From positions 1-64,000 of the forward strand of contig NZ_WEZT01000005.1 of the NCBI RefSeq assembly GCF_009863985.1: a stretch of DNA of 64,000 bases, written 5' to 3'. The DNA comes from Furfurilactobacillus milii (GTDB lineage Bacteria > Bacillota > Bacilli > Lactobacillales > Lactobacillaceae). The translations under genes and the position numbers were made by a program. The notes below the pieces were generated by a model. It saw only the letters and a list, made by a program, of their open reading frames with translations. It ran no database searches and was not told the DNA's origin. Shown one piece after another: positions 1 through 64,000 of this stretch (position 1 is the stretch's first letter; the number at the start of each line of letters is the position of its first letter).

Positions 1-98
1 GCACTTGAACTAATTAATCAACGACCATTAAAAATACATCATCAACAGACTGCCATTGAAAGATTCCGGGCTTGTTCGGATTAAACTTGTAATTTGCC
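1..98 (+). mobile_element. 3' end of an IS30-like insertion sequence (transposase C-terminus plus right inverted repeat)
   Basis: Frame 1 encodes the last 27 residues of a transposase, with the motif INQRPLKIHHQQTAIERF and a stop at 82-84. It resembles the RPRK-x-TPxExF tail of IS30-family transposases. The element ends at about 98 with the terminal repeat AACTTGTAATTTGCC. Nearly the same 95 bases occur inverted at 51069-51300, where they are bounded by a second terminal repeat; this fixes the element's end. The rest of the element lies outside the window, so I cannot say whether it is intact. Family assignment is by resemblance only. Confidence 0.7.
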
Positions 99-152
99 AG
101 TTTAATAATAGTTGTCGGTCAATGATTAGCTATGTCGCGAACCTTTCCGAAA

Positions 153-569
153 CTAGTCTTGCAGGTCGGAATATGAGACTTTGCCGGATTCACGGACCTT
201 TACCGCAAGTGATGTGAAACGTAATATTGCGGGATCGATGTAGTTTAATGATTTTTGAAATCCGTTAAGATAATCCGTCCAGGAGGAGTCTAACTCCTGT
301 GGGTTAACGATAAGAAAACGCCCTTTTAGCATTAGGGATGTATGAGCATCCTCGTTAAAACAATAAATAGCTGCATTGGTTGTGTTGCTCAAATTTTTAA
401 CTGTGGCAGAATTGTGCTTTGTATAGAAAAAGATTGTGTCTAATGATCTGTCCATTTTTAAGGGAGTAAGGGCTGTAATATTTGGAAAACCGAGTGAGTC
501 TATTGTGGAAACTTGAAATACCGTGGCCGACTCAAGCATCTTTTCTGCGACTTTAATGGTTTTTAGCAT
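153..569 (-). CDS. Pyridoxamine 5'-phosphate oxidase-fold (flavin split-barrel) protein
   Basis: The 138-residue protein has the layout of small PPOX/general-stress-26-like proteins. An N-terminal helix is followed by a strand carrying VFQVSTIDSLGFPNI, then TPLKMDR and FFYTKHNSATVKNL, a typical flavin-phosphate-contacting segment, and then a second beta half. Such proteins bind FMN, F420 or heme and reduce small molecules; the substrate cannot be read from sequence. The start has an AGGAT-type ribosome site just upstream on the minus strand. It is transcribed toward the IS end at 1-98 and stands alone. It is one of four split-barrel proteins in the first 17 kb. Fold is fairly sure; function is unknown. 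Confidence 0.8.
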   Translation of the reverse strand: MLKTIKVAEKMLESATVFQVSTIDSLGFPNITALTPLKMDRSLDTIFFYTKHNSATVKNLSNTTNAAIYCFNEDAHTSLMLKGRFLIVNPQELDSSWTDYLNGFQKSLNYIDPAILRFTSLAVKVRESGKVSYSDLQD

Positions 570-918
570 GTCTATCCTCCAAATGTTTTCTTTAAATAAA
601 GGGTATCATAACAATAAGTAATTACGAAAAAAACTGATTGGAAAATCACTTGTGGTGACTGACGTCTGCTTAATATGCTGTTAGTTACGCATTCACTACA
701 AAATGTGAACGCAAGATTTATCCTGTCCATTTTAGTTTAGGTGTAAAGATAAACATGACCATAAAAAATAAATATTTTTTGTATTTATTTTTAAAAGAAC
801 ATAATTCACAAACAATTTGCCCTCAATATTTATAAAATGCAATTTTTGAAAAAATAAACCTCATTTTCCTCTTTATTGCTCTTTCTTTGCTCAATAACAG
901 TTTCTTCTTAATGTGAAA

Positions 919-977
919 ATGAAAACAATGTGCTCTGAAAGCACTGATTTTATAGGAATCCTAAAAATTGTTTTCAT
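919..977. promoter_or_regulatory. Nested inverted repeats upstream of the small secreted peptide gene
   Basis: A perfect 11-base inverted repeat (ATGAAAACAAT at 919-929, ATTGTTTTCAT at 967-977) encloses a second perfect hairpin (GTGCT 930-934, AGCAC 940-944). The rest of 570-1052 is AT-rich and shows no gene that I can support. The arrangement could be an operator pair or an RNA structure in the leader of the peptide gene at 1053. It has no T-run, so it is not a standard terminator. Confidence 0.5.
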
Positions 978-1052
978 GGTTTTACGTTAAAATCCCTTGT
1001 TTTCTGAAAGGTGTATGCACTACAACGGGATTTGCATAAGGGAGAGAGAAAA

Positions 1053-1217
1053 ATGAAAAAACTATTTTTTAGTGCGCTCGTTGTTGTACTAGTTGTCGCA
1101 GGTTCTGTCGCTACGGGGTTTGCATCAACTAGCGCTACTCGAGTTAACAAAGACAGTCAGTCATTTAATCAATTATATTCTAAGGTTCTTCAAAAGCAAA
1201 ATCTGCCACTACAGTAA
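1053..1217 (+). CDS. Small secreted peptide precursor (54 aa)
   Basis: The ATG at 1053 follows GGGAGAGAG at a suitable distance; a longer reading frame from 1011 has no ribosome site. The product has a classic signal peptide: MKK, then a hydrophobic core (LFFSALVVVLVVAGSVATGFA), with a likely cleavage after an A-x-A-like site near residue 25. The mature part is about 29 polar residues ending in KQNLPLQ. There are no cysteines, no double-glycine leader and no LPXTG. It stands alone behind a structured upstream region and in front of a strong terminator. It could be a signalling peptide, a small wall-associated peptide or a processed by-product. I do not recognise a family. Confidence 0.6.
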   Translation: MKKLFFSALVVVLVVAGSVATGFASTSATRVNKDSQSFNQLYSKVLQKQNLPLQ

Positions 1218-1256
1218 TTTCATTTGGTTCTTATTGGATTGCTATTTTTAACAAAA

Positions 1257-1298
1257 AGCATTACGTCTATCACACATTTGTGGACGTAATGCTTTTTT
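1257..1298 (+). terminator. Rho-independent terminator of the secreted peptide gene
   Basis: Perfect 11-bp stem (AGCATTACGTC / GACGTAATGCT) followed by six T. Confidence 0.9.
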
Positions 1299-1501
1299 AT
1301 GTGAACGTCCTTATTAAAAAAACGAGACTATTTTTTTGGGTATTGACTGCCGAAAAGATGCCGTCAATGCTCATATTAAAATCAGTTTAGTGATGTTTTA
1401 CAGTGGTTTACAAATCATTAAAATTCTGATGAAAATATATGCTATGCTTAGGTTTCTAGGCAACTGGGTTTCAAAAAATGAGTGAATAGGAGCTAACGCG
1501 G

Positions 1502-2005
1502 ATGACAGAGATAAGGCGAGCCAAAAGAGCAGTAACTGATCTTAGCAAGATAACTGCAATTTTGAAGGAATCACACATTATTCACACTGCAATCAACACG
1601 GAAGACTTTCCCTATGTGGTGCCAACCAATTATGGTTTTGAAATAACGGACGATGGTAAATTAACGCTGTACATTCATGGTGCGCCGGAAGGTCGGAAAG
1701 TTGACTTGATCAAACGAGATAATCGGGTCGGTTTTGAGATTGACGACGGGGGTTCCTTGATGCCGACTGAATCGACAGAGGCTAGTCACAACTCTTGGCT
1801 TTATCACAGTATTATCGGCACTGGTGTGGCTCATCAAGTGACAGACACAGAGAGTAAATTACACGCATTACAACAAGTACTGATTCACGAAACAGGTCAT
1901 GCATGGAAAAACATTGATCCTCATGGTGTTGAATACGTAAACGTTTATCGAATTGATGTGCAAGAATACAAGGCTAAACAACATGAGACACCGCAGGCTC
2001 AATAG
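1502..2005 (+). CDS. NimA-like pyridoxamine 5'-phosphate oxidase family protein
   Basis: The 167-residue protein has the hallmarks of the nitroimidazole-resistance-type (NimA) flavin split barrel: a helix, then HTAINTEDFPYVVPTNYGF, the FMN-phosphate-binding region LYIHGAPEGRKVDLI, the VGFEIDDGG strand, and a C-terminal HETGHAWKNID helix. AGGAG lies nine bases before the ATG. It is a clear paralogue of the protein at 16145-16636; both share FPYVVPTNYG, FEIDDGG and VHETGH/IHETGH blocks. The role is probably reduction of nitro or quinone compounds, or another flavin-dependent reaction. The substrate is unknown. Confidence 0.85.
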   Translation: MTEIRRAKRAVTDLSKITAILKESHIIHTAINTEDFPYVVPTNYGFEITDDGKLTLYIHGAPEGRKVDLIKRDNRVGFEIDDGGSLMPTESTEASHNSWLYHSIIGTGVAHQVTDTESKLHALQQVLIHETGHAWKNIDPHGVEYVNVYRIDVQEYKAKQHETPQAQ

Positions 2006-2119
2006 CGGCTTGAACGCACCAAAATCAAAATGTACACGTCGTCCTTGTTAGTTCAATAGTTCAAACTTTTTGAGTCTTACAGGCTGGGACACGAATTTAT
2101 AAACTTGGGGATAATATAA

Positions 2120-2626
2120 ATGACAAGTGGATTAACCACACACCTGATTGCTAATGCAGGTCGTGGTAAACGTTTTTTACTTACCAATGAAGATGGTCAC
2201 GAATTGGGCCGTGTTAAAAATCACGGTTGGACGAATTTGTGGAACCAATTCTTGGGCTGGGCTGTGGCAATGCCAATTCATGACGAACTCACCGTGGAAG
2301 GAATGACGTTAACGGTCGAGTCGAAGACACATTTATTGAGTAGTAAATACCGTTTGGAGATCAACCATCAGCCGGTGGCATTAGTGTTAACTCATAATTT
2401 TCAAAACGGTTATCTCATTAACGTGAAGAATGAACGCTACCAGTTGAAGGCAGGGCTTGGCAACGCTAGTTTTCAAATATTTCGTTCAGGCGATCAAGCA
2501 TTAGTAGTTAGCATGCGGCAGCAAATTGATAATCCAGATGCGTTTTCGGTCACGGTAAATGAATCCTTTGGTCTATTAACTGGTATTGGACTGGCAATGA
2601 TCATCATGCGCGAACAGGGAAAGTAA
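2120..2626 (+). CDS. Hypothetical protein resembling the LURP-one/tubby-like fold
   Basis: The 168-residue protein consists of alternating beta strands (LIANAGRGKRFLLTNEDGHELGRV, MTLTVESKTHLLSSKYRLEI, YLINVKNERYQLKAG, FQIFRSGDQALVVSM). This pattern recalls LURP-one-related (tubby C-terminal-like) proteins. The C-terminus GLLTGIGLAMIIM looks like the central hydrophobic helix of that fold rather than a secreted domain. A GGGG ribosome site lies before ATG 2120. It sits between two PPOX proteins in the same direction. The family is a guess from the strand pattern; function is unknown. Confidence 0.5.
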   Translation: MTSGLTTHLIANAGRGKRFLLTNEDGHELGRVKNHGWTNLWNQFLGWAVAMPIHDELTVEGMTLTVESKTHLLSSKYRLEINHQPVALVLTHNFQNGYLINVKNERYQLKAGLGNASFQIFRSGDQALVVSMRQQIDNPDAFSVTVNESFGLLTGIGLAMIIMREQGK

Positions 2627-2713
2627 CAAAGAATCGTTACTGGGAACAGAAAAGTAGCGTGACAATGAGGTGTCCTATATACTGGACTCAATTAAGTTTG
2701 AGGAGGTTTCAGT

Positions 2714-3130
2714 ATGGCAAAGTTGACATCCGAAATGAAAGATTTGATTTCACAAGCGTTTCCGTTTATTGCGACCGTTGATGAGGATGGAAATCCACAA
2801 ATTGGTCCAAAGGGCACGCTGAGAGTCATGGACGATGAACATTTAATCTATAATGAGGAAACTGGGCGCCAAGCTTGGCACAATTTGCAGGCAAACCATA
2901 AGATAGCCGTTGCCGTTCACCCTTATCCAGGTAAGATTGGATTGCGAGTTGAAGGGTACGCAACAATCTATAAAGATGGCCCCGTATTTGACGCTGCTCA
3001 CCAGTATGCTGTGGATAATCAATTGCCTGATTTAATTGCAGCTGTTGTCATTTCCGTTGACCGAATTGTGAGTCTTAATGCAGGTCCTGACGCTGGTACA
3101 GAAATCGCAAACGAACCAGTTTTAGATTAA
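2714..3130 (+). CDS. Pyridoxamine 5'-phosphate oxidase-fold protein
   Basis: The 138-residue protein opens with FPFIATVDEDGNPQIGPKGTLRVMDDEHLIYNEE, the usual beginning of the PPOX flavin split barrel. GRQAWHNLQANHKIAVAV follows, and then a second strand pair. A strong GAGGAGG lies seven bases before the ATG. It differs clearly from the NimA-like proteins at 1502 and 16145 and from the minus-strand protein at 153. Likely an FMN-binding reductase or sensor. It shares a terminator region with the convergent alcohol dehydrogenase gene. Confidence 0.8.
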   Translation: MAKLTSEMKDLISQAFPFIATVDEDGNPQIGPKGTLRVMDDEHLIYNEETGRQAWHNLQANHKIAVAVHPYPGKIGLRVEGYATIYKDGPVFDAAHQYAVDNQLPDLIAAVVISVDRIVSLNAGPDAGTEIANEPVLD

Positions 3131-3148
3131 TTTAATCAATGAAATGCT

Positions 3149-3182
3149 AAAAGCCCAATTCGTCGGAATTGGGCTTTTTATA
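3149..3182. terminator. Bidirectional terminator between convergent PPOX and SDR genes
   Basis: Stem AAGCCCAATTC / GAATTGGGCTT with a T-run on the plus strand and an A-run upstream, so it can serve both directions. Confidence 0.85.
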
Positions 3183-3212
3183 ATACGAGTAAGAGTGAAC
3201 GTAAATTCTATT

Positions 3213-3959
3213 TTATTGAGCGGTGTAGCCACCGTCGACAACGAATTCTGATCCGGTAGCGAACTTGGATTCGTCGGAGGCGAGGTAAACACAGATGTTT
3301 GCAATATCATCAGGTTCACCGATGTGACCAACTGGTGTTAATTTTGTTTGAGCTTCTTCCATTCCTGGTTGGGCTTCCACTAGTGGTGTTTTGATGTACC
3401 CAGGGTGCACAGTGTTGACGCGCACGCCGTAACCTTGTTTTGCGGCATACAACGCTGCAGACTTGCTGAATAAGCGAACGCCACCTTTAGATGCATTATA
3501 AGCTGCCAATAGTGGGTCACCGATGAATCCTTCAATGGAGGACATGTTGATAATGGAGCCACCGTGGTTCTTCATTGCAATCATGCCGTACTTTGTACCG
3601 TAGAAAACACCATCCAAGTTAATTCCCAGCAATTGATGCCATTCATCAGCGGTGGTGTGCTCAACATCTTTCGCAATGGCGATACCAGCGTTGTTGACAA
3701 TGACATCAAGCTTACCAAACTTAGCAACAGTCTCATCAATAACTTCTTTAAAGCGAGCTTCATCAGAGGCATCTTGTTGCATATAAAGGGCGTTGTCACC
3801 GCCGTTCAGACCATCGAGTGCTGTTTGACCGTCATCCTTGTTGCGTGAGGTGATAACAACTTTAGCACCTTCTCGTAAAAAAGCGGCGGCGGTTGCCAGC
3901 CCGATACCCTTGGTTCCACCTGTGATAATTGCAACTTTATCCGTTAAACGATTTGCCAT
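3213..3959 (-). CDS. NADP(H)-dependent R-specific alcohol dehydrogenase-like short-chain dehydrogenase
   Basis: The 248-residue SDR begins MANRLTDKVAIITGGTKGIGLA with the TGxxxGIG cofactor motif, has NNAG, and has the catalytic Ser (NMSSIEGF) and Tyr-x-x-x-Lys (YNASK). From recall it matches the Lactobacillus brevis R-specific alcohol dehydrogenase closely, including NTVHPGYIKTPLV and the last residues VVDGGYTAQ, where the terminal Gln helps bind Mg2+ in that enzyme. TSRN after strand 2 fits NADP preference. GGAGGT lies seven bases before the chosen ATG; the longer frame from 3974 contains this ribosome site. Likely reduces ketones or aldehydes. A related SDR lies at 29519. Confidence 0.88.
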   Translation of the reverse strand: MANRLTDKVAIITGGTKGIGLATAAAFLREGAKVVITSRNKDDGQTALDGLNGGDNALYMQQDASDEARFKEVIDETVAKFGKLDVIVNNAGIAIAKDVEHTTADEWHQLLGINLDGVFYGTKYGMIAMKNHGGSIINMSSIEGFIGDPLLAAYNASKGGVRLFSKSAALYAAKQGYGVRVNTVHPGYIKTPLVEAQPGMEEAQTKLTPVGHIGEPDDIANICVYLASDESKFATGSEFVVDGGYTAQ

Positions 3960-4137
3960 TTTCATAACCTCCATTGGTTTAGGTTGCTACTACACCGTTA
4001 TTTTCGCATGTTTGGTAAACAATGTGAAGCAATATACAAGATGAAAATAATTGAAAATGTTGTTGCTTACTTTTCGTAAGTGCGATATAGTAAACCCCGT
4101 TATAGAAAACAATGATAAAACTTTGGAGGACGATGAC

Positions 4138-4740
4138 ATGGAAACAGAACTTTTAGGCTTAATGAAGCAACGTCGATCAATTTACAACTTGGGCAAACGG
4201 GTGAGCCAGTCTCAAGACGACATTACCACGTTACTCAAGGACGTAATCAAAGAGTCACCGTCCGCCTTTAATAGTCAAACAACGCGTGTCGTTTTTGCTT
4301 TTGGTGACGCTCACGAAAAAGTTTGGGACATCGTGTTGGACGAGTTGAAGAAGGTTGCGCCTGCGGAGGCCTTTGAAGGCAGCAAACAAAAGGTCGAACA
4401 GCAATTTAAGGCTGGATTTGGGACGATTCTTTGGTTTACTGATATGGATAAAGTTAAGGAATTGGAAGATGGCTTCCCACTGTATGCTGACAATTTCTAT
4501 GATTGGTCGGAACAGCATATTGGTAACAGTCAGTTTGCAGCGTGGACTGCTTTAGCTGAGAACAATCTGGGTGCATCTGTTCAACATTACAACCCGCTTA
4601 TTGACGACAGTATTGCTAAGGCATTTGACTTACCAAGCAACTGGCGCTTACGTAGTGAAATGCCATTTGGGTCAATCGAAAGTACGGCCGACGATAAAGA
4701 TTATATGGATGATGAAGATCGCTTTAAGACAATCGATTAG
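4138..4740 (+). CDS. Nitroreductase family protein, Hbn1/Frm2-like
   Basis: The 200-residue protein starts METELLGLMKQRRSIYNLG, the usual RRSxY opening of nitroreductases. It continues with ESPSAFNSQTTRVVFAFG for FMN contact and with the WSEQHIGNSQFAAWTALAENNLGASVQHYNP segment typical of the Hbn1/Frm2-like subgroup. This branch uses FMN to reduce nitro compounds or quinones and has been linked to lipid and redox sensing in yeast. TTGGAGGA lies about eight bases before ATG 4138; the longer frame upstream lacks support. It stands alone, divergent from the alcohol dehydrogenase. The physiological substrate is unknown. Confidence 0.85.
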   Translation: METELLGLMKQRRSIYNLGKRVSQSQDDITTLLKDVIKESPSAFNSQTTRVVFAFGDAHEKVWDIVLDELKKVAPAEAFEGSKQKVEQQFKAGFGTILWFTDMDKVKELEDGFPLYADNFYDWSEQHIGNSQFAAWTALAENNLGASVQHYNPLIDDSIAKAFDLPSNWRLRSEMPFGSIESTADDKDYMDDEDRFKTID

Positions 4741-5043
4741 TAGAAATGGTTTCAACAAAGCGACATTCCAAATGATGCGAAAAGCCTATTTGTATAGGGG
4801 ATTCATCAATTTGTAAAGTAACTCTTCACAATATTGGTATACATTACATTGATAACTGGTAAATTGTTTTACTCGCTTAAATAAATGCCTGTATAAGACC
4901 GTTTATAAGTGATGACAAATAAAACGTACGCAACTTAAATAGTATATTTTTAATATTTGGTATATCCTTTTTATGAAAAAACGGTTATAATATCCATATA
5001 GCAATTATCAATGGGCATTAACTGTTTCAAAGGAGGGTGTACC

Positions 5044-5622
5044 ATGGCAAACATTCTATTTATCAATGCGGATCAGCAGAGTACGCAAACGTTGATTTCG
5101 GCAATGGCCGCATCTCAACCTGCGGATCGCTTGCGCTTGACCACGATGCATCCTCACAACTTATCAAAGCAGGTACGTGAACGTTTTGAAATTTTGGTTG
5201 GCGCGGCCGATGATGGTCTATTCATGGCTGAGGCAACTGCCGGTATCGACGCTGTGTACCTAACTTCAGGGATGGCGACAGTTAAATACTTGCACACCTT
5301 GAGTTGGGCACTGACTAATTTCAAACGGCCGGTAAAACGGCTCATTTTAACGAACAGTGCTGCGTCCGATAGTGAAGTGAAGACCGTGACACCGTTTTGT
5401 TCGGATCGATTGGCGGTACTGACAGCATTAGGTGCAACACATGTGGCGTTTGTCCTTGTCCAACAGGTTGCTGCCAAAGTTGCTGATCGTGTCTTAATTG
5501 AGACAGTTGATGCCCGTAGTCAAGTGTTGCGGCAGGTTATCGAGTTGCAGCAGTGGAATCAATGGCTGATTACACTGTTGTCAGCGAATGTTGCCAAACC
5601 ATGGGTTGGTATCGCAAATTAA
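5044..5622 (+). CDS. Hypothetical protein, possibly an atypical Rossmann-fold (NmrA-like) protein
   Basis: The 192-residue protein starts at an ATG preceded by AAGGAGGGTG. The opening ANILFINADQQSTQTLI looks like a first Rossmann strand without the glycine motif. FEILVGAADDGLFMAEATAGIDAVYLTSG and RLILTNSAASDSE recall NmrA-like or atypical SDR proteins, but the catalytic SDR residues are not visible. The upstream gap 4741-5043 carries a TATAAT at about 4986 and is otherwise unremarkable. It ends at a strong terminator, so it is monocistronic. Function unknown. Confidence 0.6.
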   Translation: MANILFINADQQSTQTLISAMAASQPADRLRLTTMHPHNLSKQVRERFEILVGAADDGLFMAEATAGIDAVYLTSGMATVKYLHTLSWALTNFKRPVKRLILTNSAASDSEVKTVTPFCSDRLAVLTALGATHVAFVLVQQVAAKVADRVLIETVDARSQVLRQVIELQQWNQWLITLLSANVAKPWVGIAN

Positions 5623-5645
5623 GCGATTTTATATTTGAAATGAAG

Positions 5646-5683
5646 AAAGACGATCACTGAATGAATTTCAGTGATCGTCTTTT
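5646..5683 (+). terminator. Rho-independent terminator
   Basis: Perfect stem AGACGATCACTGAA / TTCAGTGATCGTCT followed by T residues. Confidence 0.9.
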
Positions 5684-5712
5684 GTGGACCGATTAAATTT
5701 TAAATTACTGAA

Positions 5713-5898
5713 CTAGTCGTCAATTCGTGCAAATTGCAGGCTCAACAGACTGTTGAATAGTGACTGATCAAAACGATGGTTTTCTGACCGAACGCTGCTT
5801 GGTACGATAACAGTTCGATCTTCTTTTGTCTGTGCCTTTGTTTTAAATAAGCGACGTAGTTTTGATGTAATGATGTTGCGATGTGCTTCAGTTTCCAT
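5713..5898 (-). CDS. Small hypothetical protein (61 aa)
   Basis: Reading starts at METEAHRNIITSKL, where GGAGGG lies seven bases upstream; an in-frame ATG 15 bases earlier overlaps that ribosome site. The product is basic in its first half (SKLRRLFKTKAQTKEDR) and ends LLSLQFARIDD. No membrane segment and no known motif are seen. The good ribosome site is the main reason to believe it. Confidence 0.45.
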   Translation of the reverse strand: METEAHRNIITSKLRRLFKTKAQTKEDRTVIVPSSVRSENHRFDQSLFNSLLSLQFARIDD

Positions 5899-6091
5899 CT
5901 GCTGTCCCTCCATGCGAGAAATCTAAAAAAATTGACTACTTATAAATACCATCTTTTTCAAGATGGGTCAATAGAAATGCTCGATAAAAGTCAGAAAAGG
6001 TCAAACTTTTTATAAAAGTGTATGAAAACGCCATCATTGGTTACTGAATTGATCTTTTTTCTACATGCTTGGGGTGAAAAAATACGCAACA

Positions 6092-6223
6092 TTAAAAGTT
6101 CATCATGAAGATCGATTCGATAAGATAATGACAAATTTTAGATGGCGACAGTGGTATGTTGAAGATGGCCGCAGCAATCCACCAGCATAGAAGACCAACG
6201 GCTAAAGTAGTTAAACGTTTCAT
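6092..6223 (-). CDS. Possible small membrane peptide (43 aa)
   Basis: An ATG at 6223 on the minus strand is preceded by GGAGGAGA at proper spacing. It opens a 43-codon frame starting MKRLTTLAVGLLCWWIAAAIF, one hydrophobic segment with a positive N-terminus, followed by a short polar tail. It is the only plausible gene in the 5.9-6.3 kb gap. It could be a membrane microprotein or toxin-like peptide; there is no family match that I recognise. Confidence 0.4.
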   Translation of the reverse strand: MKRLTTLAVGLLCWWIAAAIFNIPLSPSKICHYLIESIFMMNF

Positions 6224-6272
6224 GCAATCTCCTCCAGAAACAGTTTTAGAGTTTAACGTTACGCATACATAG

Positions 6273-6312
6273 AAAGAGGCACGCCTCCAGCAATGGAAGG
6301 GCGTGCCATTTT
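6273..6312 (-). terminator. Terminator downstream of the DUF1659/DUF2922 pair
   Basis: Perfect 8-bp GC-rich stem (GGCACGCC 6278-6285, GGCGTGCC 6300-6307), T-rich on the minus strand after the stem; plus-strand T residues are also present. Confidence 0.75.
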
Positions 6313-6328
6313 TGCTAAAACTTGAGGG

Positions 6329-6634
6329 TTAAACTTGTGGTTGTGCGGCGTCCACTGCAGTTTCCGGAGCAGAGGATACAGGCGGCGTTGAAGCATGAGG
6401 CTTCTTGACTGGCTCATCATCAAAAATCACCGTATTCACAGTATCGATATACTGAGCTGAAACAGGGGTTACATAAGTCAGATGGTTGTCTTTATCAACC
6501 ACCACGTTTGATTCTGCGATGGTCTTCATTGCGGCACGGACTGCGGATTCAGTTAAGTCTTCACTAACGTATCGTAATTTTAGGTGGCTGGCTTTGCCGT
6601 CACCGTTTTTGAATTTTAAACTAAGCTCTTTCAT
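6329..6634 (-). CDS. DUF2922 family protein
   Basis: The 101-residue protein carries the DUF2922 pattern in residues 1-70: LSLKFKNGDGKASHLKLRYV, then a helix with AAMKTIAESNVV and a strand ending VNTVIFDD. A proline/alanine-rich tail of about 30 residues follows and is probably disordered. It lies 25 bases after the DUF1659 gene; the two families usually occur together in Firmicutes. GGAGA lies eight bases before the start. Function unknown. Confidence 0.8.
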   Translation of the reverse strand: MKELSLKFKNGDGKASHLKLRYVSEDLTESAVRAAMKTIAESNVVVDKDNHLTYVTPVSAQYIDTVNTVIFDDEPVKKPHASTPPVSSAPETAVDAAQPQV

Positions 6635-6659
6635 AGACTAAGTCTCCTTTGAGTGTGAG

Positions 6660-6863
6660 TTAGGCGTTCGCTTCTTGCTTTGTGGTAACAAAGATGTCGT
6701 TAACACTGTCGTTGGACAGACTTGCAATTGCTGCGCCAAACTTGTTCAGTTGATCGTCAGTGACGTTTTGAGCAACGGTATTATAATTCCGTTTGATCGG
6801 CGTACTGTGACCTTCACCTGAAATAAGATATTGAACGCTCGTTTTAAGCCATTTTTGTGACAT
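6660..6863 (-). CDS. DUF1659 family protein
   Basis: The 67-residue protein starts MSQKWLKTSVQYLISGEG and has KRNYNTVAQNVTDDQLNKFGAAIASLS, the usual pattern of DUF1659: two strands, then a helix. AAGGAG precedes the ATG. It is the first gene of a two-gene operon with the DUF2922 protein. The pair is small, cytoplasmic-looking and of unknown role. Confidence 0.8.
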   Translation of the reverse strand: MSQKWLKTSVQYLISGEGHSTPIKRNYNTVAQNVTDDQLNKFGAAIASLSNDSVNDIFVTTKQEANA

Positions 6864-7012
6864 GTGTTTCGCTCCTTAAATGTTGAGGTATTTGTATATC
6901 GTGGCCACGACTACATCATTAGTAACGAAATGACGAGCGCACTTTGTAAAGGGGAAGGTAATTTTTATGGTACAGGAAGTTTACAAAAGCCTCGCGCAAG
7001 TGTATTTCGGCG

Positions 7013-7063
7013 TAAAAAAACTTTGTCAATCCTAGGTAAAAAAGTACCAAGGCGACAAAGTTT
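7013..7063 (-). terminator. Terminator of the DUF3114-like gene
   Basis: On the minus strand AAACTTTGTC pairs with GACAAAGTTT, which runs into further T residues at 7013-7020. Confidence 0.7.
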
Positions 7064-7081
7064 AAGGTGTTCCATATTTAA

Positions 7082-8122
7082 TTAACGCTGTTGAACGGCT
7101 GCATCGTATTGTTGCTGAAGCAGGGAAATGGCGCGTGGCTCTGCCCGTGGACTGGTGTATGGTTTCATTGCTAGTCGACGAACCATCGGGTCATTTTCGC
7201 CATAGTTTACGTCAAACAAAGCGTGCCGACTTTCAGGTTGACCATAATCGTTTGAGTCAGCATAATTGAAAGATGCACCGTTAACTAGTGCGTTGCGTTC
7301 TTCTAAGGTTAGACCGCGGACGTATGCTGGCACATCATTTACATTAGCAATTTGTCCCAGTGGCACAATGATGAATGTCGGTTCGGGAACGGGTGCAATC
7401 ACAAATTCACTATGAAAATCGACTAGCCGTTTGAAATTAGCGGTTGGGAGTGCCGGCAACACGCCGCGTGCTAAAGCCTCTGGTTGCTTGTTGTGCATCC
7501 GGGAAGAGTCCGCTTTACTGGCAATATTGCCGTGAGCGATGGCGTCTTTGTCAAACGCAATGAGCGCTTCGAGATCATTTTCTCCGTTGAGTTCAAATGA
7601 ACGCCGCACAAATGCGACATTATGTGCATCGATTAGGTACCGTAACTGATGAACCATGCGCACCGTTGCGTCATCTTGAGCCAGTCCGTTTGGAAAAGCT
7701 GCCTGAACAGTACGAGCAAGTTCGCGCCAGAAGGGGTCGCTGGGACCGGCTTCACGGGCGAATTCATGATCCGCCACTAAATCGCCGGTGTTGCTGTTGA
7801 GATGAGCACCAAGGATTGAAAGCAATTGTCGCATTTTGTCCAGCGGTGCCATCGAACTGGCGGCAAATAAAGTGGTAAATGCTGAGCTGCCTACGGTGGC
7901 ACTGGATGCTTGCCAGTTACTAAACTGGGTCTTTAAATTTGTGTCATTAACTGTTGACGCGATTTTTTTAGTTAAAGCTGTTAAAGCTGCTTCATCCCAT
8001 TGCTGGTGATCTGCCAAACGGACCAGCAAATCGTAGGTTCCTTCGACATAGGCTGACATGTTACTGTCGGACAAACTGACAGGTGGTTCAATTAGCGAAA
8101 TAAGTCTTTGATGTTGCGCCAT
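7082..8122 (-). CDS. Hypothetical protein, possibly DUF3114-like
   Basis: The 346-residue protein starts at MAQHQRLISLIEPP, six bases after GAGGAGG. It has no signal peptide or membrane span. A central segment (RMVHQLRYLIDAHNVAFVRRSFELNG) followed by FDKDAIAHGNIASKADSSRMHN recalls DUF3114 proteins of streptococci and lactobacilli; the C-terminal half has VDFHSEFVIAPVPEPTFIIVPLG. I cannot assign an activity. It is monocistronic with its own terminator and divergent from the kinase-like gene at 8323. Confidence 0.55.
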   Translation of the reverse strand: MAQHQRLISLIEPPVSLSDSNMSAYVEGTYDLLVRLADHQQWDEAALTALTKKIASTVNDTNLKTQFSNWQASSATVGSSAFTTLFAASSMAPLDKMRQLLSILGAHLNSNTGDLVADHEFAREAGPSDPFWRELARTVQAAFPNGLAQDDATVRMVHQLRYLIDAHNVAFVRRSFELNGENDLEALIAFDKDAIAHGNIASKADSSRMHNKQPEALARGVLPALPTANFKRLVDFHSEFVIAPVPEPTFIIVPLGQIANVNDVPAYVRGLTLEERNALVNGASFNYADSNDYGQPESRHALFDVNYGENDPMVRRLAMKPYTSPRAEPRAISLLQQQYDAAVQQR

Positions 8123-8322
8123 AATGCGCCTCCTCGTTCTTCTTAGCGTAAGGGTAACACATTGCGACGGGTAAAAAGGAATATTTGAATGAAAATTATC
8201 CATTTGATTAGTTTAAATGGGATTTGCGAACGCTGATCTACACGAACAGTGGTAAATTGAAAGAAAGTTCTTAAATAGCCGAATTCGATTTTTCTTCAAG
8301 GGAAAGGGTCATTTATTATTCA

Positions 8323-9174
8323 ATGGAAAAGCAAGCGAGCAATGTTTTAAGTACACTCATTATTCAAGATTTTACCGCTCTTGGGCAGATGTCCATGACG
8401 TCCGCCTTGACGGTAAGCCAATCGATGAATATTTTGACGGCGTCTTTGCCTGTTCAAATGTTGTCAACACAAACAGAAGGATTTGGTCAACCTCACAGAG
8501 AAATAATGGCTGGTTGGCTGGAACAAGTTTGGCATCATTGGGATATCAATGACATCAATTCATTTACCTCGACGCTTATTGGGTATTTAGGAACAAATGA
8601 GCTGACCCAACTAGTGAATAGGGAAATTAAGCAACATCACAACCAAAACATCATTGTCGATCCAGCGATGGCGGATCAGGGCAAACTCTATCCATCTCTG
8701 ACGAAAAGTTACGTTGACGAGATGAGACAGTTAATGAGTGGTGCGCAAATTGCTTTGCCTAACATCACCGAACTGGGTCTGTTGTCAGAAAGCGATGTAG
8801 AAATGAACCGATCGGATGACAAATTACGACAGGCGTTGAAACGTTGCCAAAGTTTTGCTCCTAACTGTCAGGTTATTGTAACAGGAGTCAAAAAAGGCAG
8901 CGCGATTGGTTGTGCTTGGGTTAGTGGCAATGAAATCGAGTGGGTCGGTAAAAACATGATCAAAGGTCACTTTTTCGGTACCGGTGATTTGTTTAGTGCA
9001 ACCTTTAATGTACTGAAACTTAGGTCGCCCAAGCTTGATACGGAACAGCTAGTTTCAGAAGCGATGGCGGTTGTTTACACAGCAATCCAAGAAACATCAG
9101 CCCTTCCGACCACCCAGTGGAGGTTAGGTCTTCAGCTTAAAGAGGCAATTTCACTATTGATGAGTTTTGAGTAA
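8323..9174 (+). CDS. PfkB-family kinase, pyridoxamine/pyridoxal kinase-like
   Basis: The 283-residue protein has LIIQDFTALGQMSMTSALTVSQSMNILTASLP at the N-terminus, the substrate side of pyridoxal-kinase-type PfkB enzymes. DPAMADQGKLYP and ALPNITELGLL follow, and then the anion-hole motif GTGDLFSA near residue 223, whose Asp is the catalytic base. It probably phosphorylates pyridoxamine or a related B6 vitamer to the PLP precursor. PLP is needed by the nearby ornithine decarboxylase, a suggestive but unproven link. The ribosome site before ATG 8323 is weak (GGGAAAGGG about 15 bases away). Confidence 0.8.
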   Translation: MEKQASNVLSTLIIQDFTALGQMSMTSALTVSQSMNILTASLPVQMLSTQTEGFGQPHREIMAGWLEQVWHHWDINDINSFTSTLIGYLGTNELTQLVNREIKQHHNQNIIVDPAMADQGKLYPSLTKSYVDEMRQLMSGAQIALPNITELGLLSESDVEMNRSDDKLRQALKRCQSFAPNCQVIVTGVKKGSAIGCAWVSGNEIEWVGKNMIKGHFFGTGDLFSATFNVLKLRSPKLDTEQLVSEAMAVVYTAIQETSALPTTQWRLGLQLKEAISLLMSFE

Positions 9175-9322
9175 AATCTATTAGTAAAAAGAATGATGCC
9201 GAGTACAAAAGCTGAGCAGGTTCTATTAAAGGGCTTACATTTCACTATGCTTTTATTGCCACTTGGCTTATGCTATGTAAAGTGACGAATAAAAGAGTTA
9301 TTTATGAAGAGTAGGGTAAATT

Positions 9323-10324
9323 ATGTCTAAGAAAACGACGATAACTGATATTGCAAATGAGGCAGGCATTTCGCCAACAACTGTTTCGCAGATTCTTAAT
9401 GGTAAGGGTGAGCGCTTTAGTGCCACGACACGGCAAAAAGTGCTCGGTCTCCAAAAAAAGATGGGCTATCACAATACGGGGAATGATAAGCCATTTGAAT
9501 CAAAAGTGACGGTTGGAATGATCGTGCCAAGCCTGGATAATCCGTATTACCGTGAATTGATCCATGGTGTTCAGGATGGCTTGGTGTCACAGTTTGCAGA
9601 ATTGTCAGTGGAATTTTCAGAAAATTCTGAGGGCATCGGATATCATATTCATGAATTAAGCGAACGACCAGTAGATGCAATTATCGTTGCAGGAGATAAT
9701 ATGGATCTTGCTTTTGTGCAAACGCTACTGGCCAATACTGGTCTGCCTAGCATCATCATGGATCCGCAACAGGACAACGAGTCTTCTGTGGCCATTAATG
9801 AACTTGAAGCCGGCAGTAAATCGGCCGAATATTTACTTGATAATGGACACAGAAAAATTGCCTTGCTAATGAAGGCAGGAAATAGTGAAAGTAAACTGCA
9901 TCGGATCACAGGCTTTTCAAATGGTTTGAAAGAATATCATTTGGATTTAGACCCAACATTATTTTTGGAGCAGCCTGATGATTCTAAAGTAAGTGGTTTT
10001 AATTCAGCCAAACAGGTTATTGATAGCGGTGCAACCGCAGTTTTTGCTTTCTCTGATGAGCTCGCTGTTGGATTGAATCGTGGTCTCCTTGCTCATGGCA
10101 AACGTGTGCCAGAAGATATCTCTATCCTTGGCTTTGATGATATTGAAATTACGCGCTATGTCCAACCAGAATTATCGACGGTTCATCAACCAATTCAAGA
10201 AATGGGCGAAAAACTCGTGGAAATATTATTCGCCAAAAAAAGTGACGATGAATTTACACTGAATTCAGATGAACGACTCTTTTCAGTTGTTCTGAAAAAA
10301 CGTGGAAGCATTAAACATATCTAA
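9323..10324 (+). CDS. LacI-family transcriptional regulator
   Basis: The 333-residue protein has the LacI helix-turn-helix at residues 4-50 (TTITDIANEAGISPTTVSQILNG) and a periplasmic-binding-like ligand domain (VTVGMIVPSLDNPYYRELIHG, FAFSDELAVGLNRGL, ISILGFDDIEITRYVQPELSTV). It normally binds a sugar-like or purine-like effector. It precedes odc-potE in the same direction. A LacI-type operator (GAAAACGTTTAC, 10519-10530) lies 96 bases before the odc start, so control of the amine operon is a reasonable inference. Alternatively the site serves CcpA. Ends at its own terminator. Confidence 0.9.
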   Translation: MSKKTTITDIANEAGISPTTVSQILNGKGERFSATTRQKVLGLQKKMGYHNTGNDKPFESKVTVGMIVPSLDNPYYRELIHGVQDGLVSQFAELSVEFSENSEGIGYHIHELSERPVDAIIVAGDNMDLAFVQTLLANTGLPSIIMDPQQDNESSVAINELEAGSKSAEYLLDNGHRKIALLMKAGNSESKLHRITGFSNGLKEYHLDLDPTLFLEQPDDSKVSGFNSAKQVIDSGATAVFAFSDELAVGLNRGLLAHGKRVPEDISILGFDDIEITRYVQPELSTVHQPIQEMGEKLVEILFAKKSDDEFTLNSDERLFSVVLKKRGSIKHI

Positions 10325-10350
10325 TTGAATCCATAAAAAAAGATAAAGTA

Positions 10351-10385
10351 AGACAATCAATTGTGATAATTGATTGTCTTTTTTT
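10351..10385 (+). terminator. Terminator of the LacI-type regulator gene
   Basis: Perfect 12-bp stem AGACAATCAATT / AATTGATTGTCT and a T7 run. Confidence 0.92.
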
Positions 10386-10401
10386 GTGTCCATTTGTCTA
10401 G

Positions 10402-10540
10402 GTAAAAAAAACGTAAAATTATAAAATGCTAAGAAAATCGCAAAAAAGATGCGAATTAGTAGGCGTAATAGGGGTGCTAAACTAGACAAAAAATGAGCAA
10501 TGTAAAAAAAACGTAAAAGAAAACGTTTACAAATTCGCAT
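10402..10540 (+). promoter_or_regulatory. Repeat-rich control region of odc-potE with a cre/LacI-type operator
   Basis: The 240-base gap before odc contains a perfect 17-base direct repeat, GTAAAAAAAACGTAAAA, at 10402-10418 and 10502-10518, exactly 100 bases apart. A perfect 9-base inverted repeat (ATGCGAATT 10449-10457, AATTCGCAT 10532-10540) overlaps it. GAAAACGTTTAC at 10519-10530 follows the second direct repeat immediately and fits a LacI-family/CcpA operator. The spacing would allow looping between two regulator sites. Confidence 0.6.
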
Positions 10541-10625
10541 TGTAAATGCAAAAAACGGGTAGTAAAAATATAGCCGTGGCAAGTTTTACTTGTTCTTTAC
10601 CAACAATATTTTTAGGAGGTACGAC

Positions 10626-12803
10626 ATGGATAAGCTCAAAATTGCGTCAACGGAAAAGGCCATGAACTTTTTTGAAACAGACCGTGAAATTGTGTCTGCA
10701 ACAGAAACTGACTTTGTTGACGTCGCGGCTGTAGTGGTCATGGATGAAGACACATCTGTTGTTGAAGCGGCAAATGCAACAAAATTTTGGATTCCCGTTT
10801 TTGTTATTTCTGACGATAGTTCCAAGATTGACGGTTCCACGATGGAAAAGATTTATCACATCTTAGATCTCAAGAATCAATATGACCATCAGTTGTATAA
10901 CCGTGAAATTGAGGCAGCGGCCTCAAAATATGAAGACGGCGTTTTGCCACCATTCTTCAAGGAATTAAAGGCTTACGTTGAACGCGGAAACATCCAATTT
11001 GATTGTCCTGGACATCAAGGGGGGCAATATTTCCGTAAGCATCCAGCAGGTCGTCAGTTCTATGATTTCTTTGGCGAAAATGTCTTTCGTTCAGATATCT
11101 GTAACGCCGATGTTGACCTAGGTGACTTGTTAATTCATGAAGGCCCAGCGATGGACGCCGAAAAACATGCGGCACAAGTATTCAATGCTGACAAGACGTA
11201 TTTCGTTATGAACGGGACGACGACATCAAATAATATTGCCATTACTGCCGCCGTTGCGCCGGATGATTTAGTCTTATTTGATCGTAATAACCATAAATCT
11301 GTCTACAATGCAGCATTGGTTAAAGACGGTGGCCGTCCGGTTTACTTAGAAACCTCACGAGACCCATACGGTTTTATCGGTGGTATTTATTCCCGCGATT
11401 TTGACGAGGATTATATCCGTAAACAGGCTGCAAAAGTGGATCCAGAAAAGGCTAAGCAAAAACGGCCATTCCGTTTAGCTGTTATTCAGTTAGGTACTTA
11501 TGACGGCACTATTTATAATGCCAAACAAGTTGTCGAACGCATTGGCCACTTATGTGACTACATTCTTTTTGACTCTGCATGGGTCGGTTACGAGCAATTT
11601 ATTCCAATGATGCGTGATTCTTCACCATTGTTACTTGATCTGGGACCTGATGATCCTGGTATCTTGGTTACCCAATCAACACACAAACAACAGGCTGGTT
11701 TTTCACAAGCATCACAAATTCATAAAAAAGACGCTCACATTAAGGGGCAAAAACGGTACATCGATCATAAACGATTCAACAACGCTTATATGCAATATGC
11801 TTCAACATCCCCATTCTACCCATTGTTTGCAACCTTGGATGTCAACGCCAAGATGCAAGAAGGCGAAGCCGGTAAAAAACTGTGGCACGATGCTTTAGTA
11901 ACATCAGTAAATGCACGTAAAAATTTGATGAAGAATGCCACAATGATTCGTCCGTTTGTGCCACCAGTCGTAAATGGAAAAAACTGGGAAGATGCCGACA
12001 CTGAGGAAATTGTCAGCAACATTGATTACTGGCGTTTTGAAAAGGGTGCAAAATGGCACGCTTTTGATGGCTACGAGGATGATCAATACTTTGTTGATCC
12101 AAACAAATTTATGTTAACAACGCCTGGTATTAATGTTCAGACGGGTGAATATGAAGACTTTGGTATTCCGGCAACAATCTTAGCTAACTACTTGCGTGAA
12201 CACGGGATTATTCCTGAAAAGAACGATTTGAATTCTATTTTGTTCTTGATGACGCCAGCAGAGACACCAGCCAAGATGAATAATTTAGTATCACAAATCG
12301 TTAAGTTTGAATCACTTGTTAAAGCTGATGCGCCACTGGAAGATGTGCTTCCAAACCTGTATGCACAACACAAAGATCGTTACGCGGGTTACACGATTCG
12401 TCAACTCTGCCAAGAGTTACATGACTTCTATAAGGGAAACAATGCTAAGGAATATCAAAAAGAGATGTTCTTGGCCGATTACTTCCCTGAACAAGCAATG
12501 ACGCCATACGAAGCTAACGTTGAGTTATTGCATAACAACGCCAAGCTTGTACCACTGAAAGATATTGAAGGAGAAGTCGCCTTAGAAGGTGCACTTCCAT
12601 ACCCACCTGGTATTTTCTGTGTTGTTCCAGGTGAAAAATGGAGCAAGGTTGCCCAGACCTACTTCTTAATCTTGGAGGAAGGGATTAACCGTTTCCCAGG
12701 GTTTGCGCCTGAAATTCAAGGTGTCTATTTCGAGAATGAAAATGGACAGACTACCGCATACGGGTATGTCTACGATCCTAAGTCAGAAAACAAGGGTGAG
12801 TAG
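10626..12803 (+). CDS. odcI: Inducible ornithine decarboxylase (PLP, fold type I)
   Basis: The 725-residue protein matches, from recall, the inducible ornithine decarboxylase of Lactobacillus 30a along its whole length: an N-terminal wing domain (DKLKIASTEKAMNFF), then QFDCPGHQGGQYFRKHPAGRQFYDFFGE, LFDRNNHKSVYNAAL and STHKQQAGFSQ. The PLP-binding lysine is codon 354. The C-terminal domain includes FPGFAPEIQGVYFENENGQTTAYGYVYD. It converts ornithine to putrescine and CO2, consuming a cytoplasmic proton. Start at 10626 follows TAGGAGG; an earlier in-frame ATG at 10590 lacks one. PotE follows after a weak terminator. A biogenic-amine and acid-resistance trait, patchy in lactobacilli and often horizontally acquired. 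Confidence 0.96.
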   Translation: MDKLKIASTEKAMNFFETDREIVSATETDFVDVAAVVVMDEDTSVVEAANATKFWIPVFVISDDSSKIDGSTMEKIYHILDLKNQYDHQLYNREIEAAASKYEDGVLPPFFKELKAYVERGNIQFDCPGHQGGQYFRKHPAGRQFYDFFGENVFRSDICNADVDLGDLLIHEGPAMDAEKHAAQVFNADKTYFVMNGTTTSNNIAITAAVAPDDLVLFDRNNHKSVYNAALVKDGGRPVYLETSRDPYGFIGGIYSRDFDEDYIRKQAAKVDPEKAKQKRPFRLAVIQLGTYDGTIYNAKQVVERIGHLCDYILFDSAWVGYEQFIPMMRDSSPLLLDLGPDDPGILVTQSTHKQQAGFSQASQIHKKDAHIKGQKRYIDHKRFNNAYMQYASTSPFYPLFATLDVNAKMQEGEAGKKLWHDALVTSVNARKNLMKNATMIRPFVPPVVNGKNWEDADTEEIVSNIDYWRFEKGAKWHAFDGYEDDQYFVDPNKFMLTTPGINVQTGEYEDFGIPATILANYLREHGIIPEKNDLNSILFLMTPAETPAKMNNLVSQIVKFESLVKADAPLEDVLPNLYAQHKDRYAGYTIRQLCQELHDFYKGNNAKEYQKEMFLADYFPEQAMTPYEANVELLHNNAKLVPLKDIEGEVALEGALPYPPGIFCVVPGEKWSKVAQTYFLILEEGINRFPGFAPEIQGVYFENENGQTTAYGYVYDPKSENKGE

Positions 12804-12813
12804 TTCCATTCAA

Positions 12814-12845
12814 CGTGGTGGACGTCATGTCTACCGCGCTTTTTT
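12814..12845 (+). terminator. Intra-operon terminator/attenuator between odc and potE
   Basis: A 10-bp stem (12814-12823 with 12829-12838) including two G-U pairs is followed by six T. Its moderate strength suggests partial read-through, so odc would be made in excess of potE. Confidence 0.65.
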
Positions 12846-12878
12846 ATAAATTTCAGAAAAACGGATAGAGGTAAAATC

Positions 12879-14195
12879 ATGGCCCAGGAAAAGAAAAAGA
12901 TGAGTGTGGTTCAGCTCACAATTATTACGGCCATTAACATGATGGGTTCAGGAATTATCATGCTGCCAACCAATTTAGCACAGGTTGGTACGATGTCGAT
13001 ATTGTCTTGGATCGTTACTGCTGGTGGTGCAATGTGTTTGGCCTATGCATTCTCAAGAGCAGGGATGTATACCAGAAATTCAGGTGGTATGGGTGGTTAT
13101 GCTCAGTATTCCTACGGCAAGGCAGGCTCGTTCATGGCCAACTATACGTACGGTGTTTCACTTGTGATTGCCAATGCGGCGATTGCAATTTCTGCCGTTG
13201 GTTACTTTGATGTTTTATTCCATTTGCACATGTCACCAGTTGGCGTTGCCTTGGCCACAATTTTTACACTTTGGTTGGCTACAGTCATGAACTTTGGTGG
13301 CGCAAGAATTACCGGACAAATCAGCACCTTCACTGTTTGGGGCGTTATCATTCCGGTTGTCGTTATTTCACTAGCCGGCTGGTTCTTCTTTAGTGGTCAC
13401 TTGTATGCAGCATCTTGGAATCCGCACAATATGGGCTTTTTCAAGGGGATTAGCAATTCGATTTCGATTACACTATGGGCGTTTTTAGGCCTAGAATCAG
13501 CTTCCGCAAATATGGATTCTGTTGAAAATCCTAAGAAAAATGTTCCCATTGCTGTTTTAGGCGGAACTATTGGGGCGGCCGTAATGTATATCGTTTCGAC
13601 AAACGTTATGCAGGGGATTGTTCCTAACGCTAAGTTAGCCGCATCAAACGCACCGTTTGGGGTAGCTTTCAGTCAGATGTTTACACCGATGGTTGGGAAC
13701 ATTGTTATGGGACTGATGATTATTTCGTGTTTCGGGTCATTGCTGGGTTGGCAATTTACTATCGCCGAAGTCTTCCGTAGTTCCGCACATGAAGGATATT
13801 TCCCGAAAATATTTGGGAAAACAATTGCCAATGGTACACCTATTATTGGTATGATTATTATTACTGTTTTGCAGTCTTTGTTGGCACTTATGACGATCAG
13901 CCCGTCCCTGTCAAAGCAGTTCACAATTCTAGTAAATTTGGCGGTGGTGACAAATGTTATTCCATACTTGCTATCAATGGGTGCGCTTAAAACAATGCAA
14001 CTCGATGCCAAGGTATCGGCATCTGCACGACGCACGACAAATATCATTGCTACGATTGCATCGCTCTACAGTCTCTATGCATTGTACGCAGTCGGCTTTG
14101 AAGAACTTGCGTATGGTGCACTTGTGACATTTGCAGGTTGGACCTTGTACGGATTTGTGTCACATAAATTTGATTTGTCCAAGACTACGAATTAA
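12879..14195 (+). CDS. potE: Putrescine/ornithine antiporter
   Basis: The 438-residue integral membrane protein of the APC superfamily has about 12 hydrophobic spans. The first carries VQLTIITAINMMGSGIIMLPTNLAQVG, the GSGI motif of amino-acid antiporters. WAFLGLESASANMDSVENPKKNVPIAVLGGT is the typical E-S-A segment near TM6. It exchanges extracellular ornithine for putrescine, so with the decarboxylase it generates proton motive force and raises pH. AGAGG lies seven bases before the ATG. It lies 75 bases after odc, as in other lactobacillar odc clusters. Confidence 0.95.
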   Translation: MAQEKKKMSVVQLTIITAINMMGSGIIMLPTNLAQVGTMSILSWIVTAGGAMCLAYAFSRAGMYTRNSGGMGGYAQYSYGKAGSFMANYTYGVSLVIANAAIAISAVGYFDVLFHLHMSPVGVALATIFTLWLATVMNFGGARITGQISTFTVWGVIIPVVVISLAGWFFFSGHLYAASWNPHNMGFFKGISNSISITLWAFLGLESASANMDSVENPKKNVPIAVLGGTIGAAVMYIVSTNVMQGIVPNAKLAASNAPFGVAFSQMFTPMVGNIVMGLMIISCFGSLLGWQFTIAEVFRSSAHEGYFPKIFGKTIANGTPIIGMIIITVLQSLLALMTISPSLSKQFTILVNLAVVTNVIPYLLSMGALKTMQLDAKVSASARRTTNIIATIASLYSLYALYAVGFEELAYGALVTFAGWTLYGFVSHKFDLSKTTN

Positions 14196-14292
14196 TGACG
14201 CATCCTCGATTGAATAAAGTAATGCGAAAAAAGCAATTCGCGCTTTGGTTCTTCGGCAAAAAACTAAGTTGAGGCTGAATGAGGGTGAGTAA

Positions 14293-14526
14293 ATGGATGA
14301 AAGCATACCGTTGGCTTTAACTGTAAACGGGCTATATTCAATGGGCAATCGCTATTTACAAGCGGACTTAAACACCTTCTCAGTGAAACGTGTTTATGGC
14401 GTCACAGTTTTGACCTCGATTTTTAGCGATGGTGAAGTGCCGTCGAAAGATGGCCTTGTGTTGTCGGCAACTTCTGGATGTAAGCTGATTCCTGAGACAA
14501 CTTTTAAGAGAGCGTATAATGAATAA
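14293..14526 (+). pseudogene. Remnant of a ThiD/PfkB-type kinase gene
   Basis: A 77-codon frame contains LTVNGLYSMGNRYLQADLNTFSVKRVYGVTVLTSIFSDGEVPS. This resembles the first 60 residues of hydroxymethylpyrimidine or pyridoxal kinases (DSSGGAGIQADLKTF-x-VYG-x-TVLT). The frame then ends in unrelated sequence 30 bases before an IS3-type remnant. The remaining about 200 residues of the kinase, including the GTGD motif, are absent. It is therefore probably a truncated copy, perhaps cut by an insertion. Confidence 0.55.
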
Positions 14527-14555
14527 ATCGTCTCTCAAAAGGAAGGAATTTTTAC

Positions 14556-14726
14556 ATGCCAACTCGTTACGACAAAGAATTCAAACAAAACATCATCAAC
14601 CTATATAAGCAAGGCGAATCAGCCGCCCAACTGGCCAGAGAATATGGCATTGGCTATTCAACCGTTCATAAGTGGATCCAGGGCCAAGCCAAAACCCAAT
14701 CCGGTAAATCGCCAGACGTGACATAA
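14556..14726 (+). mobile_element. Truncated IS3-family OrfA (helix-turn-helix fragment)
   Basis: A 56-codon frame begins MPTRYDKEFKQNIINLYKQG and contains SAAQLAREYGIGYSTVHKWI, the transposase_8/IS3 OrfA helix-turn-helix. It stops where a full OrfA would continue into its leucine-zipper region. No OrfB and no terminal repeats are visible in 14727-14950, so only a relic remains. The rest of the gap shows no gene that I can support. Confidence 0.8.
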
Positions 14727-14964
14727 GGCCGATTTGAGAACGAGCATTAACGTAGAACTGACCTATTCTCGAGTTTGGGGAATGGGTTAGTTTTGGGTTG
14801 AATGGAATGCTCAGAACTTTGGAGCGCGATATTGCTCACATTATTCATCACAAATAAACTTATGGCACAGACTCGTATGTAATTCGTACCTAAAGTTCCG
14901 CAATTGATTTTGGTAATATGGATGGGTAGCGATAAATTTTGAAGATAGTTGAGGAGTGAATAAA

Positions 14965-16134
14965 TTGGCGGCCAAGTTACAGATCAACCGTATTATGATA
15001 ATGGCATTCTTAGTGAATGCTATTTATAGCATGATCTGGCCGGTCAGCACTTTATATATGCATGACGCCTTCGGCTTATCTCTGCCAATAATAGGTGTCA
15101 TACTAATGTGCTACTCCTTGGCTAATGCGGCTGGAAGCGTGATTTCAGGATATTTATTTGATCGGCTGTCGCATCAAAAGATTTTAATGAGCGGTTTTTA
15201 TTTATTACTGATTGTGTCTTTTATTGGAATGTTTGGTGATGGGTTAGTTGCCTTTATATTATTTTTGGTGCCATTTGGTTTTATTACAGGTTGGTGCTTA
15301 ACAGTTCAATATGCTTTAGTAAGTGATTTACAAGTGCCTAATCCGGAAAATGATTCGAGAAAAAACTTTAATTTGCTCTATTTGGCCGTTAATTTGGGGT
15401 TAGTAGCCGGATCCGGATCGTTAGGATTACTGTATCGGCATAATGAAATTAAAACGTTGATGGCTACTGTAACGGTGATTGCCTTAATTGTGACGCTAAT
15501 TGGACTAGGGACGGGTCAGCCCAATGTTGCAGAGAATGCCAATCAAGTAAGTGTTCATGAGGATGACAGTGAAGGCGAAACGGTCCTCAAAAGAGATGTA
15601 ATCATCCGTGTTTTTATCACCTTATTTTTATTTTGGATCGTGTATGTACAGTGGATGACCAATTTTTCCGTCTATTTTACAAGCTTGGGCTATTCTGCTG
15701 GGTTTTACAGTCATGTTTGGGTGATTAATGGCATCGGAATCACACTTATTCAAGTGTTTTTACTTCGATTCGCGCACTTTTTTAAAACATCAATTGCGCA
15801 GTCCAGATTTGGTATTTTCTTCTTGGTGCTTTCGTTTGGTTGCTTACTTGCTAGTACCAATAAACTATGGTTATTAGTGGCGGCCGTATTTTTAACAATT
15901 GGTGAAGCGCTTTTTGTGCCAGCTGCGCCAGTTGTTGTGGATCAAAATTCGCCAGTGAAAGTTAAGGGACGCAATCAGGGCCTAGTGAACGTGTTTTCGT
16001 CTATTGGGAAAGCAGTTGGTCCCGCTTTAGGAGGAGTGGTCATTGTGAATGGTGGTTACCAAATGCTGTTTTTGATGGCAATATTGTTGCTATTATTTTC
16101 AGAAGTTTTGCTTTTGAATTTTAAAAGGAAATAA
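14965..16134 (+). CDS. MFS transporter
   Basis: The 389-residue integral membrane protein has about 12 hydrophobic helices. The first half includes AFGLSLPIIGVILMCYSLANAAGSVISGYLFDRLSHQK, which carries the MFS loop 2-3 signature (GYLFDRLSHQK). The second half ends VFSSIGKAVGPALGGVVIVNGGYQMLF. It looks like a drug-efflux type. I choose TTG at 14965 because GAGGAG lies eight bases upstream; a GTG nine bases earlier overlaps the ribosome site. The NimA-like gene starts ten bases after its stop with its own AGGAGG, so the two form an operon, perhaps for resistance to a nitro or quinone compound. Confidence 0.85.
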   Translation: MAAKLQINRIMIMAFLVNAIYSMIWPVSTLYMHDAFGLSLPIIGVILMCYSLANAAGSVISGYLFDRLSHQKILMSGFYLLLIVSFIGMFGDGLVAFILFLVPFGFITGWCLTVQYALVSDLQVPNPENDSRKNFNLLYLAVNLGLVAGSGSLGLLYRHNEIKTLMATVTVIALIVTLIGLGTGQPNVAENANQVSVHEDDSEGETVLKRDVIIRVFITLFLFWIVYVQWMTNFSVYFTSLGYSAGFYSHVWVINGIGITLIQVFLLRFAHFFKTSIAQSRFGIFFLVLSFGCLLASTNKLWLLVAAVFLTIGEALFVPAAPVVVDQNSPVKVKGRNQGLVNVFSSIGKAVGPALGGVVIVNGGYQMLFLMAILLLLFSEVLLLNFKRK

Positions 16135-16144
16135 GGAGGACGTT

Positions 16145-16636
16145 ATGCGGTTACAAGATCGGCAAATCGTGGATCAAGAGCAAATGGCTTCAATTTTAAA
16201 GGACAGTCACGTTTTACACTTGGCACTAAACGACGGTGATTTTCCATATGTGGTGCCCACAAATTATGGTTACAAGCTGAATGAAGATGGCAAACTTAGT
16301 GTGTTCTTTCACGGCGCACCGCAGGGAAAAAAGTTTGATTTATTAAAGGCCAACGACAAGGTTGGCTTTGAAATAGATGATGGAGGCGCCCTGATGCCAA
16401 GCAAAAGTGCCGAAGCTAGCGATAATTCATACTGGTATAGAAGCATTATCGGGTATGGACAGGCCGTTCAATTAATGGCACGTGACGAAAAAATGATGGC
16501 CTTACAAACGTTACTAGTTCATGAAACTGGTCATGAATGGTCACAAATTAATAGACAAACTTTGGATTTTGTCAGTGTATTTAGAATTGTTGTTGAAAAC
16601 TATACGGCAAAGGGACATATTGAACCTAAGCTGTAG
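16145..16636 (+). CDS. NimA-like pyridoxamine 5'-phosphate oxidase family protein
   Basis: The 163-residue flavin split-barrel protein is a clear paralogue of 1502-2005. Shared blocks are FPYVVPTNYG, the FHGAPQGKKFDLL phosphate loop, VGFEIDDGGALMPS and LLVHETGHEW. TAAGGAGG lies seven bases before the ATG, within the end of the MFS gene. Probably an FMN-dependent reductase working with that exporter. Substrate not known. Confidence 0.85.
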   Translation: MRLQDRQIVDQEQMASILKDSHVLHLALNDGDFPYVVPTNYGYKLNEDGKLSVFFHGAPQGKKFDLLKANDKVGFEIDDGGALMPSKSAEASDNSYWYRSIIGYGQAVQLMARDEKMMALQTLLVHETGHEWSQINRQTLDFVSVFRIVVENYTAKGHIEPKL

Positions 16637-16677
16637 ATAATAATCAATATGCTTCGTACTAAATAAGGAGTTAAAAG

Positions 16678-17250
16678 ATGACTAAAGAAACTATAAAAAA
16701 TGACCTCAACGAGCTTTTAACTGAATATTTTGAAAAAGTTGCATTGCCGGAAAATGGAATTTTTGTTGTTGGTTGTAGTACCAGTGAAATTTTAGGTAAG
16801 TGGAAAGGAACAGATTCGAGTTTAGACGTTGGTAAAACTGTTGTTGGAACGGTTCAATCATTTCTAGAACCCCGTCATCTGAACCTAGCCGTTCAAGGGT
16901 GCGAACACATCAACCGGGCACTAGTTCTCGAACGTGCGGTAGCTGAACGCCATGGGTTCGAGATAGTTTCAGTTAAACCCGCTATTCATGCCGGCGGTGG
17001 TACACAAGTGGCTGCTTACCAGCAGTTTGATGATCCAGTCGAGGTGGAACATATTGTTGCGGATGGTGGCATTGATATTGGTGGCACGGAAATCGGGATG
17101 CACGTGAAGTTTGTGCAGATTCCGGTTCGCTTGACTCACCGAGATGTTGGTGAAGCGCGTGTTGTAGGCCTATCATCTCGGCCTAAACTGATTGGTGGAG
17201 AACGGGCTCGGTATACGTTTACTGAAGATAATTTGAAGGATATTCGTTAA
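16678..17250 (+). CDS. TIGR01440/DUF436 (YwlG, UPF0340) family protein
   Basis: The 190-residue protein shows the conserved pattern of the YwlG family: FVVGCSTSEILGKWKGTDSSLDVGKTVV, LAVQGCEHINRALVLE, VKPAIHAGGGTQVAAY, VEHIVADGGIDIGGTEIGMHVKFVQIP. Conserved Cys, His and Glu residues suggest a binding site, but the biochemical role is unknown. AAGGAG lies eight bases before the ATG. It is followed after 12 bases by an ECF S component, so the pair is probably co-transcribed. Confidence 0.92.
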   Translation: MTKETIKNDLNELLTEYFEKVALPENGIFVVGCSTSEILGKWKGTDSSLDVGKTVVGTVQSFLEPRHLNLAVQGCEHINRALVLERAVAERHGFEIVSVKPAIHAGGGTQVAAYQQFDDPVEVEHIVADGGIDIGGTEIGMHVKFVQIPVRLTHRDVGEARVVGLSSRPKLIGGERARYTFTEDNLKDIR

Positions 17251-17262
17251 AGGTGTGACGTT

Positions 17263-17769
17263 ATGAACAATTCTTCAATACAGCACGAGACGCTCCGACG
17301 GCTGACTTTGAGTGCCATGCTCATTGCCGTAACGGTTGTTATTAGTCGATTATTTATTATTCCCGTACCGATGACCCACGGAAACATCAATCTATGCGAT
17401 GCCGGTGTCCTTATTGCAGCCATGTTATTGGGGCCACGTGAAGGCGCGAGTGTCGGTGCAATTAGTGGTTTTCTACTGGATTTGTTGTCGGGATACGGGC
17501 AATATATGTTTTTTTCCTTTATCGTTCATGGCCTAGAGGGTCTGGTCGCAGGTTTAATGTTGTCGAAAGTAAGTAAGAATGCAGCAAAGATAATTAGTTT
17601 GGTACTCGCTGTAATTATTATGACAATTGGCTACTTTTTAGCTGATAGTCTTTTATACAGTGTTTCGATTGGCCTAATCGGCGTAGCTACAAACCTAATC
17701 CAAGGTCTCGTGGGCGTTGTCATTGCGTACGTTGTTGGACCAAAGATTGTTCAACTGATCAAAAAATGA
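17263..17769 (+). CDS. ECF transporter S component (vitamin-precursor type, HmpT-like)
   Basis: The 168-residue protein has six hydrophobic helices and the N-terminal ECF S-component motif ALSAML-like (LRRLTLSAMLIAVTVVISR). VPMTHGNINLCDAGVLIAAMLLGPREGASVGAISGFLLDLLSGYGQYMFFSFIVHGLEGLVAGL follows. It would use the shared EcfAA'T module encoded elsewhere. The THGNINLCD loop resembles the hydroxymethylpyrimidine/B6 group; nearby ThiD-like remnant and B6-kinase-like gene fit this, but the ligand is an inference. Confidence 0.85.
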   Translation: MNNSSIQHETLRRLTLSAMLIAVTVVISRLFIIPVPMTHGNINLCDAGVLIAAMLLGPREGASVGAISGFLLDLLSGYGQYMFFSFIVHGLEGLVAGLMLSKVSKNAAKIISLVLAVIIMTIGYFLADSLLYSVSIGLIGVATNLIQGLVGVVIAYVVGPKIVQLIKK

Positions 17770-17792
17770 GGATTAAAATAAAACAATCCTGT

Positions 17793-17816
17793 AAACTCCG
17801 GCTTGCCGGGGTTTTG
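17793..17816 (+). terminator. Terminator of the DUF436-ECF S operon
   Basis: Stem AAACTCCGG / CCGGGGTTT with a short T-run. Confidence 0.8.
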
Positions 17817-17972
17817 TTGTATAACAATAAATTAAATGTATGCATATCCAGCTTCAGACGTTGTTTAACAGGCATTTCAGCATTGTTGAGACTAGGTACG
17901 TATCGTTGACGGGCACATAAGTTTAGGCACTTACATAAGTTACAAAAGGTTTCATTAATTATAAAATGTTCA

Positions 17973-18025
17973 TTATTTCACAAATAACAAATACACTAAA
18001 TGCATTGATAAATTAAGTTATTTCA
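17973..18025 (+). promoter_or_regulatory. Repeated TTATTTCA boxes before the AEC permease gene
   Basis: TTATTTCA occurs at 17973-17980 and again at 18018-18025, 45 bases apart (about four helix turns). The first is part of the palindrome TTATTT-CAC-AAATAA. AT-rich direct repeats of this sort are typical targets of CitB/MaeR-class response regulators, one of which is encoded at 20264. Whether it binds here is not shown. Confidence 0.4.
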
Positions 18026-18044
18026 ATTATTTGGAGGAATTATC

Positions 18045-19124
18045 ATGAGCATTGCGAAGGCCCTTGAGGCTACGTTCACAAACGTCTCGATTATTAGTTC
18101 GATAACATCGACCGTTTTTATCATTTTGTTAGGTTTTTATTTACGCAAACGCGGCACCTTTGGTGAAACGTTTGGGAAAATTTTGTCAAAAGTTGTTTTG
18201 TCGGTTGCACTACCAGCTTTAGCGTTCAATTCATTTATGCAGCCAATCAGTCATGAAACTTTTACACAGGGTCTGAATGTGCTGATCTGGGGTATTTTAA
18301 TCTATATCATCCTAATCTTCGTAACGCCGTTTTCGTATACGAAGTTTCCTAAGGATAAGCAAGAAACATTAGCTATATTAACAACGTTTGGTTCAACAAC
18401 GTTCTTTGGTATTCCAATTGTTGGTGCTGTGTTTGGTGCCAAGGGGATTATGTATAGTTCTATTTTTAACATTGGTTACCGAATTTTCCTATATTCATAT
18501 GCCTACATCAAAATGTCCGGATTGAAGATGGAAGCAAGCAATATCAAAAAAATGTTTTTAAATCCTATCGTTATTGCAACATTTGCTGGCCTGATTTTAT
18601 GGATGATCCAAGACTTCATGCCAATGGTTGCAGTTAAGCAAGCCGTAAATGGCGTAATTGCACCAAATGCACCAGCCATCAACGTGGCTTTCTATCGGAT
18701 TGACCAAACTGCACTTTGGTTGTTCAAACCACTGCAGTATTTGGGTAATTTGGCATCACCATTGGCTTGGCTTTCAATCGGTGCAACATTAGGTTCGATT
18801 TCCATGAAGGATGCAGCTTCTGACAAAGCCTCATGGTATTACAGTTTTAACAAGGTTATCTTGGTTCCTTTATTGAACTTAGTGCTGTTATTTATCCTAA
18901 CGATTACTCACATTTTGCCAGTTAGTTACGTTGCCTTGGCAACCGTTATTATCATGATGGCAACGCCAACGGCCTCCGTAGCTTCGGCATACGCGATTAG
19001 TTTTGATCGGGATGCTGTGTTGGCGTCAAATGCATCGTTGATTTCAACGATTTGTGCCGTTGTTGCGACACCTATCTGGATCGCCTTGCTAGAGGTACTG
19101 AATCAGGTTGGAATTTTTAAATAA
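18045..19124 (+). CDS. AEC-family permease (malate/organic acid carrier-like)
   Basis: The 359-residue protein has about ten hydrophobic helices. The first half contains VVLSVALPALAFNSFMQPIS and TTFGSTTFFGIPIVGAVFG, signatures of the auxin efflux carrier/MleP family. The second half ends ATVIIMMATPTASVASAYAISFDRDAVLASNASLISTI, the inverted-repeat counterpart. In lactic acid bacteria this family carries malate, citrate or other 2-hydroxy acids. TTGGAGG lies seven bases before the ATG. A 2-hydroxyacid dehydrogenase follows and a CitA/CitB-class sensor pair lies beyond, consistent with organic acid uptake. Confidence 0.88.
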   Translation: MSIAKALEATFTNVSIISSITSTVFIILLGFYLRKRGTFGETFGKILSKVVLSVALPALAFNSFMQPISHETFTQGLNVLIWGILIYIILIFVTPFSYTKFPKDKQETLAILTTFGSTTFFGIPIVGAVFGAKGIMYSSIFNIGYRIFLYSYAYIKMSGLKMEASNIKKMFLNPIVIATFAGLILWMIQDFMPMVAVKQAVNGVIAPNAPAINVAFYRIDQTALWLFKPLQYLGNLASPLAWLSIGATLGSISMKDAASDKASWYYSFNKVILVPLLNLVLLFILTITHILPVSYVALATVIIMMATPTASVASAYAISFDRDAVLASNASLISTICAVVATPIWIALLEVLNQVGIFK

Positions 19125-19158
19125 TGACGTTCTTTGATTAAGGTTGAGGTGGATAATA

Positions 19159-20157
19159 ATGTTTAAAATTACAGCATATGGTGTTCGTTCAAACGAAGTG
19201 TCGTATTTCAACGATTTAAATAAAAATCAGTATGAATTAAACTTAATAGGCGATTTGTTGACCCATGAGAATGTCGAAACTGCTAGGGGTTCAGATGCCG
19301 TATTATTACGTGCCAACTGTGTGGCCGATGCCACAAATTTGGCTAAGTTTAATGAATGGGGCATTAAATATGTCTTCACTCGGACGGTTGGTTTTAATCA
19401 CATTGACCTGAAGGCAGCAGCTAGTTATAACATGAAAGTGGCACGAGTCCCAGCATACTCACCATATGCCGTGGCAGAATTAGCGATGACAGTGGGGATG
19501 ATGTCATTGCGTCACACGACATTGGCCACGAGCCGTGCTGAAGCGGGTGACTTTACGGTCGCTCCTGCATTATTTTCCCGTGAAGTGCACAGTAGTACGG
19601 TTGGAATTATTGGTACGGGAAAAATTGGCGCGACGGAAGCGAGTTTGTATAAAGGTATGGGTGCAAAAGTACTGGGTTACGATCCTTACCCTTCGGATTT
19701 TGCGCGTCAATTTGTTACCTTTGTTGAGCTTGACGAACTTTTGGCGCAATCAGATATTGTCTCGATTCATGTGCCTTATTTCCCAGGTCAAAATGAAAAT
19801 ATGGTTGATGAAGACTTTTTGAAAAAAATGAAGAATGACGCGGTTTTGGTTAATACTGCGCGTGGTGAGCTGGTGGATCACGCTGCTGTCCTGCAAGCAT
19901 TACAAACCGACACACTTGGTAGCTTTGCCACTGACGTTTTACCAGATGAAAAATTAATTTTTGGTCATCAGTTTAGTGGTAAATTACCAAACGAAATCGT
20001 CGAAAGTCTCCGTGAACTTTATCCTCGCGTCTTAATGACGCCACATATGGGTTCATATACCAAACCGGCATTGACTGATATGATTGCTGTTAGCTATCAG
20101 AACTTTGAACAAGTATTAGCTAACGGTCATACCGATAATGACGTGAAGTTAGATTAA
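19159..20157 (+). CDS. D-2-hydroxyacid dehydrogenase (D-lactate/D-hydroxyisocaproate type)
   Basis: The 332-residue protein has the NAD-binding motif VGIIGTGKIGATEA at about 147-160, preceded by YAVAELAMTVGMM. The catalytic Arg lies in LVNTARGELVDH, an acidic residue in FATDVLPDE, and the catalytic His in LMTPHMGSYT. Length and layout fit D-LDH and D-HicDH of lactobacilli. It interconverts 2-oxo acids and D-2-hydroxy acids. TTGAGG lies about nine bases before ATG 19159; an in-frame start 15 bases earlier overlaps this site. It is probably co-transcribed with the permease 35 bases upstream. Confidence 0.9.
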   Translation: MFKITAYGVRSNEVSYFNDLNKNQYELNLIGDLLTHENVETARGSDAVLLRANCVADATNLAKFNEWGIKYVFTRTVGFNHIDLKAAASYNMKVARVPAYSPYAVAELAMTVGMMSLRHTTLATSRAEAGDFTVAPALFSREVHSSTVGIIGTGKIGATEASLYKGMGAKVLGYDPYPSDFARQFVTFVELDELLAQSDIVSIHVPYFPGQNENMVDEDFLKKMKNDAVLVNTARGELVDHAAVLQALQTDTLGSFATDVLPDEKLIFGHQFSGKLPNEIVESLRELYPRVLMTPHMGSYTKPALTDMIAVSYQNFEQVLANGHTDNDVKLD

Positions 20158-20171
20158 AAATAGCGCATACG

Positions 20172-20213
20172 AAAAGCGGCCACACCAAACTAAAATTGGT
20201 GGGCCGTTTTTTC
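20172..20213 (+). terminator. Terminator of the permease-dehydrogenase operon
   Basis: Stem CGGCC-A-CACCAA / TTGGTG-GGCCG with a T6 run. Confidence 0.92.
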
Positions 20214-20263
20214 ATCGCTAGTTACGGCGACAAGAGGGTACGAAATCGACTCAAAGAAATTAT

Positions 20264-20950
20264 TTAGTTCACGAATTGGTAAACGGTTAAAGGACGTCCA
20301 ACTGCTAAGTATTTAATGCTGGAAGATAGTTGATGTGTGTCGATTAAATAGTCTAAATATTTTTTTGTTGAAATTCGGGATAGCTTGGCCGCCTGTGCAG
20401 CATCTTGAACCGAAAAGGGTGCTTGTAAAGGTTGAATCGCTGTTAGTACACGTTCTAGTGACAATCGAGACAATCCCTTGGGCAGTGTCTGTGGCAATTG
20501 AGAGGATTGTGAGGAGGGAGTTGTAAATAATTGATCTAAGTCCTTTTGTGCCAGGGGACCCGTATTTTTAAGTGATTGGTGTATCTGCAAGAATTTGGTC
20601 ACTGATTGTTCAAAACGATCAAATGTAAAAGGCTTGATTAGGTAGTCGAGGACACCGTAGTCGATAGCTGCCTTAACATGGTCCGTATCATTTGCGGCCG
20701 TTAACATAATCACTTGGGGATGTATTTCAAGGCGCATTAACTCTGTCAAAACCTCACTGCCGGACAGCTTGGGCATATAAACGTCAAGCAACACGAGGTC
20801 CACTGGCTGTTGCTTTAAAATCGACAATGCGTGAGCGCCATTGTCGGTCTGTGTGAGACTTAGCTGGGCTGATGGAATAATTCTTTTTAGATATTGCTGA
20901 TTAATGGCACTGACCATGGGATCGTCTTCCACAATTAAAACGTTCATCAT
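20264..20950 (-). CDS. CitB/DcuR/MalR-class response regulator
   Basis: The 228-residue protein has a receiver domain (MNVLIVEDDPMVSAIN; phosphoacceptor Asp in DLVLLDVYMPKLSG; Lys in YLIKPFTFDRF) and a C-terminal DNA-binding domain with FSVQDAAQAAKLSRISTKKYLDYL, as in the DcuR/CitB/MaeR group. I start it at the ATG one base after the sensor kinase stop; earlier in-frame ATGs lie inside that gene. The long linker fits this class. It probably controls the neighbouring permease, malic enzyme or both in response to citrate or malate. Ends convergent with the dehydrogenase gene. Confidence 0.88.
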   Translation of the reverse strand: MMNVLIVEDDPMVSAINQQYLKRIIPSAQLSLTQTDNGAHALSILKQQPVDLVLLDVYMPKLSGSEVLTELMRLEIHPQVIMLTAANDTDHVKAAIDYGVLDYLIKPFTFDRFEQSVTKFLQIHQSLKNTGPLAQKDLDQLFTTPSSQSSQLPQTLPKGLSRLSLERVLTAIQPLQAPFSVQDAAQAAKLSRISTKKYLDYLIDTHQLSSSIKYLAVGRPLTVYQFVN

Positions 20951-20951
20951 A

Positions 20952-22580
20952 TTAGTCATCGCCCTCCGATTTTTGATTATATAGTGGTAATTCAACGTAA
21001 AAAGTAGTGCCTTGTGGGCGATTATTAGTCACTGACAGGTAGCCATTACGGGCGTCAACGACCTGTTTAACGAGCGCTAAACCGTAACCACGATCTCGTC
21101 CCTTAGTTGAATAGTGTTGCTCAAACATGTGAGCTTTAACTTCTTTTGAAATTCCGCAGCCATTATCTGTTACCTCAATGACCAAGATATTACTTTCATC
21201 GTCATAATTAATTGACAGCGTGATTTCTGATTTAACATTGTCATCGTTATTAACAGCGTCAATTGCGTTATCGATGAGATTTCCCAGGACTTTAATTAGA
21301 TCCACACTTAAGGCTTCTGAAGCGACTTGCTTGGGAAGAAGGCTATCTGGCGTGATAGTAAAGGCGACTTGCTGTTCATGAGCCTGATTTAATTTCCCCA
21401 TGAGAAATCCAGCAACTGCTGGCGATTGGATATGATTGTTGAGGTTTCCGAATTGGGCTTGGTAATCTGCTGACGTATTGGTAATAAATCGTTGAACTTC
21501 ATCATATTGGTGCAATTCGATTAGACCGGAAACGGCCTGAAGTTTATTTAGAAATTCATGTGTTTGTGCGCGAAGGGCCTGAATATATTGTGTTGTTCCG
21601 GCCAATTGGTCGGCTAGTAGTTGATATTCAGAACGATCACGTAATAGTGCCATGCTACCTAGGCGTTTGCCAGCAGAAATCAGTGGACTTGTCGATACAA
21701 TTAATTCTTTAGACTGGACTAATACGGATTCATTAATTGTGCTTTTTGAACCCTTAAACGTCTGCCCAAATAAAGCGTTAAACAGGTCATCATCAAGTGG
21801 ATCACCAATTGTCAGGGTCGGAAATAGTTCATTTGCGATATCGTTTGCTGTGATCAGCCGCCGTTGTTGATCAATTGCGATAAGCCCCTCGGACATACTG
21901 TCATTGATGACAGATAATTCAGTTACCCGTGTAGCGATTTCCTGGGGTTCCATTCCCAATAAGCGCCGACGAATATGGGTTCCTAGCAACCAGGCGGCGA
22001 TGATACCGCTGATCAAGCCCAGTAATGATCCAATGACAATAGGCAACTCGGCGGACCGTGTTTCACTATTGATTGATCTTTCCGTTAAACCGACACAGAC
22101 AATGCCAATTTGTTGATGCCTAGCATTGTAAATGGGGGTAAAAATTCGGTAACCATTTCCTAGCACACCTGTTTCACGGGAAAAATGTGTGTGACCGGTT
22201 AGCGACTTGGTGGCATCGTTTGGGGAACTAAACCGGTGACCAATGACGCGGGTGTCGGGATGTGAGTAACGGATTAAGCGACGGTTCATAACAACAATGA
22301 AATCGACATGAGTGGCTCGTTGAATTCGCTTGGTGTATCTCTGAATGTCGCCATGTGCCGATGGCTGTTTAGTCGTCAAATTATCTTTAACAACCGTACT
22401 TGTGGCAACAATTGTGGCCGTACTACGGATATTTTGCTTAATGTTTCGTTGCTGCGTTTGGACAACGTTGTGTAGTACGAGAAGTGCAGCAATGGACAGG
22501 GAGGTTGCGACTGTTAATAAAACTACTAAAATGATCGTTGTACGTAGCGACCATTTGTGATGGTAAGATTTTTTCTGCAT
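20952..22580 (-). CDS. CitA/DcuS-class sensor histidine kinase
   Basis: The 542-residue protein has TM1 at about residues 13-35, an extracytoplasmic PDC/PAS-like sensor domain (VDFIVVMNRRLIRYSHPD, IGHRFSSPN), and TM2 at about 178-200 (LPIVIGSLLGLISGIIAAWLL). A cytoplasmic PAS (SVINDSMSEGLIAIDQQRRLITAND) follows, then the dimerisation helix with the phosphoacceptor His in RAQTHEFLNKLQ, the N box LGNLIDNAIDAV and the G boxes DNGCGI and GYGLALVK. The RYSHPD and GH motifs are the usual dicarboxylate/tricarboxylate-binding positions in this class. The ligand is probably citrate or malate. The closest known lactobacillar role is MaeKR. Confidence 0.92.
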   Translation of the reverse strand: MQKKSYHHKWSLRTTIILVVLLTVATSLSIAALLVLHNVVQTQQRNIKQNIRSTATIVATSTVVKDNLTTKQPSAHGDIQRYTKRIQRATHVDFIVVMNRRLIRYSHPDTRVIGHRFSSPNDATKSLTGHTHFSRETGVLGNGYRIFTPIYNARHQQIGIVCVGLTERSINSETRSAELPIVIGSLLGLISGIIAAWLLGTHIRRRLLGMEPQEIATRVTELSVINDSMSEGLIAIDQQRRLITANDIANELFPTLTIGDPLDDDLFNALFGQTFKGSKSTINESVLVQSKELIVSTSPLISAGKRLGSMALLRDRSEYQLLADQLAGTTQYIQALRAQTHEFLNKLQAVSGLIELHQYDEVQRFITNTSADYQAQFGNLNNHIQSPAVAGFLMGKLNQAHEQQVAFTITPDSLLPKQVASEALSVDLIKVLGNLIDNAIDAVNNDDNVKSEITLSINYDDESNILVIEVTDNGCGISKEVKAHMFEQHYSTKGRDRGYGLALVKQVVDARNGYLSVTNNRPQGTTFYVELPLYNQKSEGDD

Positions 22581-22703
22581 GAGTATTTATTGACTCCGTT
22601 TAAAATAGGTTGATACTGTAAGTATACAGGTGTGCTAGCTTGTTAAGTCGTCCGAATGGAAAATAATTGAGGGTATTGAGCTTTGCTTCCGAACAAACAA
22701 TTG

Positions 22704-22731
22704 TTGACTTTTTCGAGAAACACTATAAAAT
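22704..22731 (+). promoter_or_regulatory. Sigma-A type promoter of the thioredoxin-like gene
   Basis: TTGACT (22704-22709), 16 bases, TAAAAT (22726-22731); the gene follows with AGGAGG before its ATG. Confidence 0.6.
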
Positions 22732-22802
22732 AGTAAGTAACTTTTAAAGAAGACCCCGACGTGTTTAAGAATGACTACGTCAGGATCTAGGAGGTTTTTT
22801 TA

Positions 22803-23138
22803 ATGACACCAATGACAGATTTAAGTAATGCACAATTAGACGATATTATTAAACAAGATGGTAAAGTGATGTTATTCTTTAGTGCCACTTGGTGCCCTGA
22901 TTGTGCTTTTATTAAACCAGTGATGCCGCAAATTGAATCCAAGTACGATCAATATCAATGGGTTCACGTGGATCGTGATGCAAATATCGACTTCGCTCAA
23001 GAACTTGGCGTCATGGGTATTCCAAGCTTTGTTGCGTTTGAGAACGGTAAGGAAATTGGTCGTTTTGCCAACGCTGATCGGAAGACACGTCAAGAAGTTG
23101 AAAGCTTCATTGATAAGTTGGAAGGACAACCGGCATAA
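22803..23138 (+). CDS. Thioredoxin-family protein with a WCPDC active site
   Basis: The 111-residue single-domain thioredoxin fold has VMLFFSATWCPDCAFIKPVMPQIE with the redox pair C-P-D-C at about residues 34-37, and the cis-proline loop MGIPSFVAFENGKEI. The canonical thioredoxin site is WCGPC; WCPDC is found in a separate branch of thioredoxin-like proteins and should shift redox potential. AGGAGG lies seven bases before the ATG. Monocistronic. Probably a thiol-disulfide oxidoreductase of the cytoplasm; its partner is unknown. Confidence 0.9.
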   Translation: MTPMTDLSNAQLDDIIKQDGKVMLFFSATWCPDCAFIKPVMPQIESKYDQYQWVHVDRDANIDFAQELGVMGIPSFVAFENGKEIGRFANADRKTRQEVESFIDKLEGQPA

Positions 23139-23166
23139 ACGTGTCCAGAATTGAACAGTAACGATT

Positions 23167-23203
23167 AAGGTCAATGCCGCTTGTCGGGATTGACCTTTTT
23201 TTG
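23167..23203 (+). terminator. Terminator of the thioredoxin-like gene
   Basis: Stem AAGGTCAAT / ATTGACCTT followed by T7. Confidence 0.9.
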
Positions 23204-23294
23204 TAATTGTCGAGGAATGATTGATTATTTTAAGCACGGGGATTTAGGTGGCATGTGATATGCTAATGACAACGAAAGCATTAGGGAGGCAGAC

Positions 23295-24086
23295 ATGATA
23301 ATAACCACGAGTGATCACGTCAGGTTGGATTATACAGATGAGGGCGAAGGACGGCCGGTTGTTATTCTGACTGGCCTAGGCGGTGCAAAAGAAATTTGGC
23401 GTGCCCAGGTTTCAGCACTAGTTTCAGCTGGCTATCGGGTCATCAATGTGGACGCTCGCAATCAAGGCGCTTCGCAACATACTGCCAAAGGATTAAGAAT
23501 TAGTCGCCACGGTATGGATCTTGCGGAAGTGATCGATAAATTGCACCTCGTAAAGCCTATCTTGCTGGGTAACTCGATGGGCGCAGCAACTATTTTTGCT
23601 TATTTATCACTGTTTGGGGATGCAAACGTCACCGCAGTGATTGATTTAGATCAAAGCCCCAAAATGATTAATGACGCGGACTGGAAGTTTGGGTTTAAAG
23701 ATGTAACTTGGGCGGAGTTTCCAGACTTTTTCAGAATGCCATTGGGACCGTCTACATTTAAGCATATTGACGATGATACGTATCAACTCGTAACGGCTGC
23801 TGCTACCACGCACCCATATGATGCAGCGCTCAACGAACCATTTTTGTTTGATCATGCTTTTGCAGATTGGCGTGATGTGATTCGCCAGTTAAACGTACCA
23901 TTGTTAGTGATGGCGGGTGGCGAATCACCGTACTTTAATCCTGAATTTGCCGCTGTAACGTCTAAGATGGCAGCTCACGGTCAGTCAGTTATTATTCCGA
24001 ATGCTGGTCATATCTTGATGGCAGAACAAAGTGAGGCAACCAATGCGGCATTGTTGAGTTTTCTGGAAAAGCTACCACATGCATGA
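23295..24086 (+). CDS. Alpha/beta hydrolase
   Basis: The 263-residue protein has the alpha/beta hydrolase layout: oxyanion region VVILTGLGGAKEIW, VDARNQGAS, nucleophile elbow GNSMGA (Ser about residue 94) and catalytic His in IIPNAGHILM; the acid is probably in the GGESPYFNPE region. It resembles esterases and C-C hydrolases such as the 3-oxoadipate enol-lactonase group. GGGAGG lies five bases before the ATG. Substrate unknown. Confidence 0.88.
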   Translation: MIITTSDHVRLDYTDEGEGRPVVILTGLGGAKEIWRAQVSALVSAGYRVINVDARNQGASQHTAKGLRISRHGMDLAEVIDKLHLVKPILLGNSMGAATIFAYLSLFGDANVTAVIDLDQSPKMINDADWKFGFKDVTWAEFPDFFRMPLGPSTFKHIDDDTYQLVTAAATTHPYDAALNEPFLFDHAFADWRDVIRQLNVPLLVMAGGESPYFNPEFAAVTSKMAAHGQSVIIPNAGHILMAEQSEATNAALLSFLEKLPHA

Positions 24087-24212
24087 TTCTTTGGCAAACG
24101 GGCCATCCAATCTCCCTTAAGTTGAGCAAGTTATTTGGATAAATTGAAGTTATGTGATACTATGAGCAAACAATAAATGGTTCATGTTTCTTATTTGGGA
24201 GGCAGGTTAGTA

Positions 24213-24434
24213 ATGGAGAAAACGTTGAATTATGCCGAACAGGTGCTTGCGGAAGCGCCGGATGGGCAGGATTACGAGTGGAAAACGGCGTATACTGGTC
24301 ATCCCACAATGCCGATGCGCATTCGTCACGTGAATAATTGTGGTTTTGAATTCGAATTATCTCCTGCAGATTTTGCGGCAGGTAAGCGGTGTTATATTCA
24401 TTTGCACTGTGGTTGGGTTAGTTCAAATTATTAG
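24213..24434 (+). CDS. Hypothetical protein (73 aa)
   Basis: Reading starts at MEKTLNYAEQVLAEAPDG, ten bases after GGGAGG. The product has no signal or membrane segment. The C-terminal half (VNNCGFEFELSPADFAAG, CYIHLHCGWVSSNY) is strand-rich and carries three Cys and two His, which could bind metal. No family recognised. Ends at the convergent terminator shared with the OsmC gene. Confidence 0.55.
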   Translation: MEKTLNYAEQVLAEAPDGQDYEWKTAYTGHPTMPMRIRHVNNCGFEFELSPADFAAGKRCYIHLHCGWVSSNY

Positions 24435-24482
24435 CAATGAAGAGCGAGAGTGTTAAATATCGTGTATTTAGATGGTAGACCC

Positions 24483-24518
24483 AAAAAGCCAATCCTCGGG
24501 CTTGAGGATTGGCTTTTC
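24483..24518. terminator. Bidirectional terminator between convergent genes
   Basis: Perfect stem AAAAGCCAATCCTC / GAGGATTGGCTTTT; it has T-runs in both directions. Confidence 0.92.
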
Positions 24519-24549
24519 ATATGGCGTGAGACTGGTGTTGATGTTAATT

Positions 24550-25008
24550 TTATAAAACAGTACTTGCACCATCATCCCACGCATCAACGAGCGTGAACGT
24601 GACGTTATCGCTACCGCGTACCAATTTTGACACAGGGCAGCGACTTTCGGCGAGATCAAACCACGCCTGTGCAGTTTTACGGTCCACTTCTGATTCCGGA
24701 ATGTAGACGTACACATCAACAAAGAATTGAAGACCGTGTGTATCATGAGCTTGATCAACGTCCACTCGTACCTTCGTTTGATGCTCGTAACCATCACGTT
24801 TTTCAATGGCCTCAAAGGTTGCGTTCAAGCAGGTAGCTAAGGCCATTCCGAGTAGTTGTTCAGGATTAGTCCCATTAGTGTCATCGTTTGTGTTCCGAAT
24901 CTGTAGATCGACACGGTTCTTACCTTGGGCGAACGTGTGACCAGAAACGCCGTCTTCATTAATAATTGTCGTGTGATATGTTGTTCGTGGTCGTACGTCT
25001 TTTTCCAT
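24550..25008 (-). CDS. OsmC/Ohr-family peroxide reductase-like protein
   Basis: The 152-residue protein has both conserved cysteines of the OsmC/Ohr family: one in LGMALATCLNATFEAIEKR and one in ESRCPVSKLVRGS. The Arg in KNRVDLQIR fits the family's active site. It reduces organic hydroperoxides with the two thiols and an electron donor. GGAGGG lies seven bases before the chosen ATG, and a start 15 bases earlier would overlap it. Monocistronic and divergent from malic enzyme. Confidence 0.9.
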   Translation of the reverse strand: MEKDVRPRTTYHTTIINEDGVSGHTFAQGKNRVDLQIRNTNDDTNGTNPEQLLGMALATCLNATFEAIEKRDGYEHQTKVRVDVDQAHDTHGLQFFVDVYVYIPESEVDRKTAQAWFDLAESRCPVSKLVRGSDNVTFTLVDAWDDGASTVL

Positions 25009-25133
25009 TTTGTAGCCCTCCAAGCAAATTATATTAACAGTTTCATTTTACAGACTGATCAATAAAACAACAATCAATTAGCCTTATTGCCGTTTTTAAG
25101 ACTGTTAAAATGTTTCAAAAAAATCCATCAATT

Positions 25134-25161
25134 TTGATATTTTTTAAAAGCGGTGTATATT
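25134..25161 (+). promoter_or_regulatory. Promoter of the malic enzyme gene
   Basis: TTGATA (25134-25139), 16 bases, TATATT (25156-25161), 29 bases before the ATG at 25191. Confidence 0.65.
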
Positions 25162-25190
25162 AGAAATAGAATAAACGAAGGAGTGCACAC

Positions 25191-26339
25191 ATGGCGGATC
25201 AATTAGATGACGTATTAAAGTTACATGCTTTACATAATGGGGTTCTTGGCATTGAATCTGAAATGGCGGTTAAAAATCGCTCGGATTTGGGCAAAGCATA
25301 CACACCAGGGGTTGCGACAATTTCAAAGATGTTGGCCAAAGATCCAAGCTTGCGAGACTACTATACGTTAAGCGGCAAGCTGGTAGCCGTGGTTTCTGAT
25401 GGTTCGGCTGTTTTGGGTCTTGGTAATATTGGTCCGGCCGGTGCACTACCGGTTATTGAAGGTAAATCGTTACTATATAAAGACTTAGCGGGTGTTAACG
25501 CTTTGCCATTATCAGTTGCGCAGGTATCCACTGACGAATTCGTCAGCACGATTAAAAATATTGCTGGCAGTTTTGCAGGTATTCATTTAGAGGATATTGC
25601 AGCGCCAAGATGTTTTGAGATTGAAGATCGGTTAAGCAAAGAACTCAACATTCCGGTTTATCATGATGATCAAGAAGGAACTGCTATTGTAGTGATGGCC
25701 GGCCTTTTGAACGCAGCCAAGGTTGTGAATAAATCATTTAACGATTTGCACATTTTGATTAACGGAGCCGGTGCTTCGGGGATTGCGGTTGCTCGATTAC
25801 TGTTTGCTGCTGGCGTGAAACACATTACACTAGCTGACATCCATGGTGTCGTTACACCTGATGATGACCGTTACAACAAATTTCAACGTGGTTTGGCGCG
25901 AGAATTGGGCACACAAACCACTGGCACCACATTGCAAGAAGGTATTAAAGGCCAAGACGTGTTTGTCGGATTATCTGACGCAAACGTGTTAACCGGTGAT
26001 GATGTGCGCAATATGGCCGATCGGCCGATTATTTTTGGCCTGGCCAACCCAGTGCCTGAAATTGATCCAGCAGTTGCTAAAGAGGCCGGTGCAGCGGTCA
26101 TTGCGACGGGTTCTAGTCAATATCCAAATCAGGTCAATAACATTTTGGTCTTTCCTGGATTATATAAGGGACTACTGGCCAGTGGCCTTAAACACGTCAC
26201 GTTTGTTTTAGAAGCAACAACGGCTAAGGCGCTTGCTAGCTTAGTCGAACATCCGACAGTGGATCATATTGTACCAGGCGTCTTCGATGATGGGGTTGTT
26301 CAGACAGTTGCTAAGGCAGTTGTCGATTTTGCGAAATAA
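25191..26339 (+). CDS. mae: NAD(P)-dependent malic enzyme (oxaloacetate-decarboxylating)
   Basis: The 382-residue protein is a short bacterial malic enzyme. The catalytic Tyr lies in LGKAYTPGVATIS and the Lys in GKSLLYKDLAGVNALPL. The metal ligands are in LEDIAAPRCFEIE and YHDDQEGTAIV. The cofactor motif is GAGASGIAVARLL. It converts malate to pyruvate and CO2, and family members in citrate clusters (CitM) decarboxylate oxaloacetate. GAAGGAG lies eight bases before the ATG. citX-citG follow after 180 bases, as in citM-citCDEF-citXG clusters, but here citCDEF are absent. Confidence 0.95.
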   Translation: MADQLDDVLKLHALHNGVLGIESEMAVKNRSDLGKAYTPGVATISKMLAKDPSLRDYYTLSGKLVAVVSDGSAVLGLGNIGPAGALPVIEGKSLLYKDLAGVNALPLSVAQVSTDEFVSTIKNIAGSFAGIHLEDIAAPRCFEIEDRLSKELNIPVYHDDQEGTAIVVMAGLLNAAKVVNKSFNDLHILINGAGASGIAVARLLFAAGVKHITLADIHGVVTPDDDRYNKFQRGLARELGTQTTGTTLQEGIKGQDVFVGLSDANVLTGDDVRNMADRPIIFGLANPVPEIDPAVAKEAGAAVIATGSSQYPNQVNNILVFPGLYKGLLASGLKHVTFVLEATTAKALASLVEHPTVDHIVPGVFDDGVVQTVAKAVVDFAK

Positions 26340-26385
26340 TTCGTGCAGTTAATCCGCTTTTTAAAGTTAAAAGATGCATTAAATT

Positions 26386-26429
26386 TAAAGACCGCTATTG
26401 GTGCAAAAGACGCTAATGGCAGTCTTTTG
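26386..26429 (+). terminator. Probable terminator after malic enzyme
   Basis: An 11-bp stem with one mismatch and one G-U pair (26389-26399 with 26415-26425) runs into TTTTGTT. Confidence 0.55.
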
Positions 26430-26520
26430 TTATTGACAAGTATTAATCGGTGAACAAGACAAAAATGACGGGGAGGCGTAAACTGTTAACCGTAATTTGA
26501 AGAGGAACGGAGAGAAAGTC

Positions 26521-27081
26521 GTGGCAGAAGATATATTTTCAACTGGTGAACCGCAAACAATCGATAATGTATTGGCAAACAAAGATGAACGTGTGTCACT
26601 TCAACAAAGTTTGATTGCCAAATATCCAGGAAGAACAGTGGTTGCTTTAAAAATGAATATTCCCGGACCAATTAAAAATAATGGTGCCTTAGAAAAGTTG
26701 TTTAAAGCTGGCGATGCGCAATTGAGAAGCATGATGACTCAACACCAATATGTCATCATTGATGACGAACATTGGGACCGTCAAACAGGATCCGAAGCGT
26801 TTTATGTCGTTGATATGAAAGCCGATCAGGTCAAAAAATTGGCAGTTTCGTTTGAGGATGAGTTTACACTTGGGCGCTTATTTGATGCCGATGTACTGAT
26901 GGGTGGGGACGGCGGTGCACGAGCATTATCCCGGACTAATTTTGGTTTGCCGGCGCGAACCTGTTTAGTTTGCGGTCGGCCGTCTAAAGATTGTGCGCGT
27001 TCGCGTCGCCACAGCGTGACAGAATTGCAGGCACACATTGCTGACATGTATACGACTTACTTTGGAGGACAGCTGCTATGA
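26521..27081 (+). CDS. citX: Citrate lyase holo-ACP synthase (apo-citrate lyase phosphoribosyl-dephospho-CoA transferase)
   Basis: The 186-residue protein has the CitX signature in its C-terminal third: GGARALSR-x-NFGLPARTCLVC-x-x-x-SKDCARSRRH. It transfers the 2'-(5''-triphosphoribosyl)-3'-dephospho-CoA group to the acyl carrier subunit of citrate lyase (CitD). I choose GTG at 26521, seven bases after GGAGA; a TTG frame start at 26497 has no ribosome site. It overlaps citG by four bases (ATGA). Its usual partners citCDEF are not in the window. Confidence 0.92.
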   Translation: MAEDIFSTGEPQTIDNVLANKDERVSLQQSLIAKYPGRTVVALKMNIPGPIKNNGALEKLFKAGDAQLRSMMTQHQYVIIDDEHWDRQTGSEAFYVVDMKADQVKKLAVSFEDEFTLGRLFDADVLMGGDGGARALSRTNFGLPARTCLVCGRPSKDCARSRRHSVTELQAHIADMYTTYFGGQLL

Positions 27082-27962
27082 CACTTGATTTGAGCGCTCA
27101 ACAGTTGGCGTCAACACTTTCACAAGTAGGTGAACGGGCGCTCCTTTATGAAGTAGCTGTGAATCCAAAGCCTGGCTTAGTCGATCCTGTTTCCGCTGGT
27201 CCCCATCCTGATATGACGGTGTTTACTTTCATTGATAGTGCGACCAGTTTACGGGAATACTTGCACAAATGTGCGCTTGCGGGTCAGCATTTTGAACAAA
27301 CGGATAACGAATTAACCGAACTATTCGCTCAGTTACGGATTTTGGGACAACATGCCGAGCGGACGATGTTTGAAACAACGAACGGTGTTAATACGCATAA
27401 GGGTGCGATTTTTTCATTGGGCGTATTAGTTGCGGCGACAGCGCAGCAACTAACTGTTAATGGCAAATATGCGACAAATGAAGTTATTGCTATTGCCAAA
27501 GAAATGCTTCAAGGATTAACTGAAAATGACTTCAAAAAGATCAAGGCGACTTCACCGGCGTCGCTAACAGCCGGTGAACGTCAATTTCTAAAGTATGGTA
27601 AGGCTGGTATTCGTGGTGAAGCGGAGGCGGGTTTTCCAACTGTGGTTGAACTAGCATTGCCATTTTTACGGCAACGTCAGGGAACAACGATGGAACGTTT
27701 GCTTGATACATTAATGCGTATTGCCGGCAATATGGATGATTCAAATTTAATCAAACGGGCTGGTGACGCAAAAATCACCGATTGGATGCACGTTCAAAGT
27801 AATCATTACTTTGAATTAGGTGGTAGCCGAACATCAGCGGGTCAAGTTTTCTTAAAGCAGCTGAACGAAATATTTTTGTCACGTAATTTGAGTCTCGGTG
27901 GCTCTGCAGATCTGCTTATTTTAACGATTTACTTTGCCCTGTTAGAGGGACAACTTCGTTAA
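27078..27962 (+). CDS. citG: Triphosphoribosyl-dephospho-CoA synthase
   Basis: The 294-residue protein has the CitG/MdcB signatures: YEVAVNPKPGLVDPVSAGPHPDMTVFTF, GVNTHKGAIFSLG, GEAEAGFPTVVELALP and NMDDSNLIKRAG. It makes the citrate lyase prosthetic-group precursor from ATP and dephospho-CoA. Translationally coupled to citX through an ATGA overlap. It is the last gene of the group and ends at a strong bidirectional terminator. With no lyase subunits alongside, it either serves a lyase encoded elsewhere or is a leftover. Confidence 0.94.
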   Translation: MTLDLSAQQLASTLSQVGERALLYEVAVNPKPGLVDPVSAGPHPDMTVFTFIDSATSLREYLHKCALAGQHFEQTDNELTELFAQLRILGQHAERTMFETTNGVNTHKGAIFSLGVLVAATAQQLTVNGKYATNEVIAIAKEMLQGLTENDFKKIKATSPASLTAGERQFLKYGKAGIRGEAEAGFPTVVELALPFLRQRQGTTMERLLDTLMRIAGNMDDSNLIKRAGDAKITDWMHVQSNHYFELGGSRTSAGQVFLKQLNEIFLSRNLSLGGSADLLILTIYFALLEGQLR

Positions 27963-27973
27963 GTTTGGAAATT

Positions 27974-28028
27974 AAAAAGGACACGGATCAAGCGATTACA
28001 ATAATCGTCATTTGATCTGTGTCTTTTT
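27974..28028. terminator. Bidirectional terminator after citG
   Basis: Long stem AAAAAGGACACGGATCAA / TTGATCTGTGTCTTTTT with one mismatch. Confidence 0.9.
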
Positions 28029-28062
28029 ATAGTTGCCAATAACAAAATGCTGATGAATAGGC

Positions 28063-28326
28063 TTACCCTTTACCAAATTGCCATTCCGTTAAGCCGTAAA
28101 TAATGCCGCTAACGACCGCTAGGCCCAACATAATGTTCATAACTGCAAAAGCACCGAACACGGCAGCAATCAATACGCCAATCAAAGTGATAATAACGAT
28201 CCACAGTGCGATAAGCTGAATGGTTGTATTATGTTCTGCATGTAAGCCTTGCTGCGCTCCTAAAGTGGTACCGGCTCCTGCGGGCGTCGAATCAATAGCT
28301 TTTTCAGCATTATTTTTATCTGACAT
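28063..28326 (-). CDS. Small membrane protein (87 aa, two TM segments)
   Basis: Begins MSDKNNAEKAIDSTPAGAGT, eight bases after GGGAG. Two hydrophobic helices follow (LIALWIVIITLIGVLIAAVFGAFAV and IMLGLAVVSGIIYGL), ending in EWQFGKG. The polar N-terminus of about 40 residues is probably cytoplasmic. No family recognised. It stands alone, convergent with citG. Confidence 0.6.
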   Translation of the reverse strand: MSDKNNAEKAIDSTPAGAGTTLGAQQGLHAEHNTTIQLIALWIVIITLIGVLIAAVFGAFAVMNIMLGLAVVSGIIYGLTEWQFGKG

Positions 28327-28474
28327 GATCCCATCTCCCAAACATATTCAACTATTTGATAAAAATGATTATATTATTAATTTATTACTATTAACATTCA
28401 AAAGCAATCATCTGTTATTTTTCATCGTTATCAAACTGACACGCCGACAATAGTCTTTTTATGGTAGAAAATCA

Positions 28475-28867
28475 CTATTGCGTCTTTAAGTCGTGATTTA
28501 CGCTATTGGCTAACCAGCGTGAATACAGCCAGTATCCAAGCCATGAAACAATATACCAAGTGGCAAAGCCAACAAATGTGAGTGAAATGCTAACCGTCGT
28601 CAAGGGCATCCAGTGAAAAATGCCGGCAAAGATCAGATAGATAATTGATGTAAACACAATAATCAGCGCATATTTAATCACTGGTTTGATCGATAACCAC
28701 TGTAGTAGATTGATAAACGTGAGGCTTAGACAAAATACCCAAACCTCAATAATCAGTTGATGGATGTGCGGTATTCGTGAAATCAATAGGTTTAAAACGA
28801 TAAAAAAATTACCAATTGAAAATGAAGTGAGAAAGCTCTTGAATAAACTCGTCATTTTTTGTGCCAT
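28475..28867 (-). CDS. DUF3021-like membrane protein
   Basis: The 130-residue protein has four hydrophobic helices (IGNFFIVLNLLIS, EVWVFCLSLTFINLL, YALIIVFTSIIYLIFAGI, VSISLTFVGFATWYIVSWLGYWL). This layout matches DUF3021 proteins, which are typically encoded directly after a LytTR regulator as here (23 bases apart). GGAGGT lies six bases before the ATG. It may sense the membrane state and modulate the regulator. Confidence 0.75.
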   Translation of the reverse strand: MAQKMTSLFKSFLTSFSIGNFFIVLNLLISRIPHIHQLIIEVWVFCLSLTFINLLQWLSIKPVIKYALIIVFTSIIYLIFAGIFHWMPLTTVSISLTFVGFATWYIVSWLGYWLYSRWLANSVNHDLKTQ

Positions 28868-28890
28868 GATATAACCTCCAAAGCTGTTAT

Positions 28891-29349
28891 TTACTTTTGT
28901 GCTTGCAATGATTTAATGCGTTGGCGTAATAAGGGGACAAACCGCCGTGAAACAGCGACTTGCTGACCGTTTTTTAAATGTGCCGTCATTGTTCCAGAAA
29001 AAGAAGCTACTAATGAGTCCAAGTACCTTAAATTGATGGTCGCGGACTGCGAGACTGAGGCAAAAAAAGGCTGTGTGAGTTTTTCCATCATTTTTGATAG
29101 GGCGCAACGAACATGGAAAATGTTGCTCGTTGTCGTGATCGTCAGGTCCTTATTCTGAACTTCAACTGTGATGATCTCTGAAATCTGAATAATGCTCATC
29201 CGACCGTTTTCGTGAATCACGATTTGATTATCACCTTCGTTATATTTGGCAATGTAGCCAATCAAGTTAGTGACACTGTCCGTTTGAGCTCGGGCATAAA
29301 CGACAACGGAAGTGTTGGATTGATCAATTTGTTTATATGTGACTTTCAT
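28891..29349 (-). CDS. LytTR-domain DNA-binding regulator
   Basis: The 152-residue protein has no receiver domain. An N-terminal strand-rich part (VTYKQIDQSNTSVVVYA) precedes a LytTR domain: IIQISEIITVEVQNKDLTITTTSNIFHVRCALSKM, ATINLRYLDSLVASFSGTMTAHLKNGQQVAVSRRFVPLLRQRI. This matches the stand-alone LytTR regulators paired with DUF3021 proteins, which often regulate their own operon. AGGTG lies six bases before the chosen ATG. Targets unknown. Confidence 0.88.
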   Translation of the reverse strand: MKVTYKQIDQSNTSVVVYARAQTDSVTNLIGYIAKYNEGDNQIVIHENGRMSIIQISEIITVEVQNKDLTITTTSNIFHVRCALSKMMEKLTQPFFASVSQSATINLRYLDSLVASFSGTMTAHLKNGQQVAVSRRFVPLLRQRIKSLQAQK

Positions 29350-29518
29350 ATGAATCACCTCTATTTGATGAACTAAGCTTATTAAACGAGCGGCTTAAAA
29401 ACAATGATTGGCGCGTAAACGGCTCGAAATCTGGTGAAAGTGGTAATGAAGTTCAAAAAGGTGCATTTTGCCTTACCTGGGCATAGAATAATGTTATCAA
29501 TTACTAGGAGGAAAGATT

Positions 29519-30262
29519 ATGTCAGAGCGTTTATCAGGTAAGGTCGCCATTGTCACAGGCGCCGCCGCAGGAATTGGGCAAGCCATTGCTGAGGCCTTTG
29601 TTAAAGAAGGAGCCAAAGTTGTTGTGACCGCAGATCATAATGTTGATGGCGGGCAAAAGGTTGCCAGTAAATTGGGTGACGCAGGTCTGTTTGTTCAGCA
29701 GAATGTGGCCAAAGAGGATGATTGGAAAAAGGTTATCTCAGCGGCTGAAGATAAATTCGGGAAAATTGACATTGTCGTCAACAATGCCGGTATCGGCGGT
29801 AAGAATGGCCCTGTTGAAGACTTATCATTAGCTGATTGGCAGCAAGTGATCGATGTAAACCTTACCGGGAATTTCCTAGGTGTTAAATACGGTATTCAGG
29901 CGATGAAGAAGAATGGTGGCGCAGGTTCAATTATCAACATTTCCTCAGTCGCCGGTCTCCGTGGCTTACCAATGGCAGCGGCTTACTCTTCAAGTAAAGG
30001 TGGCACAAGACTGTTGACCAAGGCAGCGGCCCTATCTGCAGCCCATGAAGGATTGAAAGTGCGAATAAATTCCGTGCATCCAGGTTGGGTTGACACAGCA
30101 ATCATTCCGGATGAGGTTCGTGATTCTGTTGTTAAGACAATTCCAATTGGAGAAATGGGACAGCCGTCAGACATTGCCAATATCTGTGTTTTCCTGGGCT
30201 CTGACGAATCGAAGTATGCTACCGGTGCTGAATTTACAATTGATGGTGGGCAAAACGCCTAA
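29519..30262 (+). CDS. Short-chain dehydrogenase/reductase
   Basis: The 247-residue SDR has [23 protein letters not shown], the catalytic Ser ([10 protein letters not shown]) and Y-SSSK, and ends [12 protein letters not shown]. It is paralogous to the R-specific dehydrogenase at 3213 (shared [42 protein letters not shown]). After strand 2 it carries TADH rather than TSRN, so cofactor preference may differ (possibly NAD). TAGGAGG lies six bases before the ATG. Substrate unknown. Confidence 0.88.
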
Positions 30263-30284
30263 GTTTATTAAAATAGACCAATTA

Positions 30285-30316
30285 AGCGCTCTCTAAAAAA
30301 TAGAGAGCGTTTTTTT
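30285..30316 (+). terminator. Terminator of the SDR gene
   Basis: Perfect stem CGCTCTCTA / TAGAGAGCG plus T7. Confidence 0.92.
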
Positions 30317-30836
30317 CGTGTAGCAGTGATTTAAAGTTGATTAATGCCGGTGCATTGAACATTGAAATCAACGAATTTTGTTAATGACAATGTTGATTAT
30401 GAAGTCGCTGATAAAAGCTTCTTTACGTGGTCTTGACCACGGATTGTGTAAATGCGCTAGCTATGCCCATAAAACGGATATTGTATGAGGCAATTGTTAT
30501 TTATGAGTTAGATAGACCACTTTAGATAATTAACATTGTGCCAAATATTTAGGTGCCGCTACGCAAGAAGAAGGTACCATTTTAAGCGTAGTAGCAGAAG
30601 GACACACTTGTCGGATTTTACTTTTGTATGTATATAACAATAACCATTTTAAAGGGCGATACGTTGACTATAATAGTTATGCACAACGCCAATTATTGAT
30701 TGCCACATTTTTATTTTCAATTCATGTAAAATTGAGGTTTCCGTTTGGTTAAAGGGCTGTTATACTACACATATGACATGCTTAAACTTTTCTTAATGTT
30801 TTAAGCATAATTCAGACAACATGGGAAGTGCTGAGA
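30317..30836. other. 520-base intergenic region without a recognisable gene
   Basis: AT-rich, with no frame carrying a ribosome site and no repeat matching the window's IS ends. TATACT at about 30760 is a possible -10 box for the LysM-P60 gene, but I see no convincing -35. It probably contains that gene's promoter. Confidence 0.5.
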
Positions 30837-32357
30837 ATGGGAACAGAACAAAGTAATCGTGTTCTGGCTGCGATTGGGGCCGTTAGTGCCATTTTAGCAG
30901 CTGGTGGATCATCAGTATTTGCATCACAAATCAAGGCGCAAAAAAGCGACACACCGTCAGGTTATACGCGACACACACATGTGTCACTGCAATCGGTAGA
31001 AACCTTAAATAAGGTTAAGAACGGTGCTGATCGTCAAACTTCTGTCATTTATACGGGACACAATGCTGCACTGGACAACGTTAAAGTTCAAACAATGCAA
31101 CCAGTTTTACGCACCGTCAACGTTCAAAAGTCGCAACAGCATACATATGCAGTTAAAACCGGGGACAGTTTATGGTCGATTGCGGCCGCAAAGGACACCA
31201 CTGTTAATGAACTGATGGCCAATAACCAACTCACTAGTTCTATTATTCACGTTGGTCAGAAGCTGTCCTTGGAGACTTTGCAACCAACAAGTAGTGAAGC
31301 GTCAACAATGGATGCGTCGGCAGCGCCAAGTGAGGATAACAATCCTCTGCAAACACTCAACCTCGTTTCTGCAGTTGATACTAAGGTTGATCAAACCAAA
31401 GATGATAACGTCGTGCAAAGTGATGTTAAGTCAACCTCAACCGAACAAACCGCTAATGCTAGTGCAGACAGTTTGAGTTCAACTGTTGTTACTTCTGCTG
31501 CGACATCAGCGACTGATTTGGTGTCTGTGCTATCTGCAAGCAAAGGTAAAGTCACGACATCTGTCGCACCTACAAGCCAGCAAGCTAAGGCTGTCACGAC
31601 TAACAATGTCATCTCAACCTTGGCAGCAGGCAAAACAGTAACATCTCAAGTTAGTTCAACCGCTACTTCAACACAGACCGCGACGTTAAGCTCTTCAAAA
31701 GTAACGACCAGCAGTGCGGCAACGTCCGTGTCCAGTTCGACGATGCTGTTGAAGAGTCAATCTAATAGTGATGTTTCAAACGTCGTAACATCAAATGCGA
31801 CAACTAAGCGGGCTGCTTCCGTTTCTTCACAAGCAGCACCTGCTTCGTCAGCAGCTGTTCAGTCAACACCTGATCAAGCTTCGACGTCTACCCAAATGGA
31901 TGAACCGACCCAACCAACTACTTTACAAGCCGCTACAACAGTCAGTGCAGCACCAACGCCATCTCAACCAAATTACACGGCGGATCAGTCAACACGGACA
32001 AAAGTTGTCCAGACAGCTGTTGATTATCAGAATCAACAAGTGCCATACGTTTGGGGTGGTGCGTCGACTCAAGGTACTGATTGTTCAGGACTTGTTCAAC
32101 AGGCTTACGCATCGGCTGGCGTTTCGCTGCCGCACAATACTGTCGCGCAGGAGGCGTACTTTAACGCTCAACCAGTTAACGCCGCCCAACCAGGTGATGT
32201 TTTGTTCTGGGGGCCGCAGGGTGCAACTTACCACAACGCCATTGCAATTGGTGACAGTCAGTACATTGCAGCACCTGAACCAGGTAAAAACGTGCAAACG
32301 TATACGATGGATGGTCAAAACTTTATGCCGAGTTTCTCGGGGAGTTTGCGCCAGTGA
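30837..32357 (+). CDS. Secreted LysM-NlpC/P60 peptidoglycan hydrolase
   Basis: The 506-residue protein has a signal peptide (residues 1-25 or so, AAIGAVSAILAAGGSSVFAS) and one LysM domain at about 100-145 (YAVKTGDSLWSIAAAKDTTV). A Ser/Thr/Ala/Val-rich linker of about 240 residues follows, then a C-terminal NlpC/P60 domain with the catalytic Cys in GTDCSGLVQQAY and His in YHNAIAIGDSQY. It should cleave within wall peptide stems and act at the septum or surface. The linker is low complexity and likely glycosylated or disordered. GGAAG lies eight bases before ATG 30837; an in-frame GTG at 30828 is less well placed. Confidence 0.92.
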   Translation: MGTEQSNRVLAAIGAVSAILAAGGSSVFASQIKAQKSDTPSGYTRHTHVSLQSVETLNKVKNGADRQTSVIYTGHNAALDNVKVQTMQPVLRTVNVQKSQQHTYAVKTGDSLWSIAAAKDTTVNELMANNQLTSSIIHVGQKLSLETLQPTSSEASTMDASAAPSEDNNPLQTLNLVSAVDTKVDQTKDDNVVQSDVKSTSTEQTANASADSLSSTVVTSAATSATDLVSVLSASKGKVTTSVAPTSQQAKAVTTNNVISTLAAGKTVTSQVSSTATSTQTATLSSSKVTTSSAATSVSSSTMLLKSQSNSDVSNVVTSNATTKRAASVSSQAAPASSAAVQSTPDQASTSTQMDEPTQPTTLQAATTVSAAPTPSQPNYTADQSTRTKVVQTAVDYQNQQVPYVWGGASTQGTDCSGLVQQAYASAGVSLPHNTVAQEAYFNAQPVNAAQPGDVLFWGPQGATYHNAIAIGDSQYIAAPEPGKNVQTYTMDGQNFMPSFSGSLRQ

Positions 32358-32746
32358 GACGTTTGGATAGTTCAACGATGATGAAATGGACTGTTTGTAA
32401 GTGTTGCTGGTCAATTTGTATGACATTTAATCGATTGCCGAAATATGACAATTTGGAAACAAAATAATTCTGAAGTCAGTTGAACGTTTTACAAGCATTG
32501 ATTATGACTTGTTCCTTTACAGATACGAACCCTTTCAGAACAAGATATTGTTATATACATTTTAAAGCAAAAAGTCAATTTGAAATGAGCACTGAAAAAC
32601 TTCAAAAATGATGCAAAAAATCCTTGGTCAAAAGTGTTCACAGTTTGGTCGAAAGGTGTTATAGTCACTTATGAATTTGAAGGAGCTTTAATTGCTACCG
32701 TCATAATCTGGGTCGTCGACCTATAGTATGAAATGGAGTGTTAAAG
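32358..32746. other. Intergenic region (about 390 bases) without a recognisable gene
   Basis: AT-rich; no supported frame longer than a few codons and no clear T-rich hairpin directly after the hydrolase gene. It presumably carries the promoter of the small gene at 32747. Confidence 0.45.
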
Positions 32747-32929
32747 ATGAGTAACAAGTTAGAGATTCTTGAAGAATACCGCGAAGCTACACATGAATTA
32801 GCGGAACTTCAAGATGAATCGAGCGCGTCAACACATCGGATGGCATCGCATGATCAGATCGATTCCCTCAGGGGTAAGTGTGACCAACTGGATGCAATTC
32901 TCGAGGCCATGGACGCTGCTGAAGATTAA
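32747..32929 (+). CDS. Small acidic helical protein (60 aa)
   Basis: Begins MSNKLEILEEYREATHELAELQDES, eight bases after GGAG. It is almost wholly helical and acidic with heptad-like hydrophobic spacing (LEILEEY, LAELQ, IDSLRGKCDQLDAILEAMD), so it may form a coiled coil or helical hairpin. One cysteine. No family recognised. It has its own promoter region and a strong terminator. Confidence 0.65.
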   Translation: MSNKLEILEEYREATHELAELQDESSASTHRMASHDQIDSLRGKCDQLDAILEAMDAAED

Positions 32930-32942
32930 TATGTAATCAAAC

Positions 32943-32984
32943 AAAAAGGGTGATCGCCAGATTTTTTGGCGGTCATCCTTTTTG
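32943..32984 (+). terminator. Terminator of the small helical protein gene
   Basis: Stem GGGTGATCGCCA / TGGCGGTCATCC with flanking A and T runs. Confidence 0.9.
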
Positions 32985-33012
32985 TTGTTTTAGAGCAGGT
33001 AGCGCGTTTTAA

Positions 33013-34017
33013 TTAACTGAGGTGGAAAAGTTGCTCAGCATTTCCATGAGCGATAGCGTGACGCTGGGATTCAGATAAACCTTTTGTCTGTAAAAATGAC
33101 TCGCTTTTTGTTGGCTGTTTGTATGGGTAATCCAGCGAGTATAAGATATGATTTGCACCCATTTCTTCGAGAAGGAAGCTAAGTTGCGGTTGTGTCAGCA
33201 TGCCACTGGGTGTGACGTAAACGTTATTACGGTAATAATCGCTAACGGCATTTTTCAAATGAACATGTGCGTTCAGCTCATCGTCAAGACGTTCTAGAAA
33301 GAGTGGCACCATTTCACCCCAGTGTCCGGAAATAAGTTTTAGGGTTGGCAGTTTGTCAAAAATCCCGGAAAGAATCATTCGGATAACTTGAATGCCAATG
33401 TCCATATGCCAACCATAACCAGCGGATGAAAAAATTCCGGTAATAACATCCGACCACTCAGAACTGGCGTAGTAATGTCTGCTTACGTCGCTTGGCACAA
33501 ATGAGGGGTGAAAGTAGACTGGGACATCTAGGCGGGCTGCCATCTCAAAGATTGGGAAAAAACGTGGATTGTCAAAGAACTGGTTGTTGTAATTTCCCTT
33601 TAAAAGTACGCCTTTAAAATCAAGAGTAACGACAGCACGTTCTAGCTCCGCAGCAGCTGCGATAGGGTCGCCAACAGGTAAAACTGCCAGCGCTCTAAAT
33701 CGTTTGGGATACTGGCGGACCACAGCGGCGAGCTGATTATTGGCAATTTGACAGAGTTCAATGGCATCATGTGGTGCTAAATTTTGTGGTGACGCATTTC
33801 CGTACGATAAAATTTGCATGTCGATATGATGCGCATCCATGAATGGCAAACGGTAGTCAGTGACGTCCTGCATCAATGCATCACTTGGCAGTGTGGTAGC
33901 CATATAATGTTTCATTTCGGGGCTAAGTTTAGCTTGTGGCAACTTTTCGGTCAAACCAATAATTCTGTTTGTGACAGTGGCGGATTCGAAATGTTCTTCG
34001 ACAGTAATGATTTTCAT
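33013..34017 (-). CDS. Amidohydrolase-superfamily decarboxylase-like protein (ACMSD/gamma-resorcylate decarboxylase type)
   Basis: The 334-residue protein starts MKIITVEEHFES, with the E-x-H metal motif typical of the ACMSD branch. It continues with VPVYFHPSFVP (metal His), LISGHWGEMVPLFLERLD (second His) and YSLDYPYKQP (metal Asp). Known members decarboxylate aromatic or picolinic acids, for example hydroxybenzoates, using Zn or Mn. In a plant-associated lactic acid bacterium this could detoxify a phenolic acid, but the substrate is inference. It is divergent from a TetR-type regulator across a palindromic site. Confidence 0.85.
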   Translation of the reverse strand: MKIITVEEHFESATVTNRIIGLTEKLPQAKLSPEMKHYMATTLPSDALMQDVTDYRLPFMDAHHIDMQILSYGNASPQNLAPHDAIELCQIANNQLAAVVRQYPKRFRALAVLPVGDPIAAAAELERAVVTLDFKGVLLKGNYNNQFFDNPRFFPIFEMAARLDVPVYFHPSFVPSDVSRHYYASSEWSDVITGIFSSAGYGWHMDIGIQVIRMILSGIFDKLPTLKLISGHWGEMVPLFLERLDDELNAHVHLKNAVSDYYRNNVYVTPSGMLTQPQLSFLLEEMGANHILYSLDYPYKQPTKSESFLQTKGLSESQRHAIAHGNAEQLFHLS

Positions 34018-34040
34018 AGATAATATCTCCTAATTTTTAA

Positions 34041-34069
34041 TAATTAATTCCTAGTCGAGGATTAAATTA
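34041..34069. promoter_or_regulatory. Near-palindromic operator candidate between amidohydrolase and TetR genes
   Basis: A 29-base near-palindrome with arms TAATTAATTCCT and AGGATTAAATTA, ten of twelve positions symmetrical, centred at 34055 in the 120-base divergent gap. It is a natural binding site for the TetR-type protein. Confidence 0.55.
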
Positions 34070-34137
34070 TAAAATGTGGAAGGGATTTAGAGATAATCAG
34101 TATTGAGACATATTAATTGAATGTGTATCATAGCAGT

Positions 34138-34704
34138 ATGACAAAACTATTATTAGCTAACTCAATGATGATTGACCAACGTGAAGTTCGAACACAGCAA
34201 AAGTTGTACGGGGGAATCCAACATCTTTATGCTCTAAAGCGTCCATTTGATAAGATAACCATCAGTGAACTATGTCGGATTGCTAAAGTTGGTCGCGCGA
34301 CCTTCTACCGGCATCATCAAAATATTGCCGATGTGATAACCATTCAGCTGTTGATTGTGATTACTGAGGTGACGAATCGTATCGATACTCGTTCAAGCAT
34401 TGATTGGCGAACTGCTAGTCAGCTTATTAGTCGCGTGATTTTGGAAAACTGCGGCTTCTTTCAACTATTGCGATGGACAGGATTGCGTGAACAGATGGTC
34501 CCAATTGTAGGTGGCGTGACTCAACGTGTGCTTATCATTAGGGAACGGCGGCCGACTCAGATGAAATTATTGTGTTACGGAATTGGGGATGCCTTACTTG
34601 GGTTTGCAATGCAAGTCGCTTGTATTGAACCATCGCTCCCACTTGCGGACGTGGTTGACTTGTACCGAAAATTAATTCCACATGATTTTACAGAAAAAAA
34701 CTAG
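34138..34704 (+). CDS. TetR/AcrR-family transcriptional regulator
   Basis: About 188 residues. An N-terminal helix-turn-helix at about 20-60 (FDKITISELCRIAKVGRATFYRHHQNIADV) has the GRATFYRHF-like turn of TetR proteins. The C-terminal ligand domain is all-helical. Probably represses the divergent amidohydrolase gene. The start is uncertain: ATG 34138 and later ATGs at 34165/34168 all lack a good ribosome site, and a TTG at 34117 is also in frame. Confidence 0.82.
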   Translation: MTKLLLANSMMIDQREVRTQQKLYGGIQHLYALKRPFDKITISELCRIAKVGRATFYRHHQNIADVITIQLLIVITEVTNRIDTRSSIDWRTASQLISRVILENCGFFQLLRWTGLREQMVPIVGGVTQRVLIIRERRPTQMKLLCYGIGDALLGFAMQVACIEPSLPLADVVDLYRKLIPHDFTEKN

Positions 34705-34741
34705 CCATCTCGTTCTTTGTTCAAGAGCGAGATGGCTAGTA
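34700..34741 (-). terminator. Strong terminator of the ADP-ribosylglycohydrolase operon
   Basis: Perfect 13-bp stem ACTAGCCATCTCG / CGAGATGGCTAGT; on the minus strand it is followed by T7. It also stops the convergent TetR gene less efficiently. Confidence 0.88.
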
Positions 34742-34769
34742 GGTTTTAAGGGCGATGGCTTTTAAATAC

Positions 34770-35756
34770 TTAATATTTGCCGGATCGAAGTGCGTCATGG
34801 ATTGTATTGGCAATTACGTTACGACCCAGCAATTGATCCTGCCAGTCTCGTGGAAGTGACGTCAGGCCACCCCGAATTGCCGCAAGGCCACCAGCGATGC
34901 TTGCAATAGTGTCCGTGTCACCGCCAAGATTGATTGCGTTCAGGACAAGGTCATGATAATCGGTAAAGTGGTTGAGTAACCACCAGACGCTTTCTGTAGT
35001 GTCAACGACATAGCCGCTGGTGTTAAGCTGAGCGGCAGTCAGTTTGTAAAAAGCAGGATCAAGAAGACGATTGTACTGAGGCAGTTCGCCGGCTAGTTCA
35101 GTTCGGTTCTGGACGATTCGCTGAACATCTTGAACCGCTTGGGTGAGAAACTGGCTGGTCCAACCAGTTGATTCAATAAGCCGAGTTAAGAGCGCGGAGT
35201 AAAGTAAGCAGGCGACTGTTGAACGAGCATGTCGATGCGTTAACTCAGCAACTTCGATAATTTGATCAACTAGATCTGGGCGGTTTATTAACGTTTGACC
35301 TTCATCTAATTGGTGAATAGCCCATAATGTGACTGGTAACATACGCATAAGGGCGCCATTACCGTTGTTTTTGACATCAGCGCTGCCTGCATCACGAGGA
35401 TTATGCGTTTCACTGTAATGACGTAGTGCTTGACGAGTACCGTTACCAACGTCAAAAGTTTCATGAACTGGTGTGAAGTCAGCATCGTTTAACCAAGCCA
35501 TGAAGTTATTCATGACTGGTTCCAATGGAATAGTGGCGTCAGTTGCGTTAGCCGCGATTGCAGCTAGCGTAGCAAGCGTCATGCTAGTATCGTCCGACCA
35601 TGTGCCGGGCAATGTTTGATAAGCGCCCATAAGCATTTCGTGCACCGGATTTTGTTGCAACTTTTCGTAACTTTTAAATTGTGTTGACTGACCAAGGGCG
35701 TCACCGATAGCGATACCGTAAATGCCTGCAGTCAACGCTGCTGATGTATGTTTCAT
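34770..35756 (-). CDS. ADP-ribosylglycohydrolase (DraG/ARH) family protein
   Basis: The 328-residue protein starts MKHTSAALTAGIYGIAIGDALGQSTQF, the N-terminal GDALG motif of the family. The metal-binding WSDDTSMTLA follows, and near the C-terminus INLGGDTDTIASIAGGLAAIRGG. These supply the two divalent metal sites that hydrolyse ADP-ribose from modified arginine or related adducts. AGAGGAG lies eight bases before the chosen ATG; the longer upstream frame overlaps the lipid kinase gene and lacks a ribosome site. Target modification unknown. Operon with the lipid kinase. Confidence 0.9.
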   Translation of the reverse strand: MKHTSAALTAGIYGIAIGDALGQSTQFKSYEKLQQNPVHEMLMGAYQTLPGTWSDDTSMTLATLAAIAANATDATIPLEPVMNNFMAWLNDADFTPVHETFDVGNGTRQALRHYSETHNPRDAGSADVKNNGNGALMRMLPVTLWAIHQLDEGQTLINRPDLVDQIIEVAELTHRHARSTVACLLYSALLTRLIESTGWTSQFLTQAVQDVQRIVQNRTELAGELPQYNRLLDPAFYKLTAAQLNTSGYVVDTTESVWWLLNHFTDYHDLVLNAINLGGDTDTIASIAGGLAAIRGGLTSLPRDWQDQLLGRNVIANTIHDALRSGKY

Positions 35757-35823
35757 GTGCAAGACTCCTCTGAGATTAGTAAGACTTTCCACGATGAAGT
35801 GAATGATAAAAAATTTAACGATA

Positions 35824-36792
35824 TTACTTAGAATGTCGAGTAGGAGCAAACCAAAACGGATATTGTTCGACGGAGAGGTAAATATCAAAGAAACGATTAC
35901 CCATTTCTTCACCATCAACTTGACCGTATTCTAAAGAGGATATTGTTAGATGCAAATGATCGGCCTGATAATGATGAACGTTTTTAAAATTCAGATGACG
36001 CCCAAAGGCCATCATAATAAACAAGAAAATGAATTTAGGCAGAATCATTTTTTCCGCGATAATGAGCGATAATTTTCGATCATGAACATTTGCGATAGGC
36101 AAAATGGGAACGCCACCACCAAAGTACGGGTGATTACTTGTCGTTACCAAAAAGCCGTTGTCAAAAATATCACGACGGTTACCTACGTGAACCGTAACAG
36201 GGAAGGCAGTTTGCTGTCCTAGCACCTTGATGAGTTGTCCAATATAGGCCAGGTTGCCAAAGTGTAAACGGTTGAGCAAGCCCTTTTTAGTGCTGTGATT
36301 CGCAGCACTGACAATTGCGGCATCGAAACCAATGCCAACATTATTGACAAAGTAACGTTGTTCTTGTTGGGTCGTCTCTTCATAATGACCGATGTCCAAT
36401 ATTTCTGGTTCAGTAGCCGCTAGGATCTGTTTTAACGCGTTTGAAGGGTTGCGGGATACTTGTGCACCTCGGGCAAAATCATTGCCAGAACCGGCAGGAA
36501 TGTACGCTAGTGGCAAAGCGACAGCTACATCGACCTTTTTAAGCCCATTTAGTGCTTGATTGAGAGTACCATCACCGCCGACGACCAAAACAATGTGTGA
36601 ACCCATGGTGACATTTGCATGGTGTTTCGCGTACTGTTCAGCAAGAAGAATCGCATGTTCAGCATATTTTGTTTCATCCATTTGATATTCAATTCCCGGT
36701 TGATCCAGCTGTGGTTGAATCGTATGCCAAACGTTGTTTGCGTAACCGCGGCCAGCGTGACGGTTTAAAATGACGTAAAAGTGACGGGTCAT
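35824..36792 (-). CDS. Diacylglycerol kinase-family lipid kinase (DgkB/YegS type)
   Basis: The 322-residue protein starts MTRHFYVILNRHAGRGYA and has the ATP-binding VLVVGGDGTLNQALNGL and IPAGSGNDFARG motifs. VGIGFDAAIV and YGQVDGEEM complete the YegS/DgkB pattern. It phosphorylates diacylglycerol or a related lipid at the membrane surface, recycling lipid from lipoteichoic acid synthesis if it is DgkB. AGGAA precedes ATG 36792; a start 15 bases earlier is less likely. The ADP-ribosylglycohydrolase gene follows after 67 bases. Confidence 0.9.
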   Translation of the reverse strand: MTRHFYVILNRHAGRGYANNVWHTIQPQLDQPGIEYQMDETKYAEHAILLAEQYAKHHANVTMGSHIVLVVGGDGTLNQALNGLKKVDVAVALPLAYIPAGSGNDFARGAQVSRNPSNALKQILAATEPEILDIGHYEETTQQEQRYFVNNVGIGFDAAIVSAANHSTKKGLLNRLHFGNLAYIGQLIKVLGQQTAFPVTVHVGNRRDIFDNGFLVTTSNHPYFGGGVPILPIANVHDRKLSLIIAEKMILPKFIFLFIMMAFGRHLNFKNVHHYQADHLHLTISSLEYGQVDGEEMGNRFFDIYLSVEQYPFWFAPTRHSK

Positions 36793-36904
36793 AACAGTTC
36801 CTCTCAATATGAAACACTTTCTCTTTATTCAGTATACGAAATGAGCGACCAATGGAGTGGGGCCATTAGCAGTTGTTTAAGGTTTCTTAAAGAACATTGC
36901 GCAT

Positions 36905-36937
36905 AAGAAAACCGGCTCTTCTGATGAAGAACCGGCA
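36905..36937 (-). terminator. Terminator of rpoY-rnjA
   Basis: On the minus strand GCCGGTTCTTC-ATCA-GAAGAGCCGGT is followed by TTTCTT. Confidence 0.88.
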
Positions 36938-36968
36938 GCAATCAACGATTTTTGAATCGCGTTGATTA

Positions 36969-38741
36969 TTATTCGTTTGTTGCTTGTGTTTCAGCTTTGG
37001 CATTAACTTCACGCCGTGCTGGTGAATTACGATGTGTGACAGGCTTTTTATGGGGTGTGTTTGTGCTAGTCATAATCAATTCTGGCAGAATCATCGGATG
37101 ACGTTCAGTCTTTTCATACAAGAAACTCTGTAAGTCATCGATAATGGCTGTTCGAATCGAGGCTTCCGTTGCGTTATCATCGCGCATTGCACGGCGAATC
37201 GTCCGGAACACGCGCCGACGACCTTCATTAATCATGTCGCCAGATTCACGCATATAGACAAAACCACGACTGAGAAGGTCAGGACCAGCCTGAATTTCCT
37301 TGTTTTTAAGATCGATTGTCGCAACAACGACAACTAATCCTTCTTCGGACAACATTTGGCGGTCATGTAAAACGACGTTGCCGATGTCACCAACACCATT
37401 ACCATCTACATATACATCGCCGGCGTTAAAGTGACCAGCGACACGGGCAGAATCGGCAGTAAGAGCCAACACATCACCGTTTTGCAGAATAAACGTGTGA
37501 TCTTCTGGAACGTCACACAACTGCGCGAGTTGTGTATGAATCTTCTGCATTCTGTACTCACCATGGATTGGCATAAAGTACTTAGGTTTGATTAACCGAA
37601 GCATTAATTCCTGATCAACCTGGCCACCATGTCCTGAAGTATGGATGTTGTTGACAGCACCGTGAATAACTTCGGCACCGGCTTCTTCCAATTCGTTAAT
37701 GACCCGGTTAACACTAGTTGTGTTACCAGGAATTGGGTTACTTGAAAAGATAACTGTATCATTTGGTTGAATTGAAATCTGACGGTGGGTACCGTTAGCG
37801 ATCCGTGACAGGGCGGCCATTGGTTCACCCTGAGAGCCAGTACATAAAATGAGTGTTTCATTCGCTGGAATATTGCGAAGCTCGGAAGCATCAACCAACA
37901 CGTCGTCGGGGATGTTAAGGTAGCCGAGCTCACGACCGTTAACTAAGGCTGCTTCCATTGACCGACCAAACACGGCGATTTTCCGATGATGTTCAATGGC
38001 TGCTTCGGCGGCTTGTTCAATTCGTGAAATGTTTGAAGCGAAGGTAGCAAAAATGATTCGACCGTCAATTTTATCAAACAACTTATGAATTGAATGGCTG
38101 ACCCAGCGTTCAGACTTAGTAAATTCTGGCCGTTCGGCATTCGTTGAGTCGGAGAGAAGACATAAGACACCTTCTTCGCCGAGCTTTGCCATTTTCTGCA
38201 AATTCGGTGCCGGCGTGTTGATTGGCGTGAGGTCAAACTTGAAGTCACCAGTTTGAACAATCGTTCCAGAAGGCGTCTTAACTGCGACACCAAGAGTATC
38301 GGGAATACTGTGGGTTGTTCTAAAGAACGAGACACTCGTCTTTCTGAACTTCAGTACAGTATCTTCGTCAATCTCGTGCAGTTCAGTTGTTTCTAGTAAC
38401 CCATGTTCTTCCAACTTGTTTTTAATGAGCGCCATTGGAAGGGGACCTGCATAAATCGGTACATGAATTTGTTGAAGCAAAAATGGAATCCCACCAATGT
38501 GGTCTTCGTGTCCGTGAGTGATGACAAGCGCCTTAATTTTTGATTCGTTTTGTTTAAGGTAAGAGTAGTCCGGAATCACGTAATCAATTCCCAGCAATTC
38601 GTCTTCGGGGAACTTAATACCGGCATCAATCATGATGATTTCATCCTGAAACTGGACACCATAAGTGTTTTTCCCAATTTCGCCTAATCCACCAACTGCG
38701 TATACTGCGGTTTCGTTATTTTTAATATTGAGTTTTGCCAT
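36969..38741 (-). CDS. rnjA: Ribonuclease J1
   Basis: The 590-residue metallo-beta-lactamase/beta-CASP nuclease has the full motif [10 protein letters not shown] (His76, His78, Asp80, His81). [41 protein letters not shown] and MPIHGEYRM follow, with a C-terminal domain after about 450. The last 30 residues are basic. It is a 5'-exonuclease and endonuclease of mRNA and rRNA processing. It follows rpoY by three bases, a conserved Firmicutes arrangement. A second, degenerate-site paralogue lies at 62071. Confidence 0.97.
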
Positions 38742-38744
38742 AAG

Positions 38745-38957
38745 CTAAAACTCCGTTAACTTGTAGTTGGCGCCTTTTTGCTCATATTCCAAAGCGTTGC
38801 CTTCAAGTGGTTCTAAATATTCAACATTGTACTCAGTGTTAGCTTCAACGGTGCTCATTGCTTCGGCCTCATTGTCGGCCTCAATGTATAATGAGTGAGT
38901 GTCTTCCCGTTTAGGGTTACGAACTTTTGATTCTTGATAATAAACTTTGAAAATCAT
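38745..38957 (-). CDS. rpoY: DNA-dependent RNA polymerase epsilon subunit
   Basis: The 70-residue protein MIFKVYYQESKVRNPKREDTHSLYIEADNEAEAMSTVEANTEYNVEYLEPL has the DUF1447/RpoY pattern, including SLY-x-EA and NVEY. It binds RNA polymerase near the beta' jaw as in Bacillus. Directly upstream of rnjA as usual. TAGGAGA lies about nine bases before the ATG. Confidence 0.95.
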   Translation of the reverse strand: MIFKVYYQESKVRNPKREDTHSLYIEADNEAEAMSTVEANTEYNVEYLEPLEGNALEYEQKGANYKLTEF

Positions 38958-39282
38958 GTGTAAAAATCTCCTATATATAATGAATTTTTATTGTATGAAA
39001 AACAGAACCGTCACACCTAAGCGAGGCGGTTAACGAACGAAAAATTAAGGTGTTTTCTCCCGAACAGCGGTTGCGCGAACACAACATTTGAGTTCAATAT
39101 TACCATAGCCGGCTGTCGATGTACACTCACACGGCGCATTGCCAGTGTATTCAGGCTCATTTACAAGGTCATTCGCTGGTGTAGGAAATTATTTCCAGAA
39201 AATACGGATTGATTTACCGTCGGCTAGCGGTTACTAACGAGAAGATATGGTAAAATTAGGTGTAGAAACGGAGGGGTTCTGA
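38958..39282. other. Divergent intergenic region (325 bases)
   Basis: Contains the promoters of rpoY-rnjA and of the gene at 39283 but no frame or repeat that I can support. Confidence 0.45.
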
Positions 39283-39810
39283 ATGAAACTGGCACTAATC
39301 ATTATTATAGGAATTATCCTCGCATATTTAATTTATCATTATATTCATCGTCTGATTATTCGCCGGGCGACAAGCATTGTTCGTAATGATGCTCAGGCGA
39401 CGACGGAAAGTGCTATGACAAGTGCACTGAATCAGTTTGCTGACGAACACACTTTGAGCCAAAACCAAAATCATTTTACAGCGTCTGACACTGTGGCTGA
39501 CGTTTGGGGCCGCGGCGTGATGGCCTTTGAGTTCAGCATCACTGTCGACAATTTGCAGGCAGATCAACTGCCCACCTTAAGGCGACCATTAAACAATGCG
39601 CTGGGAGAGTATGCAGTCAAAAATCATGTTAAACGGTTATCGACGAGCCATCCCACGTTTGTTGTGACTGATTTGTGGTTATTTGAGGGGCAATTGCACA
39701 TTGATGTTGCCTATTTAATGAATGAATCTACCATTGAATATGTTCAGGATCTTAAACGACTTAACCCTTCGGAAAAAATGCCAGCCTCCAATGCTGAAGA
39801 AAACCACTAA
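39283..39810 (+). CDS. Membrane-anchored hypothetical protein (175 aa)
   Basis: An N-terminal transmembrane helix (LALIIIIGIILAYLIYHYI, residues 3-21) is followed by a positive segment (RLIIRR) and a soluble domain with a helix (ATSIVRNDAQATTESAMTSALNQFADEH) and strands (VMAFEFSITVDNLQ, FVVTDLWLFEGQLHIDVAYLM). The charge pattern suggests the domain is cytoplasmic. Family not recognised. GGAGGGG lies six bases before the ATG. Confidence 0.7.
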   Translation: MKLALIIIIGIILAYLIYHYIHRLIIRRATSIVRNDAQATTESAMTSALNQFADEHTLSQNQNHFTASDTVADVWGRGVMAFEFSITVDNLQADQLPTLRRPLNNALGEYAVKNHVKRLSTSHPTFVVTDLWLFEGQLHIDVAYLMNESTIEYVQDLKRLNPSEKMPASNAEENH

Positions 39811-39859
39811 GGATAATCATTTGTACGTTGGCTTTATAGTTAACTTTATATGTATAGTT

Positions 39860-39916
39860 AAAAACAAAAACCGCTTTGAACTAGCATGGCTGCTAATTCA
39901 AAACGGTTTTTGTTGA
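39860..39916. terminator. Bidirectional terminator
   Basis: Long stem AACAAAAACCG-C-TTTGAA / TTCAAA-A-CGGTTTTTGTT between convergent genes. Confidence 0.88.
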
Positions 39917-39923
39917 CTCAAAT

Positions 39924-40373
39924 TTAATTATGATGTGCCGAGTTTTCACTCAGGTTGTCGTCAATTGTATTCAACATGGCCGACAACGAGGTTAGTTCTG
40001 TACTGCTGAGACCTGCAAAGGTCAAGTCATTAACATGCTGTAACTGATTATTTATTTTGTCGATCAAATGGGCACCGTCATCGGTCAGTAAAACGCGCCA
40101 TGCCCGTCGATCCGTATCCGTTTTGACCTTGCGTACAAAGCCTAAGTTGATCAATTGGTCCAACCGTCGCGTAACGTTGCTTGGGCTGAGATAAATCCGT
40201 CGATATAACTGATCCTGTGTTAAACCGGTTTTGGCATCGATCTTTAAAAGGAGATAATAATTGCTTGCCGAGAGATTAAGCGGTCGTAATTGATCGTCGA
40301 GCAACGCTGTTAGTTTTCTTGAGGCGGTGTTTAACTGGGCAATAAGATCATCGTTTAATGGTGAAAATGCCAT
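39924..40373 (-). CDS. MarR-family transcriptional regulator
   Basis: The 149-residue winged-helix protein has SASNYYLLLKIDAKTGLTQDQLYRRIYLSPSNVTRRLDQLINLGFVRKVKTDTDRRAWRVLLTDDG, which is the MarR helix-turn-helix plus wing with the DxRR motif. It lies 20 bases downstream of def in the same direction and may be co-transcribed with it. GGAGGTAAG precedes the ATG. Target and effector unknown. Confidence 0.9.
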   Translation of the reverse strand: MAFSPLNDDLIAQLNTASRKLTALLDDQLRPLNLSASNYYLLLKIDAKTGLTQDQLYRRIYLSPSNVTRRLDQLINLGFVRKVKTDTDRRAWRVLLTDDGAHLIDKINNQLQHVNDLTFAGLSSTELTSLSAMLNTIDDNLSENSAHHN

Positions 40374-40393
40374 GATTGCTTACCTCCAGGTGT

Positions 40394-41005
40394 TTAACCA
40401 ATCAACAGTGTGTTTTCTTCGGCCGCAAATGGTTGTTCCTTATTAATATGGTCATAAAATAGCACACCGTGCAGATGATCAATTTCATGCTGACAAACAA
40501 TGGCGGGATAATTTTTCAACCGAACCTTGTGGTCGTTACCGTCAACATCTTGAAAACGTAAAGTGATGCGATCAGCGCGCGGCACATAACCAGGTTTATC
40601 TTCATCAACGGACAGGCAACCTTCACCTTCGGACAGTGCCCCAAGCTGAACAGATTGGCTAACGATGACGGGATTAATAATTACATCCTTAAAGACTGGG
40701 TTGTCTTGAGCTTCCTGGGCAGCCTTTAAGACATCATCATGATTATCTGGATCATCTGGTTCTACAGGTGAGGGTACCAGAACGGCTGCCATTTGAATGG
40801 AAACGTCCACTTGCGGGGCAGCTAGACCGACTCCTGCTCTGAGACCGTACTTTTCAGCAAGGTCCGGATTTTGACTAACTTCCAGATATTCCATCATGTC
40901 CTTTGCAAGTTGTTGGTGTTCCTGACTAAGTGGAAAGGTGACCTTGTCAGCATACTTGCGTAAGGTAGGGTTACCATCCCGAATAATGTTGTCCATTAAT
41001 ATCAC
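40394..41005 (-). CDS. def: Peptide deformylase
   Basis: The 203-residue protein has all three motifs of a type 2 deformylase: GVGLAAPQ, EGCLSVDE and QHEIDHLHG (Cys and two His bind the metal, Glu is catalytic). It removes N-formyl groups from nascent proteins. I choose GTG at 41005 (reading VILMDNIIRDGNPTL) because AGGAGGA lies seven bases upstream; the ATG nine bases later is the alternative. An in-frame start at 41047 would swallow the ribosome site. Confidence 0.95.
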   Translation of the reverse strand: MILMDNIIRDGNPTLRKYADKVTFPLSQEHQQLAKDMMEYLEVSQNPDLAEKYGLRAGVGLAAPQVDVSIQMAAVLVPSPVEPDDPDNHDDVLKAAQEAQDNPVFKDVIINPVIVSQSVQLGALSEGEGCLSVDEDKPGYVPRADRITLRFQDVDGNDHKVRLKNYPAIVCQHEIDHLHGVLFYDHINKEQPFAAEENTLLIG

Positions 41006-41433
41006 GTGCTGTTCCTCCTCATATACTACTAACAAATAGTGTACCATACGCTAGAAATTTCGGAACGGCTAAGCGCGAAGACGAATCGAAACAGAAGTCA
41101 AACAATGGACGCAAAGTGTTGATACTTCAACGTTTGAAAGCAAATATGTCCGTTAAGTAAGCTAGCAACGCTTCGTGAAAACCGACGCAAAGAAAACTTA
41201 TTTTAATGTTATTAAATTTGTTTTCACAGTATAAAAATATTGGCATGTGAAATGTGAAAGAAGTATGAAAACGTGATTATACATTTAATACGCTGGTAAA
41301 AAGTTCATGTAACAGCGTTTTATGTTCGATTGGTTGGTTGCTATACAAAAAGCACCAAAAATGTTCAGAAACTTCACAAGTAAATGGGGTGTGCCAAGGT
41401 TTTTTGTGAGCTTTTTAACAATTATGAAACCCC

Positions 41434-41463
41434 TTGCAAACGATTTCTATCTAGCGTTACAAT
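41434..41463 (+). promoter_or_regulatory. pdh promoter with an overlapping cre-like site
   Basis: TTGCAA (41434-41439), 18 bases, TACAAT (41458-41463). TGCAAACGATTTCT (41435-41448) overlaps the -35 box and fits the catabolite-responsive element with about two mismatches, so CcpA could repress the operon. The remaining sequence of 41006-41562 shows no supported gene; the pdhA leader is about 90-100 bases. Confidence 0.55.
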
Positions 41464-41562
41464 TGTCGGTGAAAGATGAAAGCGCATACATTTGCTTGTT
41501 GCAAGTCTTAGACAGTGAGCGGATGGAAGCTGTCATCAGAAAAAGAAAGGAATGTGTGCATT

Positions 41563-42678
41563 ATGGCAAACAACGATTCATCTAAGCCAATTGTAGACTT
41601 TGCTGCGATTAAGGAAAATCTCGGTAGTGAATACAAAATGGTTCAAGTTCTAGACGGTTCTGCCAAAGTTGTTAATCAAGAGGTGTTTGACTCATTTAGT
41701 GATGAACAACTGGTTGATTTCATGAAGAAAATGGTTTGGGAACGTGCTTTACATGAGCAAACCATGAGCTTTTCACGTCAAGGTCGGTTAGGGTTCTACG
41801 CTCCAACGGCTGGTGAAGAAGCCAGTGAAATGGGCAGTGTCTCAGCTTTTGAACCTCAGGATTTCTTGTTCCCGGCTTACCGTGACTTACCACAACTGAT
41901 CCAACACGGTGGTTCAGTTGAAAAAGGCTTCCTATGGTCACGTGGTCATGTTAAGGGTAATCAGTATGATCCAAAGTATCGTGCATGGATGCCACAAATT
42001 ATTATCGGTGCTCAATTCGTTGAAGCTGCCGGTGCTGCTTTAGGAATTAAGAAGAACGGTGAGAACAACGTTGCCTTTGTTTACACCGGTGATGGTGGGA
42101 CTTCGCAAGGTGATACGTATGAAGGCTTGAACTTTGCCGGTGCCTTCCAAGCCCCATTAGTTGCCATCATTCAAAACAACGGCTTTGCAATTTCCGTTCC
42201 ACGGAAGAAGCAAACGGCTGCCACAACGTTGGCTCAAAAGGCCGTTGCTGCCGGAATGCCTTCTGTTCAGGTTGACGGGATGGATATCTTGGCTGTTTAT
42301 TCTGTTGCTAAAGCTGCTCGTGAGTACGCAGCAGGCAATGGGCCAGTGCTGATTGAAACCTTAACTTACCGTTATGGTGCCCACAGCTCAGCCGGTGATG
42401 ATCCTTCGCGTTACCGTACTAAGGAAGAAGAAAAGCCTTGGCATGATAACGACCCATTAATCCGTTTGCGCAAGGTACTGGAAGACAAAGGACTTTGGTC
42501 CGATCAACAGGAAAGTGACTATGTTGACGAATGCAAGACGCAGTTCAAGGCTGACTTAAAAGCTGCCGATGCAGAACCTAAACAAACAAATGTTGAAATG
42601 TTAAAGAACACGTTCGAAGTACCAACTCCGAACATCAAGGCACAAATTGCCGAATTTGAAGCAAAGGAGTCGAAGTAA
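41563..42678 (+). CDS. pdhA: Pyruvate dehydrogenase E1 component, alpha subunit
   Basis: The 371-residue protein has the thiamine-diphosphate motif from GDG (about 176-178) to NNGFAISVP. GFYAPTAGEEASEMGSV, FLFPAYRDLPQLI and the regulatory-loop region YRYGAHSSAGDDPSRYR mark E1-alpha of the Gram-positive type. It decarboxylates pyruvate and transfers the acetyl group to lipoyl-E2. AAAGG lies before ATG 41563; in-frame codons back to 41515 have no ribosome site. First gene of pdhABCD. Confidence 0.97.
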   Translation: MANNDSSKPIVDFAAIKENLGSEYKMVQVLDGSAKVVNQEVFDSFSDEQLVDFMKKMVWERALHEQTMSFSRQGRLGFYAPTAGEEASEMGSVSAFEPQDFLFPAYRDLPQLIQHGGSVEKGFLWSRGHVKGNQYDPKYRAWMPQIIIGAQFVEAAGAALGIKKNGENNVAFVYTGDGGTSQGDTYEGLNFAGAFQAPLVAIIQNNGFAISVPRKKQTAATTLAQKAVAAGMPSVQVDGMDILAVYSVAKAAREYAAGNGPVLIETLTYRYGAHSSAGDDPSRYRTKEEEKPWHDNDPLIRLRKVLEDKGLWSDQQESDYVDECKTQFKADLKAADAEPKQTNVEMLKNTFEVPTPNIKAQIAEFEAKESK

Positions 42679-42680
42679 TC

Positions 42681-43658
42681 ATGGCTACGAAAACTTATAT
42701 TCAAGCGATTACTGACGGACTTGATCAGGTCTTAAGCGACGATGACAAGACGTTAATCTTCGGTGAAGATGTCGGTAAAAACGGTGGTGTTTTCCGTACC
42801 ACTCAAGGATTACAAGACAAGTACGGTGAAGACCGGGTATTTGACACACCATTGGCTGAATCAGGTATTCTTGGTTTAGCAATGGGACTAGCAGCAACTG
42901 GTTGGCGGCCGCTTCCTGAGATCCAATTTATGGGTTTCACATTTGAAGCTGTTGACTCCATTGCTGGTCAAATGTCACGGACACGGTTCCGTTTCGGTGG
43001 CGAAAAGAATATGCCAATCACGATTCGGACACCATTTGGTGGTGGGACACACACCGCTGAAATGCACTCAGATAACTTGGAAAGTTTCTTCACTGATGTT
43101 CCCGGATTGCGTGTGGTAACGCCTTCCAATCCTTATGATGCAAAGGGCTTGATTATTTCAGCTGTTGAAAACAACGACCCCGTATTGTTCATGGAAAACT
43201 TGAAGTTGTACCGTTCCATGAAGGCTGAAGTGCCAGACGACAAGTACACGGTTCCGTTGGACACTGCCAAAGTGGTTCGCGAAGGAACTGATATCACCGT
43301 TGTTGCTTACAGTGCTGAAGTTAATGAAGCACTGAAGGTTGCTGACAAACTGGCTAAGGAAAACATTTCTGTTGAAGTTATCGATTTGGTTTCCTTATCA
43401 CCAATTGACACAGACACAATCTTCAAGTCAATCGACAAGACGCATCATGTTGTGATGGTTCAAGAAGCACAACGGATGGCTGGTGTCGGTGCGACGGTTG
43501 TATCTGATATCGCTGAAAACGACATTCTTTCATTGGACGCCCCAATTGGACGGGTAGCCGCTCCAGACAGCATTTACCCATTTGCTTTGGCTGAAGACGA
43601 CTGGATTCCGGATGCCGCTGAAATTGAAGCAAAGGTTCGTGAAATCCTCACATACTGA
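42681..43658 (+). CDS. pdhB: Pyruvate dehydrogenase E1 component, beta subunit
   Basis: The 325-residue transketolase-like subunit starts MATKTYIQAITDGLDQVLSDD. It has IFGEDVGKNGGVFRTTQGLQ, DTPLAESGILGLAMGLA, the ThDP-activating Glu in PLPEIQFMGF, and GGGTHTAEMHSD. It pairs with E1-alpha to form the alpha2beta2 enzyme. It begins two bases after pdhA with AAAGGAG inside the end of pdhA. Confidence 0.97.
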   Translation: MATKTYIQAITDGLDQVLSDDDKTLIFGEDVGKNGGVFRTTQGLQDKYGEDRVFDTPLAESGILGLAMGLAATGWRPLPEIQFMGFTFEAVDSIAGQMSRTRFRFGGEKNMPITIRTPFGGGTHTAEMHSDNLESFFTDVPGLRVVTPSNPYDAKGLIISAVENNDPVLFMENLKLYRSMKAEVPDDKYTVPLDTAKVVREGTDITVVAYSAEVNEALKVADKLAKENISVEVIDLVSLSPIDTDTIFKSIDKTHHVVMVQEAQRMAGVGATVVSDIAENDILSLDAPIGRVAAPDSIYPFALAEDDWIPDAAEIEAKVREILTY

Positions 43659-43722
43659 TACTGACGTTTGATAATCAGATCAGACGGGTCCACCCGTAAA
43701 TTCGATGAAAGGAAGATATTCC

Positions 43723-45051
43723 ATGTCCTACAAATTCAAATTGCCAGAACTTGGTGAAGGAATGGCCGAAGGTGAAATTGCTGCCTGGGATGTTAAGGAA
43801 GGCGACAAGGTCGCTGAAGATGACACCCTGGTAGAAATTCAAAACGACAAGTCCGTTTCAGAATTACCATCACCAGTTGCTGGTACCGTTAAAAAGATTT
43901 TTATGCAAGCAGGTGAAACTGCTAAGATTGGCGATCCATTAGTTGAGATCGACGATGGCTCACCTGACACACCTGATGATGACGCTGCACCTGCAGCACC
44001 AGCCGAAGCTTCTGCTGCACCTGAAAGTGCCGCCCCAGCTCCAGAACCTGCTGCCACACCAGCGCCAGCCGCACCAGCTACCGGTGCCAACCCGAACCCT
44101 GTATTGAGCAACCCAAGTAAACTTGTGTTGGCAATGCCTTCGGTTCGTCAATACGCTCGTGACAACAATGTCGATATTTCAATTGTTGCCCCAACTGGCA
44201 AGCATGGTCAGGTATTAAAGAGTGACGTTGATGCCGCTAAGAATGGTGCCGCACCAGCTGCAACTACGGCTGCACCAGCTGCCGCAGCGAGTGCTCCTGC
44301 TGACACTGCCGCAGCTCCAATCAAGCCATACGTTTCAGCAACGCCTGATCTTGAAACACGTGAGCCAATGTCAATGACACGGAAGGCTATTGCTAAAGCA
44401 ATGGTTACCTCTAAGCACACTGCACCACACGTAACTTCATTTGATGATGTCGATGTGACTGCATTGATGGCTAACCGGAAGAAGTACAAGGCAATTGCCG
44501 CTGACCGTGACATTCATTTGACCTTCTTGCCATATGTTGCCAAGGCTTTGGTTGCCGTCTTAAAGGACTTCCCAACCTTGAATGCGTCAATTGATGACAG
44601 TACTCAAGAAATTGTTTACAAACACTATTACAACATTGGTATTGCTACGGACACACCACATGGCCTGTATGTACCAAATGTTAAGAATGCTGATTCCAAG
44701 GGTATGTTTGAAATTGCTAAAGAAATCGCTGATAACACCCAGAAGGCTCAAGACAATAAGCTGTCAGCTGCTGAGATGTCCGGTGGTTCCATCACCATTA
44801 GTAACGTTGGTTCTATCGGTGGTGGCTGGTTTACACCAGTTATTAACTACCCAGAAGTTGCGATCCTTGGTGTTGGTAAGATTGCTAAAGAACCATATGT
44901 CAACGACGATGGTGAAATCGTTGTTGGTAACATGTTGAAGCTGTCACTGAGTTATGACCACCGTTTGATTGATGGTGCAACTGCACAACGCGCATTGAAC
45001 GAGTTGAAGCAATTGTTGCACGACCCGGACATGCTGTTAATGGAGGGATGA
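43723..45051 (+). CDS. pdhC: Dihydrolipoamide acetyltransferase (E2)
   Basis: The 442-residue protein has one lipoyl domain (residues 1-80; lipoyl Lys about 43 in QNDKSVSEL). An Ala/Pro-rich linker follows, then a peripheral-subunit-binding domain at about 132-170 ([32 protein letters not shown]), a second Ala-rich linker, and the catalytic domain ending with the DHRLIDG motif. It forms the 60-mer core of PDH in Gram-positives. A 14-base palindrome (43684-43697) lies between pdhB and pdhC. AAAGG precedes the chosen ATG. Confidence 0.97.
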
Positions 45052-45058
45052 TTTAACA

Positions 45059-46489
45059 ATGGCTGATGTAGAACAAAAAGACACGGTGATTATTGGTGCA
45101 GGCCCCGGCGGTTACGTTGCCGCTATTCGGGCAGCCGAACTTGGCCAACAAGTGACGGTGGTTGAACAATCAGAAACACTCGGCGGTGTTTGTTTAAACG
45201 TCGGTTGTGTTCCTTCAAAGGCATTAATTCAAGCTGGCCACCGTTTGCAAGAAGCAAATGATGCCTCAACTTATGGCATTACAACAGCTGGTCCAGCTAC
45301 AATCGACTTTGCTAAAACGCAAGAATGGAAGCAAAAGAAGGTTGTTGACCGGATGACCAGCGGGGTTGCCATGTTGTTGAAGAAGCACAAGGTTGAAGTG
45401 ATCCGTGGTGAAGCCACACTAGACAGTGATACTCAGTTACGTGTTATCACTCCTGGGCCAAAGCAGTTCATGAGCCGTGACACAGGTCGGACGCTGGCTT
45501 TTAAAGACTTGATTATTGCATCAGGTTCACGACCAGTCGAAATTCCTAACTTCAAATTTGAAGGTCGGGTTATCGATTCAACAGGCGGTCTGAACTTGCC
45601 AGAGATTCCTAAGGAACTGGTTGTTATTGGTGGTGGTTATGTCGGGACTGAATTAGCTGGTGCCTATGCTAACCTCGGTGCTCACGTAACGATTCTTGAA
45701 GGCACACCATCGATTCTGCCTAACTTTGAAAAAGACATGGTTTCACTTGTGCTCAAGAACTTGAAGGCTCACAAAGTTGATGTTATTACGAGCGCGATGG
45801 CTAAGAAGTCTGAACAGGATGACAATTCTGTGACTGTCACTTATGAAGTTGATGGCAAGGCTCAAACAATCAGGGCTGACTACTGCATGGTCACTGTTGG
45901 TCGCAAGCCTAACACAGACAACCTTGGGCTTGAATTCACGGACGTTAAGACTGACAAACGTGGTTTCATTGACGTTGACGATCAAGGTCGGACAGCTTCT
46001 CCGCATATCTACGCAATCGGTGATATTGTGAACAATGGTCCAGCATTAGCACACAAAGCCTTCTTTAATGGTAAGGTTGCCGCTGGTGCAATTGCAGGTC
46101 ACCACACTGCAAACGATTATGTAAGTGTTCCTGCCGTTTGTTTCGCAGACCCTGAATTAGCCACGGTTGGGTACACCCAGGCTGAAGCCAAGGATGCCGG
46201 TTTGGAAGTTAGCACCGCTAAGTTCCCATTTGCTGGGAATGCGCGGGCGGTTTCAATGGATCAAGCAGATGGATTCGTTCGTTTGGTCACAACTAAGGAA
46301 GACAACACCCTTGTTGGTGCCCAGGTTGTTGGCCCAGATGCCAGTGATTTAATCGCTGAATTAAGTTTGGCAGTTAACTCACACATGAATGCCGAAGACG
46401 TTGCTTTGACCATTCACCCACACCCAACTTTGAGTGAACCGATTCAAGAAGCTGCGGATATCGCAATTGGTTTCCCAACTCATATCTAA
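45059..46489 (+). CDS. pdhD: Dihydrolipoamide dehydrogenase (E3)
   Basis: The 476-residue flavoprotein disulfide reductase has the FAD motif VIIGAGPGGYVAAIRAAELG and redox-active Cys45 and Cys50 (GGVCLNVGCVPSKAL). The NAD motif is VVIGGGYVGTELAGAYANLG, YAIGDI binds FAD, and the C-terminal catalytic His-Glu lie in LTIHPHPTLSE. It reoxidises the lipoyl groups and makes NADH. AGGGATG precedes the ATG seven bases after pdhC. Followed by a strong terminator. Confidence 0.97.
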   Translation: MADVEQKDTVIIGAGPGGYVAAIRAAELGQQVTVVEQSETLGGVCLNVGCVPSKALIQAGHRLQEANDASTYGITTAGPATIDFAKTQEWKQKKVVDRMTSGVAMLLKKHKVEVIRGEATLDSDTQLRVITPGPKQFMSRDTGRTLAFKDLIIASGSRPVEIPNFKFEGRVIDSTGGLNLPEIPKELVVIGGGYVGTELAGAYANLGAHVTILEGTPSILPNFEKDMVSLVLKNLKAHKVDVITSAMAKKSEQDDNSVTVTYEVDGKAQTIRADYCMVTVGRKPNTDNLGLEFTDVKTDKRGFIDVDDQGRTASPHIYAIGDIVNNGPALAHKAFFNGKVAAGAIAGHHTANDYVSVPAVCFADPELATVGYTQAEAKDAGLEVSTAKFPFAGNARAVSMDQADGFVRLVTTKEDNTLVGAQVVGPDASDLIAELSLAVNSHMNAEDVALTIHPHPTLSEPIQEAADIAIGFPTHI

Positions 46490-46514
46490 TATCGTAATGC
46501 ACACATCATTACTG

Positions 46515-46545
46515 AAAAAGAGGCTGGTAACAGCCTCTTTTTTTG
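46515..46545 (+). terminator. Terminator of the pdh operon
   Basis: Perfect stem AAAAGAGGCTG / CAGCCTCTTTT followed by further T residues. Confidence 0.93.
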
Positions 46546-46546
46546 C

Positions 46547-46745
46547 GCTTGAATTGTCAAATTAAGTGCAACACTACATTAAAGAATATTTCATAAGGCG
46601 TTTTCCATCCGAGACATTTACGGGGACGATTATTCATTTGTTCTGCTCCTTTCATGATTGTTTTCGCAAACATCATTTTACAGAAATTTGGCCATGGGCC
46701 ATTCTTTATTTAATTAGTGTTGCACTTAAAGTGTAAATTCAAGCG
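46547..46745 (-). mobile_element. MITE-like, internally deleted IS30-family element
   Basis: Two terminal inverted repeats (each CGCTTGAATT, six variable bases, then TTAAGTGCAACACTA) enclose about 199 bases. Inside, the minus strand still reads the conserved end of an IS30 transposase (NNRPRKCLGWKTPYEIF...VLHL and stop), preceded by a short non-family stretch; the rest of the roughly 1-kb element is gone. It begins right after the pdh terminator. No clear target duplication is visible. Remaining sequence up to 46947 shows no gene. Confidence 0.85.
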
Positions 46746-46947
46746 GAAAATAATGCAGATAACTGATTGTGCTCACCAATTTTGTGGATTGCGTAGTGCA
46801 ATTACAGTCTCATGCACTGATTTAATTGATATTCGGAGCCGCTTGGGTAAAATTATGGTAAACATAAACTAATATTTCAATTAATTGAGTCAAACGCATA
46901 TTTATTGCTTTACTTAATACGTTTTATTCAAGAGGGATGGTCTGTTA

Positions 46948-47898
46948 ATGAAGCCAAATGTAGTGCTATATGGGACCGGGAGATTTAATCAATTATTGTT
47001 ATCCAGTTTGATCGCGTTGGATTTACCAATTGGAATGGCTGTTATGGATTCTGGGGACGTTGCTGCTGATCAGCTTTACGCGGATACACAAGTAGCTGCT
47101 GAAGGCTGCACGAATTTAAACGTTAAAATTGCGACGCAAACTGACCTAGTAACAGCGGATGCTATTATTTTCGGCGATATTGCGCCGATGGAAGCTGGGA
47201 CGGAACGTGATGATGCGTTGAGCGTCGTAATGCCTCGTTTGCGAAACTTCATTCGTGAGGCGATGGCACAAGGCTTTAAGGGGAAGATGATTGTCGCCAG
47301 TCAATATGACGATTTGTTGACATACTTTGCCCAGAAGTTTTCCGGTGTTGGCGTCAGCAACTGCATTGGTGTTGGGACATTAGCTCACACAACAATTTTA
47401 AATAACACTTTAGCGAGAACATTTAATGTGCCGCTTGATAGTTTGCATGCCTACGTAGTGGGAATTGCCAATGATCACTTGATTGCTTGGAGCCGATCAA
47501 CAGTCGGACCGGCACCGGTGCTTTCGTTGATGGCAAATGAGGATATTAACTTCGATGCTGCTGAATTAGGTGAGATTGAACAACAGCTGAATGCAACTGC
47601 CATTTCGACTAATGATGCATTGCGCGCGCAGTCAGTAATTAAAATTTTGAATGGAATCTTTTTCGATCATCCATTTATCGGTTCTTTAACCAATTTGCTG
47701 ACGATTACTGAAGAACGAGTGACACCATTCAGCACGCCAGTTCGTGTCAATGCAGCCGGGGTTTCAAAACTCGTTGATGTAAGTTATTCTGATTTGGAGC
47801 AACGTCAATTAGACGAAATTGGTAGTCAAGTTCGTGACACTACATTGGCGATTGAAAAGGGAAGTTTGGAAGAGGACGACGATGAAGACGAACATTGA
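46948..47898 (+). CDS. LDH/MDH-fold protein lacking the catalytic residues (putative pseudoenzyme)
   Basis: The 316-residue protein aligns by eye along its length with L-lactate/malate dehydrogenases: GTGRFNQLLL at the NAD motif, FKGKMIVASQYDDLLTYFAQKFSG where LDH has FNGIFLVAxNPVDILTYxxWKxSG, VGTLAHTTILN for GTSLDTARFR, and LHAYVVGIANDHLIAWS for VHAYVIGEHGDSEVPVWS. Thus the catalytic His (GEHGD), its Asp partner, the substrate-binding Arg and the active-site Asn are all missing. An acidic tail (EEDDDEDEH) ends it. UPF0223 overlaps by 17 bases and suhB/typA follow, a core neighbourhood. Probably a regulatory or structural role. Confidence 0.75.
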   Translation: MKPNVVLYGTGRFNQLLLSSLIALDLPIGMAVMDSGDVAADQLYADTQVAAEGCTNLNVKIATQTDLVTADAIIFGDIAPMEAGTERDDALSVVMPRLRNFIREAMAQGFKGKMIVASQYDDLLTYFAQKFSGVGVSNCIGVGTLAHTTILNNTLARTFNVPLDSLHAYVVGIANDHLIAWSRSTVGPAPVLSLMANEDINFDAAELGEIEQQLNATAISTNDALRAQSVIKILNGIFFDHPFIGSLTNLLTITEERVTPFSTPVRVNAAGVSKLVDVSYSDLEQRQLDEIGSQVRDTTLAIEKGSLEEDDDEDEH

Positions 47899-48157
47899 TT
47901 TACCGTTGGACGAACAGTGGTCTCGTCAAGAGATCGTTATTGCCACTCGTTTATACGAATTAGTTTTGGAAGCCAATGAGACCGGTGTCGATCGGGAAAA
48001 ATTATTGGCAGCGTACGAAGCGTTTACGCAAATGATGCCATCAAAAGGTCAACGCCGTCAGCTAGATCGGCAGTTTGAAAAACAGGCTGGCGTCAGTATT
48101 TACGCGACAATTAAACAAGCTCAGGGCAGTTCTCGCAAACGGCTACGAATTGAGTAA
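47882..48157 (+). CDS. UPF0223 family protein
   Basis: The 91-residue protein has the UPF0223 (Bacillus YktA) pattern: YPLDxxWSxxEIV-like start (LPLDEQWSRQEIVIATRLYELV), EANETGVDREKLLAAYEAF and MPSKGQRRQLDRQFEKQAGVSIY. All-helical, cytoplasmic, function unknown. It starts inside the end of the LDH-like gene, so the two are translationally coupled. AGAGGA lies just upstream. Confidence 0.9.
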   Translation: MKTNIDLPLDEQWSRQEIVIATRLYELVLEANETGVDREKLLAAYEAFTQMMPSKGQRRQLDRQFEKQAGVSIYATIKQAQGSSRKRLRIE

Positions 48158-48207
48158 GCGTCATTTTGAAAAATATTTAGTGTAAAAATGCAGAAAGGAA
48201 CAATTGG

Positions 48208-48987
48208 ATGCAAGAAGCAACGTATCAAAAGTGGAATGCACAAGTTACGGCCTGGATTGATGAGGCGAAGGCTAATATTTTAGAGCATTTTCATGAACCG
48301 CTAGACGTTGAACAGAAGTCCGGTCGTCGTGACTTGGTTACACAAGTTGATAAGGAAAACGAACAGCGTTTCGTAGCCCATATTCGTGAGTCGGATCCAA
48401 CCGCACGCATTCTCGGCGAAGAGGGACTTGGCGATGACGTTCAAGATGACAAAGGGCGGTTGTGGATCATCGATCCGTTGGACGGCACGATGAACTTTGT
48501 CAAACAACGGGATGATTTTGCCATTATGTTGTCACTTTACATTGATGGTGTAGGTCAGGCAGCATGGCTGTGTGACGTTATGGGTAACCGGTTATTTCAT
48601 GGCGCTAAGGGGCTTGGCGTTTGGCTCAATGATGATAAAATGACAGCTCCGGCCAATTTACCGTTGAGCGAAGGCTTGGCAGCATTATCCGGTCCACTAG
48701 TTACTCACGATGTGGATCATATGCAGGCGATTGCAGCTGCGAGTTTAGGCATGCGAATCGTTGGCAGCGCAGGCATTGCTTTCACAAAGGTTTTACGCGG
48801 CCAGCAAGTGTGTTATATCTCATATTTGAGGCCTTGGGATTTTGCGACAGGAAAAATTTTAGCAGAAGAACTGGGTTTAGTAGTGTCCACAGTTGACGGT
48901 CAAACGCCGACTGTGCTATCATATGGCGTTGTATTAGTAGCTACGAAGCAGGCACAAAAAGCTATTGTTGCCATGCAAACCGCGTAA
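48208..48987 (+). CDS. Inositol monophosphatase family protein
   Basis: The 259-residue protein has the Mg-binding motifs ILGEEG, IIDPLDGTMNFVKQRDDFAIML and, near the C-terminus, YLRPWDFATGKILAEELG. It hydrolyses inositol phosphate, or in bacteria related sugar or nucleotide phosphates (SuhB/NagD-like roles are possible). AAAGGA lies eight bases before the ATG. Same operon direction as UPF0223; ends at a strong terminator before typA. Confidence 0.93.
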   Translation: MQEATYQKWNAQVTAWIDEAKANILEHFHEPLDVEQKSGRRDLVTQVDKENEQRFVAHIRESDPTARILGEEGLGDDVQDDKGRLWIIDPLDGTMNFVKQRDDFAIMLSLYIDGVGQAAWLCDVMGNRLFHGAKGLGVWLNDDKMTAPANLPLSEGLAALSGPLVTHDVDHMQAIAAASLGMRIVGSAGIAFTKVLRGQQVCYISYLRPWDFATGKILAEELGLVVSTVDGQTPTVLSYGVVLVATKQAQKAIVAMQTA

Positions 48988-48993
48988 TGTCGG

Positions 48994-49030
48994 ACTGTGA
49001 CACGAGTTAACGAGGAGTCACAGTTTTTTT
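48994..49030 (+). terminator. Terminator before typA
   Basis: Perfect stem ACTGTGAC / GTCACAGT followed by T7. Confidence 0.9.
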
Positions 49031-49097
49031 ACGCCTTGTATAAGGGCGCGCGCTACCGATTAATTTTAAGTTATTTGAAACGAAGGGAAGTTACACT

Positions 49098-50945
49098 TTG
49101 AAAACTAGAGACGATATTCGTAACATTGCTATCATTGCCCACGTTGACCATGGTAAAACAACTTTAGTTAACGAATTATTGAAGCAATCCGATACGTTGG
49201 ATTCCCACACGGAAATCGCGGATCGTGCAATGGATACGAACGCAATCGAACAGGAACGTGGGATCACGATCCTGTCAAAGAACACAGCCGTTAAGTACGG
49301 TGACAAGCAGATCAACATCTTGGATACACCAGGACACGCGGACTTCGGTGGTGAAGTTGAACGTGTTATGAAGATGGTTGATGGTGTGTTATTGGTTGTG
49401 GATGCCTATGAAGGAACCATGCCACAAACACGTTTCGTGCTTAAAAAGGCATTGGAACAACACTTGACACCAATCGTTGTCATCAACAAGGTGGACCGTC
49501 CAGGTGCTCGCCCTGAAGAAGTCGTTGACGAAGTGCTTGATTTGTTCATCGAACTTGGTGCGGACGAAGACCAATTGGAATTCCCAGTTGTTTATGCTTC
49601 TGCCATGAACGGGACTTCTTCATACGATTCAGACCTGTCTACGCAAGAACACACGATGAAACCAATCTTTGATACCATTTTAAAGACGATCCCAGCACCA
49701 ATCGATAACGAAGACGAACCTTTGCAGTTCCAAGTTGCTTTATTAGACTACAATGATTTCGTTGGTCGTATCGGAATTGGCCGGATTTTCCGTGGAAAGA
49801 TCAAAGTCGGCGATAACGTTACTGTTATGAAGCTGGACGGTTCAACACAGAACTTCCGTGTAACGACACTGTATGGTTTCTTAGGTCTGCAACGGGTTGA
49901 AGTTAACGAAGCCAAGGCTGGTGACTTGATCGCCGTTTCCGGGATGGAAGAAATCAACGTTGGTGAAACTGTGACACCACAGGACCACCAAGAAGCATTG
50001 CCTGTTTTGCGGATTGACGAACCAACTCTGCAAATGTTATTCCGGACGAACGACTCACCACTTGCTGGTCAAGAAGGTAAGTTTGTGACAACTCGTCAGC
50101 TGGAATCACGTTTGAAGCAGGAATTACACACTGATGTTTCGTTACGTGTTGAAGACACCGACGAACCAGATGCATGGATGGTTTCTGGTCGTGGTGAATT
50201 ACACTTATCAATTTTGATTGAAACTCTTCGTCGTGAAGGTTATGAATTACAAGCTTCACGTCCGGAAGTTATCTACCGTGAAATCGACGGTACGATGGAA
50301 GAACCATTTGAAGCCGTTCAAATTGACACACCTGAAGAATACGCTGGTTCCATCATCGACTCCTTGTCTCAACGCAAAGGTGAAATGAAGAATATGGAAA
50401 ACACAGGTAATGGTCAAACTCGTTTAGAGTTCTTGGCGCCTTCACGTGGTTTAATTGGTTATTCAACTGATTTCTTATCCATGACGCGTGGTTATGGAAT
50501 TATGAACCATACCTTCGACAAGTACATGCCAGTTATTAAAAACTGGAACCCTGGCCGTCGGAACGGAACCTTGGTTTCAATTAACCAAGGTACTGCAACT
50601 ACGTACGCCATGATGGGTGTTGAAGGACGTGGTCAATTGTTCATCGATCCTGGTACCACTGTGTACGAAGGGATGATTGTTGGTCAAAATAGCCGTGAAA
50701 ACGACATTTCTGTCAACGTTACCAAGGGTAAGAACATGACTAACGTTCGTTCTTCAAACAAGGATATGACTGCGACAATCAAGACGCCAACACACTTGAC
50801 GCTTGAAGAATCACTCGAATTCTTGAACGAAGACGAATATTGTGAAATCACACCTGAACACGTTCGTTTGCGGAAACAAATTCTGGAAACAAACGCACGT
50901 GAAAAAGCTTCTAAGCGTCGTAAGGCTGCTGCCCGCGACAACTAA
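49098..50945 (+). CDS. typA: Ribosome-associated GTPase TypA/BipA
   Basis: The 615-residue translational GTPase has G1 AHVDHGKTTLVNELL, the switch region ERGITILSKNTA, G3 DTPGHADFGGEVERV and G4 NKVDRPGARPEEV. EF-G-like domains III and V and the BipA-specific C-terminal domain with NVRSSNKDMTATIKTPTHLTLEE follow. It acts in 50S assembly and stress or cold growth. The start codon is TTG at 49098, with GGGAAG seven bases upstream; no better ATG exists. Confidence 0.97.
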   Translation: MKTRDDIRNIAIIAHVDHGKTTLVNELLKQSDTLDSHTEIADRAMDTNAIEQERGITILSKNTAVKYGDKQINILDTPGHADFGGEVERVMKMVDGVLLVVDAYEGTMPQTRFVLKKALEQHLTPIVVINKVDRPGARPEEVVDEVLDLFIELGADEDQLEFPVVYASAMNGTSSYDSDLSTQEHTMKPIFDTILKTIPAPIDNEDEPLQFQVALLDYNDFVGRIGIGRIFRGKIKVGDNVTVMKLDGSTQNFRVTTLYGFLGLQRVEVNEAKAGDLIAVSGMEEINVGETVTPQDHQEALPVLRIDEPTLQMLFRTNDSPLAGQEGKFVTTRQLESRLKQELHTDVSLRVEDTDEPDAWMVSGRGELHLSILIETLRREGYELQASRPEVIYREIDGTMEEPFEAVQIDTPEEYAGSIIDSLSQRKGEMKNMENTGNGQTRLEFLAPSRGLIGYSTDFLSMTRGYGIMNHTFDKYMPVIKNWNPGRRNGTLVSINQGTATTYAMMGVEGRGQLFIDPGTTVYEGMIVGQNSRENDISVNVTKGKNMTNVRSSNKDMTATIKTPTHLTLEESLEFLNEDEYCEITPEHVRLRKQILETNAREKASKRRKAAARDN

Positions 50946-50956
50946 ATTTGTCTTTT

Positions 50957-50988
50957 AAAAGCCTTGTCCTTGTGACAGGGCTTTTTTT
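50957..50988 (+). terminator. Terminator of typA
   Basis: Stem AAAGCCTTGTC / GACAGGGCTTT (one G-U) and T7. Confidence 0.92.
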
Positions 50989-51068
50989 AAATCTTGCGGT
51001 ATACAGTCACTGACAGTGCCTAGTTTTGTGGGATGACTTATGAAACGCGAATTATGATTATTAATCTC

Positions 51069-51300
51069 GGCAAATTACAAGTTTAATCCGAACAAGCCCG
51101 GAAACTTTCAATGGCAGTCTGTTGATGATGTATTTTTAATGGTCGTTGATTAATTAGTTCAAGTGCTGCTAGGATCTCATCAGTCGTTACTTGGCTAAAA
51201 TTGTAATCACTCCCTATATTGGTTGGAATTAGCTACTACCATTGTAAGTGATTGCTTTGGGCTTTTTAATTTCTGTTCGGATTAATTATAGAATTTGCCT
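51069..51300 (-). mobile_element. MITE-like, internally deleted IS30-like element with a target-site duplication
   Basis: It is bounded by GGCAAATTACAAGTTTAAT (from 51069) and, inverted, the related repeat ending ATTATAGAATTTGCC (to 51300). TCTC flanks both sides (51065-51068 and 51301-51304), a probable 4-base target duplication. On the minus strand only the last about 35 transposase codons remain (LAALELINQRPLKIHHQQTA...), joined to the element's 5' leader. The 3' part is almost identical to 1-98, so both come from one element type. Confidence 0.85.
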
Positions 51301-51452
51301 CTCGTATAAAAATTTGTAGTTGTTCGCAGGTGAATTCAGGTTTTAGTGGGGTGGCGTTTCCAATCAGCATCTTACTAAGTGCTCATCACACAGTTAAATG
51401 TTAAATAAAAACCGTAGATGATTGGCTTGTCGGCAAAGCAGACGTGAGCGTA

Positions 51453-51461
51453 TGCTATAAT
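51453..51461 (+). promoter_or_regulatory. Extended -10 promoter of ftsW
   Basis: TG-C-TATAAT (51453-51461), an extended -10 box 31 bases before the start codon, without a good -35. Confidence 0.55.
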
Positions 51462-51492
51462 ATGAAAAGAATTTTTTTGTGAGGAAAACGAT

Positions 51493-52668
51493 GTGAAAAA
51501 GTTTAAGATTCTTGATTACTATATTTTAATTCCGTACATCGTTCTCAGCCTGGTTGGTATCGTGATGGTGTATTCAGCTAGTGCTAACGTGGCCATCAGC
51601 AATGGTAGTACGCCAAATGGATACCTGATTAAACAGACCGCGTACGTAATTATTGGACTTTTCTTAGCCGCATTTTTTTATTGGCTTCGACTATCAGTGT
51701 TAAGACGGCGTTCCTACGTCGAAATCGCGACATTTGTTATGTTAGGTTTGGTGCTGATCGTGTTGGTTATCGGTGCGAGGATCAACGGGGCCAAGGGCTG
51801 GATTAATTTAGGCCCAGTAAACATTCAACCTGAAGAGTTTTTAAAACTTTATATTGTGCTTTTCTTGGCCCACTATATGGATTCGCATCAGGTTAGTTTA
51901 GAGGAACGTTATTGGCATACGATGCGTGCGCCGCTAATTTTATTTGCTGTCATGATTGGTTTAGTTCTGATGCAGCCAGACACTGGTGGTGCAGCGATTG
52001 ATTGGTTTATTATTTTGATCATGATGTTGAGCAGTGGTAACAAACATAATGTGCCTACCGAAATTGTTGGTGTTCTGTTTATTGGCTATTTGGCAATGTT
52101 AGGCTTTTTGTCACACACAAACTTGAACTCGCCGATGTGGACTAAGCATTATCAATTACAACGGTTTGTCGCCTTTATCGATCCATTTGGAACGATTAAA
52201 ACTGTTGGTCGACAGCTCGTTAATTCATACTATGCGATTAGTAATGGTGGTCTATTTGGTCGCGGTTTGGGAAATAGTATTCAAAAAATGGGCTATCTGC
52301 CAGAACCTAACACTGATTTTATTTTGGCAGTAACCAGTGAAGAGCTGGGTGTTATTGCAGTGCTGATCATTCTCGCTCTGCTAGGAACAATTGCTGGGCG
52401 GGCTATTCAAATTGGCAAGCGGGCATCTACAATGTATGAATCGTTAGTTTGTTATGGCATTGCGGCGCTCATCACCGTGCAGTCATTGTTTAATGTCGGC
52501 GGTGTCGTTGGTGCGCTTCCTATCACTGGGGTGACCTTGCCGTTTATTAGTTACGGTGGTTCATCTATGTTAGTGCTGTCTATGTCAATGGGTATCCTCT
52601 TAAATATTTCTGCCCGTGAAAAGCGTGCACAAATCGCTGAACGTGCTGAAAGGGCAACTGTTAAGTAA
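51493..52668 (+). CDS. ftsW: SEDS-family peptidoglycan polymerase FtsW
   Basis: The 391-residue SEDS protein has about ten membrane helices. It has ARINGAKGWINLGPVNIQPEEFLKLY, the large extracytoplasmic loop with YYAISNGGLFGRGLGNSIQKMGYLPEPNTDFI, and VGALPITGVTLPFISYGGSSMLV. It polymerises septal lipid II with a partner class B PBP. Start is GTG at 51493, eight bases after GAGG; the ATG at 51491 is out of frame and runs into TGA. RodA is an alternative, but the neighbourhood (typA, ylbG, rsmD) fits ftsW. Confidence 0.93.
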   Translation: MKKFKILDYYILIPYIVLSLVGIVMVYSASANVAISNGSTPNGYLIKQTAYVIIGLFLAAFFYWLRLSVLRRRSYVEIATFVMLGLVLIVLVIGARINGAKGWINLGPVNIQPEEFLKLYIVLFLAHYMDSHQVSLEERYWHTMRAPLILFAVMIGLVLMQPDTGGAAIDWFIILIMMLSSGNKHNVPTEIVGVLFIGYLAMLGFLSHTNLNSPMWTKHYQLQRFVAFIDPFGTIKTVGRQLVNSYYAISNGGLFGRGLGNSIQKMGYLPEPNTDFILAVTSEELGVIAVLIILALLGTIAGRAIQIGKRASTMYESLVCYGIAALITVQSLFNVGGVVGALPITGVTLPFISYGGSSMLVLSMSMGILLNISAREKRAQIAERAERATVK

Positions 52669-52739
52669 GCTGAATTATATATAGCTGTGATAATGTCATC
52701 TGGAAAAATATTGAAATAAAAGAGTAAGGAGGACGTTTT

Positions 52740-53681
52740 ATGAGCGAGGAACAAACAAGCCAAGTCAACGGCTCAAAGGGTTCAACTGATAAAAAGAAAC
52801 AGGCGCCACGTCGCAATAATCACCATCCCCGTCGGCGGTCCAAATCAAATCAACAGAGAAACAATAAACCCAATAACAGAGCTAATGAAGAAGAGAAAAA
52901 GGCGCAACAAAGTCCTAGTGCTAAACAGGACAAAACTGTTAAAACGACAAGTGATGGCGGCCGTCAGAATCGATCCACAGGTCAGCATCGCCGTCGTCGT
53001 TCGCAACGTAAACCCAACCCAACTTCGAGACAGGATAATGTACATACTGGCGAAAAGACGGTTACTGCATCACATTCCGTTAAAACGAATTCACATGGTG
53101 TAAAACGCGAATCAGAACAAAAAAAGACGGTTTCTCGGTCCCATAGAAACAGAACAACCACGCACTCATCGATGAGTCACTCAAAGAGTGAAACTCAACA
53201 TGAGAAAATTTCACCAACGGTGCCTGTAAAAGGGACTGACAGGCAAAGCGTTCCTGCTAAATCCGAGGAGGTCGTCGTTCGCGCTAATCTGGCCGATGCT
53301 TTTGTTAATCACGAGCCTGAAAAATTGGCGCCCCAACCTCGCCAGGCGTTGCATGTGTTTGTCCGCAATTTGCGTCAGGTTCGGCAACTTAGACGATTTG
53401 GCGATATCGAGTACATTTCAAAGAAGCTACACTACGTTGTCATTTACATGGATCAGGATGACATTAGTCGAAATCAGCAAGCAATCAACAAATTATCGTT
53501 TGTTCGACGTGTAATGGTCAGTGAACGGCCAGAAATTGACCCGTTTGTTGGCGAAGGGGTTAACGCTAATTTCGTGACTCATACAGAGAATGATGGTGCG
53601 GCTGATGCTATCCCTGACGCTGACCAAACGTCAGCTGATCATTCAGACTCAGCGGCAACAAAATCGACGGAGGCACATTAA
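52740..53681 (+). CDS. YlbG (DUF2129) protein with a long basic N-terminal extension
   Basis: The 313-residue protein has its recognisable core at about 200-270: ALHVFVRNLRQVRQLRRFGDIEYISKKLHYVVIYMDQDD and LSFVRRVMVSERPEI match DUF2129/YlbG, a protein usually of only about 90 residues. Residues 1-195 are low complexity and strongly basic (Arg/Lys/His with Asn, Gln, Ser and Thr; for example PRRNNHHPRRRSKSNQQR), probably disordered. The tail 280-313 is acidic. AAGGAGG precedes the ATG, so the extension is translated. It overlaps rsmD by one base, the usual ylbG-ylbH order. The basic part may bind RNA or the ribosome. Confidence 0.8.
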   Translation: MSEEQTSQVNGSKGSTDKKKQAPRRNNHHPRRRSKSNQQRNNKPNNRANEEEKKAQQSPSAKQDKTVKTTSDGGRQNRSTGQHRRRRSQRKPNPTSRQDNVHTGEKTVTASHSVKTNSHGVKRESEQKKTVSRSHRNRTTTHSSMSHSKSETQHEKISPTVPVKGTDRQSVPAKSEEVVVRANLADAFVNHEPEKLAPQPRQALHVFVRNLRQVRQLRRFGDIEYISKKLHYVVIYMDQDDISRNQQAINKLSFVRRVMVSERPEIDPFVGEGVNANFVTHTENDGAADAIPDADQTSADHSDSAATKSTEAH

Positions 53682-54262
53682 TGCGAGTGGTTGCAGGCGA
53701 GTTTGGCGGACGACCGTTATCAGCAGTTCCAGGGTCGTTAACGCGTCCCACTACGGACAAGGTCAAAGAAGCCATGTTTAGTATGATTGGACCTTATTTT
53801 GACGGTGGCCGGGTATTGGATTTGTTTGCCGGATCAGGTGGCTTGGCTATTGAAGCCGTATCACGCGGTATGGCTGAGGCCGTATTGGTTGATCATCAGT
53901 ATCAGGCAATTAAGACCATTAAGGCTAATATAGCGGTCACAAAATCAGCGGATCAGTTTACGGTAATCAAGGGTGAAGCTAACAATGTGCTCAAACGCTT
54001 GGTTGCAGAAGAACAGCGATTTGACCTAATTTTGTTAGATCCGCCATACGCAAAACAGAAAATTATCGATAATCTCAACTTCATGGCAGCAAACGGATTA
54101 CTCAATGATGGGGCGCAGGTAATTGCTGAAACAAATCAGGAAGCTCAATTGCCAGAGAATTTTGGTGCATTTACGCAAACTCATCATCGGGACTATGGCA
54201 TTACGGACGTGATGGTGTATCGGTATCAAGTCATAAAAAAGGAGACCGGCGAAGATGAGTAA
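53681..54262 (+). CDS. rsmD: 16S rRNA (guanine(966)-N(2))-methyltransferase RsmD
   Basis: The 193-residue methyltransferase starts MRVVAGEFGGRPL and has the SAM motif LDLFAGSGGLAIEAVSRG and the catalytic DPPY (LILLDPPYAK). It methylates m2G966 of 16S rRNA. CGGAGG lies before the ATG; coaD overlaps its end by eight bases. Confidence 0.95.
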   Translation: MRVVAGEFGGRPLSAVPGSLTRPTTDKVKEAMFSMIGPYFDGGRVLDLFAGSGGLAIEAVSRGMAEAVLVDHQYQAIKTIKANIAVTKSADQFTVIKGEANNVLKRLVAEEQRFDLILLDPPYAKQKIIDNLNFMAANGLLNDGAQVIAETNQEAQLPENFGAFTQTHHRDYGITDVMVYRYQVIKKETGEDE

Positions 54263-54758
54263 ACGAATTGCGGTTTTTCCAGGCAGTTTTGATCCACTGA
54301 CGAACGGTCATTTGGATATCATTGAGCGTGCCAGTCACATGTTTGATCAGCTCATTGTTGCCGTTGGCACTAATACAGGTAAACGGCCGCTATTTAGCGT
54401 TGAAGAAAAAATTGGCATGATTCAAGCTGTCACGACCAACCTACCAAACGTTAGTGTTGAAACCATCAGTGGATTGACGGTTACGTTTATGCATGAGCAC
54501 CACGCTACCTTTTTGATTCGTGGGTTACGCAATGATCAGGATTTTAATTATGAACGCGATATTGCCAATATGAATCGCACATTAGCAGAGGATGTTGAGT
54601 CTGTCTTTTTGTTAGCAAAGCCTGAGAATGCGCAAATTTCTTCCAGTATTCTGAAAGAAATCGTTCACTTTGACGGTGATGTTTCAGCATTTGTACCAGC
54701 TGTTGTGTGGACCCATTTGCAGGAGAAACGGCAACAGGAACGGCAAGAGATGAATTAA
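54255..54758 (+). CDS. coaD: Phosphopantetheine adenylyltransferase
   Basis: The 167-residue nucleotidyltransferase has AVFPGSFDPLTNGHLDII (T/HxGH) and RPLFSVEEKIGMI. It also has LIRGLRNDQDFNYE and the ISSS-I-LKEI variant of the ISSTxxR site. It makes dephospho-CoA from 4'-phosphopantetheine and ATP, which links it to the CoA used by PDH. Overlaps rsmD, as in Bacillus. Confidence 0.96.
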   Translation: MSKRIAVFPGSFDPLTNGHLDIIERASHMFDQLIVAVGTNTGKRPLFSVEEKIGMIQAVTTNLPNVSVETISGLTVTFMHEHHATFLIRGLRNDQDFNYERDIANMNRTLAEDVESVFLLAKPENAQISSSILKEIVHFDGDVSAFVPAVVWTHLQEKRQQERQEMN

Positions 54759-54778
54759 TAATTGGATGGGGTAATTGA

Positions 54779-55819
54779 ATGAAAAAAAGACGTTGGGGCT
54801 GGTGGCTTGGTGGTGCAATCGTCATCATCGGTCTTCTGGTGATGCGGTTTTTGCCGCTCAATCAGTACATCGAAACGCCCGGAACGGCAGATAACTTACG
54901 CAATTTCGTCACGATGCCAACACGGCCAGACAAGCGCAAGGGTGATTTTATGATTACCTCTGTTTATCAGCAACAAGCGACACCAATTTCTTGGTTATGG
55001 GCGCACGTTGATCCACACGCGACAATCTATAACGAGCAAGAAGTAACTGGCGGCGAGAATCAAACAACTTATAACAAGGTTCAGGGATTCTACATGCAAA
55101 GTGCCATTAATCAGGCCATTGCGACGGCATACAAAGCTGCCAATGAACAGTATACGCGGCAATACTTGGGGATCTACGTTTTGGATGTCTCAAAAACGTC
55201 TCACTTTTATCACAAAATTCAGGTCGGCGATACCGTTACAAAGATTGATGGTGTGCATTATGATTCTTCTGTTGGTTACCAAAAGGCACTGGCCAAACGT
55301 AAACTATCGGACAAAGTTGCCATTACGTATACACACAACGGTAAAGAACAGACAACGAAAGCCGGTTTAATTCGTTTGCCGGATGGACGCTCTGGAATCG
55401 GTATTACACTGACGGACGATGTTAAGGTCAGCACCAAAATTCCGGTTGAAGTTAATGCTGGGCAAATTGGTGGCCCATCAGGTGGTTTGATGTTTAGCTT
55501 GCAGATTTATCAGCAATTGACTAATCAAAACTTACGCCATGGTCAAAAAATTGCTGGAACTGGCACCATTAATGCGGATGGTTCCGTTGGTGAAATTGGT
55601 GGAATTGATAAGAAAATTGTGGCCGCTCACAAGGCAGGCGCTAAAATATTCTTTGCACCATATCTGAAACCAAGCAAGGAAGTTTTGAAGTATGAGGAAG
55701 GCCACAAGACGAACTATCAACTGGCAAAGGAAACAGCAAAGAAATATGCACCAGGGATGAAAATTGTTCCCGTGAGCTCATTTGATCAGGCCGTCAAATA
55801 TTTACAAACGCACAAGTAA
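54779..55819 (+). CDS. YlbL/SepM-like membrane-anchored PDZ-Lon protease
   Basis: The 346-residue protein has an N-terminal transmembrane helix (WGWWLGGAIVIIGLLVMRFL). A PDZ domain at about 120-200 (LGIYVLDVSKTSHFYHKIQVGDTVTKIDGVHY) and a Lon-type protease domain follow, with catalytic Ser in GGPSGGLMFSLQIY and Lys in DKKIVAAHKAGAKIFF. Streptococcal SepM processes the competence peptide CSP in this way; the Bacillus homologue cleaves a cell-division inhibitor. Here com genes follow directly. GGGG lies before the ATG. Confidence 0.93.
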   Translation: MKKRRWGWWLGGAIVIIGLLVMRFLPLNQYIETPGTADNLRNFVTMPTRPDKRKGDFMITSVYQQQATPISWLWAHVDPHATIYNEQEVTGGENQTTYNKVQGFYMQSAINQAIATAYKAANEQYTRQYLGIYVLDVSKTSHFYHKIQVGDTVTKIDGVHYDSSVGYQKALAKRKLSDKVAITYTHNGKEQTTKAGLIRLPDGRSGIGITLTDDVKVSTKIPVEVNAGQIGGPSGGLMFSLQIYQQLTNQNLRHGQKIAGTGTINADGSVGEIGGIDKKIVAAHKAGAKIFFAPYLKPSKEVLKYEEGHKTNYQLAKETAKKYAPGMKIVPVSSFDQAVKYLQTHK

Positions 55820-55946
55820 ATTGATTTGGATATAAAGTCATCGGTTGAAAAAACTGATGACTTTTTTATGTTTGACGAACAAATAACGCTTGTTTACGTA
55901 TGTTATGGGTATGGACCATATCAGATAGTAAACAGGAGGATAAATC

Positions 55947-56729
55947 ATGGAATGGCGAGAGGCATTACGAGATGCTTGGCGACAATATCGAGGCTGGTTG
56001 TTGGGTGGTCTGGCTGTCATGATTACAGTAGGTGTGATTGGTGCCCAGTTATTAAAACCTAACGATCAACACCACGACACAAACAGTTCAATGAATGGCA
56101 TGTCACAGGCCTCATTTCAATCCGATAGTTCCAGCCTAGCCGATGCGACAACCAAGGTAGCAACGCGGTCAACCAAGCCAGAAGCAACTGCAAGCGCGGC
56201 CACTGTTAATTCAGAAAAGACTGTTGGACAGACTGAATCGGTGGTTGAGGTAAAAGGTGCCGTTAATCAACCAGGCGTGTATCGGTTTAAAACCAATATG
56301 CGAGTTATCAACGCAATTGACCGGGCAGGCGGTTTGCGGGCGGATGCTGACAGTAAACAAGTCAATCAGGCGCAGACGTTACATGACCAAATGGTGATTT
56401 ACATTCCCACTCATGGCGAGGCGTTGCCAACGACTAATGCTAGTGGTGTGGATGGTGCCACGAATACGGCCACGGCGGGCGATAATGGCGCAGTTGGCAC
56501 TGCCGGGGCGACAGTTGACGGCGATAGTGCGGATGCACCAATTGGGTTGAACAGTGCGACGAAAGAACAGTTAACGAAAATTTCAGGAGTAGGTGATAAA
56601 AAGGCTCAGAAAATTATCGACTTTAGAACGGAACACAACGGCTTTAAGTCATTAGACGACTTAAAACAAATTTCTGGATTTGGTGAGAAAACCGTTCAAA
56701 AATTGAAACCACATTTAAGCTTGTCGTGA
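55947..56729 (+). CDS. comEA: Competence protein ComEA
   Basis: The 260-residue protein has a membrane anchor at about 18-36 (WLLGGLAVMITVGVIGAQLL) and a Ser/Thr/Ala linker. An SLBB domain follows (VVEVKGAVNQPGVYRFKTNMRVINAIDRAGG), then another linker and two helix-hairpin-helix motifs (LNSATKEQLTKISGVGDKKAQKIIDFR and FKSLDDLKQISGFGEKTVQKLKPH). It binds incoming double-stranded DNA at the membrane for uptake. First gene of the comE operon. AGGAGGAT precedes the ATG. Confidence 0.95.
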   Translation: MEWREALRDAWRQYRGWLLGGLAVMITVGVIGAQLLKPNDQHHDTNSSMNGMSQASFQSDSSSLADATTKVATRSTKPEATASAATVNSEKTVGQTESVVEVKGAVNQPGVYRFKTNMRVINAIDRAGGLRADADSKQVNQAQTLHDQMVIYIPTHGEALPTTNASGVDGATNTATAGDNGAVGTAGATVDGDSADAPIGLNSATKEQLTKISGVGDKKAQKIIDFRTEHNGFKSLDDLKQISGFGEKTVQKLKPHLSLS

Positions 56730-56786
56730 GACACAGACTGGCATACGCTTAATGAAATATATTTAATGAATGGTGGAGGTAACATA

Positions 56787-57296
56787 ATGGCAGATCAAAA
56801 ACGGGTTCCCTGGGATCAATATTTTATGATGCAAGCGGTGTTGTTGGCCAGTCGCAGTACTTGTCAGCGGTTGTCTGTTGGCGCTGTTTTAGTCCGTGAC
56901 AAGCGCGTTATTGCTGGCGGTTATAATGGCTCTGTCTCAGGTGATGATCATTGTATTGATGTTGGTGATTATTTAGTGGATGGACATTGTTTAAGGACGA
57001 TTCACGCAGAAATGAATGCCGTTTTGCAATGTGCGAAGTTTGGGATTGCAACTGATGGAGCTGAAATTTATGTAACCGATTTTCCGTGTTTGCAATGCAC
57101 TAAAATGTTATTACAAGCCGGCATCACGAAGATTAATTATTTGCGTAATTATCATAATGATCCATACGCAATGCACCTAGTTTCTCTTAAAAATATTGAA
57201 GTGAAGCAGATTAACATTCCTGAGGATGCATTGACACAATTCCACATTACGGACTACTTAACGGTCCAAGATAACGATTCACATCCTCAGAAATGA
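56787..57296 (+). CDS. comEB: ComEB, dCMP deaminase family protein
   Basis: The 169-residue protein has the zinc-binding HAE (TIHAEMNAVLQCAKFG) and PCLQC (VTDFPCLQCTKML) motifs of deoxycytidylate deaminases; GGYNGSVSGDDHC is also family-typical. It makes dUMP from dCMP, and its role in competence is not settled. Start at 56787, seven bases after GGAGGT; in-frame codons upstream overlap this ribosome site. comEC overlaps its stop. Confidence 0.95.
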   Translation: MADQKRVPWDQYFMMQAVLLASRSTCQRLSVGAVLVRDKRVIAGGYNGSVSGDDHCIDVGDYLVDGHCLRTIHAEMNAVLQCAKFGIATDGAEIYVTDFPCLQCTKMLLQAGITKINYLRNYHNDPYAMHLVSLKNIEVKQINIPEDALTQFHITDYLTVQDNDSHPQK

Positions 57297-59602
57297 CCAT
57301 TTCTAACCGGCCACCATGGATTTTCCTAGGGCTACTTGTTGGTCTTATTAATGCAATGATTGTCGGTCGTTTCTGGTGGGCTGGAATTGGTATTGTTTAT
57401 CTACTGGTACGGTGTCTTTATTTGGGAAACATCAGAGCACATATGCTTTGGCTCATGGGCGTCGCAGTGTTAGCAACTGTGTGGTTCAGTTATCAAAATG
57501 TGCAGTACGACACGAAAACGTGGACAACAATCGCAACGCGTCAGCTTAGTCTGCGGGTTGAGCCAGATCAAATTCAGGTTACTGGCGATACAGTGAGCAT
57601 TATCGGTGAGACAAGAGAAGGTCAGCGGATCCGTGCGTTTGGTCATTTAACGAGCCAGCAAAAAGCGACTCAATTGCAAGTTATCGATCAACCGACACAA
57701 TGGCAGGTAAATGGTCCGAATGACCTACTTGAAGGACCGCGTAACCGTATGCAATTTGATCGCCGTTCGCAATTACGTGCAATGGGGATTCATGGCAGCA
57801 TGAAAATGGCCCAGTGGTTCATTGTGAAACCGAGTCAAACGGCATGGCAGTGGCCAATGGATTTAATGCATCACTGGCGTAAACAGTTACTACTGTATTT
57901 TGCGACGTTGCCGACCGCATTGAATGAGTATGCAAGTAACCTGATTATTGGGGCGACGGCTAATGATTTTTACACCCAGAATAGTGGCCTAAAACGGTTG
58001 GGACTTTTACATTTATTTAGCATTTCCGGTATGCATGTTGTGTATCTAGTCACACTTTGCCAATTTATCCTTGCACGGTTAGGCGTCCCTTGTGAGCACT
58101 CACAACTATTATTAGCCATTGGTTTGCCGTTTTATGCAATTATTGCTGGTGGTTCGGGCACATTGATTCGCGCTATTCTTATTGGTGAAGCTAGTTTGCT
58201 CCAACCACTACTTAATCGTAAACAATCGACTCAGATAAGTGGCTTAGACATGTGGTCGTTATCATTAATTGGTGGAGTTACGCTTCAACCCGCGGTCTTG
58301 TTAACACTGGGTGGTCAACTAAGTTACTTGCTGGCGTTTGCGTTGATCTATGTCGTAGTCGAAAAGACGTGGTGGCAAACGTGGTTAATGAATCTAGTCA
58401 GCTTGCCATTGATTTTACATACCGTTTTTCAAATTCACGTTCTCAGCACGCCTGTAAATCTATTGGTGATTCCATTATTTGGTTGGTTTATTTTTCCGTT
58501 AGTCATTATCGGTGCCTGCTTAGGTGGTGTATTGAATTGGGTCGCCAATATTACTAACACGGTTTTGATGGTGTTTAGTGGTTTGACAAACTGGTTTGGT
58601 CAATTACCGGGAATGGTTACGTTTGGACATCTTTCGACATTATTCACCTGGATATGTTTACTGATGACACTGTTAGCCATTGATGAGCGGCGGCCACGTG
58701 TTCGGTGTAAGTGGCTCATTGCACTAGCGATAGTTTACGCGGCGGCGTTTGTGACAATTCATTGGCCAACGGATGGTGAGGTTTCGTTTATTGATGTTGG
58801 TCAGGGTGACAGTATTCTTTTAAGAACACCATTTAATCAGCATGTTTCGTTAATTGATACGGGTGGCAAAGTGGGATTTTCAAAACCGTCATGGGCACGC
58901 ACTTCCCTGGGGATGACCAATGTTGAAGCCGTGACAGTTAATTACCTTCATAGCCGTGGTATCAGTGAAATTGACGATGTGAACTGTAGCCATCAAGATG
59001 CCGATCATATCGGAGATGTTGGTCGACTGTTGCAATTGATGACAGTTCACACATTGACGATTCCTGCTGGCATGCGTCAATCGCGTGGTTTTCAGACGAA
59101 AATTGCCCCATATCTAAAGCAAACCAGAGTCATCGAGCTGACTGCAGGTCGACAACCTAAAAATTTTCCGTTTACCATTTACCATCCGTTTCATCCAGGA
59201 CCAGGTGGAAACGAGGATTCCGTGTCATTAGGCACAATTAGGAATGGGGTTCGCTTTTTATTTATGGGTGATTTGGATCGGGCCGGTGAACGAGAAATTC
59301 TGCAACATTATCCGACTCTGACAACCGATGTGTTGAAACTAGGTCATCATGGCAGTGACACCTCTAGTGACCCAGTGTTTATTAAACAAGTGGCGCCTAA
59401 ATTGGGAATTATTTCAGCTGGTCGTGAAAATCGGTATGGACATCCCAAACAAAGTACACTAACGACACTGATGCAGAATCATATTGCAGCTGTTAATACC
59501 GCGGATGCTGGCATGATTAGCTATGTCTATGATTGGCTTGGTAACGGCCATTGGCAGACGATGTTGCCGACGCGCACACCGATTGCGGGTTCGCCTCGTT
59601 AG
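57293..59602 (+). CDS. comEC: DNA internalization channel ComEC/Rec2
   Basis: The 769-residue protein has three parts: N-terminal membrane helices and an OB-like segment, the central competence domain with many helices (GLLHLFSISGMHVVYLVTLCQFILARLG), and a C-terminal metallo-beta-lactamase-like domain (VSFIDVGQGDSILLRTP, CSHQDADHIGDVGRL, FLFMGDLDRAGERE, LKLGHHGSDTSSDP). It forms the channel for single-stranded DNA. It appears intact. The ATG overlaps the comEB stop, so translation is coupled. Confidence 0.95.
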   Translation: MTISNRPPWIFLGLLVGLINAMIVGRFWWAGIGIVYLLVRCLYLGNIRAHMLWLMGVAVLATVWFSYQNVQYDTKTWTTIATRQLSLRVEPDQIQVTGDTVSIIGETREGQRIRAFGHLTSQQKATQLQVIDQPTQWQVNGPNDLLEGPRNRMQFDRRSQLRAMGIHGSMKMAQWFIVKPSQTAWQWPMDLMHHWRKQLLLYFATLPTALNEYASNLIIGATANDFYTQNSGLKRLGLLHLFSISGMHVVYLVTLCQFILARLGVPCEHSQLLLAIGLPFYAIIAGGSGTLIRAILIGEASLLQPLLNRKQSTQISGLDMWSLSLIGGVTLQPAVLLTLGGQLSYLLAFALIYVVVEKTWWQTWLMNLVSLPLILHTVFQIHVLSTPVNLLVIPLFGWFIFPLVIIGACLGGVLNWVANITNTVLMVFSGLTNWFGQLPGMVTFGHLSTLFTWICLLMTLLAIDERRPRVRCKWLIALAIVYAAAFVTIHWPTDGEVSFIDVGQGDSILLRTPFNQHVSLIDTGGKVGFSKPSWARTSLGMTNVEAVTVNYLHSRGISEIDDVNCSHQDADHIGDVGRLLQLMTVHTLTIPAGMRQSRGFQTKIAPYLKQTRVIELTAGRQPKNFPFTIYHPFHPGPGGNEDSVSLGTIRNGVRFLFMGDLDRAGEREILQHYPTLTTDVLKLGHHGSDTSSDPVFIKQVAPKLGIISAGRENRYGHPKQSTLTTLMQNHIAAVNTADAGMISYVYDWLGNGHWQTMLPTRTPIAGSPR

Positions 59603-59707
59603 TTTGTGAGCTGAATGAAACTTAATAGGGTATAATGATGGAACGAGTTCAAACTTATTAAAAGGCGTCTTGCGACGCGTAAAAAGTAGCTTGAAGGAAG
59701 GAATGAA

Positions 59708-60742
59708 ATGGCAACGATGAAAATTGCGGAGTTAACACGACAACTGGCTGGTTCAAACGTTCAGCCATTATATTTAGTGACGGGGACTGAACGGTACCTG
59801 TTAAATCAGATTCGAGCGCAATTTAAGGCAATCATTCCCGAGGACCAGGCTCAAATGAATGTTGGTAGCTATGACATGGTACAAACGCCGGTGGCCGTGG
59901 CGCTTGATGACGCGATGGCGATGCCTTTTTTTGGCGAGCATCGACTGGTTATAATCGATGAACCGTATTTTTTAACAGGCGAAAAGAGTAAATCAAAGGT
60001 CGACCATGATTTAGATGCCTTGCTTAAATTTATCGAACACCCAGAGCCAACTACAATCCTAGTTTTCTTCGCCCCATACGATAAGCTTGATAACCGTAAG
60101 AAGTTAGTTAAAACTTTGAAAAAAGTGGCTGTGAATGTAGACGCATCGCCATTGAGTGAACGGGATGCACGTCAGTTTGTGGAGCAGCAGGTAGACCATG
60201 ATGGCTATAAGTTCGGTCCTGGTGCACTGGATACTTTAATTCAGCGCACTGGTGCTGATTTGTCGTTGATGATGGCCGCACTGACCAAACTGGAGTTATT
60301 CGCCGTTCAAGATCATGTAATGACGACGGCAGCGGTTACCGGTTTAGTGGCACAATCTTTGGATGACAATGTTTTTGATTTGGTGAATGCGGTCCTCGGC
60401 CGAAATGTTAAACGGGCGGTGGGCTTATACCATGATCTGCTAGCAACTGGAGAAGAACCACTACGGATTAACGCTGTCTTAGTTAGTCAATTTCGTTTGT
60501 TGTTGCAGGTGAAGGTGCTGGCTAGCCGTGGATTGAGTCAGGGTTCTCTGGCAGGTCAGCTAAAAGTGCATCCATACCGGGTAAAGCTGGCCTTGCAGAG
60601 TGATCGTCACTTTTCGCAACGTGATTTGAGTCGTGCTTTTTTAGGATTAATCAATATTGAAACACAACTGAAGCAAACACAGGATGATCCAGAATTGCTG
60701 TTTAATTTATTTATGTTGCAGTTTACCAATCAAGCTGCGTAA
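59708..60742 (+). CDS. holA: DNA polymerase III subunit delta
   Basis: The 344-residue protein has the HolA layout: LYLVTGTERYLLNQIRAQF at the N-terminus, MPFFGEHRLVIIDEPYFLTG, ILVFFAPYDKLDNRKKLVK and a C-terminal helical collar domain (RFLLQVKVLASRGLSQGSLAGQLKVHPYRVKLAL). It opens the beta clamp in the clamp loader. AAGGAAGG precedes the ATG. Usual position between comEC and rpsT. Confidence 0.94.
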   Translation: MATMKIAELTRQLAGSNVQPLYLVTGTERYLLNQIRAQFKAIIPEDQAQMNVGSYDMVQTPVAVALDDAMAMPFFGEHRLVIIDEPYFLTGEKSKSKVDHDLDALLKFIEHPEPTTILVFFAPYDKLDNRKKLVKTLKKVAVNVDASPLSERDARQFVEQQVDHDGYKFGPGALDTLIQRTGADLSLMMAALTKLELFAVQDHVMTTAAVTGLVAQSLDDNVFDLVNAVLGRNVKRAVGLYHDLLATGEEPLRINAVLVSQFRLLLQVKVLASRGLSQGSLAGQLKVHPYRVKLALQSDRHFSQRDLSRAFLGLINIETQLKQTQDDPELLFNLFMLQFTNQAA

Positions 60743-60769
60743 TTCTCTTCAGTTTAATATGAATAAAAA

Positions 60770-60814
60770 ATAAGCCATTGCAATCAAATCAATTGATTAC
60801 AATGGCTCATTTTG
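60770..60814 (+). terminator. Terminator of holA
   Basis: Stem GCCATTG-C-AATCAA / TTGATT-A-CAATGGC followed by TCATTTT. Confidence 0.82.
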
Positions 60815-60849
60815 TGTTAGTAAGGGGAGTCGAGTAAAACGGATGTAAA

Positions 60850-60879
60850 AGAAAAACCATCATCACGAATGATGATGGC
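60850..60879 (-). terminator. Terminator of rpsT
   Basis: On the minus strand CCATCATCA-TTCG-TGATGATGG is followed by T5. Confidence 0.92.
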
Positions 60880-60886
60880 TAAGAAT

Positions 60887-61141
60887 TTACTTTGCTAAGC
60901 GAGCAGCTAAACGTGACTTGTCACGTGAAGCCTTGTTCTTCTTGATCAAACCTTTTGAGTAGGCGTGGTCAATTGCGGCGCTCGCGGAACGGTATAATTC
61001 TTCAACGTTGTCTGCACCAGCAGTTACAGCTTTTTCAAACTTTTTAACTGCAGTCCGTTCTTCGCTCAATTGAGCAGTGCGACGTGCTTGGGCAATTTCG
61101 TTAGTCTTAACACGTGCAATGGCTGATTTTGTAACTGGCAT
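60887..61141 (-). CDS. rpsT: 30S ribosomal protein S20
   Basis: The 84-residue basic helical protein [39 protein letters not shown]...[30 protein letters not shown] matches S20. It binds 16S rRNA helices 9 and 44. GGAGGTG lies six bases before ATG 61141; a start nine bases earlier is unlikely. Most S20 proteins read MPxIKSAIKRV; the chosen start matches. Confidence 0.96.
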
Positions 61142-61306
61142 TAATTTCACCTCCGGAGCGTTTGACCCACGTCAAACAAATTTCAACAGTCATCATTATA
61201 CAAGAGGCTTACGACCAATGCAATAAATAAATGCAGATGCGTCAAGGAAATTCACTTGACCCCATCATGAGTAACGTACTTTTGCTTGCAATTAGTGGTG
61301 CGATTA

Positions 61307-61384
61307 GATAAACTATTAAGCGTGCTAAAGCACGACCCTTACTTAGTTTATCGCCACCACTTGGCGTAGACTCGGTATGTGGTG
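61307..61384 (+). ncRNA. Putative S15-responsive leader RNA of rpsO
   Basis: Within the 270-base gap before rpsO, GATAAACTA (61307-61315) pairs with TAGTTTATC (61344-61352), enclosing the hairpin CGTGC-TAAA-GCACG (61321-61334). Directly after, CACCAC (61355-61360) pairs with GTGGTG (61379-61384). The last arm ends 28 bases before the rpsO start. Many bacteria autoregulate rpsO by S15 binding to a structured leader; this is the natural candidate. Folding and binding are inferred by eye. Confidence 0.55.
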
Positions 61385-61411
61385 ACAATATTTGAAAGGT
61401 GGATTTTATCC

Positions 61412-61681
61412 ATGGCTATTACACAAGCAGAAAAGAATCAGATCATCTCAGAATACGCACGTCACGATGGTGACACCGGTTCTGCAGAAGTTCAAATCGC
61501 AGTTTTGACAGCTGACATCAACCAATTGAATGCGCATTTACAAGTGCACACTCACGACTACCACTCACAACGTGGTTTGTTAAAGAAGATTGGTCACCGT
61601 CGTAACTTACTGCGTTACCTGCGTAACACGGATATTGAACGTTACCGGACGTTAATCCAAAAGTTGGGTCTTCGTCGGTAA
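61412..61681 (+). CDS. rpsO: 30S ribosomal protein S15
   Basis: The 89-residue protein [79 protein letters not shown] is full-length S15. It organises the central domain of 16S rRNA. AAAGGTGG lies before ATG 61412. Followed by its own terminator and then rnjB. Confidence 0.97.
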
Positions 61682-61706
61682 TCGTTGTTCGACCGAAGTG
61701 TGTGAG

Positions 61707-61739
61707 GAGGGCTACCCATTGTGGGTGGCTCTTTTTTTA
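61707..61739 (+). terminator. Terminator of rpsO
   Basis: 11-bp stem AGGGCTACCCA / TGGGTGGCTCT with two G-U pairs and T7. Confidence 0.9.
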
Positions 61740-61744
61740 TTTGT

Positions 61745-61978
61745 TTACATTAAAATTAGGATTACTGACTGGTTTGAGAAGCCGTCAACTGGGCAATTGA
61801 TTGGCTTTTGAGATGGAATATGATAAGCTACATGTAACTGATTGTCCCGAGGAAAATAGGTTGTTTTAATATAATTTTTTTGTGGAGTTGCCGCTCCTTT
61901 AAACGCATCAAACTTAATAGCGATGTGAGGCTGCTTGCGTACTGAGATCAAAATGATGATAAGTCCTATTTTGATCAA
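61745..61978 (-). pseudogene. Uncertain 77-codon frame, possible relic of a beta-sandwich domain gene
   Basis: The frame has no ATG (a TTG at 61978) and no ribosome site. Its product has HIAIKFDAFKGAATPQKNYIKTTYF, faintly like the strand-loop of L-type lectin domains in surface proteins (xIAIEFDTxxN). It abuts the rpsO terminator and is probably either a decayed fragment or chance. The gap 61740-62070 holds nothing else that I can support apart from the rnjB ribosome site. Confidence 0.2.
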
Positions 61979-62070
61979 ACTATAGACAGGCCGTTAAAAT
62001 TAATTCTTAAAAATGACCGTTAGAGAAACAATTAAGTCAAAAAAGAAATTTTTAATATGAGGTGAATGAA

Positions 62071-63798
62071 TTGAGTAATCAGATTCGAATTATCCCGTTT
62101 GGTGGCGTGCGCGAAAACGGGAAGAATATGTATGCGCTGGAAGTTAATGATGATATTTTTATTTTGGATTGTGGTTTAAAGTATCCCGAAAATGAGTTAT
62201 TGGGAATTGATATTGTCATTCCTGATTGGAATTATTTGCGGGAACACGCAGATCAAATCGTCGGTGTGTTTTTGACACATGGGCATGCAGATGCAATTGG
62301 CGCATTGCCATACTTCGTCAGTGAATTCAATGTGCCTGTTTTCGGTTCAGAACTAACGATTGAATTAGCAAAGTTGAATGTGGAGAATGATTCAAAGTCT
62401 AAGCAATTTAACGACTTTCACGTTGTTGATGCTGATACAGAAATCGATTTTGGAGAGGAAACAGTCTCGTTCTTTAAAACGACACACAGTATTCCAGAAT
62501 CTCTCGGGATTGATGTTAAGACACCGCTTGGACAAGTTGTTTATACGGGAGACTTTAAGTTTGATCAAACCGCAGCGCCTTTTTATCAAACCGATTTAGC
62601 TCGTTTGGGTGAAATTGGTAAGAACGGCGTCGTTGCCTTATTAAGCGATTCGGCCGGAGCGGAACAATATGGCGAATCAGCAACCGAAAATCAGATTGCC
62701 AACTTTGTTAAGGACCAGTTTGCTGCACACGAGGGTCGAATTGTAGTTGCCAGTGTTGCGTCTAACATTTTACGAATGCAACAGATTTTTGATGCCACTG
62801 CTGCGACGGACCGTAAAGTCGTATTGATGGGTCACGATTTGGAAAAAATTGTACGGACAGCAATGCGCTTGGATAAGTTAGAATTGCCATCTGATGATCT
62901 GTTGGTTAACCCCAAAAACATGAAGTCTTTATCACCTGAACAGACCGTTATCTTGGAAACTGGCCGAATGGGCGAACCCATTAAGGCGCTTCAGAGAATG
63001 GCAACGGGTGAAGATCGTTATGTCAAAATTGGTGAGGGTGACCTAGTTTTCATTACAACCACACCGTCGCATGCAATGGAAACGACGGTTGCTAAGACAC
63101 GTGATTTAATTTTCCGTGCAGGCGCACATGTGCAAGCCATTTCTGATAGTTTGCAGTCGTCCGGTCATGGTTCACCAGCAGATTTACAGTTAATGATCAA
63201 CTTTATGCATCCGGATTATTTCATTCCAATCCAGGGTGAGTATCGAGTTCTGAATCGGCATGCTAAGTTGGCAGAAGAAACGGGTATTTCATCTGACCAT
63301 ATCTTCTTAACGCAACGTGGCGATTCACTCATTTATAATGGTGAGGCACCAATGCATCTAGCAGAGAGCATTGAAGTCGGCAACACGATGATTGACGGAA
63401 TTGGTGTCGGTGATATTGGCAATATTGTGCTTCGGGATCGTAAGATTTTATCTGAAGATGGTATTTTTATTGCAGTGGTCACGATTGATCGTAAGAAGAA
63501 ACAAATCGTCGCCGAACCTAAACTGACATCTCGAGGATTTGTCTACGTGAAAGCTAGTCGTGATTTAATGCGTGAGGCTAGTGAATTGGTCACGAAAACC
63601 GTTCAAGATAACTTGGATAACAAAGAATTTGACTGGGGTCATTTGAAGCAGGATGTGCGCGAACATCTTGGTCGTTATTTATTTGATCAGACCAAACGTC
63701 ATCCAGTTATCTTACCGGTGATCATGGAAGTGAACCAACACGCCCATCATGCCCGGACAAAGAAAAATACAGCAAAAAAAGCAACTGAACAGGAGTAA
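62071..63798 (+). CDS. rnjB: Ribonuclease J2
   Basis: The 575-residue paralogue of RNase J1 begins with TTG at 62071, six bases after GAGGTG, reading (M)SNQIRIIPFGGVRENGKNMYALEV. The metal motif is HGHADAIG (residues 70-77): the histidine after Asp74 is Ala75, unlike HGHEDHIG of J1. This is the normal J2 variant and goes with weaker catalysis. Beta-CASP motifs (GDFKFDQTA, LLSDSAGAEQ) are otherwise kept. It works in a J1-J2 complex. A GTG nine bases earlier is the alternative start. Confidence 0.95.
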   Translation: MSNQIRIIPFGGVRENGKNMYALEVNDDIFILDCGLKYPENELLGIDIVIPDWNYLREHADQIVGVFLTHGHADAIGALPYFVSEFNVPVFGSELTIELAKLNVENDSKSKQFNDFHVVDADTEIDFGEETVSFFKTTHSIPESLGIDVKTPLGQVVYTGDFKFDQTAAPFYQTDLARLGEIGKNGVVALLSDSAGAEQYGESATENQIANFVKDQFAAHEGRIVVASVASNILRMQQIFDATAATDRKVVLMGHDLEKIVRTAMRLDKLELPSDDLLVNPKNMKSLSPEQTVILETGRMGEPIKALQRMATGEDRYVKIGEGDLVFITTTPSHAMETTVAKTRDLIFRAGAHVQAISDSLQSSGHGSPADLQLMINFMHPDYFIPIQGEYRVLNRHAKLAEETGISSDHIFLTQRGDSLIYNGEAPMHLAESIEVGNTMIDGIGVGDIGNIVLRDRKILSEDGIFIAVVTIDRKKKQIVAEPKLTSRGFVYVKASRDLMREASELVTKTVQDNLDNKEFDWGHLKQDVREHLGRYLFDQTKRHPVILPVIMEVNQHAHHARTKKNTAKKATEQE

Positions 63799-63801
63799 TT
63801 T

Positions 63802-64000
63802 ATGTCGAAAGACACATTGAATGGTCGCCAGCGTGAAATGTTTGATAAAGCTAATCAAGCTTATCAGGACAAAGATTACGCGCAGGCGGCTTCTTTGTTA
63901 GAAAATATTTATAATGAAGTTCAAGATCCACAAATCAATCATTTATTGGTTGAGTCACTATATCTACATGAAGAATATTCGAGAGCACGTGCTTATGCGG
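63802..64000 (+). CDS. TPR-like protein (5' part only)
   Basis: The gene starts at ATG 63802, six bases after AGGAG, and is cut by the window end after 66 codons. The product is helical with a TPR-like pattern (MFDKANQAYQDKDYAQAASLLENIYNEV, then LLVESLYLHEEYSRARAYA). Downstream of rnjB in the same direction, probably the same operon. Role unknown. Confidence 0.7.
   Translation, partial: MSKDTLNGRQREMFDKANQAYQDKDYAQAASLLENIYNEVQDPQINHLLVESLYLHEEYSRARAYA

Follow-up and report, generated by a model that had tools for sequence, protein, structure and literature searches.

The citrate lyase gene set of Furfurilactobacillus appears to be divided between two genomic sites

The mae, citX and citG genes of Furfurilactobacillus milii make up, with a probability of roughly 0.93, half of a system for citrate fermentation that is split over two places in the genome. 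They lie in the window, the 64,000-base stretch of contig NZ_WEZT01000005.1 that was analysed, and citCDEF, the genes of the lyase itself, are found on another contig (C35) of the same assembly. This reading draws on gene content, the single copies of the genes, their conserved residues, the arrangement shared by the genus and a promoter motif before mae, all of which were observed directly. A first-pass annotation of the window had reported mae, citX and citG without adjoining citCDEF, and the three genes are indeed present, alone, where it placed them. The features concerned are as follows, with coordinates of the window except for the last.

23295 to 24086, plus strand: ABhyd, an alpha/beta hydrolase with a GNSMG motif, which has relatives in the citrate clusters of other genera.
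25113 to 25157, plus strand: CitI-type promoter/operator motif upstream of mae, the best matrix match in the window (30.1 bits).
25191 to 26339, plus strand: mae (citM), malic enzyme family, above the Pfam cut-offs of PF00390 and PF03949.
26387 to 26427, plus strand: terminator-like hairpin with a T-rich tract, -19.0 kcal/mol, z -4.3.
26521 to 27081, plus strand: citX, citrate lyase holo-ACP synthase, above the cut-offs of PF03802 and TIGR03124.
27078 to 27962, plus strand: citG, triphosphoribosyl-dephospho-CoA synthase, above the cut-offs of PF01874 and TIGR03125.
8218 to 12045 of locus L004, contig C35: citCDEF.

All three of mae, citX and citG are intact. The mae product is a putative oxaloacetate decarboxylase or malic enzyme, a probable assignment from its sequence. 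It passes no NCBIfam cut-off in addition to those of its Pfam domains, shares 58-68% identity with its counterparts in intact citrate clusters, matches malic enzymes among solved structures when compared by sequence, and is the sole malic enzyme match in a search of its genome. CitX scores 172 bits with TIGR03124 (cut-off 105) and 179 bits with PF03802 (cut-off 25), and is narrowly below the subfamily model PRK01392 (148 bits vs 158). CitG scores 309 bits with TIGR03125 (cut-off 272) and also passes PRK01237, and it falls below the narrower CitG model PRK10096 (188 bits vs 477). Genome searches gave a single match each for CitX and CitG.

The start of citX is either the GTG at 26521, with which an ATG is aligned in the relative in locus L044, or an upstream TTG at 26497; its end overlaps citG by 4 bases. 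The gap between mae and citX, previously put at 180 bases, is 181 bases from the GTG and 157 from the TTG. No citC, citD, citE or citF was found near these genes in the window, and tblastn with the four C35 proteins found no pieces of them in the mae-citX gap. Near the malic enzyme, positions 18045 to 22580 encode an AEC-type transporter, a D-hydroxyacid dehydrogenase and a DcuS/DcuR-like two-component system that is below NCBIfam cut-offs; this region is possibly a dicarboxylate-sensing unit.

The assembly, with a completeness rating of 99.97%, consists of 60 contigs that total 2,376,586 bases. On contig C35 the row is intact: a divergent citI, then citC, citD, citE and citF, followed by a gene for a LysR-type regulator. 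CitF and CitD were identified by Pfam searches, whilst citI, citC, citE and the flanking genes were named by reading their sequences. Nearby genes are those for a lactate/malate dehydrogenase, a fumarase, a DASS-type transporter and a fumarate-reductase-like flavoprotein. There is one CitF in the genome, and it is this one. CitD retains the AGTLESSD motif, in which the modified serine is presumably located. Departures from near-invariant columns, in a comparison that left out genome G286, number 0 of 76 in citC, 1 of 30 in citD, 0 of 140 in citE and 0 of 258 in citF on C35, and 7 of 135 in mae, 2 of 27 in citX and 0 of 60 in citG in the window. The lyase and maturation gene set of Furfurilactobacillus thus looks, from its sequence, complete and fairly ordinary. 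The same contig also carries, at 17773 to 19890 of L004, a UbiD/UbiX-like decarboxylase pair (read from sequence) and a LysR-type regulator gene.

The first-pass annotation had offered a lyase encoded elsewhere as one of its explanations and had named a genome search for citC, citD, citE and citF as the check that would tell a split cluster from orphans. The search returned the complete set, intact and in the same assembly, and the genes are therefore part of a split cluster. Its alternative, that the lyase genes were deleted and left citX and citG as orphans, is very improbable. The site does resemble a cluster from which citCDEF has been cut out, and such a state seems to be present in another genome of the family (G154, described below), but here citCDEF is intact elsewhere in the genome, CitF is present in all six Furfurilactobacillus genomes among the matches listed, and conserved residues have been kept. 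It had also been suggested that CitX and CitG serve another acyl carrier protein, of which that of malonate decarboxylase would be an example. MdcB and CitG are homologous, and CitG reaches 227 bits with the MdcB model, but this is below the cut-off of 282, CitG passes TIGR03125, and the CitD-type carrier family (PF06857) has one match in the genome, which is citD. A single carrier leaves one evident target for CitX and CitG, and the chance that they modify a different one is equally slight.

All six assemblies of the genus are drafts. With contigs joined end to end, the minimum distance from mae-citXG to citCDEF in the window's genome is 45 kb. The corresponding minima are 54 kb in G118, 128 kb in G092, 133 kb in G024 and 316 kb in G061; in G142, which is fragmented, the minimum is only 1.5 kb.

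The named relatives of the window are F. rossiae DSM 15814 and two F. milii strains, in which CitX is 93-95% identical, so the window belongs to Furfurilactobacillus. Across 301 scanned genomes of the family, CitX was found in 131 and CitF in 126, all of the latter with CitX. The two genes are adjacent (<1 kb, one strand) in 110 of the 126, with a median gap of 107 bases between profile matches. They share a contig without being adjacent in five, and are on different contigs in 11, including all six of the Furfurilactobacillus genomes among the matches listed. These same six share the order ABhyd-h85-OsmC-mae-citX, followed by citG in five; the contig of G142 ends within citX and so lacks the citG that follows. 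The single-locus citM-citCDEFXG arrangement was encountered in none of the six.

The regions around citF were surveyed in 55 of the 120 CitF-containing genomes outside the genus, hand-chosen to span genera. Five whose clusters are of a distant type (G012, G033, G038, G049 and G119) were set aside, leaving 50. Within the citF region mae is present in 40 of these, citX in 45, citG in 42 and citI in 42. The order mae-citCDEF-citXG, earlier assumed to be usual, is the common one in the surveyed regions, more fully ABhyd-citI(divergent)-mae-citCDEF-citX-citG, and in many genomes the hydrolase comes after citG. The end of mae is a median of 48 bases before citC (n=38, range -39 to 2240). In none of the 37 surveyed regions holding both genes is mae within 1 kb of citX, making this neighbourhood peculiar to Furfurilactobacillus in this survey.

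Five other genomes resemble Furfurilactobacillus in having cofactor genes and lyase genes on separate contigs. In G130 and G214 citX is apart and citG is with the lyase; in G209 citX is apart and citG was seen in neither region; in G266 ABhyd-citG-citX-citC is apart from mae-citDEF; and in G286 a distant CitX is apart from the lyase genes. Since their break points differ, these look like separate events.

Some genomes of the family have citX or a relative of it and no CitF match. In G154 (L121, 6797 to 9883) citI, citX, citG and the hydrolase gene are together in a region without mae or citCDEF, and the locus is a probable deletion remnant. The citX of G285 (L122, 8490 to 8921) is in pieces with stop codons and is a decaying remnant. 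Distant CitX-like genes, 29-34% identical to that of the window, are present in G300 (L118), G003 (L119) and G228 (L120).

Of the 50 surveyed genomes, 36, including those of loci L056, L060 and L062, have a relative of ABhyd (32-61% identical) in the citF region, and the hydrolase gene adjoins citG in G266. Sequence matches to solved structures are only to generic bromoperoxidase/esterase relatives. The hydrolase may be a thioesterase or a citrate lyase deacetylase; the literature found on citrate lyase deacetylase, judged by title, includes none on lactic acid bacteria.

The sequence upstream of mae was noticed by eye to resemble CitI promoters before a 45-bp matrix was built. The matrix was trained on 35 intergenic regions from other genera (33 citI-mae and 2 citI-citC), excluding sequences of the genus, and both strands were scanned. 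Its best match in the window ends 33 bases before mae and overlaps a promoter-like pair, TTGATA-16-TATATT, at 25134 to 25161. The next non-overlapping match, at 759, has 10.5 bits. Sixty random 64-kb sequences, made with the neighbour frequencies of the whole window and not those of A+T-rich promoters, gave maxima with a mean of 10.2 bits (sd 3.2, largest 19.1), all below the 30.1 bits of the mae site.

The top match is directly upstream of mae in all six loci of the genus. The scores are 30.1, 25.1, 31.4, 30.1, 23.3 (strand ambiguous; 22.6 on the mae strand) and, in G024, 15.3 bits, which is within chance on score alone, the random maximum being 19.1. On contigs with the lyase genes, the citI-citC gap is the top motif site in all five genus loci that hold the gap, at 13.0, 14.3, 13.6 and 14.3 bits in four, within chance on score alone, and at 29.4 bits in G024. 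In Weissella, CitI binds two operators in the citI-citM intergenic region, and citrate enhances this binding (Martin et al., as described in the review PMC10798043). The motif before mae and the weaker one between citI and citC suggest that CitI, encoded at the C35 site, would probably activate both sites in the presence of citrate. One CitI regulon over both sites, with CitI predicted to bind at each, is likely.

A search with a consensus for catabolite (cre) sites gave none at the cit genes. Matches to this consensus are at 10518, 41435 and 41477 in the window and at 15728 and 16844 in L004, with neither total above chance. The match at 15728 of L004 is just upstream of the fumarate-reductase-like gene. 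That at 10518 is palindromic and lies beside genes at 10518 to 14195 for a probable ornithine-type decarboxylase and then an amino acid antiporter, both identified by reading their translations.

None of 200 shuffled sequences was as stable as the hairpin between mae and citX, and the corresponding hairpin of locus L046 is similar (-18.1 kcal/mol, z -4.2). The mae-citX gaps of L044 and L048 contain different sequences that, by eye, appear able to form hairpins. A pattern scan also finds the hairpin of the window, as one of 5 terminator-like sites vs 5.0 in shuffles. Because of this hairpin, control of citXG by CitI is not assured, and the matrix scan found no CitI motif upstream of citX. Together these suggest that citXG may be transcribed from a promoter of its own or depend on read-through.

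As a single system, the two sites would work as follows. CitG would make triphosphoribosyl-dephospho-CoA, and CitX would put this cofactor, in trans, on the conserved serine of CitD, where it would be acetylated by CitC. The predicted citrate lyase would then convert citrate to acetate and oxaloacetate, and the malic-enzyme-family protein would be expected to convert oxaloacetate (or malate) to pyruvate. The split is probably a single event that predates the divergence of the Furfurilactobacillus species sampled.

Duplication, or import, of the whole citrate cluster and then loss of complementary genes from the two copies is a plausible origin of the split, at somewhat less than even odds. One copy would have kept ldh-DASS-citI-citCDEF-LysR and the other ABhyd-mae-citXG. 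Placed on the common order ABhyd-citI-mae-citCDEF-citXG-LysR, the genes kept at the two sites interleave, and parts that are complementary in this way cannot both be produced by a single cut-and-paste. In addition, the citI-mae promoter motif occurs upstream of mae and, judged by position, between citI and citC as well, and in L049 the sequence between citI and citC can be aligned with that between citI and mae in L056 (74% over 70 bases, E 4e-6). Weighing against duplication, the motif copy between citI and citC is weak in four of five genomes, and searches of intergenic stretches, using tblastn with the window and C35 proteins and blastn with seven cluster loci as targets, turned up no decayed remnants of the lost cit genes. 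In L044 the mae-citX gap reads N over about half its length. The only non-gene match below E 0.001 in these searches was the promoter sequence shared by L049 and L056.

Trees also show no clear separate origin of the two halves. Furfurilactobacillus forms a single clade in the citCDEF tree (61 genomes) and in the mae-citXG tree (56 genomes). In the mae-citXG tree it is beside the same 11 genomes, with support of 46, and the AU test does not reject the wider grouping given by citCDEF (p-AU 0.198). Neither a tree built from mae alone (46 rows) nor one of the hydrolase (43 rows) says anything firm on origin. Import of one half from another lineage was considered and rejected; the placements differ slightly between the trees, and the AU test did not reject their agreement. 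Stepwise relocation or transfer of cit genes is a possible route. Duplication with reciprocal loss most simply accounts for the complementary loci and the two motifs. A fuller version of it is a little more tentative: a complete cluster was duplicated and reciprocally lost, leaving two co-regulated half-operons with inherited CitI promoters, and the hairpin uncouples cofactor supply from oxaloacetate removal. If this is true, two half-operons, each with an inherited CitI promoter, have been kept through the genus.

Citrate genes are all together in Weissella paramesenteroides (citMCDEFGRP), Lactococcus lactis (citMCDEFXG) and Oenococcus oeni (mae-cit), as reviewed in PMC10798043. Furfurilactobacillus shares with these the same genes, the presumed chemistry, a SorC-family CitI and an A+T-rich promoter before citM/mae, but differs in having mae-citXG and a hydrolase gene at a second site. 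In Weissella citI is divergent from citM, and no separate citX is listed for it (PMC10798043). In Enterococcus faecalis the order is oadHDB-citCDEFX-oadA-citMG (PMC3198936). There citM adjoins citG; however, there is one locus, citX is with the lyase genes, and the regulator is CitO rather than CitI.

The closest parallel in kind is with citWX of Klebsiella pneumoniae, where a cofactor-transfer gene also lies at a second genomic place and serves CitD in trans (PMC2735749). This citX, which is important for the citrate lyase of that species, is found with citW, citY and citZ (PMC2735749). In Klebsiella citX alone is displaced from citCDEFG, accompanied by the transporter gene citW and the divergent two-component system citYZ (PMC2735749), whereas in Furfurilactobacillus citX, citG and mae are displaced together. 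With this case and the other splits in the family known, the Furfurilactobacillus loci are best seen as an unusual arrangement of a well-known system. The split is absent from the titles and abstract openings of the literature found on citrate genes of lactobacilli, including PMC9858393 and PMC10798043.

For this genus, orphan cofactor genes and the lack of a citrate lyase are a natural misreading of the mae-citXG site, which is now corrected. If both halves answer to CitI, Furfurilactobacillus would provide a small, testable case of the division of an operon in which coordination has been kept.
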